From an uncultured Prevotellaceae bacterium (GTDB taxonomy: Bacteria > Bacteroidota > Bacteroidia > Bacteroidales > Bacteroidaceae), in the NCBI GenBank assembly GCA_900318775.1, contig ONLY01000004.1:62001-126000 (forward strand): a stretch of DNA of 64,000 nt. The letters run 5' to 3'. A program made the translations under genes and the position numbers. Below are positions 1-64,000 of the stretch, piece after piece. Under the pieces are notes generated by a model that was not told where the DNA came from, did not search any database, and was given only the letters and a program-made list of their open reading frames with translations. Each line of letters begins with the position of its first letter. Position 1 is the stretch's first letter.

Positions 1-757
1 TTGAGTTTGATAAAAGAAACTCATCTTCTTCAACCCATCTTGTCTTTTTCAATCCTTCACGCTTAATTTTCTCTTTCGTTGAGAAAATATATTTTCCTTG
101 TGGATCTGTGTCGCCAATTTTTATCCAATTTAAGCCGTCTGGATCGTCTGTAATAAAAGCCTTAATCGGACGTGGTGAACCTCCCCTTTCAATACGGCAA
201 ACCTCTCCCAACTTCTTCTCTTCCCATCCCTCTTTAGGTTTCATACATTCCGTGAGTTCTGCTTGGAAGAGTTTGCGGGCTTCGTTGAGTTGTTTTTCGG
301 CATTGGCTTTTAGAGCATCAATATGGGAAAAGGCAGCGTCTAAACGGGTGACGATGGAACGCTGCTCGGAAAGAGGGGGAACAGGAATCTCTACAGATGT
401 CACCACTTGTTGCGTCAAACTCGGCAATGTTGTACCAGTGTTCTTTTTAGACCAATCTATACTTTTAACAAAATAATAGATGAACTTGCTATCATTTCCT
501 GGCTGAGCTGTTATCCCAAACGCTGTATCCACGTTCCAAAAGCGTTTTTCTATAAATTGTGGATTATTTATGGTTCCCTTTCTACCTAGAATAGTTGTTC
601 TTGCTTCACATAAGAAATCATTGGCATATCCCATAATAGTCCCACCACTTCCCAAAATAGGATACTGCCCATTCTCGGAAAGAACTTCTTTTTGGTTTTT
701 GCCATGAATGACTCTTGCCACCTCTCCCAACTTCTTATAACTCCAACCTTCTTTCAT
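1..757 (-). CDS. hsdS: Type I restriction enzyme specificity subunit HsdS (partial)
   Basis: HsdS chooses the DNA target of the type I complex with HsdM and HsdR. The visible 252 residues begin MKEGWSYKKLGEVARVIHG and hold a first target-recognition domain (about 1-125). A conserved helical spacer follows, with PLSEQRSIVTRLDAAFSHID at about 128-147, and then the start of a second recognition domain (GWEEKKLGEVCRIERGG). The ATG overlaps the hsdM stop as ATGA at 754-757, so the two genes are translationally coupled. The gene has no stop inside the window and continues past position 1; hsdR may lie there too. Family assignment is firm; the target sequence cannot be read from the protein. Confidence 0.93.
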   Translation of the reverse strand, partial: MKEGWSYKKLGEVARVIHGKNQKEVLSENGQYPILGSGGTIMGYANDFLCEARTTILGRKGTINNPQFIEKRFWNVDTAFGITAQPGNDSKFIYYFVKSIDWSKKNTGTTLPSLTQQVVTSVEIPVPPLSEQRSIVTRLDAAFSHIDALKANAEKQLNEARKLFQAELTECMKPKEGWEEKKLGEVCRIERGGSPRPIKAFITDDPDGLNWIKIGDTDPQGKYIFSTKEKIKREGLKKTRWVEEDEFLLSNS

Positions 758-2202
758 CCTACCATCTCCTTTATATCATTCAACAAAGACTGCGATTCAC
801 TTTGCAGTTTGAGCAGCGACGCAACAATCTCGGCAGATGTGCGTTCATCCACCTCTTCCACCTTGTTGGGGTTCTTCACGCTAAGGTCATAGTCGCTGCC
901 TAAGGTGCTCACGTCGAGTGTCCACGAGTTTTCACTGTCGGCTTTCGTCTTTTGCAGGGCGAGGAAGTCGGCAAGGTCGTCTTCGTTGAGGGCATTTGTT
1001 TTGCCGAGATTGCGCCCAGGGTTGAGTTGGTAGTACCAAATCTTCTTGGTGGGAGTGCCCTTGTCGAAGAAGAGCACGACGGTCTTCACACCAGCCCCTT
1101 GGAACACACCGCTGGGGAGGTCGAGGATGGTGTGGAGGTTGCATTGCTCCAAAAGCAACTGACGGAGGGATGCTGCGTCGCCGTTGGAAAGGAAGGTGTT
1201 CTTGATGACGATGCCAGCACGACCGCCCACCTTGAGCATCTTAATGAAGTGCTGCATGAACATATAGGCGGTCTCGGAAGTGTTGATGTCGAAGTTCTGC
1301 TTCACCTCGCCTCGTTCGCTGCCGCCAAAGGGTGGGTTGGCAAGAATCACGCTCTTGCGGTCTTTCTCCTGAATCTGCGAGAGGTTTTCTGCCAAGGTGT
1401 TGCCACGAATAATGTTAGGCGCTGCCACACCGTGAAAAATCATGTTCATGGTGGCGATGATGTAAGGCAGCGGCTTCTTCTCCTTGCCGAAGAAAGTGTC
1501 TTCCTGCAAAGTCTTGTTGTCGGCGGTGCTTGCCACCTTCTCGTTCATATAAGAGAATGCCTCGCAAAGGAAACCTGCCGACCCACAAGCAGGGTCATAC
1601 ACGGTCTCACCAATCTGGGGGTCAACCACCTTGACGATGGTGCGGATGAGCGGACGGGGCGTGTAGTATTCGCCACCATTCCTGCCCGCATTGCCCATCT
1701 TGGCAATCTTCGATTCGTAGAGCACCGTCATTTCGTGCTTGTCCTCTGCTGTCTGAAAATGAAGCTGGTCAATCAGGTTGATGACTTCACGCAGGTTGTA
1801 GCCCGAGGTGATTTTGTTGCGCAGTTCGGCAAAAATCTCGCCAATCTTATATTCCAAGGTCTTGGCACTCGATGCCGTCTCTTGGAACTTGCGCAAGGTG
1901 GAAAAGAGTTTGCCATCCACAAACTGAGCCAAGTCAGGACCCGTCATGGCATTCACCGTGTCGAGTGTGCCATCCGCCTTCTTGGGAGCAGCCCACTGGC
2001 TCCAACGCATATAGCCCGTGATGATGGGTTTGTATTCCTTGCCGCTGAGCATGGCGTTCGTTGCCTGCTCACGCTCCAAATCGTCCAAGTACTTCAGAAA
2101 CAGCAGCCATGAAGTCTGCTCAATGTAATCCAGCTCCGTGCTGCATCCTGCCTCGTTGCGCAAGATATTGTCAATCGCATTAAAAGTCTGTTCGTATTGC
2201 AT
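754..2202 (-). CDS. hsdM: Type I restriction-modification DNA methyltransferase HsdM
   Basis: N6-adenine methyltransferase subunit of a type I restriction-modification complex; it methylates the half-sites chosen by HsdS. The 482 residues show the HsdM N-terminal helical domain (QTSWLLFLKYLDDLE near 30-43), the SAM-binding motif DPACGSAGF at 203-211 and the catalytic NPPF at 289-292. Length is normal for the compact HsdM class. It heads a coupled hsdM-hsdS pair. I see no clear TAnnTTTG promoter in the 140 bases upstream, but an imperfect hairpin lies at 2339-2372. No frameshift or lost motif is visible, so the methylase looks active. Confidence 0.96.
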   Translation of the reverse strand: MQYEQTFNAIDNILRNEAGCSTELDYIEQTSWLLFLKYLDDLEREQATNAMLSGKEYKPIITGYMRWSQWAAPKKADGTLDTVNAMTGPDLAQFVDGKLFSTLRKFQETASSAKTLEYKIGEIFAELRNKITSGYNLREVINLIDQLHFQTAEDKHEMTVLYESKIAKMGNAGRNGGEYYTPRPLIRTIVKVVDPQIGETVYDPACGSAGFLCEAFSYMNEKVASTADNKTLQEDTFFGKEKKPLPYIIATMNMIFHGVAAPNIIRGNTLAENLSQIQEKDRKSVILANPPFGGSERGEVKQNFDINTSETAYMFMQHFIKMLKVGGRAGIVIKNTFLSNGDAASLRQLLLEQCNLHTILDLPSGVFQGAGVKTVVLFFDKGTPTKKIWYYQLNPGRNLGKTNALNEDDLADFLALQKTKADSENSWTLDVSTLGSDYDLSVKNPNKVEEVDERTSAEIVASLLKLQSESQSLLNDIKEMVG

Positions 2203-2636
2203 AGGTGTAGTAGTAGTTTCTCCTGAGACAAAAGACGTGGATGTTTACATCTGCCCGCTCAACATTCGAGGCCTACCACAGCCTTTTCCAGAAACAGACA
2301 GAGAAACACCCACGCTGGAGAATATAATACACCCATAAGTGTGCATGAGGGTGCATGACCCTCAACGCACACTACGGAGATGTATATACTACACCCCGTG
2401 GCAGTCACCCCTGCATTGTTTTTGCTGGAATTTCGATTGTGGTAGTTTCGAATGTTCAAAAACAAGCGTCAGCAACGCCTTCAATATGTAAATCTCACCC
2501 GACCGCACAAGCCATGCATGTGCCTTGCAGGTGAAGACGTGGCAAAGTTACACATTCTTTCAGAAACGACAAAAAAGGTAAGATTTATTTTGCATCATCC
2601 TTATGCTACACCCCACCCCCTTCCTGCACCTCTAAA
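2203..2636. other. Intergenic region, no gene supported
   Basis: This stretch carries the hsdM leader and an imperfect inverted repeat at 2339-2372. Short open frames on both strands run through the palindromes, have no family resemblance and are rejected as genes. Apart from the hairpin I see nothing with a recognisable function. Confidence 0.6.
2339..2372. repeat. Imperfect inverted repeat upstream of hsdM
   Basis: GTGTGCATGAGGGT (2339-2352) is mirrored by ACCCTCAACGCACAC (2358-2372) with one extra base and one mismatch, around a 5-base loop. It lies about 140 bases upstream of the hsdM start. It has no T-run and is therefore not a normal terminator. It could be an operator or a cruciform; its role is unknown. 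Confidence 0.6.
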
Positions 2637-2701
2637 CCGACATCGTCGACGTCGGTTTGCCGATGTCGTCGAGGTCGGTCGACCGACGTCGACGATGTCG
2701 G
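2637..2701. repeat. Triple-palindrome element, copy 1
   Basis: Three 19-bp near-palindromes start at 2637, 2660 and 2683, a 23-bp period, with 4-base spacers (TTTG, TCGA). Unit 1 is CCGACATCGTCGACGTCGG and unit 3 is its exact reverse complement, so the whole element is also one long inverted repeat. Flanks CCTGCACCTCTAAA on the left and TTTTGGAGGCACAA on the right resemble those of copies 2 and 3 at 44254 and 30315. It lies downstream of the omega-amidase gene and upstream of hsdM. Confidence 0.85.
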
Positions 2702-2874
2702 TTTTGGAGGCACAATTAAAGCCCCCTACCAATCTTTCCAAAGAAGGAAGGAGAAGTGGGCGGGAATGGGAAACGTCAGTATTGGCCAAAAACGAAGAAT
2801 ATAGGCAAGGCAAGACACACCGCATCAACTCAAAAGCAGTATTGGCCCAGTTCCTTGACCGTCTTTGAGTAGTA

Positions 2875-2917
2875 TATAGCAGAAGGGCATCGCTGAATGC
2901 GATGCCCTTCTGCTATA
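2875..2917. repeat. Perfect 19-bp stem hairpin downstream of the omega-amidase gene
   Basis: TATAGCAGAAGGGCATCGC at 2875-2893 is followed by TGAAT and its exact reverse complement at 2899-2917. It begins about 22 bases past the stop of the minus-strand omega-amidase gene, the place of a terminator. No T-run follows on that strand, so it may stop transcription inefficiently or protect the 3' end of the message. Confidence 0.75.
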
Positions 2918-2939
2918 TTTCTTGTGAAAACAAAAAGAA

Positions 2940-3689
2940 TCAGTCGGCGTCCTTGAGGACGGGGAATTTGCGACGGAAATCGCGGAGTTTCTGCAAGTCG
3001 AGTTCGATGGTGATGACGGATGGCTCGCTGAGCGGACAAACTGCAACGGTGTGGCCATAAGCATCGACGAGCATGGTGCCGCCACTGTACTGGCAGGCGG
3101 GATCGGCGCCGATGCGGTTCACTCCTACCACATAGCACTGGTTCTCGATGGCACGGGCATGGAGCAGGGTGTCCCATACGGAAAGACGTGATGTGGGCCA
3201 TGAGGCAACATAGATGGCACAGTCGTAGGGTACCTTCTCATTGTTGCGCGAGAAAACGGGGAAACGGAGGTCGTAGCACACCTGCAGCAAGAATCGGCAA
3301 CCACGGAGCTCGACGACGGTGCGCTGGTTGCCACGCTGGTAGTGGCGGTGCTCATTTCCATAGGTGAAGAGGTGGCGCTTGTCGTAGGTAGCCACCTCTC
3401 CATTGGGTTTGACGAAGTAGAAACGGTTGTAGTAGCTGCCATCTTCTTCTGTGGCCACACTTCCACACACGGCTCCTTTCAGTTCTGCTGCCATCTGCTT
3501 CATCCAGGCAAGTGTGCTCTCATCGGTCTCGGCGATGGCTGCGGGCTCGACGGCAAAGCCGGTGGAGAACATCTCAGGCAGCACGTAGAGGTCGCTCGGC
3601 GCGGCCTCTCGCATCATGCGCGCCAACGCTTCTTGGTTGGCCTGAGGATTACCCCACACGATGTCGGGCTGGAACAGAGAAAGATTCAT
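2940..3689 (-). CDS. Nitrilase-superfamily omega-amidase (YafV/Nit2 type)
   Basis: This carbon-nitrogen hydrolase probably deamidates alpha-ketoglutaramate or alpha-ketosuccinamate, the repair products of glutamine and methionine transamination. The Glu-Lys-Cys triad is visible in LPEMFSTGF, YDKRHLF and QVCYDLRFP, and KRHLF with CYDLRFP is typical of YafV. The open frame extends 23 codons further upstream, but that extension lies in a TGACAGTTGATAG-type simple repeat and overlaps the YfhO gene. The start MNLSLFQPDIVW at 3689 gives a normal 249-residue protein, so I chose it. It probably shares an mRNA with the upstream YfhO gene, 65 bases away. Confidence 0.9.
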   Translation of the reverse strand: MNLSLFQPDIVWGNPQANQEALARMMREAAPSDLYVLPEMFSTGFAVEPAAIAETDESTLAWMKQMAAELKGAVCGSVATEEDGSYYNRFYFVKPNGEVATYDKRHLFTYGNEHRHYQRGNQRTVVELRGCRFLLQVCYDLRFPVFSRNNEKVPYDCAIYVASWPTSRLSVWDTLLHARAIENQCYVVGVNRIGADPACQYSGGTMLVDAYGHTVAVCPLSEPSVITIELDLQKLRDFRRKFPVLKDAD

Positions 3690-3754
3690 GAGAGAGTTGA
3701 CAGTTGATAGTTGACAGGTGACAGTTAGCTTCGCTTGGTCGCTAACTTCCGCCC

Positions 3755-6328
3755 TCAATTCTCCTTCTTTTTAAGAAAGGAGATTGAGGGAGCTACAAGT
3801 GCCAGGATAATCAGCAAGACAAGCACGCCAAGTGCCACATAGGCGATGGTTTCGGTAGTGGAGACGCTCTCGGGATGGAAGGCGAAGACCACTTCGTGCT
3901 TGCCGGCTGGCACGTTGAGGGCGCGCAGCACGTAGTTGGCACGACCTATCTCTGCTGACTGACCGTCGATGGTAGCGGTCCATCCGGGATAATAGACTTC
4001 GGAGAAGACAACTAAGCCGCCATTTGCAGACTCGACTTCATACTTAGCCTCGTCGGAGCCGTAGGACGTGAGACGGACGGTGCCGGCACCTCCTGCCTTC
4101 AGAAATCCGAAGTCGGATTTGGCAACAACAGCGGTGTTGCGGAGGTTCACCTGCGAGAGAGCATCCAGTTCCTCGTTGGCATTGGCCGCCCAATGGATGT
4201 CGCGGACAAACCAGGCGTTGCCCATGGCTGTGGTGTTCTCCACAGGGAGCTTGACTTCACCCTTCTCGCCTGCACCAAGGATAAACCAGCGGGTGTTGAG
4301 CATGTTGATGACAGGGAAGAGGGAATCGGTGTTCACCTCAGAGAGGTCGTAGATAGGGAACTGAGATGCCTGCTGCATCATGGCAACGGTATCGACTGGC
4401 GCCATGCGCAGAGCGGCATACACCTTGGACATCTCGGGAGCGATGTGCTGCTCGATGAGTTCCTGATAGCGACGGAGTTTTGCAGCGTGATAGCCACCCA
4501 CAGAACTGTAGAAGGCGCTGGTGTTGTTGTCGTTGAAGGTAGAGACGGTGAAGTTCAGCACGCGGTAGTCACGTCCGTCACCACTCTTCTCCAAGATATA
4601 GGAGTCGGCCTCGGTCTTCTGGATGCGTGCCACACCTTGTGGTTCCGTAAACATCTCGTCGTAGAGGTAGCGCTTGTTCACGCCCCACATATCGACAAGG
4701 CAAATTGCCAAGAGCGCCACACACAGGATGGTGGTGTGGACAGGCTTGGTCTCCTGCTTCTTGGCATACCACCACATAGCCACTACACCCAGCATGATGA
4801 AGAGGATGCTGCGCCATGCGTCAGCCTTAACCATAGCGGCACGCATATCGGAAAGGCTGCGGAGAATGTTCTGTCCGAAGGCCTCATCGAAATAGCCTGC
4901 ACCGACATACTGCGACACGGCCTGACGGTCGGAGAGGCTAAGGAGGTCATGTCCCAGACCTGGAGCCATCACGTAGATAAGGCAGATGACGACGGTGAAG
5001 ATGGTGGCGGCATAGAGCGGTTTCAACGCTGGCTTTTCCACCCACTCCTTCAAACCCCACAACGCAATGAAAGGCACCACAAACTCGACCACCACCAAGA
5101 TGCTGGCCACGGTGCGGAACTTGGCGTACATGGGCACATGATCGATGAAGAAGTTGGTGAATGGCATGAAGTTGTGTCCCCACGAAAGCAAGAGAGTGAG
5201 CAGGGCTGCAGCCAAAAGTGCCCACTTGAGAGGATTGCGATGGGGAATCACCAAGATGCCCAAAATGAAGAGCATGCACACGAGGGCGCCTAAATAGACA
5301 GGACCACTGGTGCCAGGCTGGTCGCCCCAATACTGCGTAAAGGCGTTGTAGATGCCCATCTGCTCCAACTGACTGTCGGCCTGCTTCATGGCTGTCTTGT
5401 TCAGGGAGAGAGGCACGCTGGCTCCACCCTTCACGTCGGGAATGAGGAAGGTCATGGACTCGTCAATGCCATAGCTCCATGCTGTGATGTAACTGCGCTC
5501 CAAGCCGCTGTCGGTCTGGTCGTCGGTCTTGCCGTGCTTGACGAGCTCGCTCTTGCCACGCATGGTGTCTTTGGCGTACTCGTAGGTGTGGTAGAGGTTG
5601 GAGATGTTCATGCACACGGCCAAGATGGCTGCTGCGGCTACACAAGCGGTAGCCTTGCCAAAAGCGGCCAGTTCCTTCTGCTTGATGGCCTGAATCAGGA
5701 AGGCCACCACCATGAAGAGTTCGGGAATGAGGAAATAGTAGGACATCTGCACGTGGTTGGCCTGCACCTGCAAGGTGGCGAAGAAGGCCGTCACGATGGT
5801 GCCTACAAGGTATTTTTTCCGGTAGCAAAGCACCATGCCGGCAATCGTCGGTGGCACATAGGCCAAGGTGATGACTTTCCAGATGTGACCTGCTGCAATG
5901 ATGATGAAGAAGTAGCTGCTGAAAGCCCATACTACAGCACCCAAAGCAGCCATCCAGCGACGGAAGTCGAAGGCACGCAGCAGGATGTAGAAGCCCAGCA
6001 TGTAGGCAAACACATACCACACATAGTCTGGCAACCAAAGATGATAGGCCTTCTCCACAGCTGCCATCGGACGGGTGGAGCCATAGGAGGGAGCTATCTG
6101 GTAGGTAGGCATGCCGCCAAAAAGGCTTGTAATCCAACGAGGGGTTTCCCCGTTGTGAGTGTCGCGATAGTGTTCGATTTCTACACTGATGCCTGTGCCG
6201 GCACCGCTATCGTGCTGTTCCAAACGATAGCCCTTGCTCACAGGCGAAATAAAATACATCAGTGCAATGGCCACAAACAGCAGGACGCAATAGACGTCGG
6301 GCAGCACTTTCCTCCAGTTAAATTTCAT
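3755..6328 (-). CDS. YfhO-family polytopic membrane protein
   Basis: An 857-residue inner-membrane protein with about a dozen hydrophobic helices in the first 560 residues. A large soluble domain follows, ending FHPESVSTTETIAYVALGV and a last helix before a KKKEN tail. The arrangement matches the YfhO family, which resembles membrane glycosyltransferases of the GT-C fold and in Gram-positives takes part in lipoteichoic acid glycosylation. The substrate in Bacteroidetes is not known. A TAATTTTG promoter box on the minus strand at 6349-6356 predicts a leader of about 17 bases. It is followed by the omega-amidase gene. Confidence 0.88.
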   Translation of the reverse strand: MKFNWRKVLPDVYCVLLFVAIALMYFISPVSKGYRLEQHDSGAGTGISVEIEHYRDTHNGETPRWITSLFGGMPTYQIAPSYGSTRPMAAVEKAYHLWLPDYVWYVFAYMLGFYILLRAFDFRRWMAALGAVVWAFSSYFFIIIAAGHIWKVITLAYVPPTIAGMVLCYRKKYLVGTIVTAFFATLQVQANHVQMSYYFLIPELFMVVAFLIQAIKQKELAAFGKATACVAAAAILAVCMNISNLYHTYEYAKDTMRGKSELVKHGKTDDQTDSGLERSYITAWSYGIDESMTFLIPDVKGGASVPLSLNKTAMKQADSQLEQMGIYNAFTQYWGDQPGTSGPVYLGALVCMLFILGILVIPHRNPLKWALLAAALLTLLLSWGHNFMPFTNFFIDHVPMYAKFRTVASILVVVEFVVPFIALWGLKEWVEKPALKPLYAATIFTVVICLIYVMAPGLGHDLLSLSDRQAVSQYVGAGYFDEAFGQNILRSLSDMRAAMVKADAWRSILFIMLGVVAMWWYAKKQETKPVHTTILCVALLAICLVDMWGVNKRYLYDEMFTEPQGVARIQKTEADSYILEKSGDGRDYRVLNFTVSTFNDNNTSAFYSSVGGYHAAKLRRYQELIEQHIAPEMSKVYAALRMAPVDTVAMMQQASQFPIYDLSEVNTDSLFPVINMLNTRWFILGAGEKGEVKLPVENTTAMGNAWFVRDIHWAANANEELDALSQVNLRNTAVVAKSDFGFLKAGGAGTVRLTSYGSDEAKYEVESANGGLVVFSEVYYPGWTATIDGQSAEIGRANYVLRALNVPAGKHEVVFAFHPESVSTTETIAYVALGVLVLLIILALVAPSISFLKKKEN

Positions 6329-6348
6329 TGAAATACAGTTTTTAGCGG

Positions 6349-6356
6349 CAAAATTA
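6349..6356 (-). promoter_or_regulatory. Promoter -7 box for the YfhO gene
   Basis: TAATTTTG on the minus strand matches the Bacteroidetes TAnnTTTG element and lies 21 bases before the ATG at 6328. No convincing -33 TTTG was found. Confidence 0.55.
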
Positions 6357-6443
6357 CGAAAAATCCCTAAAAGGGGAACGGCTTTTGAGGAAAAGTTGCG
6401 AAGAAAAGAAAAGCAACCTCATAAAGATGTGCTGAAAAGTCTG

Positions 6444-6451
6444 TATTTTTG
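6444..6451 (+). promoter_or_regulatory. Promoter -7 box for the 5'-nucleotidase gene
   Basis: TATTTTTG, followed by CA, lies about 60 bases before the ATG at 6511. It matches TAnnTTTG; the -33 element is weak. Confidence 0.5.
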
Positions 6452-6510
6452 CAAGATGAAAAGATAGGTTAATCGATAATTGAACGATAAGAGATGAAAT
6501 ATCAAAAGAT

Positions 6511-8076
6511 ATGAAAAGATATAGTATATTAATGATAATATGGGGCTTGCTCTTGATGGGCATGAACGGAGCGAAGGCTGCCACGCAGCCTGAAGGCAAG
6601 CCTAAGAGCATCGTCATCCTCTTCGACAACGATGTGCATTGCGCCATTAACGGATACACACGGATGGCAGGACTACGTGACGCCATCACCAAAAGCGACA
6701 CAGCGTATGCCGCCATTGTCTCCTGTGGCGACTTTCTGCAAGGAGGCAGTTGCGGCGCCTTGTCACGCGGAGCGTACATTGCCGACATCATGCGGAACAT
6801 GGGGTATGATGCCATCACGCTGGGCAATCACGAATTTGACTACAGCGTGCCACGCATGATGGAACTGCTGCAAAGGATGGAGGCCCCCATCGTGTGCGCC
6901 AACTTCTTCAGCGCGAACGACACTCTTCCCTGTTATGCGCCTTACGTTATCCAACGGTACGGCTCTACGGCCGTAGCCTATGTGGGGGTGTGCACACCTG
7001 ATGCGATGGACAGTGAGCGCTACGCGTTCTACGACGCCCAAGACACGCTGCATTATGACCTGTGCACGGAGAAAATTTACGAACTGGTGCAACTGGCGGT
7101 GGACCATGCCAGAAGGGAGGGAGCCAACTATGTGGTGGTGCTGTCACACCTGGGCGAAGCGACTGAGAAGACGGGCATCAACTCGCACGGATTGATTGCA
7201 GCTACAACGGGGATTGATGCGGTGCTGGACGGACACACCCACTCCATCATTGCCCATGACGAAGTGACCAACCGGGACGGAAAGACGATTCCCGTCTGCC
7301 AAACGGGCACTCAGTTTGTGAATGTGGGACAGCTGCTCATCAAGCCTGACGGGAGCATCTCAACGATGCTCTTCCCTGTGGCGGACATTCAAGAGGAGAA
7401 CGACAGGGTGAGCGCCACCATCGACAGCGTGAAAAGGGAAATGGAGCAAGTGGCTACCCGAAAACTCGGCACCACTCCTTACGCACTTATCACCGAAGAC
7501 GAGAAAGGCATCAGTCTAGCACGTCTGGGAGAGACTAATTTTGGCGACCTCGTCACAGACGCTTTCCGCCATATCATGCAGGCCGAGATTGGCATCTACA
7601 ACGGAGGAGGCATCCGTCACAACATCGAGGCTGGCACCATCACATACAACGATGCCGCCAATGCCCTACCCTTTGACAACCACATGGCCTTGATTGAAGC
7701 ATTAGGAGCCGACATTCGCCGCATGCTGGAGGCGTGCACGGCAGATTTGCCCAATGAATGCGGCCAGTTCCCTCAAGTGTCGGGAATGCGCTACACCATC
7801 CACCTGAAGAGCCACACCATCACGGACATTGAAGTGCTGGATGCACAGACTGAGACGTTTGTTCCCCTTCAAGACAATCAATGCTATACGGTTTCCCTGT
7901 CCGACTACTATCAGAATGGCGGGTATGGCAACACGCTGAAGAGCTGCAAACTGCTGCGGCAGACGACCCTCTTGACCCGCGACGCACTGGCCGACTACAT
8001 CGCGGATGCGCTGCATGGGAATGTGGGCGAGGCCTATGCCATGCCGCAGGGACGCATCAGCATCGTAGAGGACTGA
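6511..8076 (+). CDS. Secreted 5'-nucleotidase / UDP-sugar hydrolase-type metallophosphatase
   Basis: A 521-residue protein with a signal peptide (hydrophobic run at 4-17, then GAKA). The N-terminal calcineurin-like phosphatase domain shows the metal ligands in FDNDVHC, GDFLQGG, GNHEFDYS, VVLSHLG and DGHTHS. The C-terminal 5'-nucleotidase domain, from about 310, has GETNFGDLVTDAFR, YNGGGIR and the stacking region SDYYQNGGYGN. The UshA/5'-nucleotidase family hydrolyses nucleotides or UDP-sugars in the periplasm for salvage. A promoter box lies at 6444. The convergent DUF4112 gene ends 12 bases after it. Confidence 0.93.
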   Translation: MKRYSILMIIWGLLLMGMNGAKAATQPEGKPKSIVILFDNDVHCAINGYTRMAGLRDAITKSDTAYAAIVSCGDFLQGGSCGALSRGAYIADIMRNMGYDAITLGNHEFDYSVPRMMELLQRMEAPIVCANFFSANDTLPCYAPYVIQRYGSTAVAYVGVCTPDAMDSERYAFYDAQDTLHYDLCTEKIYELVQLAVDHARREGANYVVVLSHLGEATEKTGINSHGLIAATTGIDAVLDGHTHSIIAHDEVTNRDGKTIPVCQTGTQFVNVGQLLIKPDGSISTMLFPVADIQEENDRVSATIDSVKREMEQVATRKLGTTPYALITEDEKGISLARLGETNFGDLVTDAFRHIMQAEIGIYNGGGIRHNIEAGTITYNDAANALPFDNHMALIEALGADIRRMLEACTADLPNECGQFPQVSGMRYTIHLKSHTITDIEVLDAQTETFVPLQDNQCYTVSLSDYYQNGGYGNTLKSCKLLRQTTLLTRDALADYIADALHGNVGEAYAMPQGRISIVED

Positions 8077-8088
8077 AGAAAAGGAAAA

Positions 8089-8580
8089 TCAAAAGGGCAG
8101 CAACGAATACAGATAACTGCCGAATGAGATGAGGAGCCAAATGATGAGGGCAATCAGCACGAGCAGCAGAACAAGCACAAGGACGGACTGCCAGACACGC
8201 CGATTCACCTGACGAATAACGACTCTGTCGCCATCTACAAAGCCTTGCATCAGCTCCATATTCTGCACATGGGAACGGTGGAAGAAGTCTATCACATCAC
8301 CCACATAAAAAGGAAACATTCCCAGAAAGACATCACGCAAGGCATTGGCGAGAACAGCTAATGTCAGAGGGACGCTTCGGACGACGAACAAAGAGAAGTA
8401 CACGAACGGGAGCACACTTACCAGCGCGATGACATCGCCCCAGCCAGGAATCAAGCCGATGATTGCGTCCAGATAGTAGCGGTCCATGTAGCGCGTCAGC
8501 ACGCCCATCACCTGATAGACTTTGTTGTCCATCAAGCGCTTACGCCGCAGTTGCCGTTTCGTTTCCTTATCCATCTGCAT
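8089..8580 (-). CDS. DUF4112 small membrane protein
   Basis: A 163-residue protein with the DUF4112 hallmark DAIIGLIPGWGDV near 38-50, two or three hydrophobic segments (about 45-70 and 130-158) and a basic N-terminus. The function of this family is unknown. A second ATG at codon 3 (8574) is an equally good start. A promoter with TTTG, 18 bases and TACCTTCG lies at 8599-8628 on the minus strand. Confidence 0.85.
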   Translation of the reverse strand: MQMDKETKRQLRRKRLMDNKVYQVMGVLTRYMDRYYLDAIIGLIPGWGDVIALVSVLPFVYFSLFVVRSVPLTLAVLANALRDVFLGMFPFYVGDVIDFFHRSHVQNMELMQGFVDGDRVVIRQVNRRVWQSVLVLVLLLVLIALIIWLLISFGSYLYSLLPF

Positions 8581-8598
8581 CAGATAATGTTCTTGTGG

Positions 8599-8628
8599 CG
8601 AAGGTACAACTTTTTTCTCACTACCAAA
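8599..8628 (-). promoter_or_regulatory. Promoter for the DUF4112 gene
   Basis: On the minus strand TTTG (8628-8625) is followed after 18 bases by TACCTTCG (8606-8599), one base off TAnnTTTG. It lies 18 bases before the start codon. Confidence 0.55.
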
Positions 8629-8711
8629 TCAAAAGACACTAAAAATGTCAAATAATAAACCTGCACTTTGAAAAACTCGTGGGAGAACACGCCCAACTCG
8701 CAAATATTCAT

Positions 8712-8719
8712 TACCTTTG
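8712..8719 (+). promoter_or_regulatory. Promoter -7 box for gltX
   Basis: TACCTTTG followed by CA is the strongest form of the Bacteroidetes -7 element. It predicts a leader of about 68 bases for gltX starting at 8791 and rules out the in-frame start at 8668, which lies upstream of the promoter. Confidence 0.75.
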
Positions 8720-8790
8720 CAGTCCGAACCGGCTTTATGTGGTGGAGATATTTCCATGTGCCGGCATTATTTGAAACTAAAAAACACAAA

Positions 8791-10353
8791 ATGGCAGAAA
8801 GAAAGGTTAGGGTGCGCTTTGCACCAAGTCCAACAGGGCCTCTTCATATTGGCGGTGTACGCACAGCCCTCTACAATTACCTCTTTGCGAAACAGCATGG
8901 AGGTGACTTGATTTTCCGTATCGAAGACACTGATTCCACTCGTTTTGTACCAGGTGCAGAAGAATATATCATCGAAGCGTTCAAGTGGCTGGGCATCCAA
9001 TTTGACGAGGGTGTTTCGTTTGGCGGAAATCATGGACCTTACCGACAGAGCGAGCGCCGCGATATCTACAAGAAATATGTGCAGGTGCTGCTGGACGCTG
9101 ACAAGGCTTATTATGCCTTTGACACTCCCGAAGAGCTGAACAAGAAGCGTGAGGAGGTGGAGAATTTCCAGTATGATGCAAGCACACGCGGTCTGATGCG
9201 CAACTCGCTGACAATGTCGAAAGAGGAAGTGGAAAAGCGTATTGCCGACGGAGAACAGTATGTGGTGCGCTTCAAGATTGAGCCAGGACGTGATGTGCTG
9301 GTGGATGACCTGATTCGTGGTGAAGTGAAGATTAACTCGTCGATTCTTGACGACAAGGTGCTTTATAAGAGTGCAGACGAACTGCCAACCTATCACTTGG
9401 CTAACATCGTGGATGACCACCTGATGGAGGTGACCCACGTGATTCGAGGTGAGGAATGGCTGCCTTCTGCCCCACTCCATGTACTGCTGTACGAAGCGTT
9501 CGGTTGGGCAGACACAATGCCTCGTTTTGCCCATCTTCCACTGCTTCTGAAGCCTATTGGCAATGGAAAACTGTCGAAGCGCGACGGAGACAAGCTCGGT
9601 TTCCCTGTATTCCCTCTGGAATGGCACGACCCTAAGAGCGGAGAAATCTCATCTGGATATCGTGAGAAGGGCTATCTGCCTGAGGCTGTGGTGAACTTTT
9701 TGGCGCTTCTCGGATGGAACCCCGGCAACGACCAGGAATTGATGACTCTGGACGAGATGGTGAAGCTGTTCGACTTGTCAAAGTGCTCTAAGAATGGTGC
9801 AAAGTTTGATTATGTGAAGGCTGCATGGTTCAACCACCAATACCTCATTCAGCGCCCTGACACGGACTGGTGTCCTGCTTTTGACAAGGTGCTGAAGGAA
9901 AATGACATCAACGCCACAGCTGAACAAGAAGCTGAAGTGGTGAGAATGATGAAGATGAAGGTGATTGAGTATGTGGACGGACAAGGAAACAAGAAGAAAC
10001 GCAATATCTCGTTCCCATCTGACTTGTGGCCTCTCACAAAGTTCTTCTTCGTAGCTCCTACGGAATTTGACAAAGAGAATGATAAGTTCATCCGCAAGAA
10101 CTGGAAAGAGACGACTGGCGACGAGCTGCAACAGATGATGGCCGTGCTGGAAGGCATATCAGACTGGAGCGTGGAAGGTCAAAAGGCTGTTGTCGACCCA
10201 TGGACTGAAAGCACAGGCATTAGACCTTGGAACGCATGGCGTGTGGCTCTTGTCGGCACAGGACAAGGACCTGACATGTACGAACTCTCGGCTTTCCTCG
10301 GAAAAGAGGAAGTCATCAAACGAATGAAGTTTGCGATTGAAACGTTAGGCTAA
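8791..10353 (+). CDS. gltX: Glutamyl-tRNA synthetase
   Basis: Class I aminoacyl-tRNA synthetase charging tRNA-Glu. The start [20 protein letters not shown] at 8791 lies after the promoter box and gives 520 residues, the family norm. The HIGH motif is PTGPLHIGG at about 12-20 and the KMSKS equivalent is KLSKRDGDK near 260. The stop codon shares one base with the waaA start (TAATG at 10351-10355), so the two are translationally coupled. A longer frame from 8668 is discarded because its first 41 codons overlap the promoter. Confidence 0.97.
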
Positions 10354-11606
10354 TGTACACCTTAGGACTATACATTTATGTTTTAGGCATGATTGTTGCC
10401 GCTTTCTTCCACAAGAAAGCACGGAAAATGGTGTTGGGCATCAGTCAGACCTACATTTTGCTGCGCCGCCATATCAAAAAGACGGACCGTGTGGTGTGGT
10501 TCCATGCCGCATCGTTGGGTGAGTTTGAGCAAGGAAGACCTTTGATGGAACGACTTCGTGTGGAGCATCCTGAATACAAGATTCTTCTGACGTTCTTCTC
10601 GCCATCGGGATATGACGTGAGAAAAGATTATGAAGGAGCTGATCTTGTTTGCTATCTGCCTTTCGACACTCCGGGCAATGCACTCTCCTTCTTGAGACTG
10701 GCACATCCTGAGATTGCGGTGTTCATCAAGTATGAGTTCTGGACGAATTATTTGACAACTTGCCGACGCAAAGGCATCAAGACATATAGCGTAAGCAGCA
10801 TCTTCCGTCCTGACCAGTACTTCTTCAAGTGGCATCTGCTCAACAAATACCCGGCTCTTAAGCCCATACGCCAGTTCAACCACTTGTTTGTACAGAACGA
10901 AGCATCAAAGGAACTCTTGGCTGAGCACAACATCACCAACGTGACTGTAGTGGGAGACACTCGCTTAGACCGGGTGATTGCAATCAAAGATGCGGCGGCT
11001 CCTCTACCACTCGTAGAGCAGTTTGCGGGCAATGTTCCTTGCTTCATCGCCGGTTCGTCATGGGGACCTGATGAAGAAATCTACATCCCATACTTTGCAC
11101 AACACAAGGACTGGAAACTGATTATTGCTCCGCATGTCATCAGCGAAACTCACTTGAAAGAAATAGAGAAGTTGCTGGACGAGAACGGATTCACATCTGT
11201 GAGATACACCGAACTGGAAAAGGGAGCCGAGATGCCTACCGCTGAAGGCAAGGGGCAGGCCCTCATCATCAACTGCTTCGGAAAACTCTCCTCTATCTAT
11301 CGATATGGCAAGGTTGCACTTGTTGGAGGTGGATTTGGTGTGGGCATTCACAATGTTCCAGAAGCGGCCGTGTATGGCATCCCAGTGCTTTTCGGACCGA
11401 ACAACCAGAAGTTCCGTGAAGCACAGGCCCTCAAGGCGTGTGGCGGTTCCTTTGAATATCAGGATGAAGCTTCGTTTGCTGCCATCATGGACAAATTCAT
11501 CAAGAACCCTGAGGCGCTACAAAAGGCTGGCGAGGCTGCTGGACGCTACATCAACGCGAATGCAGGTGCGGCTGACAAGTGCTTCAATGCAATCTTCAAT
11601 CAGTAA
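10353..11606 (+). CDS. waaA: 3-deoxy-D-manno-octulosonic acid (Kdo) transferase
   Basis: WaaA/KdtA adds Kdo from CMP-Kdo to lipid IVA at the inner membrane, an essential step of lipopolysaccharide core synthesis. The 417 residues have the N-terminal membrane anchor (LYIYVLGMIVAAFF), the GT30 signature WFHAASLGEFEQGRPL at 49-64, and the nucleotide-binding half with VGGGFGVGIHNVPEAAVYG at about 325-343. The start overlaps the gltX stop by one base. A strong terminator follows at 11626. Confidence 0.96.
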   Translation: MYTLGLYIYVLGMIVAAFFHKKARKMVLGISQTYILLRRHIKKTDRVVWFHAASLGEFEQGRPLMERLRVEHPEYKILLTFFSPSGYDVRKDYEGADLVCYLPFDTPGNALSFLRLAHPEIAVFIKYEFWTNYLTTCRRKGIKTYSVSSIFRPDQYFFKWHLLNKYPALKPIRQFNHLFVQNEASKELLAEHNITNVTVVGDTRLDRVIAIKDAAAPLPLVEQFAGNVPCFIAGSSWGPDEEIYIPYFAQHKDWKLIIAPHVISETHLKEIEKLLDENGFTSVRYTELEKGAEMPTAEGKGQALIINCFGKLSSIYRYGKVALVGGGFGVGIHNVPEAAVYGIPVLFGPNNQKFREAQALKACGGSFEYQDEASFAAIMDKFIKNPEALQKAGEAAGRYINANAGAADKCFNAIFNQ

Positions 11607-11625
11607 GATTTCTAAAGACCTAAAA

Positions 11626-11676
11626 GACCCCCTCATTCCCTTTGCTTAGAGGAACCGAGGGGGTCCTCATTTTTTA
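11626..11676 (+). terminator. Terminator after gltX-waaA
   Basis: GACCCCCTC (11626-11634) pairs with GAGGGGGTC (11657-11665) across a 22-base loop and is followed by a T-rich run, ATTTTTTAT. Confidence 0.85.
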
Positions 11677-11693
11677 TAGACATATTATTATAT

Positions 11694-12392
11694 ATGTATA
11701 CAGACCTTTTCATTGACTTCGACGACACGCTCTACGACACTCATGGCAACGCTATCCTTGCCTTGAACGAACTGTATGAAGAATTGCACTTGGAGCAATA
11801 CTTTAATGACCCAAAGGTCTTTCACGACGACTACTGGAACACCAATATCCAATTGTGGACGCAGTACGCCAAAGGAGAGATTGAGCGTGACTACCTCATT
11901 GTGGAGCGTTTCCGTCACCCGTTGAGCCTTGGAAAAGGTTTGAACCCGACTGCAGAGTTCTGCAGAGAGGTAAGCGACAGATTTCTTTCACTCTGCTCCG
12001 TGAAGCCAGGGCTAGTGGAAGGAGCAAGGGAACTGATGGACTATCTCAAAGGGAAAGGTTACCGTATGCACATGTGCAGCAATGGTTTCCACGAAGTACA
12101 ATATAAGAAGCTCCGTTCATGCGGCCTTTCCGAACACTTCACCACAATCATTCTCAGCGAGGATGCTGGCGCCAACAAACCTTCTCCACACTATTTCGAA
12201 TATGCGTTCCAAGAATCGGGCGCTAAACCAGAAACAACAGTAATGATTGGAGATAACTTTAACACCGATATCCGTGGGGCAAAACAGGCGGGCATCGACA
12301 CCATCTTCTTTAACCGATTCCCTGAATATCCAGCGCCAGAACCCGTCACCCATGAGGTACATGCGCTGAAGGATATCATGAAGATACTATAA
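11694..12392 (+). CDS. YjjG-family HAD nucleotidase
   Basis: A 232-residue HAD hydrolase. Motif I is [11 protein letters not shown] at 6-16, motif II is CSNGFHE near 130, the lysine is in [10 protein letters not shown] and motif III is [17 protein letters not shown]. The double-Asp DFDDTLYDT and the cap arrangement match the YjjG pyrimidine 5'-nucleotidase group, which removes non-canonical nucleotides (house-cleaning). I cannot prove the substrate. It begins 18 bases after the waaA terminator, and no TAnnTTTG promoter is evident in that gap. Confidence 0.87.
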
Positions 12393-12427
12393 TAATTTGA
12401 GCTTCGGTAGCTCAAGAAGCGAAGCTA

Positions 12428-12463
12428 AAAAAATAAAGAAGGCCATCATTTGATGACCTTCTT
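12428..12463 (-). terminator. Terminator of the birA-to-DUF4380 operon
   Basis: On the minus strand AAGAAGGTCATCA, a two-base loop and TGATGGCCTTCTT are followed by TATTTTTTT. The stem overlaps the stop codon of the DUF4380 gene. Confidence 0.85.
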
Positions 12464-13387
12464 TACTTTCTGTATCAATTGCGCCGATGCTTCCACTGGG
12501 GATGAATCAGGCATCAAGTACCAACGAACCGTCCAGCTCAGCGCCCCACCCGGTTTCAGTTCGGTGTAAGCTCCCTGACTCTCTAATTCTATATATGTCT
12601 TGCCACGATTCACATACACCTGTATCTCGGCCTCATCGGGAGCAGGCTCTGAAGGATTCAAATCTTGAAACTTTTTCACCAGCAACAAGCGCTCGTTCTT
12701 ATAAGCCAACCAACCCTTGCCATCTGCATTGATCTTACGATTTGAATCCGCTGCATCAGCATGATACCACGACACATCTTCTGCGGACATGAATGCCATC
12801 AAGCCAGCAGGTGTGATGGTTGAAACAGGAGCATCAAAAAAAATCAAACCACCTTCGTTCGGCACACGGGTTATCTCCCAAGGAGCCACACGACGCGCTT
12901 CACCTGATTCGTTAATGATGGAATAGGTAATGACAAACGAATTGTCTTTTTTATCTACAGCAAACTCCTTACGGATACGATACTTGAGCCTGTCTGACAC
13001 CTGGCTTGTCAGGATTAGCGTCCCTTCCCTTTCCTCCACAGCATAGGGCATCTTGTCATACTCTTGCACTGGAGGCCAGTTCCACTCCTTCTGAGGACTT
13101 GTCCAAAACGTGCTACCAAATGTTTCACGCATAGGCGACTGTGAAATGACCTCTACATTTTGGCACTTGAACGACAGGATTTTTCCACCCTTACCGGCAT
13201 CGATAACCATACTCAGATTTCCCATTTCAATACCATACTTCGAATCATCCAGCTGCTTGATGAGTGATTCCTTTGGAGTGTCTGAAACACCACTCAATGC
13301 CGAAGATGAATAATCTGCTCCTGCCTGCACAACATTGGTCTGCACAAGACACATCAAGGAAATAAATAAAGGCTTCAATTGTATCAT
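12446..13387 (-). CDS. Secreted DUF4380-type protein
   Basis: A 313-residue protein with a signal peptide (hydrophobic 5-15, then VQAGA). The body is all-beta: MVIDAGKGGKILSF near 60-73, WNWPPVQEYD, IINESGEARRVAPWE and GGALSWTVRWYL near 285. This matches the DUF4380 family, which has a mutarotase-like beta-sandwich and commonly sits beside carbohydrate enzymes. No catalytic residues can be named. It is the last gene of an apparent five-gene operon, 35 bases after the SGNH esterase, and its stop lies within the terminator stem. Confidence 0.75.
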   Translation of the reverse strand: MIQLKPLFISLMCLVQTNVVQAGADYSSSALSGVSDTPKESLIKQLDDSKYGIEMGNLSMVIDAGKGGKILSFKCQNVEVISQSPMRETFGSTFWTSPQKEWNWPPVQEYDKMPYAVEEREGTLILTSQVSDRLKYRIRKEFAVDKKDNSFVITYSIINESGEARRVAPWEITRVPNEGGLIFFDAPVSTITPAGLMAFMSAEDVSWYHADAADSNRKINADGKGWLAYKNERLLLVKKFQDLNPSEPAPDEAEIQVYVNRGKTYIELESQGAYTELKPGGALSWTVRWYLMPDSSPVEASAQLIQKVKKVIK

Positions 13388-13422
13388 ATACGGTTTTGTT
13401 TGACTTTAGTCCCCGACAAAGA

Positions 13423-15114
13423 CTATTTAAGAAGTTCCGCCTCAGGACTTCCAATTGCACGAAGCCCCATTGCCACACTCTGTGCTGTAAGACGTGCACC
13501 CTTTAGCGAAGTGTGAGTGTGGTCGTGATTGAAATAAGCTGCGGCCTTCTTCTCCCCAACTTTGTCTAGCACATTTGCAGAAATATTGTGGACATCCACA
13601 AACTGACAAACAGTTTCCTGGGCTACATCACGGCACCAAACACCATAGGTTTCGTTGCGACGTTCTATGTATTTCTTACCTTTTTTCTCTCTGACAGGAT
13701 AGATAAAGCCACGCGGATGACCATTTCCTTCATGCCACTCATTGCGGGGAGTAAGAGACAAAAGAATCGGGGTCGCCCCTTTCTCTTGAGCATCGCGAAT
13801 CATCTTTTTAAGATACCAGCCATAGGAATAGACTACTTTATAGATACCGCTACTCTCCATGTGATACACACGGCTGGAGTCTTTTGAACAAGCAATGACA
13901 CCGCGTTCGCGACCATCCTTTATTCCGCCAATGTCATTATGGCCAAACTGAATAAACACCACATCGCCTGGCTGAAGCGAATTATAGACTTCCTCCCATA
14001 GGCCTTCCTCAATGAAAGTTCGTGTAGAGCGACCTGCTCGTGCCTGATTTTGGAACACGCACTTAGTGGAATCGAACACGGTATAAGCCTGACTTCCCCA
14101 TCCCCACATACCATCAAGGTCTCTGTCTGCGTTCTTACCTGTAGAGTCACCACACAGGAAAACCATTGGTTTGCCTGGCTGACGTCTCTGGTCGCAACGC
14201 CTTGGATGAACCAACTCGGTGAGACAGGTCTTTAGAAATGCTAACTGAGGATCAGTGGAAGCCAGTACGCCTTCAGCTGCACTCTGGGCATTCATACGCG
14301 CACCATAAGCAGATGAATGGATTTTATCCAAATAAAAATGATAGCTCGCCTTCCAGGGACCATATTGTTCCAATTTAGTAGCAGAGATGTCGTTGAGGTC
14401 AATAACCGGCACATTCATCTCCTTACCCAAAGCAAAGATTGCTGGAGTGAAGTCTGCCAATTTGCGTTGAATGCGCTTAGGATCATTCGGTTCGTAATCA
14501 TTACGAGGAGTGAGAGTAAAAAGAACGGGGATGGCACCTTTAGCACGGATGTCGTTGATAAAACGACGCATATAGCCACCAAAGGTATAAACCATCTCAT
14601 GCGCCTTCGTCACCTTATTATATATATATGTAGAATCCTCACGCACTTCTATGTGGCCATGAGGCCGATAGCTGGAACGAGCACGAATCGAATCGATTGG
14701 TCCGTTATCGTTATGCCCCAGTTCCAAGAATACATAGTCGCCTTTCTGAACAGCCTCAAGCACAGGCTTCCAAAGCTGGTTGTAGAACGTACGAGGAGAC
14801 GTTCCACCAAGCGCATGATTCTCCACTGTTATCTTCTGCTCATCATAGTACTCATGCGCATAGAATCCCCATCCCCACTGGCCATTGCTCCCGTTACCAA
14901 GAGTGCCTGTACGCATGGTGCTATTGCCAATCAGGAACAACACAGGATTATTTCCTCGACGACTGCTACCTGGTACAGGACGCGCCTGATTGGCAATGTC
15001 TATAGAATCTGCTGTAAGGTCACGAACACCATTGATGTCTAACCATATATCTCGCTGAGCTCGTGCAGACTGCAACGAAATACAGAATAAGAATAGTAAA
15101 AGTAATTTGTTCAT
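13423..15114 (-). CDS. Secreted tandem SGNH/GDSL esterase (CE12-like)
   Basis: A 563-residue protein with a signal peptide (KLLLLFLFCISLQSARA) and two SGNH hydrolase domains. Domain 1 (about 55-285) has GNSTMRTG, LGHNDNG and DKIHSSAYGA. Domain 2 (about 310-550) has CGDSTGKN, FGHNDIGG and DHTHTSLKGA. These are block I Ser, block III Asn and block V Asp/His of rhamnogalacturonan acetylesterase-type enzymes, which deacetylate pectin or xylan. Domain 1 has Asn in place of the usual Asp just before the nucleophilic Ser. It sits in an operon with birA, queA and a NUDIX gene, 5 bases after the NUDIX stop. Confidence 0.85.
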   Translation of the reverse strand: MNKLLLLFLFCISLQSARAQRDIWLDINGVRDLTADSIDIANQARPVPGSSRRGNNPVLFLIGNSTMRTGTLGNGSNGQWGWGFYAHEYYDEQKITVENHALGGTSPRTFYNQLWKPVLEAVQKGDYVFLELGHNDNGPIDSIRARSSYRPHGHIEVREDSTYIYNKVTKAHEMVYTFGGYMRRFINDIRAKGAIPVLFTLTPRNDYEPNDPKRIQRKLADFTPAIFALGKEMNVPVIDLNDISATKLEQYGPWKASYHFYLDKIHSSAYGARMNAQSAAEGVLASTDPQLAFLKTCLTELVHPRRCDQRRQPGKPMVFLCGDSTGKNADRDLDGMWGWGSQAYTVFDSTKCVFQNQARAGRSTRTFIEEGLWEEVYNSLQPGDVVFIQFGHNDIGGIKDGRERGVIACSKDSSRVYHMESSGIYKVVYSYGWYLKKMIRDAQEKGATPILLSLTPRNEWHEGNGHPRGFIYPVREKKGKKYIERRNETYGVWCRDVAQETVCQFVDVHNISANVLDKVGEKKAAAYFNHDHTHTSLKGARLTAQSVAMGLRAIGSPEAELLK

Positions 15115-15119
15115 ATAGG

Positions 15120-15626
15120 TTAATTAGTTAATAATTTCACACGGCTAAGTTCACTTTCGAAGTTCGGGGTGAATACACCCTTCCCTAAATGTTCTTTGAT
15201 GTCAGCCACAGCCCAGAAGCGTCCTCCGTCAAGTTCGTCAGAAGGAATTATTTCCCCATCATAGACCGTCTTATAAACAAAAACAAGTTCTTTCTCACGC
15301 TCACTTTCGAAGACATAATGAGTAATCTGTTCTGGCGTAAAATCAGTCAAGCCCAATTCCTCACGCACTTCTCGACGTAAAGCTTCTTCTATACACTCGC
15401 CTAAATCAACGTGTCCACCCACAGCGGTGTCCCATTTACCTGGCTGTATATCTTTCCACTCAGGGCGTTTCTGCAAATAGAGTTCCCCCTGGCTATTGAA
15501 CACATGCAAATGCACTACGGGATGCAAAAGCTTCGTACCACTATGGCACTCGCCACGTGTGGCAGCACCTGTAATGTTGCCGTCTTCATCAACGATGGGG
15601 AAAAGTTCTTCTTGATTATCTTTCAT
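15120..15626 (-). CDS. NUDIX hydrolase
   Basis: A 168-residue protein with a full Nudix box GGHVDLGECIEEALRREV followed by REELGL at about 68-91. Flanking sequence (PVVHLHVFNSQGELYLQKRP) resembles the isopentenyl-diphosphate-isomerase-like NUDIX group. The Mg-binding Glu residues are present, so it should hydrolyse a nucleoside diphosphate derivative, substrate unknown. It starts one base after the queA stop. Confidence 0.88.
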   Translation of the reverse strand: MKDNQEELFPIVDEDGNITGAATRGECHSGTKLLHPVVHLHVFNSQGELYLQKRPEWKDIQPGKWDTAVGGHVDLGECIEEALRREVREELGLTDFTPEQITHYVFESEREKELVFVYKTVYDGEIIPSDELDGGRFWAVADIKEHLGKGVFTPNFESELSRVKLLTN

Positions 15627-15627
15627 T

Positions 15628-16857
15628 TCACGATGGTATTAAAAGGGAAGAATCACCGTAACTAAGGAAACGGAAATCGTGAGAAAGAGCATAGTCATAG
15701 ACCTTCTTCCAATCTCCATGCAGAAAAGCAGACACCAGCAGCAAGAGGGTTGACTGAGGTTGATGGAAGTTGGTAACCATGCGGCGCACAATGTGGTATT
15801 CGTAACCGGGAGCAATAATGATTTGTGTGGAAGAATGGAGAACATCTATATGATGCCGGTCCATATAATTGAGCAAGTTCTGCAACGCCTCCAATGTAGA
15901 CACGTCACTATGATATTCATATGGCATCCATTGTGATACATGCAAATCCTCCTCTCCCTGCATGGCAAGAACACCCATATAGTAGAGACTTTCGAGAGTG
16001 CGCACACTAGTGGTACCGACTGCTATAGCTTCTCCACTATGCGCAATGAGTTTCTCGATAGTCTGACGGCGCACAGCAATGTGTTCGGTATGCATGTCAT
16101 GACCACCAATCTCTTCACTCTTTACGGGTTTAAAGGTGCCTGCACCTACATGCAGCGTCAATTCCTCACGATCAATGCCAGCCTCATCCAAAGCCTTGAG
16201 CACACGGTCTGTAAAATGGAGTCCTGCCGTTGGTGCAGCAACAGATCCCTTAATTTTGGAATAGACTGTCTGATATGTTGTTTTGTCGCTCTCTTGTGTC
16301 TCACGATTCAAGTAAGGAGGAATAGGCAATTCTCCTACAGCATCAAGCAATTCAGCCCATGTATAATTACCTTTCCACGAGAATTCAATCACATGAGAGG
16401 TGCCATGCAGTCCCTTACGTTCACAGGCAAGAGTGATAACCGCTCCATCTGGCATCTCTATCTCACGGAACAACTTGCCTTCTTTCCATTTCTTCAAATT
16501 TCCTATCAAACAGTACCACTGCACACTCCCCTTCTGTAAAAAATTCACCTGATAGTCGTTCGGTTCAGCAGGTTCAAGACAGAACACCTCAATAAGCGCT
16601 CCCTGCACACCATCAGTCGATGCCTTACGGAAATGCAGACGCGCCTGAATGACCTTCGTGTTGTTAAAAACCATCAAGGCACCACTAGGCAGATACTTAG
16701 GCAATGAAGAAAAGATATCCTCACTTACTTCACCTCTATTATAAATGAGCAGTTTGCTGGAATCACGTTCTGCCAAAGGGAACTTGGCTATTCGTTCATC
16801 AGGCAAATCATAGTTATAATCGGCTATATGTATATTCTTCGGATTCAAAATATTCAA
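15628..16857 (-). CDS. queA: S-adenosylmethionine:tRNA ribosyltransferase-isomerase
   Basis: QueA transfers and isomerises the ribosyl group of SAM onto preQ1 at tRNA wobble position 34, giving epoxyqueuosine. The protein shows the family's N-terminal DYNYDLPDERIAKFPLAERD (residues 13-32), VFNNTKVIQARL, GSVAAPTAGLHFTD near 212 and the C-terminal LLLVSAF. It has 409 residues, long compared with about 350 because of internal insertions common in Bacteroidales. It sits 4 bases after birA and 1 base before the NUDIX gene. Confidence 0.96.
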   Translation of the reverse strand: MNILNPKNIHIADYNYDLPDERIAKFPLAERDSSKLLIYNRGEVSEDIFSSLPKYLPSGALMVFNNTKVIQARLHFRKASTDGVQGALIEVFCLEPAEPNDYQVNFLQKGSVQWYCLIGNLKKWKEGKLFREIEMPDGAVITLACERKGLHGTSHVIEFSWKGNYTWAELLDAVGELPIPPYLNRETQESDKTTYQTVYSKIKGSVAAPTAGLHFTDRVLKALDEAGIDREELTLHVGAGTFKPVKSEEIGGHDMHTEHIAVRRQTIEKLIAHSGEAIAVGTTSVRTLESLYYMGVLAMQGEEDLHVSQWMPYEYHSDVSTLEALQNLLNYMDRHHIDVLHSSTQIIIAPGYEYHIVRRMVTNFHQPQSTLLLLVSAFLHGDWKKVYDYALSHDFRFLSYGDSSLLIPS

Positions 16858-16861
16858 TATT

Positions 16862-17638
16862 TTAGTCTTTGATGAATTGTACTTCCTTCAACTCGTAACG
16901 TACCACACAACCATTCTCGAAACGGAGGAGAAGATGCCCCGTGGGAGCCACCCCTACCAACTCTGCCAGAAATTCGCCACGCACATCACGATAACGGTGC
17001 ATGCCTATACGCCGATAAAGATGTTCCATATATAGTTGACGCACCTCTTCTGCCCGCCCCTCCTGCAACATTGCATAACAGACCTGAAAGTGCTGTATAA
17101 TGGAGGTCAACACTTCTTCTCTATTATACTCCCGACCTGTCAATAAGGCCAAAGAAGTCGGATTGGGTGCATCACTCCGAAATTCCAGTTGGTTCACATT
17201 GACTCCTACACCAATGATACAGTTCGATATAGTCTTACCTTGCAAATCGCACTCAATCAGTGTACCACTAATTTTCCTGTCACCCACATAAATATCGTTA
17301 GGCCACTTCACCTCCACACACTCCACATACTGCGCCAAAGCCTTGCGAATGGCCACCGCCATGCATTGTGACAACAGAAACTGATGCGATGCTAGCACGA
17401 AGTCAGGATGGCATAAGAGAGAGAAAATAAGATTCTTCCCCCGTTCTGTTTCCCAAGTATTTCCTTGCTGTCCGCGCCCTTTTGTTTGGTCATCTGCCAC
17501 CACCAAGGTAAAACCAGGCAACGCGGCCGCCGACACGACACCACCTGTTCCTTCTTCAGTCAACATCTCCCGAATGAAGGAATTAGTAGAATCCACCGTT
17601 GGAAGGTTTATACGAGAAACTGTTACCATGGTCTTCAT
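16862..17638 (-). CDS. birA: Biotin-[acetyl-CoA-carboxylase] ligase
   Basis: Biotin protein ligase without the N-terminal DNA-binding domain, so it should biotinylate carboxylase carriers but not repress genes. Motifs are LPTVDSTNSF at 12-21, the biotinyl-AMP loop KGRGQQGNTW near 53-62, VKWPNDIYVGDRKISG near 117-132 and a C-terminal beta domain. The promoter box at 17646-17653 puts transcription start about 4 bases before this ATG; the ATG at 17629 (MVTVSR) would give a 13-base leader and may be the true start. First gene of a five-gene operon ending at 12446. Confidence 0.93.
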   Translation of the reverse strand: MKTMVTVSRINLPTVDSTNSFIREMLTEEGTGGVVSAAALPGFTLVVADDQTKGRGQQGNTWETERGKNLIFSLLCHPDFVLASHQFLLSQCMAVAIRKALAQYVECVEVKWPNDIYVGDRKISGTLIECDLQGKTISNCIIGVGVNVNQLEFRSDAPNPTSLALLTGREYNREEVLTSIIQHFQVCYAMLQEGRAEEVRQLYMEHLYRRIGMHRYRDVRGEFLAELVGVAPTGHLLLRFENGCVVRYELKEVQFIKD

Positions 17639-17645
17639 TTTTATG

Positions 17646-17653
17646 CAAAGTTA
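17646..17653 (-). promoter_or_regulatory. Promoter -7 box for the birA operon
   Basis: TAACTTTG followed by CA on the minus strand. It is so close to the first ATG that the mRNA is either nearly leaderless or starts translation at codon 4. Confidence 0.6.
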
Positions 17654-17749
17654 ACACAAAACACACATAAAACAGCCATAGAAGCCCCTTTTTAATCCCT
17701 TTTAAAGAAAAAAACAAACTTTTTCTTGCAAATTTAACAGACAAATATC

Positions 17750-17757
17750 TACATTTG
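17750..17757 (+). promoter_or_regulatory. Promoter -7 box for the histidine kinase gene
   Basis: TACATTTG lies about 66 bases before the ATG at 17824. A T-rich TTCTTG about 21 bases further upstream may act as the -33 element. Confidence 0.55.
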
Positions 17758-17823
17758 TGATTAATTAGCAAACAGAGAGTTGAATCATCCCTACATCACT
17801 AACCCTTAAAGAAAATACAACAC

Positions 17824-19725
17824 ATGCGGTTTTTCCGTCTTCACATATTTATCCTGACAACTCTCTTTCCCTTCTTGCTTCATGCTCAAACGAGTACATA
17901 CAGCAAGGCGGAGATAGAGGAAATTTTGGTGATGCTTGACAGTGTCATCGCCCACAAAAACGAGTACCAAGAAGCTCGCAAACTCCGTGCAGACAGCCTT
18001 GAGCGAGAAGTGAACTCTTGTTCTCCCGATATGTATGTGGAAAAATGCAAGGATTTATACGAAGCTCTTTGGGATTTTGATGGTAAACGAACTCTGAAAG
18101 TACTTGAGCGGTTAGAAAAGACCGATCGTTATCAAGAAGACAAGAACTTTCAAGCATGGGTTGCTCTTAACATCTCACGCACATATGGAGTGATGGGGCT
18201 CTATCACAAGGCGACCAACATCACCAATAGCATAAATCCCGACATATTGTCAAAAGAAGAACGCCTACATTATTATCGCACATGCAAGGACAATTTCGCA
18301 AAAATTGCGGAATACATGTCCGATGTCAGTATTGTACAAGACGAAGAGAAACTCATGGTTGCATACTATGATAGCATTCTCTCCCTGCAAGCACCTAGCG
18401 TGGCAAGAGATATCACTCTCGCTGCTAAAGAAGTATATCTCAACCGTCCCACAACTGCCATCAATGCCATTTCGGCCAGCTTCTTGTATGCACAAGGAGA
18501 AGAGCACAGCCAGATTAGCATGATTCTTGCATTCGCCTACAACATCTTGAACGAGAATCAAAGTTACATCTATTATCTTGCCACAACTGCCATTGATGAC
18601 ATCATGAGAGGCTCCACTGAATACACAGCACTGCCCCATTTGGTATTGGCACTCTATACAGAGAATCACATAGACCGCGCATACAACTACTTGATGTGTA
18701 CAATGGAAGATGCTGACTCATACCCATCAAGAAGTTTAGCACTTGACGTTTCAAAATACTTTCCTCTCATCAACACATCATATAGTGCCCATCAAGAGCA
18801 GCAGGAAAGATCTGACAGTCTAAAACAAAAATCTTTGATTTTCACCCTCATCATTCTTGTCATCACCCTCGCCATTGCCTTCTACTTAGGTTGGCACCAA
18901 AACAATGCAGCAGCCGAGAAGAGGCGTGCTGACCGCCTACAGAAAGCGCTTGACCAAGCAGCGATTGCAGACCGCATTAAAACTGTTTTCATCCAAAACA
19001 TGAGGCATGAAATCCGGACACCACTCAATGCGATCATGGGATTTGCACAACTCATGTCGAATGACCTCACTGATGAAGAACGAGACCTCTACAACGGTTA
19101 TATACAGGAAAGCAACAACCAACTTTTGTCTACTCTTGACAGTATTATTGACGTCAGTAACATGGAAGTGGGAACCTTCAATTTCCACTTTGAGCACATT
19201 GACCTTGACCAACTCTGCGGCGAAACTAGAGAAAGCCTATCTGAGCTCATGCCAACAGGAGTCGACTATATTTACCAACCCTCACGCGCTGGCATGCGCC
19301 TTTACTCCGACCGAAAACGTGTCGGGCAAGTGCTATACAACCTGCTCTCCAATGCCTGCAAAAACACCATATCCGGCAGTATCACACTCAGCGCTACTTT
19401 CCTTCCAGCTAAAGACAGCATCCAATTTATCGTCACTGACACAGGAAGAGGCATTCCTGCAGACAAGACAGATGTCATTTTTGAACACTTTGAGAAACTG
19501 GATCACTATAGTCCCGGACTTGGACTTGGGCTCTATGTGTGCCGCCTGATTGCACGTGCACTCGGAGGAGACATCATTCTCGACACCACTTATACAACAG
19601 GCGCACGATTCATTTTCACCGTACCCAACAATTCTGTCCCACTCCCCAACAAAGAGGAGGAAAAGGCGAACAGTAATGAGAAGAAAAAGGATTCAGCCCC
19701 CTCATTCAGCAACACTCCAGTATGA
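17824..19725 (+). CDS. Membrane sensor histidine kinase with helical-repeat sensor
   Basis: A 633-residue protein: signal peptide (to about 22), an extracytoplasmic alpha-helical TPR-like region (about 25-330), one membrane helix at about 337-358, a short coiled linker, then HisKA and HATPase domains. The phospho-acceptor is His395 in NMRHEIRTPLNAIMGF. The N-box is NLLSNACKNT, G1 is DTGRGIP and G2 is GLGLGLYVC. No receiver domain is attached and no response regulator lies next to it. This layout is common in Bacteroidales; the signal is unknown. The stop overlaps the next ATG (ATGA), coupling it to the small gene that follows. Confidence 0.9.
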   Translation: MRFFRLHIFILTTLFPFLLHAQTSTYSKAEIEEILVMLDSVIAHKNEYQEARKLRADSLEREVNSCSPDMYVEKCKDLYEALWDFDGKRTLKVLERLEKTDRYQEDKNFQAWVALNISRTYGVMGLYHKATNITNSINPDILSKEERLHYYRTCKDNFAKIAEYMSDVSIVQDEEKLMVAYYDSILSLQAPSVARDITLAAKEVYLNRPTTAINAISASFLYAQGEEHSQISMILAFAYNILNENQSYIYYLATTAIDDIMRGSTEYTALPHLVLALYTENHIDRAYNYLMCTMEDADSYPSRSLALDVSKYFPLINTSYSAHQEQQERSDSLKQKSLIFTLIILVITLAIAFYLGWHQNNAAAEKRRADRLQKALDQAAIADRIKTVFIQNMRHEIRTPLNAIMGFAQLMSNDLTDEERDLYNGYIQESNNQLLSTLDSIIDVSNMEVGTFNFHFEHIDLDQLCGETRESLSELMPTGVDYIYQPSRAGMRLYSDRKRVGQVLYNLLSNACKNTISGSITLSATFLPAKDSIQFIVTDTGRGIPADKTDVIFEHFEKLDHYSPGLGLGLYVCRLIARALGGDIILDTTYTTGARFIFTVPNNSVPLPNKEEEKANSNEKKKDSAPSFSNTPV

Positions 19726-20162
19726 ATATTCGACGTACAGCACATATTATCAAGACATCACTAACCCGCGCAGCCCATCGGCGCGGGTTTGGTATACAAT
19801 CCCCTTGGGCATACGAACTTATCCGAGATGTGCTTTTTGAGCCACTCCCATATTATGCCTATCAAGAAGAGGGGCTTACCACTCCACTAGAGCAACAACT
19901 ATACCGTATCCGCAACCACTACCACAACCATCCCATCATTGTCATTGAAGAAAAAGGCGAAGCTGCCAACATTCATTATGAGCAAGCGCTCCAAACGATT
20001 ACTCCAGATACCATCATCGTCATAGAGCATACCCACAATGACAACGCAAATTTATGGAGCCGTATAGTACAAGACCCTCGTGCCATCATAACATTTGACA
20101 TGAGGCGCCGTGGAATGATCACGTTCGATTCACATCGCATTAAACAAAACTATTTACTCTAA
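19722..20162 (+). CDS. Methyltransferase-like remnant lacking the SAM-binding core
   Basis: A 146-residue protein. The first 50 residues (RRGFGIQSPWAYELIRDVLF) and the last 40 (ITFDMRRRGMITFDSHRIKQ) look like the two ends of a Bacteroidales class I methyltransferase-like family of about 230-260 residues, as I recall it. The middle, where a SAM-binding LEIG-type loop should be, is missing and replaced by about 55 residues without that motif. It may be an in-frame deletion product, either inactive or repurposed. It overlaps the kinase stop by 4 bases and precedes the adenosyltransferase gene by 15. Confidence 0.6.
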   Translation: MNIRRTAHIIKTSLTRAAHRRGFGIQSPWAYELIRDVLFEPLPYYAYQEEGLTTPLEQQLYRIRNHYHNHPIIVIEEKGEAANIHYEQALQTITPDTIIVIEHTHNDNANLWSRIVQDPRAIITFDMRRRGMITFDSHRIKQNYLL

Positions 20163-20177
20163 CAAGCAAGACTCTTT

Positions 20178-20732
20178 ATGAAGATTTACACCAGAACAGG
20201 CGACCAAGGACTTACTTCACTCGTCGGAGGGCAACGCGTCAGCAAAACCTGTGCACGTCTTGAATCTTATGGCACTATTGACGAACTCTGTTCACAGATT
20301 GGTCTACTTATAACCTACTGCACCCAGCAATCCGACATCGAAACGCTGACAGACATACAAGGGAAGCTCTTTGTAGTAGGGGGATATCTTGCCACCGACA
20401 ACACTCAACGCGATGTGCGTCCTGGCAATATCGTAACCGAAGAAATGGTTACATCTCTTGAGCAGGAAATCGATGCCATCAACGCCTGTTTACCCCCATT
20501 CCGCTGTTTCATTCTGCCAGGCGGATGCAGATCATCCGCAGTGGCACACGTTTGTCGCACCGTATGCCGGCGCGCTGAGCGTCGTATCTTGTCTCTCAAA
20601 GAAGACGGATATGAAATTGACGCCCAAGTGATCGCCTATATCAATCGTCTCAGTGACTATCTCTTTGTTTTGGCCAGGAAACTCAATCAAGACCAACAAC
20701 ACGAAGAAACGATTTGGGTGAGGGGAAAATAA
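20178..20732 (+). CDS. PduO-type ATP:cob(I)alamin adenosyltransferase
   Basis: It makes adenosylcobalamin from cob(I)alamin and ATP. The 184 residues show the PduO signature: MKIYTRTGDQGLTSLVGG at 1-18 binds ATP, GTIDELCSQIG follows, and FILPGG plus HVCRTVCRRAERRI carries the conserved Arg residues. No other cobalamin gene or cobalamin riboswitch is near, so it probably supplies the cofactor to enzymes elsewhere such as methylmalonyl-CoA mutase. It lies 15 bases after the methyltransferase-like remnant, likely in the same transcript. Confidence 0.94.
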   Translation: MKIYTRTGDQGLTSLVGGQRVSKTCARLESYGTIDELCSQIGLLITYCTQQSDIETLTDIQGKLFVVGGYLATDNTQRDVRPGNIVTEEMVTSLEQEIDAINACLPPFRCFILPGGCRSSAVAHVCRTVCRRAERRILSLKEDGYEIDAQVIAYINRLSDYLFVLARKLNQDQQHEETIWVRGK

Positions 20733-20749
20733 AAAAAATGTACTTTTAT

Positions 20750-20780
20750 TTTGAAATTCTCAACATTCGTACTATCTTTG
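20750..20780 (+). promoter_or_regulatory. Consensus promoter for the DUF2795-type gene
   Basis: TTTG at 20750-20753, exactly 19 bases, then TATCTTTG at 20773-20780. It is the best match to the Bacteroidetes consensus in the window and predicts high expression. Confidence 0.8.
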
Positions 20781-20809
20781 CACGCCGTAAATTAAATAGA
20801 AACTAAACT

Positions 20810-21031
20810 ATGTATTGGACACTTGAATTAGCATCAAAACTGGAGGACGCTCCTTGGCCTGCAACCAAAGAGGAACTTATTGATTACGCAACACGTTCAG
20901 GAGCTCCTCTCGAAGTGATAGAAAATCTCGAAGAGATTGAAGACGAAGGAGATATTTACGAGTCAATCGAAGAGATTTGGCCAGACTACCCTTCCAAAGA
21001 GGATTTCCTTTGGGATGAAGAAGAATATTAA
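20810..21031 (+). CDS. Small acidic DUF2795-like protein
   Basis: A 73-residue, strongly acidic protein. Residues 8-45 (ASKLEDAPWPATKEELIDYA and SGAPLEVIENLEEI) match the DUF2795 pattern, in which a conserved W-P-A-T-K-E-E-L-I-D-Y-A block precedes a helical region. The tail DYPSKEDFLWDEEEY is typical of the Bacteroidales form. Function unknown. It has a perfect promoter at 20750 and is followed after 6 bases by a nucleoside hydrolase gene. Confidence 0.88.
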   Translation: MYWTLELASKLEDAPWPATKEELIDYATRSGAPLEVIENLEEIEDEGDIYESIEEIWPDYPSKEDFLWDEEEY

Positions 21032-21037
21032 GTTCTT

Positions 21038-21745
21038 ATGAGAATTTGTTATGTAGTTGCGATGGTGGCTGAAGCAAAGCCTTTCATCGAGCGATATGGC
21101 ATTAAAGAAGTAGAAAGGTTCTTTGCCCCATTACCATGCTTGCTTTATGAAGGAAATGTAAACGGAGCCATTCTTGATGTAGTGCTAAATGGACAGCAGC
21201 AAGGAAGCGACCTTGTAGGCTGTGAAGCTGCCTCTGTCGCCACTCTCAGCGCTATCCAGCGCCTGCATCCTGACATCATCATCAACTCTGGGACTTGTGG
21301 TGCATTCCGAGCCAACGGAGCTGAAATAGCCGAGGTATATATTGGCAATGGCGTCATGTTCCACGACCGGCGTGTACCCGGCGATGACGCTTGGGGCACA
21401 CAGAGTTTGGGCAACTATCCCGTCTGGGAAGGCAGCACACAACTTGCACAGGCTTTAGGGTTTAAGATGGGCAAAGTAACTACAGGTTCTTCGCTTGACA
21501 TGCAACCATGCGATTTTTCCATCATCCAACAACACGGTGGCGAACTGAAAGACATGGAAGGAGCGGCTGTAGGCTTTGTCTGCTCTTTATTCAAAACCCC
21601 TATCCTTTATGTTAAGTCTGTCACAGACCTCTGTGATGGTGGTGCTGAAACCTTCGAGGAGTTCTCCCGCAATCTGCACCACGCCTGCGAGACGTTGAAA
21701 AATGCCAATGAACGGATCATAGAATTCCTGACTTTACAGCAATAG
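21038..21745 (+). CDS. MTA/SAH-type nucleosidase (plant MTN-like)
   Basis: A 235-residue purine nucleoside phosphorylase-fold hydrolase. INSGTCGAF near 86-94 is the nucleobase-binding loop, KDMEGAAV near 171-178 holds the ribose-binding Met-Glu, and VTDLCDGGAETFEEF near 190-204 holds the catalytic Asp. The last motif resembles plant 5'-methylthioadenosine nucleosidases more than bacterial Pfs. It probably cleaves methylthioadenosine and perhaps S-adenosylhomocysteine; futalosine hydrolase is an alternative. A bidirectional terminator lies 40 bases downstream. Confidence 0.78.
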   Translation: MRICYVVAMVAEAKPFIERYGIKEVERFFAPLPCLLYEGNVNGAILDVVLNGQQQGSDLVGCEAASVATLSAIQRLHPDIIINSGTCGAFRANGAEIAEVYIGNGVMFHDRRVPGDDAWGTQSLGNYPVWEGSTQLAQALGFKMGKVTTGSSLDMQPCDFSIIQQHGGELKDMEGAAVGFVCSLFKTPILYVKSVTDLCDGGAETFEEFSRNLHHACETLKNANERIIEFLTLQQ

Positions 21746-21784
21746 CTGAATTTTCTGAACACATACCAGAACATATACAAACCC

Positions 21785-21825
21785 AAAGGGAGGAACACCA
21801 TTGCAATGTTCCTCCCTTTTTATTT
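21785..21825. terminator. Bidirectional terminator between the nucleosidase and the purF-like gene
   Basis: AAAGGGAGGAACA (21785-21797) pairs perfectly with TGTTCCTCCCTTT (21807-21819) over a 9-base loop, with T-rich sequence on both outer sides. It serves two convergent genes. Confidence 0.87.
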
Positions 21826-21871
21826 GTTTCTGTTCATAAATAACGCATGAAACAAACTATCTCTTTTTTAT

Positions 21872-23359
21872 TTATTCGTTCGTATTTTCCTCTTCCAACG
21901 AATATAATGAACTTCCATCGAAGCAGTGGGTACAGATTTGGCATTTCTCTAGACCAATTGCTTTCACAATTGTTTCAATAGTAGAGAACTTCAAGCTATC
22001 CAAATTGAGTCTACGTGCAATCTCGTCCACCATTGCTGTATACTCAGGTGTACCTGTTGTAGCATAAGCCTTAATGCGGTCAGCAGGAACTTCCACATTG
22101 TTAGCCGTTTGAGCATCTGCCAACATCGTTGCCGTACGCGAGTGAGTTTCCAAATCCTTGATAACACGACGTGTAATCAGTTCCAACTCAGATTTACTTG
22201 CTGAAAAGTTCACAAAAGGACATGCATAAATTAGCGGAGGACACGCTATTCGCATATGCACTTCTTTTGCTCCTAAGTCCTTCAACACCTTTGTATTCTC
22301 GCGCAACTGTGTACCACGCACAATTGAGTCATCACAAAACAGGCATCGCTTGCCACGCAGCATATCCTTATTAGGAATTAGTTTCATTTTAGCAACGAGG
22401 TTTCGAACTTCCTGACTTGGTGGCATGAAGGAACGTGGCCACGTGGGAGTATATTTGCTGATACCACGCTGATAAGATGTATGATGACCTGCACTATATC
22501 CCACAGCCATACCTATACCCGAATCAGGAATACCTCCTACAGAATCCACCTCTGTATCATCCTCTTCGCCCATTACGCGACCTGTTTCAAAGCGTACTTC
22601 TTCCACATTCTTGCCTTCGTATGAAGAAGTGGGGAACCCGTAATAAATCCACAGGAACGAACAAATCTGCATCTTCTTGTTAGGTTTCCGCAATTGCTCC
22701 ATTCCATTAGCACGTAAACGAACAATTTCACCAGGGCCAACGAAATAAGTCGTCTCATAACCGAGATTCGGGAATGCGGTGTTCTCACTTGTGGCAGCCA
22801 TGGCTCCTTCTTTCTGCCCAATAATGATAGGCGTACGCCCCCAAGCATCACGAGCGGCAATGATACCGTCCTCCGTAAGAAGCAGCATGGAACATGAGCC
22901 TTTCACTGTACGGAACACATTCTCAATTCCGTCCACAAAGTCCTTGCCCTTCACAATCAACAAACCAATCAATTCTGTAGGATTGATTTTACCCGAAGAG
23001 AACTCTGACAGATGCATATTTTCCTGCAAGAGCTGGTCGGCAATCTCATCTATATTGTTCACCTTAGCCACCGTGACGATAGCAAAACGTCCCAGATGGC
23101 TATTGAACAACATGGGTTGTGCGTCTGTGTCGCTGATGATGCCAATACCGGCTTCACCTTCAAACTTAGACAGTTCCGACTCAAATCGTGTCCGGAAATA
23201 AGTACTCTCCAAATTGTGGATGGCGCGATAAAAACCTCTTTCTTTGCTATAAGATGCCATACCGCCCCGACGCGTTCCGAGGTGCGACTGATAATCAGTT
23301 CCATAGAAAAGGTCAGCCGCACACTTTTCTATGGCTACGGTTCCGAAAAAACCTCCCAT
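21872..23359 (-). CDS. PurF-like amidophosphoribosyltransferase without the catalytic cysteine
   Basis: A 495-residue protein with both PurF domains. The N-terminal glutaminase-like domain has RRGGMASYSK and NLESTYFRTRF. The phosphoribosyltransferase domain has CLFCDDSIVRGTQLREN, the PRPP loop, near 335-352. Canonical PurF needs Cys immediately after the start Met; here the protein reads MGGFFGTVAIEKC, so the nucleophile is Gly. The start at 23359 is fixed by the TACCTTTG box at 23387-23394, which overlaps the upstream alternative ATG at 23389. It may use free ammonia or have another role. Similar proteins seem widespread in Bacteroidales, which suggests it is not a decaying gene. Confidence 0.85.
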   Translation of the reverse strand: MGGFFGTVAIEKCAADLFYGTDYQSHLGTRRGGMASYSKERGFYRAIHNLESTYFRTRFESELSKFEGEAGIGIISDTDAQPMLFNSHLGRFAIVTVAKVNNIDEIADQLLQENMHLSEFSSGKINPTELIGLLIVKGKDFVDGIENVFRTVKGSCSMLLLTEDGIIAARDAWGRTPIIIGQKEGAMAATSENTAFPNLGYETTYFVGPGEIVRLRANGMEQLRKPNKKMQICSFLWIYYGFPTSSYEGKNVEEVRFETGRVMGEEDDTEVDSVGGIPDSGIGMAVGYSAGHHTSYQRGISKYTPTWPRSFMPPSQEVRNLVAKMKLIPNKDMLRGKRCLFCDDSIVRGTQLRENTKVLKDLGAKEVHMRIACPPLIYACPFVNFSASKSELELITRRVIKDLETHSRTATMLADAQTANNVEVPADRIKAYATTGTPEYTAMVDEIARRLNLDSLKFSTIETIVKAIGLEKCQICTHCFDGSSLYSLEEENTNE

Positions 23360-23386
23360 AATTCTTTTCGTGTTTGAAATCGAGTG

Positions 23387-23394
23387 CAAAGGTA
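23387..23394 (-). promoter_or_regulatory. Promoter -7 box for the purF-like gene
   Basis: TACCTTTG followed by CA on the minus strand; predicted start of transcription is near 23383, a 24-base leader. Confidence 0.75.
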
Positions 23395-23518
23395 GGCATT
23401 TAATTGGAAAGTTGAAAATTGAAAAAATGAAAATTGAATATTTTATTCTCCAGCATGGCTCGCTGCATAAAAAAACGAATTTTCAATTCCCTTTTTTCCA
23501 TTTTAAACTAAATATCTT

Positions 23519-23526
23519 TATCTTTG
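23519..23526 (+). promoter_or_regulatory. Promoter -7 box for the ATPase/DUF4435 pair
   Basis: TATCTTTG followed by CG lies 27 bases before the ATG at 23554, giving the pair its own promoter. Confidence 0.65.
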
Positions 23527-23553
23527 CGCTCATAACAACAAAACAGCAAGACC

Positions 23554-24393
23554 ATGAGAAAGAGAGCGGACTACATCCAAAGCATTGAGATTAAGGCTCT
23601 ATGGAAGGGGGGCAGACACATTGCGTGGCAGCTACAGCCAGATGTCAATATCCTCAGCGGAATCAACGGTGTAGGAAAAAGCACTATCATTAATCACTCT
23701 GCACGCATGCTTGATGCCATTGAAAAAGGCGAGCTTGCCCCTGATGATGCCCCCTATGGCGTCAACATCCAGCTAATGCCAACCGACGCCACCTACATCA
23801 AGTTCGACGTGATACGTTCCTTCGACCGTCCTTTACTTCATAGCGACTTGCTAGAGAAACTGTCCGATTCACGCGTGAAGACAGAACTCGACTGGCAGAT
23901 TTACCGCTTGCAGAAGCGATTTCTCGACTATCAAGTCAATATAGGGAACCGCATCATCGAGTTGCTCACCACCGGCTCCCCTGAAGACCAACAAAAGGCA
24001 GCAGAAGTGAGTGCCCCCAAGAAACAGTTTCAAGATATGATTGACGGACTCTTTGCTGACACCGGCAAAAAGATAGACCGCAAGAGCAACGAGATTCAGT
24101 TCATCCAAACCCAGAACCAAAACACACAGATTATTACACCCTATCAGCTATCCAGCGGTGAGAAGCAAATACTGGCCATCCTGCTCACCGTGCTAGTTGA
24201 GAACCGCGAACCATATGCTCTCTTGATGGACGAGCCTGAGATATCCCTTCATATCGATTGGCAGCAGCGTCTCATTGACCTCATCCGTCAACTGAACCCC
24301 CATGCCCAAATCATCCTCTCCACCCACTCTCCTGCCCTCATTATGGACGGCTGGATGAGCAACGTGACAGAAGTCGGAGAGATATCCAACTAA
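23554..24393 (+). CDS. ABC-type AAA ATPase of an ATPase/DUF4435 pair
   Basis: A 279-residue SMC/RecF/OLD-like ATPase. Walker A is GINGVGKST at 36-44, the ABC signature LSSGEKQ at 199-205, Walker B LLMDEPE at 223-229 and the H-loop STHSP at 256-260. It is short, with only about 110 residues between the halves, so there is little or no coiled coil. It pairs with a DUF4435 gene 5 bases downstream, the same gene pair as in the PARIS anti-phage system (AriA/AriB), though AriA is larger. Defence is likely but not certain; DNA repair or RNA metabolism are alternatives. Confidence 0.85.
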   Translation: MRKRADYIQSIEIKALWKGGRHIAWQLQPDVNILSGINGVGKSTIINHSARMLDAIEKGELAPDDAPYGVNIQLMPTDATYIKFDVIRSFDRPLLHSDLLEKLSDSRVKTELDWQIYRLQKRFLDYQVNIGNRIIELLTTGSPEDQQKAAEVSAPKKQFQDMIDGLFADTGKKIDRKSNEIQFIQTQNQNTQIITPYQLSSGEKQILAILLTVLVENREPYALLMDEPEISLHIDWQQRLIDLIRQLNPHAQIILSTHSPALIMDGWMSNVTEVGEISN

Positions 24394-24398
24394 ACAGC

Positions 24399-25418
24399 AT
24401 GAAGCATCTCATCTCCAACATCAACTCTGCCTATATGGAAGCGGCCAATCGGCTGCGTCCCAAGACGAAGAAACGGAAAATCGTCGCCTATGTGGAATCT
24501 TACGACGACATTTTCTTTTGGCGCAGTGTGTTGAGCGAGTTCGAAGATGAACAGACCGCCTTTGAAGTGATGCTTCCCTCACGCACCAACCTCAATCGTG
24601 GCAAGAAGACTGCGCTGATGAACCAACTCGGTGAATCATTGGGCACCTGCATGATTGCTTGCGTTGACGCAGACCTCGACTATCTGCTTCAGGGGCACAC
24701 ACCTTCCTCCTTACGGATGCTTTCCAACCCCTACGTCATCCACACCTACGCTTATTCCATTGAGAGCTATCAGTGCTACGCACCATCACTCCACAACGTA
24801 TGCGTGATGGCTACCCTCAACGACCGCAACCTCTTCAACTTCGAAGAATACCTTAAGCAATATTCCGAGATTATCTATGAGCTCTTCGTGTGGCTCGTAT
24901 GGCTCCATCGCCATGGACGCTTCAATGAGTTCCCACTCAACAACTTCAACAACATCATTGCAGTCGAGCAGCTCAACATCCACAAGCCTCTTGATGCTCT
25001 CGAGCGTGTGCGCCGCCAGGTGAACCGCAAGATTGCATGGCTTCAACAACACGTAAAGGACGCCAAAGGAAAGCTCACATCCCTGAAGATGGAACTCGAG
25101 ACACTTGGGGTACACAAAGACAACACATATATGTTCATACAAGGGCACCACCTCATGGAAAACGTTGTAGATGCAGCCCTCACCCCCGTATGCACCATCC
25201 TGCGCCGCGAACGCGAAAAAGACATCAAGATTCTAGCACACGGCAACACCCAGCAGATGAATAACGAGCTTGCCTGCTATTCCCACAGTCAGTTCATGCC
25301 AGTCCAGATGCTACGCCGCAATACACAATACCAAGACTGTGAAACCTATCAGATGCTTCGCGAGCATGTGCGCTGCTTCTTGAGCAAGACTGGTCACACC
25401 CCTTCTTTGCAGCAATAA
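24399..25418 (+). CDS. DUF4435 TOPRIM-like protein
   Basis: A 339-residue protein. VAYVESYDD at 29-37 supplies Glu33, and CVDADLD at 88-94 supplies the D-x-D of a TOPRIM-type metal site, as in DUF4435 proteins (AriB of PARIS). The rest is helical and carries no recognised domain. It is expressed with the upstream ATPase (5-base gap). By analogy with PARIS and OLD systems it would be the nuclease effector, held or released by the ATPase; this is inference. A perfect 23-bp-stem terminator follows. Confidence 0.8.
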   Translation: MKHLISNINSAYMEAANRLRPKTKKRKIVAYVESYDDIFFWRSVLSEFEDEQTAFEVMLPSRTNLNRGKKTALMNQLGESLGTCMIACVDADLDYLLQGHTPSSLRMLSNPYVIHTYAYSIESYQCYAPSLHNVCVMATLNDRNLFNFEEYLKQYSEIIYELFVWLVWLHRHGRFNEFPLNNFNNIIAVEQLNIHKPLDALERVRRQVNRKIAWLQQHVKDAKGKLTSLKMELETLGVHKDNTYMFIQGHHLMENVVDAALTPVCTILRREREKDIKILAHGNTQQMNNELACYSHSQFMPVQMLRRNTQYQDCETYQMLREHVRCFLSKTGHTPSLQQ

Positions 25419-25437
25419 AAAGGAGACGGGGAAATTA

Positions 25438-25486
25438 TATAAATAAGAGTAAAGGGAGGCGCTGCCTCCCTTTACTCTTATTTATA
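25438..25486. terminator. Bidirectional terminator with a 23-bp perfect stem
   Basis: The arms at 25438-25460 and 25464-25486 are exact reverse complements around GCT. A-rich and T-rich outer ends make it work in both directions, for the DUF4435 gene and the convergent GH51 gene. Confidence 0.9.
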
Positions 25487-25520
25487 TTTATAATCAATTG
25501 TATCAACCTGTCCTTTCGGA

Positions 25521-27518
25521 TTACTTCACCTTAATAGTAATCACATTTGCCGAGAACGGCTTAACAGCAAGCGACATATTCTTGGCTACCTTGATTTCCT
25601 TGCCGAATGGAGCTACAGGCTGAGCGTTGAAGTTGTTTTCCACGTCAAGTGACGCACCACTGATTGTAGTCATCAAAGCCTTTGATGAGATACCCTTGAA
25701 CTTGCTCAGGTCAATGGTAGCAGTCTTTTCCTCTGCAGCAGCGTTAATCAGCTTGATGTACAGCTCACCCTTCTTTGTGTTGAGCACAGCAGAAGTTCCT
25801 TGATACTTGTCACCACCTTCAAACGTAGCCACATCGCCATAGTAGTAGTCACCAGCCGTTTTGCCGAACATCTGCTGCACATAGTAGCTGCAAGTCAGCA
25901 CCACGCTTGTGTTGTCGAAATAAATGAGGTCTGGGTTCCAGCTCTCATGGTTCTTCTTGGCGAAAAGAGGTGCATAGCTTGTCATAGTCACCACATCACC
26001 GTTGCGCTCCACGCCCAGCAGATAAAGACCTTCATAAAGAGCGTCTGCCAGTTTCTTGTCCTTGGCTGCATACTCTCCCAAATATACCTTTGTCTTGCGG
26101 TCGCGTGGATAGTTGTCATAATTCTGCTGATTATTCAAGAAGTAGTCACGAGGCTCATAGTAATGCTCGTCTAGCACATCCACACCTGTCTGGTCAGCAA
26201 TGCGCCAGCCATTCTCATAGTCAGGATTCCCCTTGTGAGAGCCTGGACCAGCCGTACCCACAATCACGATGTCAGGATATTTCGCACGTACGCGTTCATA
26301 TATATATTTAAAACGCTCCTCAAACTCAGGAGTAATCTTTTCCTCGTTGCCCAAACCAAGATACTTCAGGTTGAAAGGTGCAGGGTGTCCTTGTTCAGCG
26401 CGTTTCTTACCCCATTTGGTGTTCACATCACCGTTCGCCCACTCAATGAGGTCTAGCGCTTCGTCCACCCATTCATTCATCTCATTCATAGGCACCACAT
26501 CCTGAGCCTGAGTCTTCATGCTCCAACCGCCGTTCGTACCTTGGCAGCTCACGCCACAAGGCAGAATGGGAAGTGGCTCCATACCCAAGTCCTCACAGAA
26601 TTGGAAATATTCATAATAGCCAAGACCCATTGACTGGTGATAGCCCCATGTGTTCTTCAAGCCACGGCGCTGTTCCTTCGGACCAATCGTTGTCTTCCAG
26701 CGGTAAGTGTCCCAGAAGCCGTCGCCACCGCCGTGCACTACGCATCCGCCAGGGAAGCGCATGAACTTAGGCTGCAAGCCTGCGAGCGCCTCTGCCAAGT
26801 CTTTACGGAGACCATGGCCCTTGTAAGTGTCCTGCGGCATCAGCGACACCATATCCACATCTAAGTCACCATGATTCAGCACCAGCACCTGCAAGATGCC
26901 ATTTGCACAATCCTCCGCAGGAGTCAGCACAGCCTCATACTTTTTCCATTCAGCATCAGCCACATTAATTGTAGCCTCAGCCAGCACCTTCGGGTCTTTT
27001 CCCCAGCCCTGTGGCACACCCAGCACAACACGCACTTGTTTGGTTGCACCAAAGTTACGGAAAAACGCCGAGAAGTCATACTTCGCGCCAGCCTTTACAG
27101 CTATACCGTCAAAGCCGCTGTTCTCCAAGCCGAAGCCCTTAAAGCCTGCATAGTCATAGTACTCCTTCACACGCTCTGTATGCAGACGCATATAAGTAGG
27201 GTTATTAGGATGAATGGGGCTGTCCATTCTCACTTGAAGAGTGCCCAACGAATGACCTGGGCGAATCTGCTTCCATGCAGTACCTGGCCCCCAGCCATCA
27301 CGCTCAGCAGGGCTGTATTCAAACGAGCCATTCTCTACCAATTCGGCATACAGGCCACCATCGGCTGAATAGCTGATATCTTCAAAGAAGATACCTAAAA
27401 GTTCATTACTGATTTTCTTTCCTCCAGCAGGGGCTTTCACGCCCTGAGCCATTGCACTGGCAGGAGCTCCCAAGAACGCTGCAAGCGCCAAAGCCTGCAA
27501 TGAGTGTTTGAGTGTCAT
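25521..27518 (-). CDS. Secreted GH51 alpha-L-arabinofuranosidase
   Basis: It removes arabinofuranosyl side chains from arabinoxylan or arabinan. The 665 residues begin with a signal peptide (hydrophobic 8-20, then ASAMAQ). A carbohydrate-binding-like beta domain follows (about 95-230), then the catalytic barrel with acid/base Glu392 in LGLGNEEK and nucleophile Glu482 in YLGEYAA, and a C-terminal beta-sandwich (AF_C). Length is as expected for the larger Bacteroidetes GH51 form. Promoter box TATCTTTG at 27558-27565. It is divergent from tyrS and probably transcribed alone. Confidence 0.94.
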   Translation of the reverse strand: MTLKHSLQALALAAFLGAPASAMAQGVKAPAGGKKISNELLGIFFEDISYSADGGLYAELVENGSFEYSPAERDGWGPGTAWKQIRPGHSLGTLQVRMDSPIHPNNPTYMRLHTERVKEYYDYAGFKGFGLENSGFDGIAVKAGAKYDFSAFFRNFGATKQVRVVLGVPQGWGKDPKVLAEATINVADAEWKKYEAVLTPAEDCANGILQVLVLNHGDLDVDMVSLMPQDTYKGHGLRKDLAEALAGLQPKFMRFPGGCVVHGGGDGFWDTYRWKTTIGPKEQRRGLKNTWGYHQSMGLGYYEYFQFCEDLGMEPLPILPCGVSCQGTNGGWSMKTQAQDVVPMNEMNEWVDEALDLIEWANGDVNTKWGKKRAEQGHPAPFNLKYLGLGNEEKITPEFEERFKYIYERVRAKYPDIVIVGTAGPGSHKGNPDYENGWRIADQTGVDVLDEHYYEPRDYFLNNQQNYDNYPRDRKTKVYLGEYAAKDKKLADALYEGLYLLGVERNGDVVTMTSYAPLFAKKNHESWNPDLIYFDNTSVVLTCSYYVQQMFGKTAGDYYYGDVATFEGGDKYQGTSAVLNTKKGELYIKLINAAAEEKTATIDLSKFKGISSKALMTTISGASLDVENNFNAQPVAPFGKEIKVAKNMSLAVKPFSANVITIKVK

Positions 27519-27557
27519 GATTATACAAAAAGTTTTAGTTAATAGGATTTAATGTTG

Positions 27558-27565
27558 CAAAGATA
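27558..27565 (-). promoter_or_regulatory. Promoter -7 box for the GH51 gene
   Basis: TATCTTTG followed by CA on the minus strand, about 40 bases before the ATG at 27518. Confidence 0.7.
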
Positions 27566-27608
27566 CGAATAAATTGAAAATCGAGAATTGAAAATGGAAA
27601 ATTATTGG

Positions 27609-27616
27609 TACCTTTG
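27609..27616 (+). promoter_or_regulatory. Promoter -7 box for tyrS
   Basis: TACCTTTG followed by CA, with ATTG 18 bases upstream. The in-frame ATG at 27588 lies before it and cannot be the start; the ATG at 27645 fits. Confidence 0.72.
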
Positions 27617-27644
27617 CAGTCAAAACCACTCAAAAAGTACATAC

Positions 27645-28940
27645 ATGAAAGATTTTGTAGAAGAACTCACCTGGCGCGGCATGATTCATCAGATGATGCC
27701 AGGTACAGACGAGTTGCTCAAGAAAGAGCAGGTCACAGCATACCTCGGCATTGACCCTACAGCCGACTCACTCCATATTGGTCACCTCTGCGGTGTCATG
27801 ATGCTCCGCCATTTCCAGCGTTGCGGCCACAAGCCTCTCGCCCTCATTGGCGGTGCTACAGGCATGATTGGTGACCCCTCAGGCAAGAGCCAGGAGCGCA
27901 ACTTGCTCGATGAAGAAACACTGCGTCACAATGTAGCCTGCATCAAGAAGCAGCTCTCCCACTTCCTTGATTTCGACAGCGATGCGTCTAACCGTGCAGA
28001 GTTGGTGAACAACTATGACTGGATGAAGGACTTCAAGTTCCTGGATTTCGTGCGCGACATCGGCAAGCACATCACAGTCAACTATATGATGGCCAAGGAA
28101 TCTGTGCAGAAGCGGCTCAACGGTGAGGCGCGCGACGGCCTTTCTTTCACCGAGTTCACCTATCAACTCCTTCAGGGCTACGACTTCTACTATCTGAACG
28201 AACATAAAGGCTGCAAGCTCCAGCTGGGTGGTGCAGACCAATGGGGAAACATCACCACTGGCTCTGAGCTTATCCGCCGCATGAATGGCAAGGAGTGCTT
28301 TGCATTGACTTGTCCGCTTGTCACCAAGAGCGACGGTCGCAAGTTCGGCAAGACCGAGAGCGGCAACGTTTGGCTCGACCGCAACCGCACCTCCCCCTAC
28401 CAGTTCTACCAGTTCTGGCTCAACGTGCCCGATGAGGACGCAAAGCGCTATATCAAGATTTTCACATCATTAGAGAAAGAGGAAATCGACGCCATCATTG
28501 CAGAGCAAGATGCAGACCCTGGCCGTCGTGTGCTTCAGAAGCGCCTGGCTGAGGAAGTGACCGTGATGGTACACTCTCGCGAGGACTATGACATGGCTGT
28601 CGAGGCATCCAACATCCTCTTTGGCAAATCCACCAAGGAAAGCCTTCTCAAGCTTGACGAGCAGACGCTGCTTGACGTCTTCGCAGGCGTGCCTCACTTT
28701 GAAGTGGAGAAGAGCCTCTTTGAAGCAGGCGTAAAATTGGCAGACCTTGCCGTGGACAACGCATCCATCTTCCCCAGCAAGGGCGAAGTCAAGACTCTCG
28801 TCAAGGGTGGCGGAGTGAGCATCAACAAGGACAAGGCTACAGCAGCAGACCAGTTGCTCACAGCTTCTGATCTTCTGGACGGCAAGTACCTTCTCATCCA
28901 GCAAGGCAAAAAGAAGTACTTCCTGATCATCGCCAAGTAA
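27645..28940 (+). CDS. tyrS: Tyrosyl-tRNA synthetase
   Basis: Class I synthetase charging tRNA-Tyr, 431 residues from the start [17 protein letters not shown]. The HIGH motif is in [12 protein letters not shown] near 38-49, [14 protein letters not shown] near 72-85 follows, and the KMSKS equivalent is KFGKTESGN near 230. The C-terminal S4 RNA-binding domain holds [11 protein letters not shown]. The start was chosen by the promoter at 27609 and by family length. A very strong terminator follows at 28963. Confidence 0.97.
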
Positions 28941-28962
28941 GCATACATCACACAACTATATG

Positions 28963-29010
28963 AAACGAGCGAGGGACTGGCAGTTGCCAGTCCCTCGCTC
29001 GTTTTCTTTT
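28963..29010. terminator. Strong terminator after tyrS
   Basis: A 20-bp perfect stem (28963-28982 with 28985-29004, loop GT) ends in TTTTCTTTT. The A-rich other side may also serve the convergent HAD lipoprotein gene. Confidence 0.9.
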
Positions 29011-29044
29011 GTCATTCAATTAACGTTTTCACACGCTGCGAAAC

Positions 29045-30121
29045 TCACCACACAAAGCCTGTCTTCTTCACGTCGAAGCCGTAGATCGTGCGGAAATCGT
29101 CCTTCATGGAGATAACATGATAACCCGCATCATGCCAGTCAGAAGCCAGTTTCTTGGCTTTTTCGGGGTCAGCATGGTCACGCTCTGCGTCATCAGCCAC
29201 AAGCATAAAGGCTGCGGTGCGATGCTTGCTGCTGCCAAGACAATAGTTGTGCATGGCACAGTCACCTCCACTGTTGCCAAACGACAGAACGGGCACCTTA
29301 CCTATCTCTTGCGATATCTGCAGAACCTTATTAGTTTTCAGATTTTTGATAATCAGCTCATCGGTACGAATCAAGTCTTCTTTCTGTTGCATCGTGTAAT
29401 TGACACCGGCCTCTTCGCCTTGACTGCTGGACATCAGCTTCACATCCATTCCAATCACCCTGTTGGGTGCGATTCCAAGAGGCTCAACCAATGCCCTGCA
29501 GATGAATCGATCAGAACCTGACACTACATAATAGGTGAAGCCGTGGGCTTTCAAGTAGTCGAACACTTCAAGCATGGGACGATAGAAACTTTGCCCATAG
29601 GTCATCCCCGTGAATCCATTGACAGGCTTGGCGGCATAAGCTTTCACGTAAGCATCAAACTCTGCAATGGTCATTCCGGCATAAGCTTTTGCTGCTGCCT
29701 GTGCGTGCTGCATGTCAAAATGAGCAGGGAGGGCTGTCCCTTCGCGAACAAAGTTCCGGATAGCCAGTGCCGTTTGACGCACGTCTTCGGGAGCCTTATC
29801 CTTATATGCAGCATCGTCCAGCACCCGGTATTCAAGAAGGTTGTATTCGAAATAAGTGGGATAAAGTTCGCCCACAAATGTCCCGTCCATATCGAAGGTG
29901 GCTATACGGTCTTCCTCACTGATATAGTCTGCAGATTTAGGATTGGTCACGTCCTCCACATACTCTTGCAGAGCTGTTAGCGCCTCGCACTTGTTCCACG
30001 ATGGAAAATAGTCTTTCTTTACTTGAGCATCTGAATCGTCGTTGCTACACGATGTCAGACCGCTTATGCCGCATAAAAGAGTGAAGATGACGGCGAGCAT
30101 CCAAAATTTGTTTTTCAACAT
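29045..30121 (-). CDS. HAD-superfamily phosphatase, predicted lipoprotein
   Basis: A 358-residue protein. The start MLKNKFWMLAVIFTLLCG at 30121 gives a lipoprotein signal with lipobox GLTSC. The frame is open to 30403, but that extension passes through a palindromic repeat element and a promoter box, so I reject it. HAD motifs are FDMDGTFVGE (motif I), VSGSDRF (motif II, with a downstream Lys region) and SFGNSGGDCAMH (motif III). It is probably a periplasmic acid-phosphatase-like enzyme; the substrate is unknown. Promoter box at 30174-30181. Confidence 0.82.
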   Translation of the reverse strand: MLKNKFWMLAVIFTLLCGISGLTSCSNDDSDAQVKKDYFPSWNKCEALTALQEYVEDVTNPKSADYISEEDRIATFDMDGTFVGELYPTYFEYNLLEYRVLDDAAYKDKAPEDVRQTALAIRNFVREGTALPAHFDMQHAQAAAKAYAGMTIAEFDAYVKAYAAKPVNGFTGMTYGQSFYRPMLEVFDYLKAHGFTYYVVSGSDRFICRALVEPLGIAPNRVIGMDVKLMSSSQGEEAGVNYTMQQKEDLIRTDELIIKNLKTNKVLQISQEIGKVPVLSFGNSGGDCAMHNYCLGSSKHRTAAFMLVADDAERDHADPEKAKKLASDWHDAGYHVISMKDDFRTIYGFDVKKTGFVW

Positions 30122-30173
30122 AGTCTGTTTTTTTATTGGTTTTTCAATTAGTTGGGTATAACATTGATGAGCA

Positions 30174-30181
30174 CAAAGATA
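30174..30181 (-). promoter_or_regulatory. Promoter -7 box for the HAD lipoprotein gene
   Basis: TATCTTTG on the minus strand lies 53 bases before the ATG at 30121, downstream of the palindrome element, which supports the short start. Confidence 0.62.
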
Positions 30182-30314
30182 GTATAAAAAAGGAGACAAT
30201 ACAACATAAAACACAAAAAATTGCCAAAAGAAGACTGGATGAATGACAGAAAGAGCAGAAACCGAACCACACAAAAACACTTCCCCGAAATAGGGGTTTC
30301 CTGCACCACTTTGT

Positions 30315-30379
30315 CGGTGTGACTCACACCGACACCCTCGGTCTGAGTCAGACCGGCACCCCCGGTGTGACTCACACCG
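30315..30379. repeat. Triple-palindrome element, copy 3 (divergent core)
   Basis: Three 17-bp palindromes start at 30315, 30339 and 30363, a 24-bp period with 7-base spacers. Units 1 and 3 are CGGTGTGACTCACACCG; unit 2 is CGGTCTGAGTCAGACCG. The core shares no sequence with copies 1 and 2, but the flanks CCTGCACCACTTTG and TTTTTGAGGCACAA closely match copy 1. It lies between the xylanase stop and the HAD lipoprotein promoter. Confidence 0.85.
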
Positions 30380-30410
30380 TTTTTGAGGCACAAAAAGGGG
30401 CATATATAAA

Positions 30411-30444
30411 CAAGGGGGCGCTTCGGTAATGAAGCGCCCCCTTG
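30411..30444 (-). terminator. Probable terminator of the GH10 xylanase gene
   Basis: CAAGGGGGCGCTTC and GAAGCGCCCCCTTG form a perfect 14-bp stem around a 6-base loop, 38 bases past the xylanase stop. On the minus strand it is followed by TTTATATATG, only a weak T-run. Confidence 0.7.
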
Positions 30445-30481
30445 ACGGCTGTTTTGCTGCTGCCGCAGAGCATTGGGTCCT

Positions 30482-33229
30482 TTATTGCTTCAGGAATTTC
30501 TTGCCGTTCTTGATGGCAATGCCCTTATAGGTCTCATCAACAGGTTGGCCCAACAGGTTGTAGATAATGCCAATGTCCGGAGTTGACGGATCGTCTTCAG
30601 CCACTGGGTCTATGTCAGTATTGAGGACACAGTTAAACTTGACCTTATCAATGTTACAGCCAGCGGTGGCTACAGTGAGACGAATGATTTGCTCACCTTC
30701 CTCAAGATTGCGGTTGAGCTCGCCCGTCACAGTAGTGTAGGTGTCCCAATCTGCAGTCTTGGGCACATTGATGCTGGCCAACGTGGTAGTGGCTCCATTT
30801 ACTACACGAGCGATACGGATGACAGCACCCGCAGAGCCTCCTGAAACGGTAGCTTCGTAGGTGTATTTACCCGGCTCTTTCACCTTGACTGAATATTCGA
30901 GCCATTCGCCTGCAGCCGTGTAGCCGATGACATATCCGTTATTGCCTTTAACGATGTCCACACCTTCCAAATCAGTGCGGTAAGAAGAAGCATCGCCCTC
31001 GGCCTTGGAGTCAGAATCATGGAAGGTGAAGCCTTCTCCACCCTTATCGAATCGCTCAGCCTGGATGGTGCCGGGAAGGGATATGGGCAAGGTGCCGTAT
31101 GGCTGACGCTTGGCATTTACCTTGAACGCGTATTTAGACACTTTTGAGTATTTGCCTTCTGGGTCAATGCCTTCGACTGTCACGTTATATGTGCCCTTGG
31201 CCTTAGGTGTATAGCTCACTTCAAACGGCTTCTCGGTCGCTGTGCCTATGAACTGGCCGTCCACATAGAAGTTGACGCTCTGAGCCGTCTGGGATGTGCC
31301 CGAGACAGTAGCCCTAAGAGTGGCCTCATCGCCTGCGGTGCCCGTGGCGGGCAAAGATTTCACAGCCAATCGGAGTGAACTGTTCTGCTCAATATGATTA
31401 AAGACTATCCTATCAAGGTCGCCGCTGGCTCCTGTCACGTTGACGCGCAGCACATGCGTTCCTTCGGCGAGGGAAACGAGGGTGCGCCCATGCACAGGCA
31501 CATATTTGTCCCATGTGCCAGAACCAGTCTGTGGAACGACGATGGTCTCGCTCAATTGCTGAGTCACGCCGTCTGTCACCACCTCAAGAAGGAAACTAGA
31601 ACCTGTAGTACCCGAGGAAACATAAGCATCGTAGGAATAATAGCCAGCCTCTTTCACATCAAGAGTGTATTCCAGCCATTCGCCAGGCTGAGTGTAGCCA
31701 ATTGTGTAGCCCACTCCCGTTACTTTTTTGATGTCAACGCCGCCCACATCGGTACGGTAGGAGGATCCATTGCCTTCGGCGTTGGAACTGGTGTCGTGAT
31801 AAGTAAGGCCTTCTCCACCCTTGTCAAAGTTCTCTGCCTCAACAGTGCCTGGCAGCTCAATCTCTCCCCGGAAAGGACTACGGGGATTGTAGGCGGTGAA
31901 GGAACCTTGACGCTCGTACTGGTTGCCTTCTGTATCGAAGACAATGGCCTTGAGGCTATGCTTGCCTGTGGCAGACGGAGTGTATTCGGCCTCGTAGGCA
32001 CCATCGAGAGTCTTCTCGTTGATGGAGGCAGGCTCGGTGATGGTTGCGTATTTAATGCCTTTCACGTAGAGGTCAATGTGGTCGATGGTCTTGGTGCGCA
32101 AACGGGCGTTGACCGTGATGGTGAAAGGCTCACCCTTCGTGGGTGTGTCTCCAGGTTTGATGTAGACAGATGCCTCCTTTTTCATGCCAGGGAAGGGGCT
32201 TTTAGCTGTCTTCGCTTTTTCAGAAGCCATATAGTCGCGAAGCCATTCCATCGCAGGACGGTCTTCATTGTTCCTGATAAGGCCTGAATTGCCATCGGTA
32301 GTCCAAGTGTGCCCATAGATGTATCCCCACAAGGTAATGCCAGCGCAGTAATCAGCCTCCCACATATAGGGAATCTGCTCTTTGTAGCGCTGCAGCTGAA
32401 GGGCATCATCGCCGGTGCCGATATCGTACTCGGTGCTGTACATAGGCATCTTCAAGGCATTCTGAATCTTCACCATCGCCGATTTGAAATTAGTGACATT
32501 GCAGTCAGTCAAATCGTGCGACTGACAGCCATAGGCATCAATCGGAGCTCCGGCATCGCGGATGGTGCGCACAAGGTCAATGTACTGATCGGTGTTCCAT
32601 TGGAACGTGTTGAAGTCGTTATAGATGAGGATAGCATTGGGCCATCGCTCGTGGGCCATCTCGAAGGCACGGATAATCCAATCGTAACCCGTTTTGCCTC
32701 CTCCACCCAATGCATCCTTGATGTAAGGAGTATCGGCTTGGTGCCCCTCAACGGCCTCATTCACCACATCAATGAGCTCAAGGTCGGGAAAGTGCGCCTT
32801 CACGGCATCAAACCATGACACAATGGCTTTATAGCGTTCATTCACCGAGAGGTTTTTCATCCAGCCAGGGAACTGTGAGCCCCACACAAGGGTGTGGAAC
32901 TTGAAGGGGAAACCCCACTTTTTTGCATAGTCGGCACTCTGGTCAGCCCCTCCAAAGGTATAATTGCCCCTAGTCCACTCGCAAGCATCCCATTTAGTAG
33001 CATTCTCCGGCGTTATCTGGTTCCAGAGTGTATGGAACGCTTCTTTTCCGTAGTCAACCTGATTGTTAGCCGTGGTAATATTACCAAGGAATTTGTCGGG
33101 GTTGGATGATAACTGAGCTTGAGCCATCTGCGACGACAGCATGGCACCACCCAGCAAAAAGTATACAGGCAGTGCGCACAACACTCCCCTTCTCGTCCTC
33201 TTGACGAGTTCTCTCACATTTCCCTTCAT
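30482..33229 (-). CDS. Secreted GH10 endo-beta-1,4-xylanase with two CBM6-like modules
   Basis: A 915-residue enzyme cutting the xylan backbone. After the signal peptide (about 1-38) comes the GH10 barrel, with acid/base Glu158 in DVVNEAVE and nucleophile Glu267 in YSTEYDIG. Ig-like modules alternate with two CBM6-type modules (from VEAENFDKGGEG and IQAERFDKGGEG, both with YRTD and PGEWLEY-type motifs). The C-terminus YNLLGQPV then KGIAIKNGKKFLKQ is a tail shared with the proteins at 34802 and 47476. An unusually long linker between signal and barrel is absent. Promoter at 33282. Confidence 0.93.
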   Translation of the reverse strand: MKGNVRELVKRTRRGVLCALPVYFLLGGAMLSSQMAQAQLSSNPDKFLGNITTANNQVDYGKEAFHTLWNQITPENATKWDACEWTRGNYTFGGADQSADYAKKWGFPFKFHTLVWGSQFPGWMKNLSVNERYKAIVSWFDAVKAHFPDLELIDVVNEAVEGHQADTPYIKDALGGGGKTGYDWIIRAFEMAHERWPNAILIYNDFNTFQWNTDQYIDLVRTIRDAGAPIDAYGCQSHDLTDCNVTNFKSAMVKIQNALKMPMYSTEYDIGTGDDALQLQRYKEQIPYMWEADYCAGITLWGYIYGHTWTTDGNSGLIRNNEDRPAMEWLRDYMASEKAKTAKSPFPGMKKEASVYIKPGDTPTKGEPFTITVNARLRTKTIDHIDLYVKGIKYATITEPASINEKTLDGAYEAEYTPSATGKHSLKAIVFDTEGNQYERQGSFTAYNPRSPFRGEIELPGTVEAENFDKGGEGLTYHDTSSNAEGNGSSYRTDVGGVDIKKVTGVGYTIGYTQPGEWLEYTLDVKEAGYYSYDAYVSSGTTGSSFLLEVVTDGVTQQLSETIVVPQTGSGTWDKYVPVHGRTLVSLAEGTHVLRVNVTGASGDLDRIVFNHIEQNSSLRLAVKSLPATGTAGDEATLRATVSGTSQTAQSVNFYVDGQFIGTATEKPFEVSYTPKAKGTYNVTVEGIDPEGKYSKVSKYAFKVNAKRQPYGTLPISLPGTIQAERFDKGGEGFTFHDSDSKAEGDASSYRTDLEGVDIVKGNNGYVIGYTAAGEWLEYSVKVKEPGKYTYEATVSGGSAGAVIRIARVVNGATTTLASINVPKTADWDTYTTVTGELNRNLEEGEQIIRLTVATAGCNIDKVKFNCVLNTDIDPVAEDDPSTPDIGIIYNLLGQPVDETYKGIAIKNGKKFLKQ

Positions 33230-33281
33230 ACGTTTTAGAATAAGAATTTGTTAGTTTTCTATTTCATACAGTTTGCAATTA

Positions 33282-33289
33282 CAAAGGTA
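33282..33289 (-). promoter_or_regulatory. Promoter -7 box for the xylanase gene
   Basis: TACCTTTG on the minus strand, about 53 bases before the ATG at 33229. No clear -33 TTTG, which would fit an activator-dependent promoter. Confidence 0.6.
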
Positions 33290-33428
33290 CACGGTTTTCC
33301 TCCTTCATTGTTTAGGCTTCGTAACACGGACTTTAGATTTTCAAACAGAAATGCCGCACATTCCACAAATTCCACAACATCAAAGCACTAAAATCCTCTG
33401 TTCATTTTCCCTTTTCATTCTAATTAAT

Positions 33429-33436
33429 TATCTTTG
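33429..33436 (+). promoter_or_regulatory. Promoter -7 box for serB
   Basis: TATCTTTG followed by CA lies 38 bases before the ATG at 33474 and excludes the longer in-frame start at 33273. Confidence 0.68.
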
Positions 33437-33473
33437 CAACATCATCGAATCTATCAAGACAATACCTATTATA

Positions 33474-34697
33474 ATGGAAGAACTCATATTGCTACGCATT
33501 ACAGGCGAGGACCGTCCGGGACTGACAGTAAGCATCATGGACATCTTATCACGTTACGACGTGGACATCCAAGATATTGGACAGGCAGACATTCACTCAA
33601 CCCTCTCGCTAGGCATACTGATTCGTGTGGCCGAGGAGCATTCTGGACATGTGATGAAGGACTTGCTCTTCAAGGCAAGCGAACTGGGCGTGAACATCGG
33701 CTTTGCCCCCGTGACAATGGAGGAGTATGAAGCATGGGTGGGCAGACAGGGCAAAAACCGCTACATCCTAACAGTGTTAGGCAGACGTCTGCGTGCCCGC
33801 CAGATTGAGGCGGTAAGCAAACTCATCACCGAGCAAGGACTGAACATTGATGGTATCAAACGTCTCTCTGGGCGCGCAAGCATCCTTCACCCGATGGAGA
33901 AAACAAGAGCCTGCATCCAGTTCTCTGTGCGTGGCGTGCCTAAGGACAGAGAAGCCCTGCATGCGGAACTGCTGAGAATGTCAAGCGAGCTAGAAGTGGA
34001 TGGATCGTTCCAAACAGACAATATGTATCGCAGGATGCGCCGCCTCATCTGCTTCGACATGGATTCAACACTGATTCAGACGGAAGTGATTGATGAGCTG
34101 GCCAAACGAAACGGCGTATACGACCAAGTGGCAGCCATCACAGCCAGCGCCATGCGGGGTGAAATAGACTTCAAGGAAAGTTTCACACAACGATGCAAAC
34201 TACTGAAGGGACTGGATGTGAGCGTGATGCGTGAGATAGCAGAGAATCTACCTTTCACAGAAGGAGTGGACCGATTAATGTATGTGCTGAAGAAGTATGG
34301 CTACAAAATCGCCATCTTGAGCGGTGGATTCACATTCTTTGGTGAATACATCCAAAAGAAATACGGCATCGATTATGTGTATGCCAACGAGCTGGAGATT
34401 GACGAGACAGGACACCTAACCGGTAATTATGTAGGTGAGATTGTAGACGGCAAACGAAAGGCTGAGCTACTGAAGCTCATCGCGCAGGTAGAAAAGGTCG
34501 ATTTGCAGCAGACCATCGCTGTGGGCGATGGAGCAAACGACCTGCCAATGCTCTCACAAGCGGGTCTTGGCATCGCCTTCCACGCAAAGCCGCGTGTGGT
34601 AGCAAATGCCCAACAAAGCATCAACACCATCGGGCTGGACGGCGTTCTTTACTTCCTCGGATTCAAGGACTCGTATCTGGACGAAAAGGCACAATAA
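33474..34697 (+). CDS. serB: Phosphoserine phosphatase with N-terminal ACT domains
   Basis: It catalyses the last step of serine synthesis. The 407 residues from MEELILLRITGEDRPGLTVS carry two ACT-type regulatory domains (about 1-85 and 95-180). The HAD domain follows, with CFDMDSTLIQTEVIDELA near 190-207, ILSGGFTFF near 283 and VGDGANDLPML near 347. The start was chosen because the promoter box at 33429 lies inside the longer frame. It is followed after 104 bases by a glycoside hydrolase gene on the same strand. Confidence 0.95.
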   Translation: MEELILLRITGEDRPGLTVSIMDILSRYDVDIQDIGQADIHSTLSLGILIRVAEEHSGHVMKDLLFKASELGVNIGFAPVTMEEYEAWVGRQGKNRYILTVLGRRLRARQIEAVSKLITEQGLNIDGIKRLSGRASILHPMEKTRACIQFSVRGVPKDREALHAELLRMSSELEVDGSFQTDNMYRRMRRLICFDMDSTLIQTEVIDELAKRNGVYDQVAAITASAMRGEIDFKESFTQRCKLLKGLDVSVMREIAENLPFTEGVDRLMYVLKKYGYKIAILSGGFTFFGEYIQKKYGIDYVYANELEIDETGHLTGNYVGEIVDGKRKAELLKLIAQVEKVDLQQTIAVGDGANDLPMLSQAGLGIAFHAKPRVVANAQQSINTIGLDGVLYFLGFKDSYLDEKAQ

Positions 34698-34801
34698 AAC
34701 GGTTAACTTGCACGCAGTTCCGCCACCCGAGCAAACACCCACCACAGCAAAGACTAAACAACTAAATAAAACACTAACTAATTGATTAAAACAAACGGAA
34801 C

Positions 34802-37564
34802 ATGAAGAAACTGATACTGACCATCACGGCACTAACCCTACCTTTATGGGCTGCAAATGCGCAGACAGGGGCAGACTACATGAAGGCTTTTAAGAAAGCG
34901 GATATGAACATTCCCTTCGACGTAACAGCAGAGGGAAAGTCCTTTCGTGTCAAGTGGGGCATGGACACCGCTTGGAACTGGGATTTCAATGTCAACAAGG
35001 GTATTGCCCATATTGGCAAGGGAAACTTTGAGACAGGACGCATCTCGTTCCAACCAACCGAGGCAGTGATTGACAGAGGCAACGGCATTTACGAACTGAC
35101 TGACAAACAGAAATCGGCATTAAGAAGTCGCTGCAATAACATCCTGATGACTGGCTGCAACAAAGTGTCCATCAACAACGACCAAGAAGATGCCTTGAAC
35201 AAGGAGAACGGCAACTACGAGAAATACCAATCCATCTATCTGAACAAGCCAGAGGCTTGGTACAAGCTCATCAAAGCCAGTGTGGCCTATGCCAAGGAAT
35301 GCGGTGTGGACGTGGTGAGCATCTCACCTTTCAACGAACCGGACTATGGCGGATGGGGACAAGGCACCAAGGACAGCATGAAAGAGATTTGCCGCCTGAT
35401 TAAGGCAGACCCCTATTTCGACAACATACGCGTATGTGCCGGCAACACACTCAACTGTGACTATGCTTTGGAGTGGTACAACCATTGTCTCGACTACATT
35501 GACGAAGGCAACACGCACCAGCTAGCTGGCTCGTTTGACAACTATGCCAATTTTTTCAAGAAGGTGAAAGCAGACGGCAACGTGGCTACGGCAGACGAAT
35601 TGCACAATGTTGGCGAGGCCATTGTCGGTGTAGAATATGGCATGGAGACAGGCATCTGGTGGGGATTCCACGCAAAGGCTCGCGGACAGTTCTGCCTGGA
35701 CTCCAACGAAGGTGTACGTTTGGGCTATGGCGAGAACAGACCTGCATGGACCAGCGGTGCTGTATATCGCAATGACAAGACAGGAGAAGTGCACGGCTAC
35801 TTCGGTTCATCTGAGCGCCAGGCACTTGCATCATCCTTTGCCTATATCAGCAAAGGAAAAGATGTTTTCTTCAACGGCTACGGACCTACTCGCATGTATG
35901 TCTATGACGTGCCCGGCGGCAAGAAGGGAGACTATCAGGCTAGCACACAAATCAATGCAGAACGTCTGTTCGACATCACTTGGGGCGAGGATGTTGCTCC
36001 TAGCACAATTGATGGCACCTATCAAATCATGAATGCTTCCAGCAAGAAGATGCTGACCTACAACGGCACCAGCAATGTGCAGAGTTCAAACCGCAAGACG
36101 TCCGGCACCACACAGCAGTGGAAGGTTTACCCTGGCTATACTAGTCTGGATATCTCGTATTGGTTCATCGACAACGTGGCAACCAATACGACGAAGGTCA
36201 ACTTGAACGTGTTGAACAACAACTTGAATTCGGGCGCTGGCGTCATTTGCTGGGATGCCGGCCACGGTGATGTGGAGCAATGGTATCTGAAATATGCAAA
36301 GGATGGTTATTACTACATCATCAGCTGCTTGTCTAACAAATACCTCTACTGCAGCAGTGTAACTTCTGGCACCAATGTCACCTTGCGATCGGCTCCGGCC
36401 AGCAACATCACTAACGCTGAACTGAAGAAGTATCTGTGGCGTTTCCAGCCCATCGATTCGAAAGCCGAAGTTGTAGCTCCTGCTGCACCTACGCAGCTGA
36501 GGGCGGTGCAGCGCAGCAGCAGCATCGAACTGTCTTGGACGGCTCCGACCGACGAGGATCTGAACAGTTACACCATTTTGCGCGGTGTGGAGACCGAGAG
36601 TGGCACCGAATGGAACACGATTGGTCGTAACGTCACGGTGACTACATTTTTTGACAATACAGTCACAGCTGGCAACAAGTATCTATATAAGGTGATAGCC
36701 GTCGACTATGCAGGCAACCGCTCTAAAGCCTCTGAGCCTATTCAAGCCGCTCCGCTACAGGAAAAGGCTCTCATTTGCCAATTACAGTTTGACGACAACT
36801 TAACGGACAACTCGGCCAACCGTATAGACCTGTCTTTCTATGGCACTCCCAGCTATTCTTCCACAAAGAACTCTGGCACCAAGAGTTTGAACCTCTCAGG
36901 AGCAAGCTACGCCATGCTGCCTTATGCCGCAGCCCATCAGGACGAAATAACGATTGCCACATGGGTGCGCTGGAACACCAATGGCAACAACTGGCAACGC
37001 CTCTTCGACTTCGGAAACGGAGAAGATCAATATATGTTCTTCACTCCCAGTAACGGTTCACAGATGCGTTTCGTGATGAAGGACGGAGGTGAAGAGCAGA
37101 TTCTCACAAATAACAAGAAACTCCCCACAACCAGTTGGAAGCACATCGCCATCACCTTGAAGCCTATTGGCGACAAAGTACAGGCCATCCTCTACATTGA
37201 CGGTATAAACGTGGCTGAAAGCAATGACTTCACCATCAAGTTATCCGACATCGCTCCATCCCTATGTTACATTGGACGTTCCATGTTCCCTGCCGACCCG
37301 CTCTTCAATGGCCGCATCGATGACTTTCGAATTTACAACTACGCCCTCACTGCTGACGAGATTGCCAGCGTGATGGAAGATCGCGACGAATTGTCAAAGG
37401 ATTTGAGCGACCACTCTGAAGAAGCTATACCAACAGACATCAACGACCTCAAACCAGCACCTTCAAATCAGTCCCATAACTGGTACGACCTCAACGGAAG
37501 ACGCGCAGAGAAGAGCCAGAAAGGCATTCTCATTCAGGCTGGCAAGAAAAAGCTGAAATGGTAA
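34802..37564 (+). CDS. Large secreted GH30-like glycoside hydrolase with ricin-type, FN3 and LamG-like modules
   Basis: A 920-residue protein with a signal peptide (KKLILTITALTLPLWAANA). A clan GH-A barrel (about 25-400) has the acid/base candidate Glu179 in ISPFNEPDYGGWGQG and a nucleophile candidate Glu278 in VGVEYGMETG. Next are a ricin-B/CBM13-like domain (about 400-550, GTYQIMNASSKKML), an FN3 domain (about 560-650) and a LamG/jelly-roll domain (about 655-860), then the YDLNGRRAEKSQKGILI tail. GH30 is the nearest family I recognise, possibly a glucuronoxylanase or galactanase, but this is not certain. No TAnnTTTG box precedes it. The regulator gene follows after 7 bases. Confidence 0.75.
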   Translation: MKKLILTITALTLPLWAANAQTGADYMKAFKKADMNIPFDVTAEGKSFRVKWGMDTAWNWDFNVNKGIAHIGKGNFETGRISFQPTEAVIDRGNGIYELTDKQKSALRSRCNNILMTGCNKVSINNDQEDALNKENGNYEKYQSIYLNKPEAWYKLIKASVAYAKECGVDVVSISPFNEPDYGGWGQGTKDSMKEICRLIKADPYFDNIRVCAGNTLNCDYALEWYNHCLDYIDEGNTHQLAGSFDNYANFFKKVKADGNVATADELHNVGEAIVGVEYGMETGIWWGFHAKARGQFCLDSNEGVRLGYGENRPAWTSGAVYRNDKTGEVHGYFGSSERQALASSFAYISKGKDVFFNGYGPTRMYVYDVPGGKKGDYQASTQINAERLFDITWGEDVAPSTIDGTYQIMNASSKKMLTYNGTSNVQSSNRKTSGTTQQWKVYPGYTSLDISYWFIDNVATNTTKVNLNVLNNNLNSGAGVICWDAGHGDVEQWYLKYAKDGYYYIISCLSNKYLYCSSVTSGTNVTLRSAPASNITNAELKKYLWRFQPIDSKAEVVAPAAPTQLRAVQRSSSIELSWTAPTDEDLNSYTILRGVETESGTEWNTIGRNVTVTTFFDNTVTAGNKYLYKVIAVDYAGNRSKASEPIQAAPLQEKALICQLQFDDNLTDNSANRIDLSFYGTPSYSSTKNSGTKSLNLSGASYAMLPYAAAHQDEITIATWVRWNTNGNNWQRLFDFGNGEDQYMFFTPSNGSQMRFVMKDGGEEQILTNNKKLPTTSWKHIAITLKPIGDKVQAILYIDGINVAESNDFTIKLSDIAPSLCYIGRSMFPADPLFNGRIDDFRIYNYALTADEIASVMEDRDELSKDLSDHSEEAIPTDINDLKPAPSNQSHNWYDLNGRRAEKSQKGILIQAGKKKLKW

Positions 37565-37571
37565 CATTCTT

Positions 37572-38993
37572 ATGCGAAGGACACTCACACATATCATCGG
37601 GCTGTTGTGCACCATTTATTGCTGTGCACAACAGCCTGTTTTTGTCCCTATCGACACCTCGAAAGGACTGAGTGACAACTTCGTTCTACACATCATTCAA
37701 CTGCACGATGGGCGCATAGCTGCCACTACCCCGAGCAGCATTGACCTGTGGAACGGACATTCCTTCTTGCATATTGCCAAGGATAGCACTACCGCGATTC
37801 CGCTGCCAGGCTACAAGGGGGCATATCACGTTTATACCGACAAAAAGAACCGCTTGTGGGTAAAAGACTATCAACGTCTGTGGTGCTACAGCGCCGACCT
37901 CACTCTACAACCAGACTGCTTGCCTGACAGCGCAAACGATGTGTTCGTGGACGATGACGGCGAAGTGTTCTTTGTGCATCAAGACACAACAGACATGCTA
38001 CTTGACCTCAAGACGCTTGAGGGACGCCTCTACCGTTTCTATGCCAGCGGGCATGTGCGCTGTAGCCAAGGCGGAAAAGAGCTGTATGCTATCAGAGCTC
38101 CGCTCGACTCCACCGCCATTACATCGCTTGTCATCACTGATACACTCCGCAAGAAATTCTACCAGTTGGTGGACCAGCGCCTTTGTCTTGAATTCGACCC
38201 TCAACAGCGCCGCTGGGTGGAAATATTCCGTTCGAAGCTGCTCCACACTATCTCACAGACCAGTGCAAACACCGCTCTCATCGTCAGCCATGACGGGATA
38301 TGGGAAGTGGACCTCAACTCCCGGCATGTAAGCCCCATCAACCAAGTTACACTAGCTGACGGCTCCTACATATCGTCCAGCCGACTGAATACCATCTGCA
38401 CAGATAAAGAAGGCAACATCTGGATAGGCTCTTACGACCACGGACTGTTGCAAGGCTGCGCTGTTACTACTTCTATCGCTGAGAAAGCAAGCTGGTGGAT
38501 TATCATTATACTCATTTTGATTGGCACGGGCATCATCGTGACAATAATTCGAAGGAAACAGCATCAAAAAACAAAGAATGGTCTGCAAGACCAAAGATTA
38601 GAGACCAATTGCCAATTGCCGATTCCAGACACTCAACTTTCAACCACTGAAGAAGCCTTTATACAACGAGCCACAGCCTTAGTGGAAGAGCATCTCGCTA
38701 CGACCAACTACACGGTGGAGCGCTTGGCGCAAGACCTCTGCATGGACCGAACCGGTCTCTACAAAAAAATGATGGCTATGCTGGGCAAGACACCTACTGT
38801 CTTCATCCGCAGCATCAAAGAGAACCGAGCTGTTCAACTTATCCAAGAAGGCAAGCTCACAATGACCGAAGTGGCAGAACAGACGGGCTTTAGCTCTGCC
38901 TCCTACATGGCAAAATGCTTCCAAGAAGATCTTGGCCACAAACCTGCTGAATACAGGGCGAATCAACCAGAGTGCTCTGTTGAATCAACATGA
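37572..38993 (+). CDS. Membrane-spanning propeller/AraC regulator without a kinase
   Basis: A 473-residue protein. After a signal sequence, a periplasmic region with beta-propeller repeats like those of hybrid two-component systems runs to about 305 (KGLSDNFVLHIIQLHDGRIA, then KEGNIWIGSYDHGL). One membrane helix (SWWIIIILILIGTGIIVTII) and a cytoplasmic AraC-type helix-turn-helix near 370-465 (VERLAQDLCMDRTGLYKKM, VAEQTGFSSASYMAKCF) follow. HisKA, HATPase and receiver domains are absent. It would signal by conformational change across the membrane. It is probably co-transcribed with the GH30-like gene. Its last codons contain the first of four AATCAAC boxes preceding the GH31 gene. Confidence 0.87.
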   Translation: MRRTLTHIIGLLCTIYCCAQQPVFVPIDTSKGLSDNFVLHIIQLHDGRIAATTPSSIDLWNGHSFLHIAKDSTTAIPLPGYKGAYHVYTDKKNRLWVKDYQRLWCYSADLTLQPDCLPDSANDVFVDDDGEVFFVHQDTTDMLLDLKTLEGRLYRFYASGHVRCSQGGKELYAIRAPLDSTAITSLVITDTLRKKFYQLVDQRLCLEFDPQQRRWVEIFRSKLLHTISQTSANTALIVSHDGIWEVDLNSRHVSPINQVTLADGSYISSSRLNTICTDKEGNIWIGSYDHGLLQGCAVTTSIAEKASWWIIIILILIGTGIIVTIIRRKQHQKTKNGLQDQRLETNCQLPIPDTQLSTTEEAFIQRATALVEEHLATTNYTVERLAQDLCMDRTGLYKKMMAMLGKTPTVFIRSIKENRAVQLIQEGKLTMTEVAEQTGFSSASYMAKCFQEDLGHKPAEYRANQPECSVEST

Positions 38994-39048
38994 GTGGTGC
39001 GCCAAATCAACTATACTACCCTGTTGAATCAACCATGATATTCCCTTC
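38961..39048 (+). promoter_or_regulatory. Four-fold 22-bp operator repeat in front of the GH31 gene
   Basis: AATCAAC occurs at 38961, 38983, 39005 and 39027, exactly 22 bp apart. Units 1 and 3 also end in CTGTTG, immediately before the next AATCAAC. The array starts in the 3' end of the regulator gene and ends where the -33 element of the GH31 promoter would be. An AraC-type activator would fit such same-face tandem sites. Binding is inferred. Confidence 0.8.
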
Positions 39049-39065
39049 CCTTTATAAAAAGGACG

Positions 39066-39073
39066 TACCTTTG
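39066..39073 (+). promoter_or_regulatory. Promoter -7 box for the GH31 gene
   Basis: TACCTTTG followed by CA, 35 bases before the ATG at 39108. No TTTG is found at -33; the last AATCAAC unit is there instead. Confidence 0.7.
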
Positions 39074-39107
39074 CATCAACAAAAACTTCTAACCAATAAA
39101 CCAACGT

Positions 39108-41486
39108 ATGAAAAGAACAATTCTGCTACCATTCGTAGCTCTGCTCTCCTCAGTCACCCTTGCACAGACCGTGGAATTCTACACACCACGCACTGTGCGC
39201 ATCGTGAAAGAGAACGGGCAATCCAATGAGAAAAAATCACTCGTAGTGATAGCATCACCCCAGAAAGTGAAGGTGAGCCAATCACAGCAAAACGGTGCCA
39301 CCATCTACAAGTCTTCAGCACTTATAGTCACCGTCAAGGACGGCTCTGTCTCATTCGCAGATGCCAAGGGGACTCCTCTTACGTCCGAAGGGAGCTGGGG
39401 CTTTCAAGCTATTACTGACGGACCAGACAAAGGTTCTTGCAAAGTCAAGCAGTCCTGGAACGTCGAGGCCGATGAAGGCATCTATGGCGTAGGTCTCCTC
39501 CAAAACGGCAAAATGAGCCAGCGAGGCGAAAACCGCCGTATGGAGCAGAACAACCTTGAAGATTATGCCCACTTCTACCAAACCATCAAGGGCTATGGCA
39601 TCTATTGGGACAACTACTCACCCACTCGCCTTGTCACCCCTGCAGAAGGACAGGCAGGCCAAGTGGAGCTCGAGTCTGAAGTAGGCAACATGGTTGACTA
39701 CTACTTTATTTATGGCGGTGATGCCGATGGTGTGATAGCCGAGATGCGCCATCTCTCAGGTTCCGTGCCTATGATGCCACTCTGGACTTATGGCTTCCAC
39801 CAGTCACGTGAACGCTATAAAACACAACAGGAACTGCTAGAAGTGGTGCACAAATACCGTAACCTGAAGATTCCGTTTGATGGCATCATCCAAGACTGGC
39901 AGTATTGGGGCAGCAACTACAACTGGAACGCGATGGAGTTTCTCAATCCTGATTTCGACCGCGCACAGCAAATGATTGACGAAGTGCACAAGCAGAATGC
40001 GCACATGAGCATCTCCATCTGGGCCTCTTTCGGTCCCGAGACTAAAGGCTACAAAGAGCTGAAGGAGAAAGGGCACCTTTTCACCTTCGAGACATGGCCC
40101 CAAAGCGGTCTGCCACAGTGGCCACCACGCATGGACTACCCTAGCGGTGTGCGCGTCTACGACCCGTTCAGCGCTGAAGCCCGCGACATCTACTGGAAGA
40201 ATCTCTCACGCCTTCACCAAATGGGCATTGATGCATGGTGGATGGACTCTACCGACCCAGACCATCACAGCTATAAGGACAGCGACCTTGACCAGCCCAG
40301 CGCTATGGGCTCCTACCGCAGCGTGCGCAATGCTTTCCCTCTTATGACTGTAGGCGGCGTGTATGACCACCAGCGTGCCGTGGACAGCACCAAACGTGTG
40401 TTCATCCTCACTCGCTCTTACTTTGCCGGCCAGCAGCGCTACGGAGCCAACACATGGAGCGGTGATATCGGTTCCTCATGGGAAAGCCTGCGCAAGCAAG
40501 TGCCCATCTGCCTGAACTACACGCTCACTGCCAACCCACATGTCAATGCAGACATTGGCGGCTTCTTCGCAAATTCTTACAATACACAAGGCTTCAACTC
40601 CGCCACACGCAATCCACAATACCAAGAGCTCTACACCCGTTGGATGCAGTTTGGAGCCTTCACACCCATGATGCGCAGTCATGGCACCGAAGTCTACCGC
40701 GAGCTCTACTACTACGGCAAACCTGGTGAACCCGTCTATGACGCCCTCGTTGATGCCGTCAAGCTCCGCTACCGCTTCCTGCCCTACATCTACAGCCAGT
40801 CATGGCAGGTGACCAAGCACAACGACTCCTTCATGCGAGCTCTTTTCATGGACTTCAAGGCTGACAAGCAGACCTGGAACAACAACCGTGAGTATATGTT
40901 CGGACACAACGTTCTCGTCTGCCCTGTCATCGATCCTCTCTACACCACAGAGAAGATTGTGCGCACTGACCCCATGTCAGGCTGGGACAAGAAAGAAGGC
41001 AAACGCGAAGACTACGCACCCGTGGATTGGAATGCTGCGAAGACTTACAACGTCTATCTACCTGCAGGCACCAAGTGGTACGACTACTGGACCAACACTC
41101 TGCTTGACGGTGGTCAAACCATAGCCGCAGCAGCTCCCCTCAGCCACTCGCCACTCTACATCAAGGCGGGCAGCATCCTGCCACTAGGCCCCGATGTGCA
41201 GTATGCCAACGAGAACCAATATGACAACCTCGAGCTGCTTGTCTATCCTGGTGCCAATGCTTCCTTCACCCTCTACGAAGACGAAGGTGACAACTACAAT
41301 TACGAGAAGGGACAGTACAGCACCATTCCACTTACATGGAATGACAAAGCCAAGACCCTCACCATCGGAAAGCGTTCTGGTTCCTTCAAGGGAATGAAGA
41401 CTACACGCACATTCAAAGTGAAGTTCACCGATGGCACAGAGAAGACTGTCACATACACAGGCAAGGCCCTCAACATAAAGAAGTAA
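39108..41486 (+). CDS. Secreted GH31 alpha-glycosidase (alpha-glucosidase or alpha-xylosidase)
   Basis: A 792-residue enzyme with a signal peptide (ILLPFVALLSSVTLAQ). The N-terminal beta domain (about 25-210) leads into the GH31 barrel with nucleophile Asp380 in WWMDSTDPD and acid/base Asp453 in WSGDIGSSWE, then C-terminal beta domains. Context with GH10 and GH51 enzymes favours alpha-xylosidase activity on xyloglucan-type oligosaccharides, but alpha-glucosidase cannot be excluded. It has its own promoter behind a four-fold operator array, and the adjoining upstream gene is its likely regulator. Confidence 0.9.
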   Translation: MKRTILLPFVALLSSVTLAQTVEFYTPRTVRIVKENGQSNEKKSLVVIASPQKVKVSQSQQNGATIYKSSALIVTVKDGSVSFADAKGTPLTSEGSWGFQAITDGPDKGSCKVKQSWNVEADEGIYGVGLLQNGKMSQRGENRRMEQNNLEDYAHFYQTIKGYGIYWDNYSPTRLVTPAEGQAGQVELESEVGNMVDYYFIYGGDADGVIAEMRHLSGSVPMMPLWTYGFHQSRERYKTQQELLEVVHKYRNLKIPFDGIIQDWQYWGSNYNWNAMEFLNPDFDRAQQMIDEVHKQNAHMSISIWASFGPETKGYKELKEKGHLFTFETWPQSGLPQWPPRMDYPSGVRVYDPFSAEARDIYWKNLSRLHQMGIDAWWMDSTDPDHHSYKDSDLDQPSAMGSYRSVRNAFPLMTVGGVYDHQRAVDSTKRVFILTRSYFAGQQRYGANTWSGDIGSSWESLRKQVPICLNYTLTANPHVNADIGGFFANSYNTQGFNSATRNPQYQELYTRWMQFGAFTPMMRSHGTEVYRELYYYGKPGEPVYDALVDAVKLRYRFLPYIYSQSWQVTKHNDSFMRALFMDFKADKQTWNNNREYMFGHNVLVCPVIDPLYTTEKIVRTDPMSGWDKKEGKREDYAPVDWNAAKTYNVYLPAGTKWYDYWTNTLLDGGQTIAAAAPLSHSPLYIKAGSILPLGPDVQYANENQYDNLELLVYPGANASFTLYEDEGDNYNYEKGQYSTIPLTWNDKAKTLTIGKRSGSFKGMKTTRTFKVKFTDGTEKTVTYTGKALNIKK

Positions 41487-41570
41487 TCTTCATACTTTCC
41501 TTTAATATCAAAAGCAAGGCAAAAATGCAGAAAAAACAGCCATTTTATTGCTAAAGCTGCATAAAAGCCT

Positions 41571-41609
41571 TAAATTTGCAACCCCATGTTCAATTCCTGA
41601 CATGGGGTT
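41571..41609 (+). promoter_or_regulatory. Promoter box and 5' leader hairpin of the TMEM43-like gene
   Basis: TAAATTTG (41571-41578) is followed at once by a hairpin, CAACCCCATGT with ACATGGGGTTG (11 bp, 9-base loop) at 41579-41609. The start codon is at 41739, so the leader would be about 155 bases and begin with this stem. Confidence 0.5.
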
Positions 41610-41738
41610 GCTTCATGATGTGGCAATCCGAGACGGTTGAGTCGTCACCCCCAACTCCGGATCAATCAAAAGGCGTTCCTCCACTACCAACAAGCAACGT
41701 TTATCGTCAACTATTAACAGTAAACAATCATAACGTGT

Positions 41739-43223
41739 ATGGCTTATCAAGAAATTAAAACAACAGGCTATGGGACCCGCGTGGGTCGTTCATTCAAGAG
41801 CATTGGTTCAAGCTTTATTCTTTTCTGTGCTGCTACAGTATTGCTGTGGTGGAATGAAGGGAATGCTGTCAAAACAGAAAAGATGCTCTCCGAGGCAGAG
41901 GGTGCCTATGTGGAAATGGAGAATCCCAACAAGAAAGACGCTTCTTTAGATGGAGAGCTGGTATGCGCCACAGCTTTGGCCACCACTGAAGACTCATTGT
42001 CCGACACTCAGTTTGGCATCGGAGCAAAGGCCATCTCCCTCCAGCGCAAAGTGGAATACTACCAGTGGACAGAGCATGCACAAGAGTCAAGCGAAGACAA
42101 ATTGGGAGGCAAGGAAGTCACCACTACCACATACACCTATACCAAGGAGTGGACTTCAGAGCCCATACAATCAAGCGAATTCAAAGACCCAGCCTATCAG
42201 CAAAAGAATATGGTGCTGACCACTTTCGACGATAGTGACTGGTGGGCTGAGAACGTCAGCTTTGGAGCCTATAAGCTCAATGAGAGCCTCGTACGCCGCA
42301 TCTCTTCCGAAGAGCCTCTGGAACTGGCTATCAGCAATGACTTGCTACAGGCTTTAGACAAACAAACGCTGGTAGCTTACGAGCGCTTTCATGGTCCTGC
42401 CACGCCCAAGACCCCTGGCACAAATCCTCTACCCTCCGCAACCGTTCCCGATTCGGTGAAGGTTTCCAATGACTCAGCCCGAATAGCCAACTATTCCATC
42501 AAAGCCGTTACAGACAGTTTGATGGCTCATGCGGAAAATCAAGTAAGCCTGCAGTACGTGCATCAAGCTGGCAATATGCTTTACATTGGCCTAGTCCCTG
42601 GTGCGCCAGAAGTGGGTGATGTACGTGTGACATGGACCCAAATTGTTCCTGCAAAAGTCACCATTATCTCGCAAGTGGACGGCGACACTTTCAAGCCTTA
42701 CAAAGCCAAGAACGGTATGCGCTTCCAAACCCTTGTGATGGGCAAGAAGGATGCTGCCGACATTTTCGAAAGCGCACACAATTCCAACAATTCCTCCAAG
42801 CATGAGAGGCGTGAGGGATATACCGTTCTTCTTTTATCGCAGCATGATGGTCTTTGGATAGTTTCACACTGCCCCCTGCCACGGACAAAATCCGTTGGGC
42901 CCAATTTCTGGCTCTGGACACTGCGCATAATTGGCATTCTGTTAGTCATCGCCGGCTTGAAAGGCATCTTCGGAATTCTCGAAACACTCTTCAAGGTAGT
43001 ACCCTTCTTGGCAGGCATCGTTGGCTGGGGCATAGGTCTCGTCTGCACAGTTGTCGGAATCGTTTGGTCACTCATCATCATAGCGCTTGCATGGCTTTTC
43101 TACCGCCCATTGCTAGGCATCACCCTCTTAGTGGGCGCTGGTTTCCTCATCTGGATATTCGCATTCAAGGGAAAGGACAAATTAAAGGAATTGATGGCCA
43201 AGAACCCGAAAGCTGAAGAATAA
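41739..43223 (+). CDS. TMEM43-family membrane protein
   Basis: A 494-residue protein with a short cytoplasmic N-terminus, a first helix (FILFCAATVLLWWNEGNAV, residues 28-46) and a large soluble domain (about 50-385). Several C-terminal helices (NFWLWTLRIIGILLVIAGL onward) follow, with a basic/acidic tail KELMAKNPKAEE. WWNEGNA after the first helix and the four-helix end match the TMEM43 (LUMA) family, whose bacterial role is unknown. It is preceded by an unusually long leader with a hairpin. It does not appear linked to the carbohydrate genes on either side. Confidence 0.82.
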   Translation: MAYQEIKTTGYGTRVGRSFKSIGSSFILFCAATVLLWWNEGNAVKTEKMLSEAEGAYVEMENPNKKDASLDGELVCATALATTEDSLSDTQFGIGAKAISLQRKVEYYQWTEHAQESSEDKLGGKEVTTTTYTYTKEWTSEPIQSSEFKDPAYQQKNMVLTTFDDSDWWAENVSFGAYKLNESLVRRISSEEPLELAISNDLLQALDKQTLVAYERFHGPATPKTPGTNPLPSATVPDSVKVSNDSARIANYSIKAVTDSLMAHAENQVSLQYVHQAGNMLYIGLVPGAPEVGDVRVTWTQIVPAKVTIISQVDGDTFKPYKAKNGMRFQTLVMGKKDAADIFESAHNSNNSSKHERREGYTVLLLSQHDGLWIVSHCPLPRTKSVGPNFWLWTLRIIGILLVIAGLKGIFGILETLFKVVPFLAGIVGWGIGLVCTVVGIVWSLIIIALAWLFYRPLLGITLLVGAGFLIWIFAFKGKDKLKELMAKNPKAEE

Positions 43224-43249
43224 GCATAATTCCCAACAATACACTTACA

Positions 43250-43276
43250 TCAGAAAAAGCCAACTCTTTTGGCTTG
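43250..43276 (-). terminator. Terminator of the metallo-hydrolase gene
   Basis: On the minus strand AAGCCAA, AAGAG and TTGGCTT are followed by TTTCTG, about 40 bases beyond the stop at 43313. Confidence 0.6.
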
Positions 43277-43312
43277 AAGTCATCACAAGAAACGAGCAAG
43301 AGAAAAGGCTAC

Positions 43313-44059
43313 TTATTCGTAATGCCTTATCCTCACATCCACCCCTTCGCTCTGAAGTTGCGACGGAAGTGAGCTCACATCGGTCTGCCCGTAATGATAA
43401 GGGAAAAGCACTCGAGGCTTCAGCGTCTTAGCCGCCTTGACCAATTGCTCTGGAGTCATTGTATAAGGCTGGTTGCAAGGCAAGAAGGCAATGTCCACGT
43501 CTTTGATTTTTGACATTTCCGGAATATCCTCCGTGTCGCCAGCAATGTAGATTCGCAATCCATCAAGGTTAAGCAGATAGCCATTGTCCCTACCCTTTGG
43601 ATGGAACTGTGAACGACCCTCTGTCGTGTTGTAGGCAGGCACAGCCTCTACGGTGAAGTCATCGGCCAATCGCAATTTGTCCCCATTGGTCATTGCCTTA
43701 CCTGCACCATACATATCTGCACAACGCTGATTCATGATGAGTTGCGTCTTATCACCCGTCAGCACCTTGATGGCCTCTCGGTCAAAGTGGTCACCATGCT
43801 CATGGGTCACAAAGAGGTAGTCGGCCTTAGGCATCGCTGCATAGTCAATAACCTTGTTGCCCAGTTTCGAGACGGGGTCTATCTCTATTTCACGACCATC
43901 ATACACAATGCGGATACTGGCATGCACCAAGGCATAGAACTTGACAGTCTTTCCGCTCTTTGTTTTGAACACATCCAACTCGTAAGGAGTATCTTGTGCT
44001 TGGGCACATACGGCTGCCAGCCCAAGCAATGCCAACAGGCAAGTCACTATCTTCCTCAT
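43313..44059 (-). CDS. Secreted MBL-fold metallo-hydrolase
   Basis: A 248-residue protein with a signal peptide (IVTCLLALLGLAAVCAQAQ) and the metallo-beta-lactamase fold. The zinc motif is VTHEHGDHFD near 85-94, with further ligands in YIAGDTEDIPE and LFPYHYGQTDV. The shape resembles UlaG/UPF0173-type hydrolases rather than antibiotic beta-lactamases. The substrate is unknown. Promoter box at 44122-44129; triple-palindrome copy 2 lies just upstream of it. Confidence 0.88.
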   Translation of the reverse strand: MRKIVTCLLALLGLAAVCAQAQDTPYELDVFKTKSGKTVKFYALVHASIRIVYDGREIEIDPVSKLGNKVIDYAAMPKADYLFVTHEHGDHFDREAIKVLTGDKTQLIMNQRCADMYGAGKAMTNGDKLRLADDFTVEAVPAYNTTEGRSQFHPKGRDNGYLLNLDGLRIYIAGDTEDIPEMSKIKDVDIAFLPCNQPYTMTPEQLVKAAKTLKPRVLFPYHYGQTDVSSLPSQLQSEGVDVRIRHYE

Positions 44060-44121
44060 TTTTACTAACAGATTTGATGTTACAAGGACAGAAGCAGGTT
44101 CTCACACCTGCATTCACCGCG

Positions 44122-44129
44122 CAAAAATA
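44122..44129 (-). promoter_or_regulatory. Promoter -7 box for the metallo-hydrolase gene
   Basis: TATTTTTG followed by CG on the minus strand, 63 bases before the ATG at 44059. Confidence 0.5.
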
Positions 44130-44253
44130 GGAAGAAAGGACGAAATGACAAAAAAGACATATACGAAAGTGGCAATACTCACCCCTTTTTCAAGAAGAAG
44201 CACCACTTCTACATTGAAAGACATCCTGAGGACATGTCTCCACAACCTCTAAA

Positions 44254-44318
44254 TCGACATCGTCGACATCGATTGACCGACATCGTCGACATCGGTCAAC
44301 CGACGTCGACGATGTCGG
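44254..44318. repeat. Triple-palindrome element, copy 2
   Basis: Three 19-bp near-palindromes start at 44254, 44277 and 44300 (23-bp period; spacers TTGA and TCAA). Unit 3 is CCGACGTCGACGATGTCGG, identical to unit 3 of copy 1 at 2683. Flanks CAACCTCTAAA and TTTTGTAGCACAA are related to the other copies. It begins 18 bases past the stop of the large regulator gene on the minus strand. Confidence 0.85.
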
Positions 44319-44336
44319 TTTTGTAGCACAAGGCCA

Positions 44337-47201
44337 TCATCTTCTTCCGCTTTTCCTATACTCCCCAGGGAGCACCCCAAAAGCAGCCTTGAAGCACTTG
44401 GTGAAATATGATGGTGTGGCAAAACCTGTGCGACTTGCCACCTCTGCAACAGGAAGATCGTCCGCACGAAGCATCTCCGCCGCCACGGTCAGACGCACCA
44501 TACGGATAAACTCCGTAGGTGTCTGCTGAGTAGTACGCTGCATTTTCCGATACAGACTCATTCGGCTCATGAAGAGGTCGCTGGCAAACTGTTCTGCGGT
44601 GTAGTTGGGGTTGTCTATATTCCGTTCCACACGCTCTTTCGCCATCCTCAGAAACTTCACATCCCCCTTCGACAACACACGCTCCACACGCTCCACTTTC
44701 TGTGCTTCAGCAGACACATCCTCTACGCGTGCCCCACTCTGCCCTGCTGCCATTACGGCATCCTTCACCTGACTTTCACGCTGTCCACGCATTTCCTGTG
44801 CCAGAGTCACCAACTTTTCGATTTCCATCCGCTGCATCCTGCTTCGGAAATAGTAATAGAGTATGCAGACCACCACACCAGTTCCTGCTAACAGATAGAA
44901 CAGCTGCATCCACCAAGTCTCCCACCAAGCCGGTTCTTTCACAATAGTGAGGCTCGCCACATCATCCCCCCAGTTTCCATAGATGTCAGTCGCCTTCACG
45001 TCTAGCACATAATAACCTTTTTCCAAGGCTGCAAAGTAAGCAGTGTTCTGCCCCTGCGGCAAGTATGTCCACGGAGCAGCATTATCTCCCCGACGATACA
45101 AACGGTAAGCATAACTGATACGATCAGCATTCAAGTGGTCAAGGGTACTGAAATTCACCGCCACACTCACTTCATCTGGAGCGATAGACCATTCATGCTC
45201 CCCAAGTCCCAAAAGGTGCTTCTCCCCATCCACAACCACCGAGGAGAATAAAGGAGGCCTGACACGAGAGTGGCGGTCAAGCTGCATGGTTGAAGAAAAC
45301 AGGCACAATCCTCCGGCCCCACCCACACATACGCGACCTTTGAGACGTCTTAGGCAAAGATAATAATCCAAACCGATGCCAACATCATCAGCCCCATACA
45401 TACGGAAGGTCTCCCATTGCGGACTATACTCCTTCACGCATCTGCTGGTCATTACCCACAGGTGCCCCACACTATCTACCAACATATCCATCACAGTCCC
45501 TCCGTTCGCAAAACTTGCGTCAGCATCCTTGCTTATAGAACCAGAAACTGCATCATAGTGAAATACATCCCCCAATCTCGTGCCCAGCCACACCTCGCCC
45601 TTAGAGGACACAGCCAACGACGTGTAATCACTTGCCTTGCTTTCCACCACCTTCCTGATCTGTCCACGCGCGGCATCCAGCACATTCAAGTCAGACTGAG
45701 ACACAATGAAATAAAGACGCTGACTCGCATCTGCCCATTTCATTGCAGTGACACCGCCAAGAGAAGAGGCTCGCTTCCGAAGCTTTTTGGCCACCAAATC
45801 ATAAGAGAAGATGGCATCGGACGTCGCTATCCACAAATGCCCATGCCCGTCATCCTGCAGGAATCTCACCTCCTGCCCCACATCAGCCACATCCTGAAAG
45901 TTTACTTTTCCAGCCTCTAGCCACAGCAACTTCACCACCGTTCCTTCACAACTCCAAACCCCTCCTCCATTCCGCCGCTCCATGATGCGAGAGCCGGCTG
46001 CCTGTTGCGTCTCCAATACAATACGGCACTCGTCCGTCGCAGGATTCCATACCAAAAGTCCGTAACGCAAATGCCACAACCAGACCCAACCACTTGCATC
46101 CTCCACCACATTCTCAGCAACCATCTCCATGCCAGTATGTGCCTGCACAGAAGGAAACATACAATGAGTTACCCCCTCATCTTGACGGCAAAGAATGAAT
46201 GTGCGAGGCGAATAACTTGCCACCCACACATTCTTCTGTTCGTCCAAGTAACTGGCCGCAAAAACTTTCTTCCCCGACGGAATGAGATGTTCAGTGGAAT
46301 GAGGCAAGAGAGTGCCATCTTCCTGTATGTCGTACGCATAAAAGCCATCCATGGCCGAGCACCACAAAGTCTTGCCATCGGACGTCATAGAGATAATCTT
46401 TCCTTTACTCTCATTCAACGTTCGACCCTCAAAAGTGCATGGCTGGTATTCCACCCGATGAGCATTATCGCTGTCACCCAGCACATACTTCACGACTCCC
46501 ATTCCCCATGTACTCACCCAGAAACATCCATGCGCCACGTCTTCATAAAATCCGCCATGAGGTTCACATGGGCAGTCCCAATGGCACGGCACAAACGAGT
46601 CTGTAGCCTTATCGTAACGGCGTATTCCCCCACGGCACTCATAGAGCCAATAGCGTCCACGGCTGTCCTCGCTTATGCTATTCACAAACTTCTTTCCATC
46701 ACCTGCATTAGGGGCCTTATACACTTTAATAACTATCCCCTCAGCTGTCATGTGCACGATATGCCGTGCAACCATCACCCACAATGAGCCGTCACGGGTC
46801 ACATTAAGATGATTAATCGGACCAGACGGGAAAGCCTTGTCCCTAATCTGCCTCAAAGCATAATCGTTCTTATCTAAATAATATAACCCTGCTTTTGTAG
46901 CGACCCATAATTTGTGGTCTTTCCCCACCGCCAAATCTACAATATGGTTAGAGAGCCAATAATCAGGATGAGCATCATCACTTCGAAACACATCAATCTG
47001 ATAGCCGTTGTCGCGGCACAAGCCACCCTCTGTTGCATACCACATATACCCCTCTTCATCTTTCACGATGTGATGCAGGTTTGCCGACGGCAAAAAACGC
47101 TGTGTTGGCAGGTTTTTAACCACAATATTCTGGGCATATAACCCATGGTACAATAGAACAAACGTAACAACAAACAGACAGGCCTGATAAAGAAAACGCA
47201 T
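44337..47201 (-). CDS. Large membrane-spanning propeller/Y_Y_Y/AraC regulator without a kinase
   Basis: A 954-residue protein. A signal peptide (to about 23) is followed by some 14 two-component-type propeller repeats (for example KDEEGYMWYATEGGL and VGKDHKLWVATKAGL), a Y_Y_Y domain (about 680-755, ISYAYRLYRRGDNAAPW, LDVKATDIYGNWGDD) and one membrane helix (MQLFYLLAGTGVVVCILYYY). A short coiled linker leads to an AraC-type helix-turn-helix (about 855-950, FASDLFMSRMSLYRKMQ, VASRTGFATPSYFTKCF). The histidine kinase and receiver domains of hybrid two-component systems are missing. Divergent from the 1008-residue protein gene, it is the natural regulator candidate for it. Confidence 0.88.
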   Translation of the reverse strand: MRFLYQACLFVVTFVLLYHGLYAQNIVVKNLPTQRFLPSANLHHIVKDEEGYMWYATEGGLCRDNGYQIDVFRSDDAHPDYWLSNHIVDLAVGKDHKLWVATKAGLYYLDKNDYALRQIRDKAFPSGPINHLNVTRDGSLWVMVARHIVHMTAEGIVIKVYKAPNAGDGKKFVNSISEDSRGRYWLYECRGGIRRYDKATDSFVPCHWDCPCEPHGGFYEDVAHGCFWVSTWGMGVVKYVLGDSDNAHRVEYQPCTFEGRTLNESKGKIISMTSDGKTLWCSAMDGFYAYDIQEDGTLLPHSTEHLIPSGKKVFAASYLDEQKNVWVASYSPRTFILCRQDEGVTHCMFPSVQAHTGMEMVAENVVEDASGWVWLWHLRYGLLVWNPATDECRIVLETQQAAGSRIMERRNGGGVWSCEGTVVKLLWLEAGKVNFQDVADVGQEVRFLQDDGHGHLWIATSDAIFSYDLVAKKLRKRASSLGGVTAMKWADASQRLYFIVSQSDLNVLDAARGQIRKVVESKASDYTSLAVSSKGEVWLGTRLGDVFHYDAVSGSISKDADASFANGGTVMDMLVDSVGHLWVMTSRCVKEYSPQWETFRMYGADDVGIGLDYYLCLRRLKGRVCVGGAGGLCLFSSTMQLDRHSRVRPPLFSSVVVDGEKHLLGLGEHEWSIAPDEVSVAVNFSTLDHLNADRISYAYRLYRRGDNAAPWTYLPQGQNTAYFAALEKGYYVLDVKATDIYGNWGDDVASLTIVKEPAWWETWWMQLFYLLAGTGVVVCILYYYFRSRMQRMEIEKLVTLAQEMRGQRESQVKDAVMAAGQSGARVEDVSAEAQKVERVERVLSKGDVKFLRMAKERVERNIDNPNYTAEQFASDLFMSRMSLYRKMQRTTQQTPTEFIRMVRLTVAAEMLRADDLPVAEVASRTGFATPSYFTKCFKAAFGVLPGEYRKSGRR

Positions 47202-47294
47202 ACCGCAAACTAGGTATAAATATATTGATTATGAAAAGTTTATGCCACAAAAATAAGGCTTTTCAAGCACTTCTGCAAACGAACCACAAAGAAA

Positions 47295-47325
47295 TTTGTT
47301 ACATATGTTCTATTTTTTGTTACAT
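47295..47325 (+). promoter_or_regulatory. Candidate operator, two TTTGTTACAT boxes 21 bp apart
   Basis: Identical TTTGTTACAT boxes at 47295-47304 and 47316-47325 are direct repeats two helical turns apart, in the divergent region between the regulator and the 1008-residue protein gene. They lie 31-61 bases upstream of the -7 box at 47356, a typical place for AraC-type activation. Confidence 0.65.
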
Positions 47326-47355
47326 GCAGACAATGGAAGTCTCGTTTGTACACCT

Positions 47356-47363
47356 TAATTTTG
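47356..47363 (+). promoter_or_regulatory. Promoter -7 box for the 1008-residue secreted protein gene
   Basis: TAATTTTG followed by CA, about 112 bases before the ATG at 47476. There is no -33 TTTG at the right distance, which fits an activator-dependent promoter. Confidence 0.55.
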
Positions 47364-47475
47364 CATTGATTTATTAGAATGTTTCACCAGCTTCTAACTA
47401 TTATTACACCAGCCTATAAAGATTTCATATACACTAACACATTAATTATATATTACTAACTAAAATTTACCGACA

Positions 47476-50400
47476 ATGAAGAAACTATTACTTTTATCTT
47501 CACTCTTGGCATCTACTCTCGCCACACAGGCACAAGTGACGCCCAAGGTACAACCAGAAACGCTGGTCAGTGGCAAAGAGTACCTGCTCGTGAACAGAGC
47601 TCAAAATGCCAACCAGTACACAAGCCGCACGTCATGGGACGGTGCGTTGTATTTCTTAGGAGAAAGCGATTCTAAGTATGCCGACCACTTGCTTACCGCC
47701 ATCGACAACGGCGACGGCACATGGTCGTTCCGTCAGCAGAATGGCACAAAAACTGTAGAAACGGGCGAGTTCGACATCGAACAGAACCCCATCACCGAGG
47801 AAGTACCTGTGTACAACTACCTCGTGATTCCCGCTGGAACAGACAATGTGAATCTGAAAGAAACCGATCCTGTATTCTGGACCGTGACTGCTAGCGAGAC
47901 TTTCGACAACTTCTACCAACTGAAGGCTGGCGAAGGCAACAACCCCAACTGTATGGGCAAGTTCCTGCACCTCAACGCAGGCGGTCAGTACTTTATCATT
48001 TCGGAGGCAATCAACGGTGGCCAATGGTTCCCTGATTTCTACGGAGGCGCGGAAGACACAGGCGAATTCGATGTGAACGAAGACCCCATCTACAACTTCA
48101 AGGATCCGACCTCACTGAACTGGGGTTTTGTCTCTGCCGACAACATTCCTGCTTACTATACCAGCCTTGCCTATGTAGCCGCTTTCGATAAGATTGCACA
48201 GCGCTGCGATGACGAAGAATTTGGCGAAGGCTATCAAGCAACTTACAATGCTGCCAAGGCTATCTACGACGGGGCCAATACTCTGGAGGAGCTGGAAGCA
48301 ACAAAGATTCTCGCCATGCTGCAAGCCAAGATTGACTTACAGGCAGAGATTGAAAAGGCTATCCTGCTTAATGAAGAGCCAGAGGACGCCGTGCTTCAAA
48401 CTGCCATTGACGCAGCAATCAGCACCTTCAACAACAAGACCGATGCCGATGAGGTAGCTGCCGCTGTGGAGACTCTTGCAGAGGCAGAGCTGAACTTCTC
48501 ATTGGGCAATGGCGACGTCACTGCATTGGGTACGAATATGTCATTCGAGGATTTGTCAGCTCAAGGCGGAAACGCGACTTCGGGTGTTGCCGCACCTCCT
48601 GCAGGCTGGAACATTCTCATCAATGGCACTCCTGTCACCTCTGAAGCCGAGGTAAGAGCAGCCGGCATGACAGCATGGCACGGCGTAAATGCTGATTGCA
48701 CAGGCGACGAGAAGGATGGCAACTATGGTTTTGGCATTTGGAACGGAAGCATTCCAAACTATGAACTCTCACAGACCATCAATAACATAGAAAACGGTAG
48801 CTACATTGTCCGTGCAGCCCTCATGGTAGGTGCTAACGGCAACGGAAGCCGTCGCACCACACAGCGCATCTTTGCCAACCTCAACTCTACTTACTTCGGT
48901 TACGATTATGACTATGACGAAGACGAGCTGGACAAGAGCGAGGTATATGATTTCGCAGGTCTCACAGAGCCACAGACAGACACAGAACTGCAGGGCCTTG
49001 AGGTGCGTGCCTTTGTCTATGACGGAACACTCACATTTGGTGTGCGCACTGACGGCAATTACAAAGCAGCACTCCGCACTTCCGGCAACGGAGCTGGCGG
49101 CGACGGTTGGTTCAAAGTGGACAACTTCACCATCCAGAAAGTGAGCTACGAGGCTGATGACGCGCTGAACATCCTGACTCACTATGCTGAAATTATTGAC
49201 GATTATGTTTCTGAAGCAGTGATGTCTGATGCCAAGCGCACCAAAGCAGAAGCGCTGCAGGAAGTTTACACAAACATTGACGAGACCAGCGCTCAGGAGG
49301 ATATCGTAAAGGCCATTCTCGACGCAAAGGACATGCTGGTGGAAATCAGCGCTTCCATAAAGGCTTACCAGCGTCTGCGCGATGCCATCGACAAGCACTA
49401 CGACTACCGCGACATGTATGACTACAAGAAGGGCTTCCAGGACTACTCGGATGCAATTAACGAGGCTGACGCAGCCTACGGCGATGCGCTGCTGGACAGC
49501 GATGAAGAAATCGACGCACTCATCGCTGCGCTGGATGATGCACTGCAGGCTTGCATCCAGTCCGATGACATTGAGGCTGGTGACGACTTGACAGACTACA
49601 TCCAAAACCCATCCTTCGAAGACCTCTCGGCTCAAAACAACACTCCATCTGGTGTCGTTGCCAATGCGCCTAAGGGCTGGAACCTCTATGTGGATGGCAA
49701 TCAGGTCAACTCTGTGGCTGAAGCCGGTGTAAGTGGCTGGTGTGCCATCAACAGTGGTGACAACCTCAACATCACCAACACACAGGGCGAAGAAGTAACC
49801 CATCAGTACACAGACGGCGAGTACCTCTGGGGATTGTGGAGCAACGCTGTGCCTGTGATTGAAATTTCACAGACCGTCAAGGGTCTTCCTGCTGGTACAT
49901 ACAAGCTCTCTGCTGACATTGTGGTACAGAACGACTGGGCTGGCGCAAACCTTGGTATGCAACGTCTCTTTGCCAACGACTACGTAACCATGTTCGGTGC
50001 AGAGGAAGACTACATCCAGAATACCGACGAAACGCTGTATGAGACATTCCCTGGCGACGTGCGCATTGCTGCCGAAATTGACCGACTCAGCGAATACGCT
50101 CCTGTAGCTCACCTCAACTATGCTGGCAACTATTCAGCAGAGAACTATGGCGCTTCAGGCGCTCCTTACACCACAACCGTGACATTCGGATTGGCAGAAA
50201 AAGGCGACGTGACATTCGGTTTCCGTTCCAGCCGCATCAGCCCTGTAACAGGCCAGCTTGTAGAACAAGCATCATTCGGTTGGTTCAAGCTTGACAACTT
50301 CCGTCTCGTGTTCGAATCAAACGAGGTGCCTGCCGGTGCAGACATCACTGGTGAAGAAACAGAGATTGATGAAGTGGAAGAGTCTGCACAAAGCGCTGTC

Positions 50401-50502
50401 GAATTCTACAACCTCAACGGTGTTCGCCTCACAGCCCCTCAGAAAGGCGTTAACCTCATCAAGATGGCTAACGGCAACGTCGTTAAGACTTACGTCCAGT
50501 AA
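47476..50502 (+). CDS. Large secreted protein with a duplicated carbohydrate-binding-like module
   Basis: A 1008-residue protein with a signal peptide (KKLLLLSSLLASTLATQA). It has an N-terminal beta region (about 25-225), helical FIVAR-like segments (about 250-345 and 570-695), and two copies of a roughly 200-residue beta module. The copies begin NMSFEDLSAQGG (about 355) and NPSFEDLSAQNN (about 710) and run through PPAGWNILINGTPV or APKGWNLYVDG to WFKVDNF or WFKLDNF. The C-terminal tail is FYNLNGVRLTAPQKGVNLIK. No catalytic motif is visible. It is probably an outer-surface glycan-binding protein or an unclassified enzyme, likely controlled by the divergent regulator. Confidence 0.75.
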   Translation: MKKLLLLSSLLASTLATQAQVTPKVQPETLVSGKEYLLVNRAQNANQYTSRTSWDGALYFLGESDSKYADHLLTAIDNGDGTWSFRQQNGTKTVETGEFDIEQNPITEEVPVYNYLVIPAGTDNVNLKETDPVFWTVTASETFDNFYQLKAGEGNNPNCMGKFLHLNAGGQYFIISEAINGGQWFPDFYGGAEDTGEFDVNEDPIYNFKDPTSLNWGFVSADNIPAYYTSLAYVAAFDKIAQRCDDEEFGEGYQATYNAAKAIYDGANTLEELEATKILAMLQAKIDLQAEIEKAILLNEEPEDAVLQTAIDAAISTFNNKTDADEVAAAVETLAEAELNFSLGNGDVTALGTNMSFEDLSAQGGNATSGVAAPPAGWNILINGTPVTSEAEVRAAGMTAWHGVNADCTGDEKDGNYGFGIWNGSIPNYELSQTINNIENGSYIVRAALMVGANGNGSRRTTQRIFANLNSTYFGYDYDYDEDELDKSEVYDFAGLTEPQTDTELQGLEVRAFVYDGTLTFGVRTDGNYKAALRTSGNGAGGDGWFKVDNFTIQKVSYEADDALNILTHYAEIIDDYVSEAVMSDAKRTKAEALQEVYTNIDETSAQEDIVKAILDAKDMLVEISASIKAYQRLRDAIDKHYDYRDMYDYKKGFQDYSDAINEADAAYGDALLDSDEEIDALIAALDDALQACIQSDDIEAGDDLTDYIQNPSFEDLSAQNNTPSGVVANAPKGWNLYVDGNQVNSVAEAGVSGWCAINSGDNLNITNTQGEEVTHQYTDGEYLWGLWSNAVPVIEISQTVKGLPAGTYKLSADIVVQNDWAGANLGMQRLFANDYVTMFGAEEDYIQNTDETLYETFPGDVRIAAEIDRLSEYAPVAHLNYAGNYSAENYGASGAPYTTTVTFGLAEKGDVTFGFRSSRISPVTGQLVEQASFGWFKLDNFRLVFESNEVPAGADITGEETEIDEVEESAQSAVEFYNLNGVRLTAPQKGVNLIKMANGNVVKTYVQ

Positions 50503-50526
50503 CTCATACCCACATATATTAAAAAA

Positions 50527-50558
50527 GCGGAGGCACAACGTTGTGTCTCCGCTTTTTT
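50527..50558 (+). terminator. Terminator after the 1008-residue protein gene
   Basis: GCGGAGGCACAA and TTGTGTCTCCGC (12 bp with one G-U pair, two-base loop) are followed by TTTTTTATT. The next promoter box begins 6 bases later. Confidence 0.88.
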
Positions 50559-50563
50559 ATTCG

Positions 50564-50571
50564 TACCTTTG
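50564..50571 (+). promoter_or_regulatory. Promoter -7 box for the BASS transporter gene
   Basis: TACCTTTG followed by CA. The in-frame ATG at 50592 is possible, but the protein starts naturally at 50667, which gives a leader of about 92 bases. Confidence 0.68.
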
Positions 50572-50666
50572 CAGCCGGAGGTTAAAGACTCATGGCTCAA
50601 GGCAGAAGCATTCCGTCTATCAAACCTCAATTCATCTACAGACCAATCAATACTATTAACAATATC

Positions 50667-51665
50667 ATGTACCATACTCTTAAATCTATCAGCGACATAC
50701 TGAGCGGCAAAGCAAGCATTTTCATCATCCTCACTGCCGTAATCACATTCTTCTTCCCCAGCCTCTTCGTGTGGGTGAAGGGTAATACACAAACCATCAT
50801 CCTAGGCATCATCATGCTGACGATGGGGCTGACACTGACCCCTAACGACTTCCGTTTGCTAGCCAAACGTCCTGTGGACATTCTCATCGGAGCCGTAGCA
50901 CAGTTTACGATTATGCCATTGGTGGCATTCTCACTCTCATGGCTGTTCAGCCAAGTGCCCGCCTTTGCCCCTTACAGCACAGCAATGGCTATTGGCATCA
51001 TTCTTGTGGGCTGCTGCCCTGGTGGCGTGTCAAGCAACATTATGTCGTTTCTCTGCGGAGGCGATGTAGCCTACTCTGTGGGCATGACCTGCGCTTCCAC
51101 CCTACTAGCCCCGATGCTCACACCCCTGTTGGTGTTATGGCTAGCAGGCGAACGCGTTGAAGTCAATGCAATAGGCATGTTCCAACAAATTCTAATCGTC
51201 ACCATTATTCCCATCGCCATCGGTTTCTTCCTGAACGTATGGTTGGGACACAAAGATGTTTTTCAGAAAATTCAAGGCTGCATGCCTGGAGTGTCAGTAC
51301 TTAGTTTGGCATGCATCGTTGGAGGTGTCATCACCACAGTGCACGACCCACTCGTTGAAAACGGTCTCACTCTCTTCCTGCTCACTTTTGGTATGGTTTT
51401 CTGCCATAACACCATCGGCTACATCCTGGGCTATTCGGTGGGACGACTTTGCCAGTTCTCCACAGCCAAGAAACGAACGCTCTCCATTGAAGTGGGCATG
51501 CAAAACGCAGGTCTCGGCACGAACTTAGCAATGACGTTCTTCGTAGCAAGCAACCCTATGTCAGTTGTTCCATGTGCCATTTCCTGTGCTTGGCACAGCA
51601 TCAGCGGCACCATCTTGGCAAACATATTTGCGAGAAAAGACAAACGCTTAAAAGTCAAAGCATAA
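50667..51665 (+). CDS. BASS-family sodium-dependent transporter
   Basis: A 332-residue membrane protein with nine to ten hydrophobic helices. SNIMSFLCGGDVAYSVGM near 118-135 and EVGMQNAGLGTNLAM near 274-288 are the two discontinuous-helix motifs of bile acid:sodium symporters (BASS/SBF). Bacterial members carry bile acids, pantoate or other organic anions; the substrate here is not known. The start MYHTLKSISDILSGKA was chosen over the ATG at 50592 because the extra 25 residues are not like the family. Confidence 0.9.
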   Translation: MYHTLKSISDILSGKASIFIILTAVITFFFPSLFVWVKGNTQTIILGIIMLTMGLTLTPNDFRLLAKRPVDILIGAVAQFTIMPLVAFSLSWLFSQVPAFAPYSTAMAIGIILVGCCPGGVSSNIMSFLCGGDVAYSVGMTCASTLLAPMLTPLLVLWLAGERVEVNAIGMFQQILIVTIIPIAIGFFLNVWLGHKDVFQKIQGCMPGVSVLSLACIVGGVITTVHDPLVENGLTLFLLTFGMVFCHNTIGYILGYSVGRLCQFSTAKKRTLSIEVGMQNAGLGTNLAMTFFVASNPMSVVPCAISCAWHSISGTILANIFARKDKRLKVKA

Positions 51666-51716
51666 GGCAACCTCATGCATCGCAATACATACATCTAAAT
51701 CTCACACATAACTATC

Positions 51717-52946
51717 ATGGTACTTAATTACATTTGGATAGCATTCTTCTTACTGGCTGCTGTATGCGCCATTGTGCAGGGAGCTATGGGCAATACAGGT
51801 GTGTTTGCCGACATCATCGGTTCAACCTTTGACAATGCCAAAACTGCCTTTGAAATCTCACTTGGTCTAACCGGCGTGCTCTCACTATGGATGGGCATAA
51901 TGAAGATTGGCGAAAAAGGAGGAATGGTCAATATCCTTTCCAAAGCACTCAGCCCCGTGTTCACAAGACTCTTCCCCGACATCCCCAAGGGGCACCCCGC
52001 TACGGGACATATCTTCATGAACATTGCCGCCAACATGCTCGGACTTGACAACGCCGCCACCCCTCTTGGCCTGAAAGCCATGGAGAGCATGCAGGAACTG
52101 AACACCCAAAAAGACACAGCGACGAACCCGATGATTATGTTTCTGGTACTGAACACATCCGGACTGACAATCATCCCTGTAAGCATCATGGTGTATCGTG
52201 CCCAAATGGGCGCTGCACAACCCACAGACGTGTTTGTTCCTATCCTGCTTGCGACCTTTGCCGCCACACTAGCTGGCATCATCGTCACAAGCCTCTACCA
52301 GCGCATCAACTTGCTGCAGCCAGTGCTGCTCATCACATTGGGCGGTCTCTGCGCCCTCGTGGCTGGTGTCATCTGGGGGTTCTCCCAAATGGACAAAGAG
52401 ACAATGGACACGGTAAGCACCCTTTCCGCCAATATCATCCTCTTTAGCATCATCCTTGCATTCATCATTTCAGGCATGACCAAACGCATCAATGTGTATG
52501 AAGCATTCATCGAGGGAGCTAAAGACGGCTTCACCACAGCAGTCCGCGTCATTCCCTACCTCGTCGCCATCCTCGTTGCCATCGGTGTGTTCCGAGCCAG
52601 TGGCGGCATGGACCTTCTAATACAAGGCATCAATTGGGCCGTAGAATCCTGTGGAGGCAATACAGACTTCGTAGCATCCCTGCCCACCGCACTGATGAAA
52701 CCCCTGTCAGGCTCTGGAGCCCGCGGCATGATGGTTGACACAATGACCACCTACGGCGCCGACTCCTTTGCAGGACGCTTAGCCTGCATTTTCCAAGGAT
52801 CCACCGATACCACATTCTACATTCTGGCTGTATACTTTGGCTCTGTCGGCATCCGCCACACACGCCACGCTGTCACTTGCGGTCTCCTTGCCGATTTGGC
52901 AGGCATCCTCGCAGCTATTGCCATCGCATACTTCTTCTTCGGATAA
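51717..52946 (+). CDS. SpmA-SpmB fusion (nucleoside-recognition/gate domain protein)
   Basis: A 409-residue inner-membrane protein made of two homologous halves. The SpmA-like half (1-200) contains NIAANMLGLDNAATPLGLKA, and the SpmB-like half (about 230-409) contains PTALMKPLSGSGARGMM and CIFQGSTDTTFYILAVYFGS. Firmicutes have these as separate spore-maturation proteins A and B; a fused form is usual in Bacteroidetes, which do not sporulate, so the real job is probably transport. It lies 51 bases after the BASS gene and probably shares its transcript. A strong terminator follows. Confidence 0.92.
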   Translation: MVLNYIWIAFFLLAAVCAIVQGAMGNTGVFADIIGSTFDNAKTAFEISLGLTGVLSLWMGIMKIGEKGGMVNILSKALSPVFTRLFPDIPKGHPATGHIFMNIAANMLGLDNAATPLGLKAMESMQELNTQKDTATNPMIMFLVLNTSGLTIIPVSIMVYRAQMGAAQPTDVFVPILLATFAATLAGIIVTSLYQRINLLQPVLLITLGGLCALVAGVIWGFSQMDKETMDTVSTLSANIILFSIILAFIISGMTKRINVYEAFIEGAKDGFTTAVRVIPYLVAILVAIGVFRASGGMDLLIQGINWAVESCGGNTDFVASLPTALMKPLSGSGARGMMVDTMTTYGADSFAGRLACIFQGSTDTTFYILAVYFGSVGIRHTRHAVTCGLLADLAGILAAIAIAYFFFG

Positions 52947-52962
52947 GCAATTACAGGATGAG

Positions 52963-53007
52963 AAAAGGAGGGGCGCACCATCATTGATGTGCCCCTCCTT
53001 TTTTCCA
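52963..53007 (+). terminator. Terminator after the SpmA-SpmB gene
   Basis: AAAAGGAGGGGCGCA (52963-52977) pairs with TGTGCCCCTCCTTTT (52988-53002), one mismatch/wobble, with T's following. Confidence 0.87.
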
Positions 53008-53605
53008 CTATCGCATTTTACCACCTCCTTCCATTTGACCTACCCGCAGAGTTCAACATGAATCTTATCCGGCATTCAAGATTGATATAAAAGTCTCACA
53101 AAGCTACCAGAACCATAGCATAGGCGTAGCATAGGCATAGCGTAAACATACTCTAGCCATACTCATGGAGGAGCTTAGGAGGAGCCTAGGAGGAGCTTAG
53201 GAGCAGCCTAGGAGCAGCTTGTGTAGTTCGCTGATTTAGGTTGTCAGTTTTCTGTCTGACGACTAGATAAAGTTGACCTCCTCAAAAACGACTTTAACTG
53301 ACTATCAATGCGTTAGCACCGGATGTTGCACACATGTCGCAAAAACGGAAATAGCCATTGATAATCAACATGTTACAAAAATCACCACAAAGGCATTAAT
53401 TTCTCCCCAAACAACCAAAAGAAAACACAGAAAAAATCACAAACTTGCCACATTCTTCATACGATAGTTGCCTCTTTTTCGGTTGTCTGTAATTGTATAT
53501 ATGGGCACGTCCTTCATTCAAATTGTCCAATACATGGCTTGGTAGTGTATAGTGTGTTTTGAAGATGGTGTTGAAAAAGAAGAGGGCACCTGTTAATTTT
53601 TTATC
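53008..53605. other. 598-base non-coding region at the edge of the defence island
   Basis: It contains the 11-bp-period tandem repeat at 53115-53221. The rest shows no credible gene: the only open frame of note (53273-53467) has no promoter, no start context and no family resemblance. A weak 20-bp direct repeat (13 of 20 bases identical) occurs at 53299 and 53359. No tRNA or attachment site could be recognised. Confidence 0.6.
53115..53221. repeat. Tandem repeat with an 11-bp period
   Basis: About ten 11-bp units in two blocks. The left block reads ATAGCATAGGC, GTAGCATAGGC, ATAGCGTAAAC, ATACTCTAGCC from 53115. The right block has five clear units from 53167: GGAGGAGCTTA, GGAGGAGCCTA, GGAGGAGCTTA, GGAGCAGCCTA, GGAGCAGCTTG. 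The period is one helical turn and not a multiple of three, so it is not protein-coding. Function unknown. Confidence 0.85.
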
Positions 53606-54373
53606 TTACTCCTCAATCTCCAGTTCCTCTGCCGCCTTAAACTTATCCTTTGGGAAATACTCATAAAGGAACATCGGAAAGGCATTCAGAATCGCCACCT
53701 CATCATTTGGCAGAACATGCTTTTCAAGTTGGGCTTCAAACAATGGCATCTGTGCCACATCATCTTTCGCCAAAGGCCAATCATGCACACCTTTCGTCAG
53801 TAGATTAGCCTTCATCACATGTTGCTCCACCAGTCCTCGCCAGTTCTCAGCATCTTTCAGGAAAGCATATCCATCGTATGCACAAAACCGTCTAGCAGCT
53901 TTCTTGAATATCTCACCCACACTATCCTCACGCTTTACGGCATATGTGCGAAATTGAGAGTCTGGCAACTCCTTTGTGTATTGAATGCTTTCAATCATCG
54001 GATAGCTGACATACAACCGGCCGCTATCTGTTTCCTCATTGAAATATTCTAGCAACTCTCGCACCTGAGCATTCTTCGTCTCAAGGTCGCCACGATAAAA
54101 GTCATAGTCAAAGAAGAGATAAACAGACTCAAAGTCTGAACTCTTGCATTTGAACAACTGGTTCTCCGGATCTGTCTTCTCCAGTTCGGTCTTCAGCACA
54201 TCCACCACATCGGCAAACTCACCGAACTCATCCTTCAGCCGTTTATAGAACGTGTAAATACTACTGCAGAACGAACAGATTATCTGATCCGTGGCACGAG
54301 GAAAGAATAACGCTTTGATGCCATCATACAGTGGGGGCTCATATTTCGCTCCTTCGAAAATAAACAGTATCAT
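53606..54373 (-). CDS. TOPRIM-like protein of a second ATPase pair
   Basis: A 255-residue protein. FIFEG at 4-8 supplies Glu7 and YLFFDYDF at 85-92 supplies Asp89 and Asp91, the Glu plus D-x-D arrangement of TOPRIM-fold nucleases such as RloB, OLD-associated and DUF4435 proteins. I cannot assign the exact family. Its ATG overlaps the stop of the upstream ATPase gene (ATGA at 54370-54373), so the two are made together. By analogy with AbiL/RloAB and PARIS it would be the toxic nuclease of an anti-phage pair. Confidence 0.72.
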   Translation of the reverse strand: MILFIFEGAKYEPPLYDGIKALFFPRATDQIICSFCSSIYTFYKRLKDEFGEFADVVDVLKTELEKTDPENQLFKCKSSDFESVYLFFDYDFYRGDLETKNAQVRELLEYFNEETDSGRLYVSYPMIESIQYTKELPDSQFRTYAVKREDSVGEIFKKAARRFCAYDGYAFLKDAENWRGLVEQHVMKANLLTKGVHDWPLAKDDVAQMPLFEAQLEKHVLPNDEVAILNAFPMFLYEYFPKDKFKAAEELEIEE

Positions 54374-55470
54374 ACTTCAAACGCCTTTCCACGATACATC
54401 TTCTCAATATTATTGCCCCATCGCAACTCTTTCTCGGTGCAATCGCATAATGACTTAATCTCATTGTTCTTCAGAATGAAATTACAATCAGGACGCAACA
54501 GATCATTCGTCATCAAATAGGTGTTGTGCGAAGAAGTAAATACCTGACACTCAAGAGCAAAAAGACGCTTGCACACCTCAAATGCCAGTTCAAAATGATA
54601 GAATGCGTCAAATTCATCAATGAACACCAATGTTGCCTTATCCATCTTCTGAATCCAGAAGTACAACAGCATTAAAGAATGTGTACCAGTGGATGCAATT
54701 ATATCGAATGGAATTTTCTCACCATTATAATCACACAACAACACTTTGTCGTTTTTCTCAGGCTTCACGAAAGTGAACTTCTGACCGCTTACTTTCGCCA
54801 GAAAGGACTGGAAATCATCCACCAATCCCTTCTTGATTATGTACTCATCCAGCACATACACGTTCGTCTCCAGCCCCATGAACTCACGGATGTCTAGATT
54901 ACGGAACCACAGCATACCATCCACGAAGTTCTTTAACTTCATCAGATAATGCCCCTCCACCAATGGATAAGACGTCAGGAGTACATTCACTATCGACACA
55001 TGATTTGCATTCTGAGCCAATCCCTCCTTGAAAGTCGGCTCCATTGGGAATGACTTCGTGTCGATAGTCAGGTTCTTGCCTTGATGGTCAAACACCACAT
55101 TGTCATCCACCGCTAGCTTCTCGTTAATCAGCTTACCATCGCGCGCCTTTGAGTAGTCATACCGCACCTCCTGCTCACCAAACTTGAATGTGTATTCAAA
55201 ATCGACCAAATTATCCTGACGACCTGCATAGATAAAGTTCTTGTAGTAGTCTGCCTTCTTGAACTTCTGGGTCAGATGGTTCACGATATCGAACATGGCC
55301 ATGCCCAAGTTCGTCTTTCCCGAACCATTTGGGCCATAAATGATGCCGTTCTTCACTACACCATCCTTGATAGCATTCGTGTTGAACGAATAGCTGCTTG
55401 GGTGAGACAAGTCCCACACAATTTTGTCCGCAAATCCGCGGTAGTTCTTAACAGCAAATCTTGTTATCAT
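54370..55470 (-). CDS. AAA_15-type ABC ATPase of the second defence-like pair
   Basis: A 366-residue RecF/OLD-like ATPase. It opens with MITRFAVKNYRGFADKIV, typical of this class. Walker A is GPNGSGKT at 46-53, a signature-like ASTGTHSL at 259-266, Walker B LVFIDEFD at 281-288 and the H-loop TSSHNTYLM at 312-320. The family is the ATPase half of RloA/AbiL-type abortive infection systems. It is coupled to a TOPRIM-like gene downstream. Promoter box TATCTTTG at 55528-55535 on the minus strand. Defence function is inferred from the pairing and the island. Confidence 0.82.
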   Translation of the reverse strand: MITRFAVKNYRGFADKIVWDLSHPSSYSFNTNAIKDGVVKNGIIYGPNGSGKTNLGMAMFDIVNHLTQKFKKADYYKNFIYAGRQDNLVDFEYTFKFGEQEVRYDYSKARDGKLINEKLAVDDNVVFDHQGKNLTIDTKSFPMEPTFKEGLAQNANHVSIVNVLLTSYPLVEGHYLMKLKNFVDGMLWFRNLDIREFMGLETNVYVLDEYIIKKGLVDDFQSFLAKVSGQKFTFVKPEKNDKVLLCDYNGEKIPFDIIASTGTHSLMLLYFWIQKMDKATLVFIDEFDAFYHFELAFEVCKRLFALECQVFTSSHNTYLMTNDLLRPDCNFILKNNEIKSLCDCTEKELRWGNNIEKMYRGKAFEV

Positions 55471-55527
55471 ATCGGGTGAAATGTGTTATTGATCGATGTG
55501 CACTATTGCATTTTTAAAAATCTGGTA

Positions 55528-55535
55528 CAAAGATA
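55528..55535 (-). promoter_or_regulatory. Promoter -7 box for the ATPase/TOPRIM-like pair
   Basis: TATCTTTG on the minus strand, 58 bases before the ATG at 55470. Confidence 0.62.
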
Positions 55536-55880
55536 CAACCTTTGTTTTGTTCCGGAAATTTTTTACGGCAGAAAACGACCACTATGGGCAAATATTTAAC
55601 TTTTGCTAACCAAACTTTGCATATAACGTTGCTTTTATAAGGAAGAACAAACAAAAGTACATGTATCAATGCTCTACATTAAATTTCTGCCAATATCGGC
55701 ACTTTTATTGTCCATGCCCACTTTTTGCCCATTTGAGAATGCCATAAGAGAAATGACCAAGATCACCAGTAACGTGCTTAAATTGCTCGTTGAGGAGAAT
55801 AAAAGTGAAGAAAAAGATATAAAATTGACTGTATATTACAGAAAAAAGGTTTTCTTTTCTTCGTTTTGCGGAAATTCAAT

Positions 55881-55888
55881 TAATTTTG
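55881..55888 (+). promoter_or_regulatory. Promoter -7 box for the XRE/AlbA_2 operon
   Basis: TAATTTTG lies 46 bases before the ATG at 55934. The -33 element is not evident, as expected if the XRE protein autoregulates. Confidence 0.5.
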
Positions 55889-55933
55889 TACGCGTATTAT
55901 TATATAATAAGGTACAACCTCATCTGAATAAGA

Positions 55934-56119
55934 ATGGAAAATAGAATCAAAGTGGTTCTCGCAGATAAGAAGAGGACAAACAAGTGGTTATCCGAGCAAT
56001 TGAAATGTGCACCAACTACCGTAAGTAAATGGTGTACCAATTCCAGCCAGCCACCTATGGAGACATTCGTCAAGATTGCAGAACTCCTCGAAGTCGATAT
56101 TAACCCACAGCAACAATGA
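55934..56119 (+). CDS. Small XRE-family regulator
   Basis: A 61-residue helix-turn-helix protein (NKWLSEQLKCAPTTVSKWCT near 17-36). Small XRE proteins of this form often sit beside C5-methyltransferase type II restriction systems as controllers. Here the next intact gene is an AlbA_2 protein, coupled by an ATGA overlap at 56116-56119, while a methyltransferase stump lies 2.3 kb downstream. It could control either, so it may be a survivor of the lost restriction system. Confidence 0.85.
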   Translation: MENRIKVVLADKKRTNKWLSEQLKCAPTTVSKWCTNSSQPPMETFVKIAELLEVDINPQQQ

Positions 56120-57876
56120 ATAAATTCACCATACAGCAACTCCAGCAGATGCGAGAATCCGAAGACCGCGTTGAGTTCAAGGCGGGCGAAGGAGGCAACG
56201 TTTCCTACGATGGTCGAGGCAAGACCAACCCAAAGGATCGTCGCCGCTGCATCCTTGGCTATGTCATCGCCCTTTGCAACGAAGGGGGCGGTCGCCTTGT
56301 CATAGGTATGCACGACAACTATCCGCATCGTGTCACTGGCACTCGCCAGGCACAGGATGCTATCGGACAGCTGGAGTCGGACATTTATCGAGACACAACT
56401 ATTCGCCCAGAGATATACGAACTCTACGACGAAGAGAATCGTCGTGTGCTGGTGATTGAGGTTCCATCACGCCCTATCGGCAAAGTCTTCAAATTCGAGG
56501 ACGTGCCTTTGATGCGTGTTGGCGAAGAACTCAAGCCAATGTCCGATGCCATGTATCTCAAGATACTGCAGGAGTCAGAACCGGACTTCTCCGAGAAGAT
56601 CTGCGAGGGACTAACTCTTGAAGACCTTGATGAAGAGGCGATTCGTGTGATGAAGCAAGGCTATGCCCAACGATGGAACAAGCCAGAGTTCGTGAGTACA
56701 CCAACCTTGCAAGTCCTCCACGATTTTGCTCTCATGAATAAGGATGGTCAGTTGACCAATGCTACCCTTATTCTGCTTGGCAAGTCAGAAGCCATTCGCA
56801 AGCATCTGTATTGCAATCGCGTGACTGTAGAGTACCGACTTTATCACTCCATGATTGAATACACCGCACGTCAGGAATTCCAAGAACCACTCGTGCTGAT
56901 GGTCGATTCGGTGTGGAACTACATCAACCAACCTGCCAGCAACCCATTACAACACTACAATGACGGCTTTCGCATTGGTGATATTCCTGCGTTCAATCGA
57001 GAAGTAGTACGAGAGGCAATCCTCAATGCTTGCTGCCATCGTGTGATGTACATTCAGAGCGATGTGGTAATCAAGCAATATCCAGACCAACTCATCATCA
57101 CCAATGCTGGAGGCTTCCCTGTTGGTGTTGATGTGGACAATATCCTTACGGTCAACAGTATGCCTCGTTGCAAACTCATCACCGAGGTATTGCAGAAGGC
57201 AGGCTTCATTGAGAAGAGTGGACAGGGCGTTGACAAGATGTTCTACCATTGCCTGATGGATGGCAAACGTCTGCCTGACTATTCTTTGACAGACGATTGG
57301 CAGGTATGCCTACGACTCTCTGGCGAAATCAAGTACCCTGCCTTCATGCTCTATGCTCGTGAGCTGCAGAACGACCGACCAGCAAACAACAAGCTCAACG
57401 TCTTCGACCTTCTTGCCCTCTTCCGTGCTTCGCAAGGCGAAAGCCAACGCCATACAGACGAAGTAACACTACGCAAACTTATCGACGAAGGATTACTCAT
57501 CTCTACGCAAGATGGCTATAAGTTGTCTGACAGGTATTATGAAATCGCCAAGAATGTCGGAACTGTTGAGGACAAGCGAAAGGATGTCCCGGTAAATGTC
57601 CCGGTAAATGATACGGTAAATGATACGGTAAAATTACCTCAACTTACTGAAAGACAGAAAAAGATTTATCATATCATAAAAGATGGTACGATAAATGATA
57701 CTGCAAATGTCCCGATAAATGTCCCGATAAATGTCCCGATAAATACTTCTGGTCTTGCAACGATGTTTAATGTTTCCGAGAAGACTATAAAACGAGATCT
57801 CTATGTCCTCCGAGATCTGAATCTCATCAAGTATGTAGGTAGTAACAAAACCGGGCATTGGGAAGTGATTAATTAA
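56116..57876 (+). CDS. AlbA_2/HATPase protein with a 12-bp-repeat hinge and winged helix
   Basis: A 586-residue protein. The N-terminal Schlafen AlbA_2 nucleic-acid-binding domain (about 1-150) has EDRVEFKAGEG and CNEGGGRLVIGMHDN. A GHKL ATPase-like C-terminal part (about 285-400) has REAILNACCHR and IITNAGGFPVGVD, and a final winged helix holds TMFNVSEKTIKRDLYVLRDL. The region 490-545 is built from four-residue repeats (N-V-P-V or N-D-T-V type) encoded by 12-bp tandem repeats at 57586-57633 and 57685-57744. It is coupled to the XRE gene. Relatives are annotated as transcriptional regulators or ATP-binding proteins; a defence role is possible but unproven. Confidence 0.85.
   Translation: MNKFTIQQLQQMRESEDRVEFKAGEGGNVSYDGRGKTNPKDRRRCILGYVIALCNEGGGRLVIGMHDNYPHRVTGTRQAQDAIGQLESDIYRDTTIRPEIYELYDEENRRVLVIEVPSRPIGKVFKFEDVPLMRVGEELKPMSDAMYLKILQESEPDFSEKICEGLTLEDLDEEAIRVMKQGYAQRWNKPEFVSTPTLQVLHDFALMNKDGQLTNATLILLGKSEAIRKHLYCNRVTVEYRLYHSMIEYTARQEFQEPLVLMVDSVWNYINQPASNPLQHYNDGFRIGDIPAFNREVVREAILNACCHRVMYIQSDVVIKQYPDQLIITNAGGFPVGVDVDNILTVNSMPRCKLITEVLQKAGFIEKSGQGVDKMFYHCLMDGKRLPDYSLTDDWQVCLRLSGEIKYPAFMLYARELQNDRPANNKLNVFDLLALFRASQGESQRHTDEVTLRKLIDEGLLISTQDGYKLSDRYYEIAKNVGTVEDKRKDVPVNVPVNDTVNDTVKLPQLTERQKKIYHIIKDGTINDTANVPINVPINVPINTSGLATMFNVSEKTIKRDLYVLRDLNLIKYVGSNKTGHWEVIN
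57586..57744 (+). repeat. Two arrays of in-frame 12-bp repeats inside the AlbA_2 gene
   Basis: Array 1 (57586-57633) has four units such as GTCCCGGTAAAT and GATACGGTAAAT. Array 2 (57685-57744) has five, the last three identical GTCCCGATAAAT. Unit length is a multiple of three, so slippage changes the protein by four residues without a frameshift. Confidence 0.92.
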
Positions 57877-57894
57877 GGCTAAAAAACAAAAAGA

Positions 57895-58383
57895 ATGGAC
57901 AACCGTTCGCATTTTCGTTCGCTGGACGAACTCATTAGGGGGCTTGATAGGGAGAGGGCTCTGGAGCGAACCACGTCAACAGGTGACATGGATAAGTTCC
58001 AGGAGGCCATCTGTGCCTTTGCCAATGACCTTCCAAACTCGCGAAAGAATGGCTACCTGATACTGAGGGCTTACGACAATGGCGGTAATGTTGGCGGTAA
58101 AAATGGCGGTGATATCGTAGAAAATGTCGTAGGAAAAGATCTTAATGACGTAGCAAAGCCCTCAGATGTCGTAGAAAATGTCGTAGAAAACAAAGAAAAT
58201 GTCGTAGAAAACATTCTTGCAAGTATATCTAAGAATTCAACCATATCCACAAAAAAACTGGCAGCGATGTGTTCTCTTTCTGAAAGACAGGTACAGCGTA
58301 TCATGACCAAATTGAAAGAACAAGGTGTTATCCGTCGTATTGGCCCAGACAAAGGTGGGCACTGGGAAATAATCGCACCATAG
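57895..58383 (+). CDS. Internally deleted AlbA_2-type protein with winged helix
   Basis: A 162-residue protein. Residues 1-65 match the start of an AlbA_2 domain (DKFQEAICAFANDLPNSRKN, GYLILRAYDNGG). Then comes a repeat-rich linker (NVGGKNGGD, DVVENVVENKENVVEN), and residues 110-162 form a winged helix (CSLSERQVQRIMTKLKEQGV). The centre of a full AlbA_2 domain and any HATPase region are missing, some 350 residues compared with its upstream neighbour. It begins 19 bases after that gene. It may be a deletion relic or a small regulator that competes with the full-length protein. Confidence 0.7.
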   Translation: MDNRSHFRSLDELIRGLDRERALERTTSTGDMDKFQEAICAFANDLPNSRKNGYLILRAYDNGGNVGGKNGGDIVENVVGKDLNDVAKPSDVVENVVENKENVVENILASISKNSTISTKKLAAMCSLSERQVQRIMTKLKEQGVIRRIGPDKGGHWEIIAP

Positions 58384-58463
58384 TCTTTGAGGATAAGATG
58401 CCCCTCCAAAAGAATAATAGAAGTAAACAAGAAAAAAAATAAAAAGAAGAAAGAATAATTGTA

Positions 58464-58568
58464 ATGAACGTGATATCATTCTTTGCTGGTTGCGGAGGTC
58501 TTGACCTTGGTTTTGAAAAGGCTGGATTCTTTGTGAGCGACAGGATGTTAATTAACGAATTGCTATAG
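58464..58568 (+). pseudogene. Stump of a C5-cytosine DNA methyltransferase
   Basis: The 34-codon frame reads MNVISFFAGCGGLDLGFEKA then GFFV, which is the start and SAM-binding motif I of a C5 DNA methyltransferase (Dcm/HpaII type). It is intact up to codon 24 and then runs into unrelated sequence and a stop. The remaining motifs (PCQ, ENV, QRR) are absent downstream, so this is the 5' remnant of a deleted gene. An HNH endonuclease gene survives 418 bases downstream. Confidence 0.82.
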
Positions 58569-58627
58569 AATCCATTTAACGATAAGTAACGGCAGATGAT
58601 ATAATTGTCAGTTAACAATAGAATAAT

Positions 58628-58924
58628 ATGAACAACATCAAGATCGAGAAAATCGCAAGCAATGCAGTTAGTAAGTACATTACAGACTGCCGTTCGCTTG
58701 TGCCCGATATTGAAGAGAACGACAAGACTCCTATTGGGGATGGAGATATTTACGTCTATTGTTCAACCGATATTTGCAATGATAATTTAGCAGGTCGTTA
58801 TCCCTTGCAAGTAAAGGGTACTGAGGTCGAACATTTCACTGAAATAGCACATTTCCCTGTTCGTGTTAATGATTTGAAGAAATTCGCACAAGAAGTACGA
58901 GTTAAAAAAACGCAGATTCTTTAA
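58628..58924 (+). CDS. DUF4365-like nuclease fragment
   Basis: A 98-residue protein. The start (IASNAVSKYI, IEENDKTPIGDGDIYVY) and YPLQVKGTEV near 58-67 resemble the beginning of DUF4365-type PD-(D/E)xK proteins, where Q-x-K is part of the catalytic core. Full members are several times longer. It is either a 5' fragment of a deleted gene or a minimal member. It sits between the methyltransferase stump and the HNH endonuclease. Confidence 0.55.
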   Translation: MNNIKIEKIASNAVSKYITDCRSLVPDIEENDKTPIGDGDIYVYCSTDICNDNLAGRYPLQVKGTEVEHFTEIAHFPVRVNDLKKFAQEVRVKKTQIL

Positions 58925-58985
58925 CATGATGATGAAAACGAGTTAAGTTTTAACATAAAAGGAAACATAACAAAGCAATAACGAC

Positions 58986-59831
58986 ATGGATAGGAAAGGT
59001 TTTATTGATTTCAACACCAGACTTTCTCCAGAGAATTCGGGGAAGGCGGACAGCTATGACCGGGCCATCATGATTCTTGACGAGGTATTGCCATATCAAA
59101 ACGTGATAGACCTTCAGGGGCGTTCGCTCTATGAACTGTCTGATGTTGCTGCTATTGATGACGTGTTACGTTTTGTCAACGAAGAGGTGAAAAAGATGAA
59201 GAATCAGCAGCAGAACATCTTCGATGACTATGGCAAGCCAAACCAAAGGAGCTATCCGCTTAAAAGCTTCTGTTCTGCTGCTCTGAAGAGTTTGAAGAAG
59301 TATGCGCAGTATAGACAGGACGTCAATGAAGCTGACAGGATAGTGTCTCAAGAGACCGACCCTCGAAGTATTTCCACAAGGCTGATTGACCATTTCGACC
59401 TGACAAAAGAAGGCGAAGATGTTGCATCTGAATCGAAACGCAGAAAGGGACAGGACTATTTCCGCAGGATGATACTGACAAACTACGGCGGTCGTTGTGC
59501 CTTGACGGGTATAGATATTCCGCAGTTGCTGTTGGCCAGTCATATCATCCCCTGGGCGGAGAAGGCATACAAGCAAGACCGCTTGAACCCCAGCAATGGC
59601 ATCTGCCTATCAGCACTCTACGATAAAGCATTTGATCAGGGATTGATTACATTTTCGCCGGATGATTACACAGTGTGTCTATCTTCAGCCCTCAGGGAGT
59701 ACCAGACACAAGAGTATTATGATTTGCATTTTGGTAGCTTAGACGGTAGAAGAATAACGTTACCTACGGAGTTTCTTCCAAGTCGAGACTTTTTGGCATA
59801 TCATCGGGATAAGGTATTTAAGGGTGTATAA
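58986..59831 (+). CDS. HNH restriction-type endonuclease
   Basis: A 281-residue protein. The C-terminal HNH_2-type domain (about 155-225) reads NYGGRCALTGIDIPQLLLAS, then HIIPWAEK, then LNPSNGICLSALYDKAFDQG. It supplies the metal-binding Cys, the catalytic His and the Asn/His positions of the family. Such proteins are the nucleases of type II restriction systems that pair with C5 methyltransferases. Here the partner methyltransferase is reduced to a stump 418 bases upstream, while the nuclease frame is complete. It is either inactive, silent or protected by another methylase. Confidence 0.82.
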   Translation: MDRKGFIDFNTRLSPENSGKADSYDRAIMILDEVLPYQNVIDLQGRSLYELSDVAAIDDVLRFVNEEVKKMKNQQQNIFDDYGKPNQRSYPLKSFCSAALKSLKKYAQYRQDVNEADRIVSQETDPRSISTRLIDHFDLTKEGEDVASESKRRKGQDYFRRMILTNYGGRCALTGIDIPQLLLASHIIPWAEKAYKQDRLNPSNGICLSALYDKAFDQGLITFSPDDYTVCLSSALREYQTQEYYDLHFGSLDGRRITLPTEFLPSRDFLAYHRDKVFKGV

Positions 59832-59971
59832 CTTCTGCCTTATAGAAAATGTGTGTTAAGTGCTAAAGTCTATCAAGTCGCAATCTGTTGACTTATGGAT
59901 TACGCAAGTCGAGTCTAAGTAACAAGTTACTATACGCATTTTGATTGTAGAATATCAATTTAGCATAGCAG

Positions 59972-60727
59972 ATGGACAAGGAAAACAAACTGATACTATA
60001 TAAGGATGAAGAAGGCAAAGTGAACGTGAATGTGCGCTTTGCTGACGAGGATGTATGGCTGACAAGAGAGAATCTTGCTGAGATTTATGCGACCACCCCT
60101 CAGACCATTAGCCTTCATGTCGGCAACATATACCAAGACAAAGAATTGAGTGAAGAGGGAACTCGAAAGAAATTCTTTCTAGTTCGTCAAGAGGGCAAAC
60201 GGCAGGTACATCGGGAGATTGACCACTACAATCTTGACATGATTATCGCCCTTGGTTACCGTGTTCAGTCGCCTATTGCTGTGCGCTTCCGTCGCTGGGC
60301 TACACAGCGATTGCATGAGTATATCCAAAAGGGCTTCACGTTGGATGATGAGCGGTTAAAGCAAGGTGAAAACCGCTACTTTAAGGAATTGCTACAGCGC
60401 ATTCGCGACATCCGCAGCAGCGAACGGAATTTCTATCAGCAGGTAACTGACATTTACGCCACATCAACCGATTATGATCCACGGGCTAAGATGACAAAGT
60501 TGTTCTTCGCTACGGTGCAGAACAAGATGCACTATGCCGTGCATGAGCATACGGCAGCGGAGCTTATCTATGAACGTGTAGATAATGAGAAGTCTTTTGT
60601 TGGTATGACTAACTTCAAGGGCAACTACGTGACTCGCGACGATGTAAAAATCGCAAAAAACTACCTATCGGAGTTAGAATTGCAGAGGCTGAACCTACTT
60701 ACCTCTCAGTTTCTCAACTACTCCTGA
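59972..60727 (+). CDS. rhuM: RhuM-family protein, C-terminally truncated
   Basis: A 251-residue protein with the RhuM core: VNVRFADEDVWLTRENLAEI near 15-34, QTISLHVGNIY, IALGYRVQSPIAVRFRRWAT near 91-110 and MHYAVHEHTAAELIYERVD near 190-208. RhuM proteins are usually about 330 residues; this one stops after KNYLSELELQRLNLLTSQFL, so the last 80 or so are missing. RhuM is common in mobile elements and beside type I restriction genes; its biochemical role is not settled. The next frame carries the tail of another gene (60693-60890), so the truncation is a deletion junction. Confidence 0.85.
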   Translation: MDKENKLILYKDEEGKVNVNVRFADEDVWLTRENLAEIYATTPQTISLHVGNIYQDKELSEEGTRKKFFLVRQEGKRQVHREIDHYNLDMIIALGYRVQSPIAVRFRRWATQRLHEYIQKGFTLDDERLKQGENRYFKELLQRIRDIRSSERNFYQQVTDIYATSTDYDPRAKMTKLFFATVQNKMHYAVHEHTAAELIYERVDNEKSFVGMTNFKGNYVTRDDVKIAKNYLSELELQRLNLLTSQFLNYS

Positions 60728-60890
60728 AGAGTGGAAACGCGAGCTTGCACCAGGAATGTACGTATGGACTGACAACAGTACAGCCACCAAAATCAACATT
60801 CTTCATGGCATGTTTGAGGAGTGTAATATCCCTGCATCCGAACTCGTTTTTGAATTCCGTTCTGATCAAGAGGGAGAAGACGAGGATTAA
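60693..60890 (+). pseudogene. C-terminal remnant of an unidentified gene
   Basis: In the frame shifted by one from rhuM an open stretch reads TPEEWKRELAPGMYVWTDN, then STATKINILHGMFEECNIPA, then an acidic end (DQEGEDED) and TAA at 60888-60890. It looks like normal coding sequence for the last 56 or so residues of a protein, lacks its own start except an internal ATG at 60756, and abuts truncated rhuM. I do not recognise the family. Confidence 0.6.
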
Positions 60891-60908
60891 ATTCAAACCT
60901 AAAAGAAA

Positions 60909-62102
60909 ATGGCAACATTTAGGTCGATAAAAGAACTGACACGTGCACTTCAGCAAGGCTCAAAACTGCTGAGCAATATGTTCTTGCAGCGCAAGACGAT
61001 TGCCGTGAAGTATGATGATGCACTTGATACCCTGGATGGAGACGAGAATAAGCTGAAACACCTTATCACCTTTGGGGTAATTGTGCAGACGGGCGACTCT
61101 CTGGAACTGGACGATGCCTACCAGCGATTTTTCGAGGAGGTCTTGGCAGTGAATGAGGACATCAACATTTCATCTGTCAAGATGTACATTGACAAGTTGA
61201 ACCTTGGTATCAGTTCTTATCTCGCAGCAGAGAACAATGTCCGCCGTGAGAGTTTCATGAGAGAAATTCGCCAGACATTCAAGAGCATCGACAATGCCAC
61301 CCGAAGAAATGTGATTGACCTGAAACGCATCGTCGATGATACCTACAAACAGGAGCCCAACTTTAAAATCAAGGAACTGCGCTTGAAGGATTTTGACGAG
61401 AAAGCGCGCTTGATAGGCGAACTGATACGCCAGACGGAGCACGTGATAGACGAGCAGACCATTTTCTTTTCGAGTGTATCCGACTATGGGCTGAAACAGA
61501 CTGTCAGCGAGGTTCGTGATGGTTTGCGTGAGTCTGCTCACGGATTGATAGCCATCACCGCTCAGATTATAGAATACCTGAACCGCATAGAATATCAGAG
61601 CCGACTGGTGAAGCGTGTGCGACAGCTGAAATACCTGCGCGACCAGTTCATGATAGAGCAGGCAACCAACGTGAAGGAGGTAATGGCGCAGACCAATACC
61701 GTCTGGATGGAGAGCAAGCCCAAGTATGTTACCCGAGTGTCTCTGGATTTCCTTCGCAATGAAGATGCCGCCCTTGAGATACTGGACAACATCAGAAAGC
61801 GCCTGTCGAAGAAGGCAAACATCAAGTCGAGGCTTGCGGAAAAGATTGACGAGAGTTATCTGGAAGAACAAACTGAAACGGCAAGAGCCTTCAATCATCA
61901 GGAACTGCTGAATGGTTTCCTAGCACAAAGCAGCGACTTGTTCTACTACCTTTGGAACTACTCATTCACGGAAACACTAGATAAAGAACTGCGCTTAGTG
62001 CTATTCCTTCAGATGGCATCTCAGTATCCAGAACAAATGCGTTTCACAACAGAGACAAAGACAATTGAGAATATAGAATACCCCATAATATATCCGCGAT
62101 GA
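60909..62102 (+). CDS. jetA: Wadjet JetA-like kleisin (MukF-type) subunit
   Basis: A 397-residue, mainly helical protein starting MATFRSIKELTRALQQGSKL, with winged-helix-like ends and a long helical middle (about 85-300). The identity comes from its place as the first gene of a three-gene overlapping set with a MukE-like protein and an SMC-like ATPase. JetA is the kleisin that bridges the SMC heads in Wadjet complexes, which cut circular plasmid DNA. It ends with ATGA at 62099-62102, coupling it to jetB. No promoter was clear in the 18 bases upstream; transcription may come from the rhuM side. Confidence 0.85.
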   Translation: MATFRSIKELTRALQQGSKLLSNMFLQRKTIAVKYDDALDTLDGDENKLKHLITFGVIVQTGDSLELDDAYQRFFEEVLAVNEDINISSVKMYIDKLNLGISSYLAAENNVRRESFMREIRQTFKSIDNATRRNVIDLKRIVDDTYKQEPNFKIKELRLKDFDEKARLIGELIRQTEHVIDEQTIFFSSVSDYGLKQTVSEVRDGLRESAHGLIAITAQIIEYLNRIEYQSRLVKRVRQLKYLRDQFMIEQATNVKEVMAQTNTVWMESKPKYVTRVSLDFLRNEDAALEILDNIRKRLSKKANIKSRLAEKIDESYLEEQTETARAFNHQELLNGFLAQSSDLFYYLWNYSFTETLDKELRLVLFLQMASQYPEQMRFTTETKTIENIEYPIIYPR

Positions 62103-62650
62103 AATATACAAGTGAAGTTTTCCAGCGCCTCAGTCGAGGGCAGTTCATATCGAGCAATAGCATCGATGCTGATACTCGTGCCATCTACAACGATATTGAA
62201 GAGAACCAGCAGGAGTATGAAGACTATTTCGGCAAAATAGACTTTCAACTCAGCTGTGGTGACGGTTTCTACTATTTCAGCCGCAAGGAAGCCAAGGTAA
62301 TAATTGAAAACAAGCTACAGGCGCTATTCTCGTGGATTGACTATTTGGACTTTCTGAAGACATACGATACAGCATTTGATGCTGGCACCCAGTTTAGTCT
62401 TGTACAGATGGAGGTGAGACTTGCCACCATACCGGGGTTGAAAGAGAAATTGACACAGATGTTTCCAGACAAAACGTCGAACCGCCAAAAACTGGAGGCA
62501 CTTGCTGGAGCCCTGGAGAACATGGGCTTTGCAGAACTAGTAAATGAGGAAGATGGTACCTATCAGGTGACCAATGCTTTCCATTACATTGAACAAATCA
62601 TTCTTTGTATTAACATAGACGAAGACGTAAAAGATGAGATACCTCAATAA
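62099..62650 (+). CDS. jetB: Wadjet JetB-like (MukE-type) subunit
   Basis: A 183-residue protein (SEVFQRLSRGQFISSNSIDA, then a helix-turn-helix-like DYLDFLKTYDTAF and a C-terminal winged region NMGFAELVNEEDGTYQV). Size and position fit the KITE/MukE-like subunit that binds the kleisin in bacterial condensins. It overlaps jetA by 4 bases and jetC by 17, so the three proteins are made in a fixed ratio. Confidence 0.85.
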   Translation: MKYTSEVFQRLSRGQFISSNSIDADTRAIYNDIEENQQEYEDYFGKIDFQLSCGDGFYYFSRKEAKVIIENKLQALFSWIDYLDFLKTYDTAFDAGTQFSLVQMEVRLATIPGLKEKLTQMFPDKTSNRQKLEALAGALENMGFAELVNEEDGTYQVTNAFHYIEQIILCINIDEDVKDEIPQ

Positions 62651-64000
62651 GATCATATTCATCAACAGTGCCCACGTGCCATACGCAGAGATCAAACTCG
62701 ATGGCAACGTACATTTCATCGGTACACAGGGTGTGGGTAAATCCACTCTGCTTCGTGCAATCTTGTTCTTCTACAATGTGGACAAGAGCAAGCTGGGCAT
62801 CAAAACGCAAGCTGGTCAGAAAGGCTACGATGAATTCTACTTGCCTCACCAGAATTCGTACATCATTTATGAAGTGTGTCGCGAGACTGGAAAGTTCTTC
62901 GTTATGACCTTCTTGTCACATGGACGTACCGCCTTCCGAATTGTAGATTGTGCCTACGACAAGCGGTTCTTTTTGGAAGAAGATGGTAGCGTTCGTTATG
63001 AATGGGGGCGCATCAGTGAACAAATAGGTGCAAGGGTGTATAAGAGCAACATCATTCGCGGTTATGAGGAATTCCGCGACATCATCTATGGCAACAGCCA
63101 GCAGGTAGCGAAGGAACATCGCAGGTTCTCGCTGATGGAGAGTGCGAAATACCGTCAGGTTCCGCTGACCATACAGAACATCTTCCTGAACCAAAGTCTG
63201 GAATCGCGTGTCATCAAGGACACCATCATCGACTCGATGGACTTTGCTGGCGACGAGATTGACTTGAACCGCTATCGCGAGGAGGTGAAAAACTTCCGTC
63301 AACAATATGAGGACATTTGGAAATGGTATAAAGTTGAAAGGAATGGCAAGGTGAAGGTGAAGACGGATGCCGATGCCGTTATAGAGAATTATACGGATTA
63401 CGAATTTGTTCGTAAATTGATTACAGAACTCTGTGGTCAGTTCAACTACGCACTGGGACGTGACACCAATCGATTGCCTGTATTGGCTGAGAAAGAGTCA
63501 AATTGCAGCACGGAACTCTCTCGGCAGAAGCGCTTATTAGGTGAAGAAGAAGGAAAACACAAAGCAGAGACCGCAAAACTCAATCAAGAGGACGGAGCCT
63601 TAAAATTCTTCCTTGATCAGGTGAAAACAAAACGCCAACACTATGCGGAAATCGGTATAGAAAAGATTGTCGAGCGCATCGGGAAGGAAGGCGAACTGAA
63701 GATTCAACAGCAGAGTCTGACACATCAGGAAGAGGCCCTGACAAGCAAGAACCAAAGCGTGAAATCTAAGTATGATGTGTTGATACAGGAGGTTGACAAC
63801 CAATTGCGTGAGTATGATCTTCAATGCCAGAAACAGCTCAACGACTTAGACAGACAGCGTATAGAAGTAGAAAGCCGCTTACAGTTAGAAATCAATGGAA
63901 AGGTAGAGAATACGAGAAGTCTGTATGAGCAGAAGTTAACAGACAATCAGAAATTATTGGACGATGCCCGTACATCAGAGAATGACATCAAACTGCAAAC
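62634..64000 (+). CDS. jetC: Wadjet JetC-like SMC/MukB-type ATPase (partial)
   Basis: The first 455 residues of an SMC-like motor, running off the window. Walker A is GTQGVGKST at 30-38, followed by SLESRVIKDTIIDSMDFAGD near 182-201. From about 280 onward a long coiled coil begins (for example KSKYDVLIQEVDNQLREYDL). In Wadjet the SMC dimer extrudes DNA loops and hands circular DNA to the JetD nuclease; jetD is expected beyond position 64000. It begins inside the end of jetB. Confidence 0.87.
   Translation, partial: MRYLNKIIFINSAHVPYAEIKLDGNVHFIGTQGVGKSTLLRAILFFYNVDKSKLGIKTQAGQKGYDEFYLPHQNSYIIYEVCRETGKFFVMTFLSHGRTAFRIVDCAYDKRFFLEEDGSVRYEWGRISEQIGARVYKSNIIRGYEEFRDIIYGNSQQVAKEHRRFSLMESAKYRQVPLTIQNIFLNQSLESRVIKDTIIDSMDFAGDEIDLNRYREEVKNFRQQYEDIWKWYKVERNGKVKVKTDADAVIENYTDYEFVRKLITELCGQFNYALGRDTNRLPVLAEKESNCSTELSRQKRLLGEEEGKHKAETAKLNQEDGALKFFLDQVKTKRQHYAEIGIEKIVERIGKEGELKIQQQSLTHQEEALTSKNQSVKSKYDVLIQEVDNQLREYDLQCQKQLNDLDRQRIEVESRLQLEINGKVENTRSLYEQKLTDNQKLLDDARTSENDIKLQ

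Follow-up and report, generated by a model that had tools for sequence, protein, structure and literature searches.

Three-unit palindromic arrays with exchangeable cores in one genus: putative duplex sites for a dimeric protein

The array of three palindromes at position 30,315 of the window, the whole 64,000-nucleotide stretch of DNA analysed here (G000:C26:62001-126000), is a member of a family of arrays that occur in tens of copies per genome, share one architecture and are restricted to one genus among the genomes searched. Within these arrays, the palindromic units are frozen and bear the signature of sites read as duplex DNA, the core is mostly a genome-level trait, and different cores are found at orthologous sites of related genomes. 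These arrays might be tripartite duplex sites for a dimeric protein, with the core set by a putative genome-specific factor; this reading is given about even odds here. No description of such arrays was found in the open-licence literature.

The array consists of three 15-bp palindromic units with a period of exactly 24 bp (Table 1), confirming the three-unit 24-bp design proposed in an earlier note on this DNA, and P-type arrays of this kind are present at 36 loci of the source genome (G000; 2.62 Mb, 41 contigs). Contrary to what that note had implied, the three units are not all alike, since the outer two are GGTGTGACTCACACC and the middle one is GGTCTGAGTCAGACC. All three arrays of the window are intergenic and lie within related flanks. 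The pair CCTGCACC...GAGGCACAA at array spacing has two matches in the window (2623-2715 and 30300-30393) and none in 100 dinucleotide shuffles, and a strict three-palindrome scan of the window detects one array and none in each of 20 shuffles. The flank similarity claimed earlier is thus far above chance (0/100 shuffles; at most one match per genome for the frame control described below). G010 carries the same array at the equivalent place with its units unchanged. The neighbouring HAD-like gene is also found in 14 further genomes, and the flanks fetched from these, some of them truncated at contig ends, contain none of eight core types.

Table 1. Arrays, palindromic units and frame arms in the window
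Feature	Position	Strand	Remarks
P-type core array	30315..30379		Three C-GGTSTGASTCASACC-G units, spacers GACACCCTC and GGCACCCCC; also in G010 at the equivalent place
Unit 1 of 30315 array	30316..30330		GGTGTGACTCACACC, perfect 7-1-7 palindrome, X/X
Unit 2 of 30315 array	30340..30354		GGTCTGAGTCAGACC, perfect palindrome, Y/Y
Unit 3 of 30315 array	30364..30378		GGTGTGACTCACACC, X/X
Left frame arm of 30315 array	30298..30314	+	TTCCTGCACCACTTTGT, variant of CTTCCTGCACCTCAAAA
Right frame arm of 30315 array	30380..30395	+	TTTTTGAGGCACAAAA, decayed partner of TTTTGAGGTGCAGGAAG
CG-type array (Q, centres GTC/GTC/GAC)	2637..2701		Three 19-bp units, 23-bp period
Left frame arm of 2637 array	2621..2636	+	TTCCTGCACCTCTAAA
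Right frame arm of 2637 array	2702..2715	+	TTTTGGAGGCACAA
CG-type array (Q, centres GTC/GTC/GAC)	44254..44318		23-bp period, frame decayed

Other features of the window include a strong GC hairpin (CAAGGGGGCGCTTC...GAAGCGCCCCCTTG) at 30411-30444, beside the 30315 array, which probably terminates the GH10 gene at 30482-33229. Short tandem repeats at 57602-57736 (CGGTAAATGATA) and 58111-58232 (GATGTCGTAGAAAA) look unrelated to the arrays. A gene for HsdM, a type I-like N6 adenine methyltransferase, at 754-2202 adjoins the 2637 array.

In the source genome, the P unit GGTSTGASTCASACC has 113 matches per strand with at most one mismatch, and the reversed-pattern control has none. The three-unit P pattern, with up to three mismatches allowed, has 37 matches, of which 32 contain no mismatch, five contain one and none contains two or three; these correspond to 36 loci with three or more units each, since one four-unit locus yields two matches. 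The Q unit is a CGAYVTC-GWC-GABRTCG palindrome with a 23-bp period (40 forward and 41 reverse matches; 2 and 0 for the control), and 17 Q arrays, each with two or three recognisable units, are present in the same genome. With a looser detector, 47 arrays are found in 56 loci of this genome and none in one shuffle of each. Three of the 56 loci hold just one or two units. As no P match has two or three mismatches, units appear to be lost whole, with decay hardly seen; L137, for example, has two units left and L138 one.

P and Q arrays are both located within the inverted-repeat frame CCTCNAAA…TTTNGAGG, and alignment of the flanks by eye gives the inverted repeat CTTCCTGCACCTCAAAA…TTTTGAGGTGCAGGAAG, with variants. 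The P spacers are 9 nt, and GAGGGTGCC alone accounts for 12 of them when both orientations are counted. The frame pattern CCTCNAAA-N58-88-TTTNGAGG has matches in 21 of 45 genomes of the genus, with up to 42 per genome, a few of which are plainly not arrays, against at most one control match per genome. Two P units in register (up to three mismatches) are found in 18 of the 44 remaining genomes of the genus, whereas 105 genomes from elsewhere have none. Across 201 genomes sampled from the family, the frame pattern has 0-4 matches in other genera, as compared with 0-6 for the control, in a search that differently framed arrays escape. Among the genomes searched, the array family is therefore restricted to one genus. 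The array-bearing records among the matches listed are MAGs of uncultured Bacteroidales, Prevotellaceae or Bacteroidaceae, and the titles of several of the listed records name goat reticulum or deer rumen. An exact-flank search in 149 relatives was abandoned; its matches outside the source genome are non-palindromic and chance-like, the frames being different from one species to the next.

At least eight core types are present within this one frame across the genus, namely P, GGTSAGASTCTSACC, and six YCG…CGR types with GWC, SSS, GGAGTC, GTG-SSS-CAC, CACCC and ACCAC interiors. This bears out the suggestion that a single architecture holds exchangeable cores. GWC and SSS centres are never mixed within an array (0/66 CG-type arrays from 12 genomes, each with at least two units fitting CGAYVTC-NNN-GABRTCG; these arrays are a sample in which many loci were chosen for an intact frame or for likeness to an array of the source genome). 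The units of an array thus change together, as the earlier note proposed, and independent variation of cores within a copy is not what is found. Two CG-type arrays of the source genome have one unit of neither centre type (CTC in L121, AAC in L136).

The CG-type centre is mostly a genome-level trait. GWC units account for 46 of 48 units in the source genome and for all units in G016 (9/9), G041 (14/14) and G002 (12/12), and CCC/GGG units for all of those in G012 (26/26) and G013 (9/9). The CG-type arrays sampled from G025 and G003 are likewise GWC, and those from G019 are SSS. Some genomes are mixed by unit: G038 has 17/21 CCC/GGG units and one CCG, G036 has 15/18 GWC units and G010 has 14/16. 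A minority array of the other centre type is present in each of these three genomes (L430 in G038, L316 in G036, L447 in G010). In 57 three-unit CG-type arrays, the outer centres are directed inward (GTC...GAC, CCC...GGG) in 37, outward in one and are non-complementary in 19. An array of a third kind, the CGATGTG-GGG-CACTTCG type, is seen in the source genome at about 780-835 of L084 (G000:C11:17250-21250), about 1.2 kb from a P array, and also at L159 in G010.

Constraint on the P arrays was assessed using 23 of 24 orthologous array pairs between the source genome and close relatives, including L086/L246 and L106/L251; the pair L097/L209, which is without a full triplet, was dropped. The 12 fixed positions of each unit do not differ at all (0/828), nor do the unit edges (0/92), and positions 4 and 12 differ in 2/138 cases. 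The centre position differs in 10/69 cases, the middle of the spacer in 27/322, the inner frame in 40/367 (10.9%) and the outer arms in 69/458 (15.1%), as compared with 227/1834 in the surroundings 21-60 bp away and 477/4563 (10.5%) at 61-160 bp. Compared with the surroundings, units are changed far less (p about 1e-36), the spacer and the inner frame do not differ (p 0.26 and 0.79, respectively) and the arms are somewhat more changed (p 0.0035). In these arrays, then, the palindromes stay fixed and the frame drifts, which reverses the idea that the flanks are the fixed part. C/G exchanges, the least frequent kind of change in the flanks (51/816), make up nine of the ten changes at the centre, and the centre almost never becomes A or T. 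At one site (L110 vs L193), a YgX unit corresponds to XcX, an exact arm-templated change with centre inversion. Template switching during replication at the palindromes probably supplies such centre flips, with selection removing A and T.

P units are built from two half sites, X (GGTGTGA) and Y (GGTCTGA). Imperfect X/Y palindromes make up 58 of the 112 P units; 44 are X/X, six are Y/Y and four have one mutated half. The centre of X/X units is free, with C and G in similar numbers (24 to 20). That of X/Y units is locked, being C when read from X to Y (52 to 5, and one T), and the locked units occur equally often in their two strand forms (27 and 25). By symmetry, exchanging C for G at the centre gives the same duplex in an X/X unit but another one in an X/Y unit. 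Such a pattern is predicted by a dimer reading the duplex and not by an RNA loop. With most units imperfect in this way (58/112), arm pairing at p 0.30 and no complement covariation between units 1 and 3, the earlier proposal that palindromic structure is selected rather than sequence finds no support; the alternative offered beside it, a different, putative DNA-binding protein for each core, fits best among its readings.

The half-site composition of the arrays is also constant. Exactly two Y halves are present in 27 of 31 clean three-unit P loci, a count reached in none of 20000 shuffles (maximum 23), and this goes beyond what simple site-by-site selection predicts. It may reflect a common founder followed by rearrangement, or selection on total affinity. 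Spacer inversion finds no support as the cause of the 4:2 X/Y composition, as the spacers seem by eye to have one polarity along the array. In three of six tests, the likeness between neighbouring units exceeds that after permutation (P 2-3, 14/1000 permutations reaching the observed likeness; Q 2-3, 8/1000; Q2 1-2, 1/1000), with 504, 176 and 476 of 1000 for the remaining pairs, which suggests some duplication of units within arrays. The copying mechanism that the earlier note read from concerted change of the units retains this much support; it is not required, since at some sites the centres have changed with spacers or arms kept.

Cores also differ at some orthologous sites. The flanks are homologous on both sides in 57 array pairs, of which 45 have the same core and 12 a different one. 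Four of the 12 (L134/L348, L310/L348, L348/L364 and L133/L361) are doubtful because, on one side or both, the homologous ends lie 460-985 bp away from the array; for six of the remaining eight, the alignments were inspected. Three sites are clear. At the mraZ site, the neighbours are mraZ and an outer-membrane barrel gene that precedes priA. There, G012 has three GGG centres and its close relative G036 has GTC, GTC and GAC, in gaps of equal length (302 bp); centres differ at 6/9 positions, arms at 7/48, spacers at 4/8 and flanks at 79/637. P arrays are present at the same site in G013 and G038 and, by eye, a GAGAGTCTC-type array in G041, and none of eight core types was found there in the source genome, G010 and others. 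By eye, TGTAACA/TGTTACA motif repeats are seen at this site in the source genome (L464) and G010 (L459), GTGAGTCTTGCTCAT repeats in G002 and GCCGACGGCAA repeats in G011. A framed three-unit array with GGAGTGAGTCACACC-like units is likewise seen upstream of mraZ in G032 (L465, gap 865-1319).

At the site of a thioredoxin-like gene, four species have a stretch in common with nearly identical left flanks. The centres are CCC in all three units in G012 and G038 and GTC/GTC/GAC in G036. The source genome has lost one unit and has CTC/GAC. Between G012 and G036, centres differ at 6/9 positions, arms at 2/48, spacers at 3/8 and flanks at 24/150. In all four genomes the type at this site is that of the genome majority, bar the CTC unit of the source genome and with the site itself included in the majority counts. 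The arms of the source genome match G036, and its flanks are nearer to G012 (7/148) than to G036 (17/150); with arms and flanks in disagreement the site appears to be a mosaic, and the source genome may have inherited its type. This stretch (L121, L411, L412) is 97% identical to the source genome in G012 and 93% in G038, above the other sites of those genomes, which suggests horizontal transfer. Between L119 and L333, both spacers are kept and the centres have changed (4/6 scored positions, with the third unit of the source genome unscored; flanks 51/213). A Q array of the source genome (L126) and a P array in RUG14560 share the same intergenic region, where either one array or two insertions are possible. 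A further Q array (L134:2103-2588) is 65 bp upstream of a gene for a Cro/CI-type HTH protein, with a right flank 96-97% identical in G036 and G016.

The genes near arrays give little hint of a specific regulon. Among 55 loci (56 less one with a neighbour on one side only), 19 are convergent, 26 tandem and 10 divergent. The convergent share exceeds a 17.5% null (p 0.002), which was taken from 62 gaps with the array-bearing ones included; the 15 array-free gaps of the window are about 32% convergent, and the convergent preference is therefore not secure. Arrays are at a median distance of 92.5 bp from stop codons and of 150 bp from starts. No common function was found for 20 genes starting within 190 bp of arrays; 15 of them have a Pfam family, and these include CTP synthase, YchF, PurL, CbiC, an integrase, a WYL protein and a Cro/CI-type HTH protein. 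This argues against an ordinary regulon and for a site of general role. The first choice for this role would be dispersed roadblock or insulator sites between transcription units, which is a guess with a small chance of being right, as the convergent preference is gone with the array-free null.

If the arrays are duplex sites, a sequence-specific dimer would bind each odd-length palindrome, and the three neighbouring units, 23-24 bp apart from centre to centre, would probably be bound cooperatively. Trans-acting factors of the genome, one for each core type, would determine which core is recognised, with P and Q coexisting in the source genome. Purifying selection would keep the units exact, and when the specificity of the factor shifts in a lineage, the centres of all three units would change in place. 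The frame would be the decayed inverted ends by which an element of about 100 bp once spread. The protein, its cooperativity and selection as the cause of exactness are the parts that we infer. Several observations are uncomfortable for this reading: regulatory sites are seldom this exact over about 110 scattered units, the surplus of C/G flips at the centre also points to a mutation process driven by the palindromes, and both the minority arrays in three genomes and the constant composition of two Y halves tell against it.

Other explanations account for parts of these data. The arrays could be selfish or domesticated mobile elements of the MITE or REP kind, with the frame as terminal inverted repeats, the palindromes as sites of a transposase acting in trans and the cores as transposase specificities. 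Like a MITE, they have terminal inverted repeats, the frame CCTCNAAA...TTTNGAGG, and the tens of copies per genome, the patchy presence within one genus and the loss of whole units (L137, L138; L365 vs L373) are in keeping with this explanation; G019, with 23 frame matches, has a strong Y1_Tnp hit. The 30315 array, present only in the source genome and G010 and absent from the flanks fetched for 14 others, fits a lineage-specific insertion. However, no recent movement is seen: all 22 P loci of RUG13218 among the matches listed correspond to loci of the source genome (20 by both flanks, L233 and L209 by separate comparison). No close genome pair with an array in one and missing in the other, in which a target-site duplication would show, was found. 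In addition, the frame decays and the units stay exact, whereas mobility would call for the reverse. The source genome, G010, G012, G013, G034, G038 and G032 have no Y1_Tnp (RAYT family) hit, and G036 has one only below the cut-off, in genomes that are 83-98% complete; among the seven genomes with more than 50 P matches, RAYT is absent in six and sub-cut-off in the seventh. A mobile-element origin of the present pattern is thus unlikely. An origin from phages was rejected on zero matches to viral contigs for the two patterns tried, one P and one Q. Concerted evolution without functional selection, by gene conversion among copies and template switching at palindromes, is less likely still. It would account for the C/G exchanges at 9/69 centres, for the arm-templated change between L110 and L193 and for neighbouring units that are in some cases more alike than permuted ones, and template switching between inverted repeats is described as homogenising arms and inverting the spacer (PMC8604942). 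But spacers drift (27/322) next to units that do not (0/828), which would require conversion tracts to stop precisely at the borders of units, and template switching inside single units leaves unexplained both why units agree with each other and why the core is chosen genome-wide.

A role as structured RNA, in which arrays act as hairpins of transcripts such as 3'-end stabilisers or terminators, might seem natural given the strong predicted folds (z -5.6 to -10.5 in the four stretches folded) and the median of 92.5 bp from gene 3' ends. Any palindrome folds in this way relative to shuffles, however, and the mismatched X/Y unit is the commonest kind (58/112). Arm pairing in arrays of the source genome is not above permutation (p 0.30), units 1 and 3 show no covariation (permutation counts of 340, 625 and 657 in 1000 for P, Q and Q2, respectively), CCC and GGG loops coexist in one array on one strand, the locked X/Y strand forms are equally common (27 and 25), and no Rfam family reaches threshold in the window. 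This role is accordingly improbable. A long hairpin of units 1 and 3 gives striking folds but was set aside, as permutation gives no complement covariation. Arm pairing in relatives is above permutation (p 0.0005), in a pool that mixes genomes with different arms, and was not taken as evidence of selection on pairing. The arrays might lastly be self marks for a defence or DNA-modifying system whose enzyme reads the array type and harms or corrects the wrong type. The all-or-none exactness, the mostly genome-level type and the matching of the thioredoxin-site type to the genome would suit such marks, but no recurrent defence gene was found in 27 proteins scanned without a defence library, HsdM beside the 2637 array is a single case, and minority arrays are tolerated in three genomes; the idea is very improbable.

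Among known systems, REP and BIME sequences (GTAG and CGTC superfamilies) resemble the arrays as short intergenic palindromes in tens of copies, which are grouped, have short modular spacers and are specific to a genus or species. CGTC REPs are reported in Bacteroidetes among other phyla and seem, in that account, to be without a dedicated transposase (PMC3733652). Unlike these, the arrays have three units at a fixed 23-24 bp period, an inverted frame and apparently no tag at a fixed place, most array-rich genomes have no RAYT, and the core differs in all units at conserved sites. By eye, GTAG and CGTC tags are absent at the fixed positions and edges of P units; GTAG is seen in some spacers and CGTC in some Q units. 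The likeness to the lambda OL and OR regions, with three odd-length palindromes at 20-24 bp spacing, is one of geometry only. The lambda operators come as three odd palindromes, each about 17 bp long and spaced by slightly more than two helical turns, with stronger and weaker half sites, and phages related to lambda keep the operator layout with other sequences. Two sets of three operators are mentioned in one account (PMC5880393). Unlike lambda operators, the arrays are dispersed in chromosomes beside unrelated genes and no repressor switch is seen adjoining them; a cI/cro-like switch at divergent promoters was not found, with 10/55 loci divergent, scanned neighbours mostly metabolic or unrelated, and one Cro/CI-type HTH gene (beside L134) among them. 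Mycobacteriophage stoperators are described as many dispersed, asymmetric sites of a phage genome, bound by one repressor that ends transcription elongation (PMC9283540); the arrays resemble them in dispersal, but are triple, palindromic and chromosomal. CRISPR loci also contain regularly spaced, partly palindromic repeats. Unlike CRISPR, the arrays have spacers of 4-9 nt common to several arrays, mostly three units and tens of loci, and no unique spacers of repeat length were found.

Interspersed palindromes are widespread, and their function has mostly been argued from copy number. In these arrays, per-base constraint, a duplex-versus-RNA signature and natural core swaps at single sites can all be measured from sequence alone, and they are a case of site positions outliving site sequence. 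Should the core be enforced by a trans-acting factor, at least eight specificities would be available for comparison within the genus. More tentatively, and with the chances against it, the arrays may constitute a chromosome-wide code in one genus, in which the factor enforces a genome-wide core and repeatedly shifts its specificity, with arrays rewritten in all three units and horizontally acquired arrays perhaps rewritten to the host core too. If true, such a code would be a bacterial counterpart of the fast co-evolution between a DNA-binding factor and dispersed satellite-like sites.
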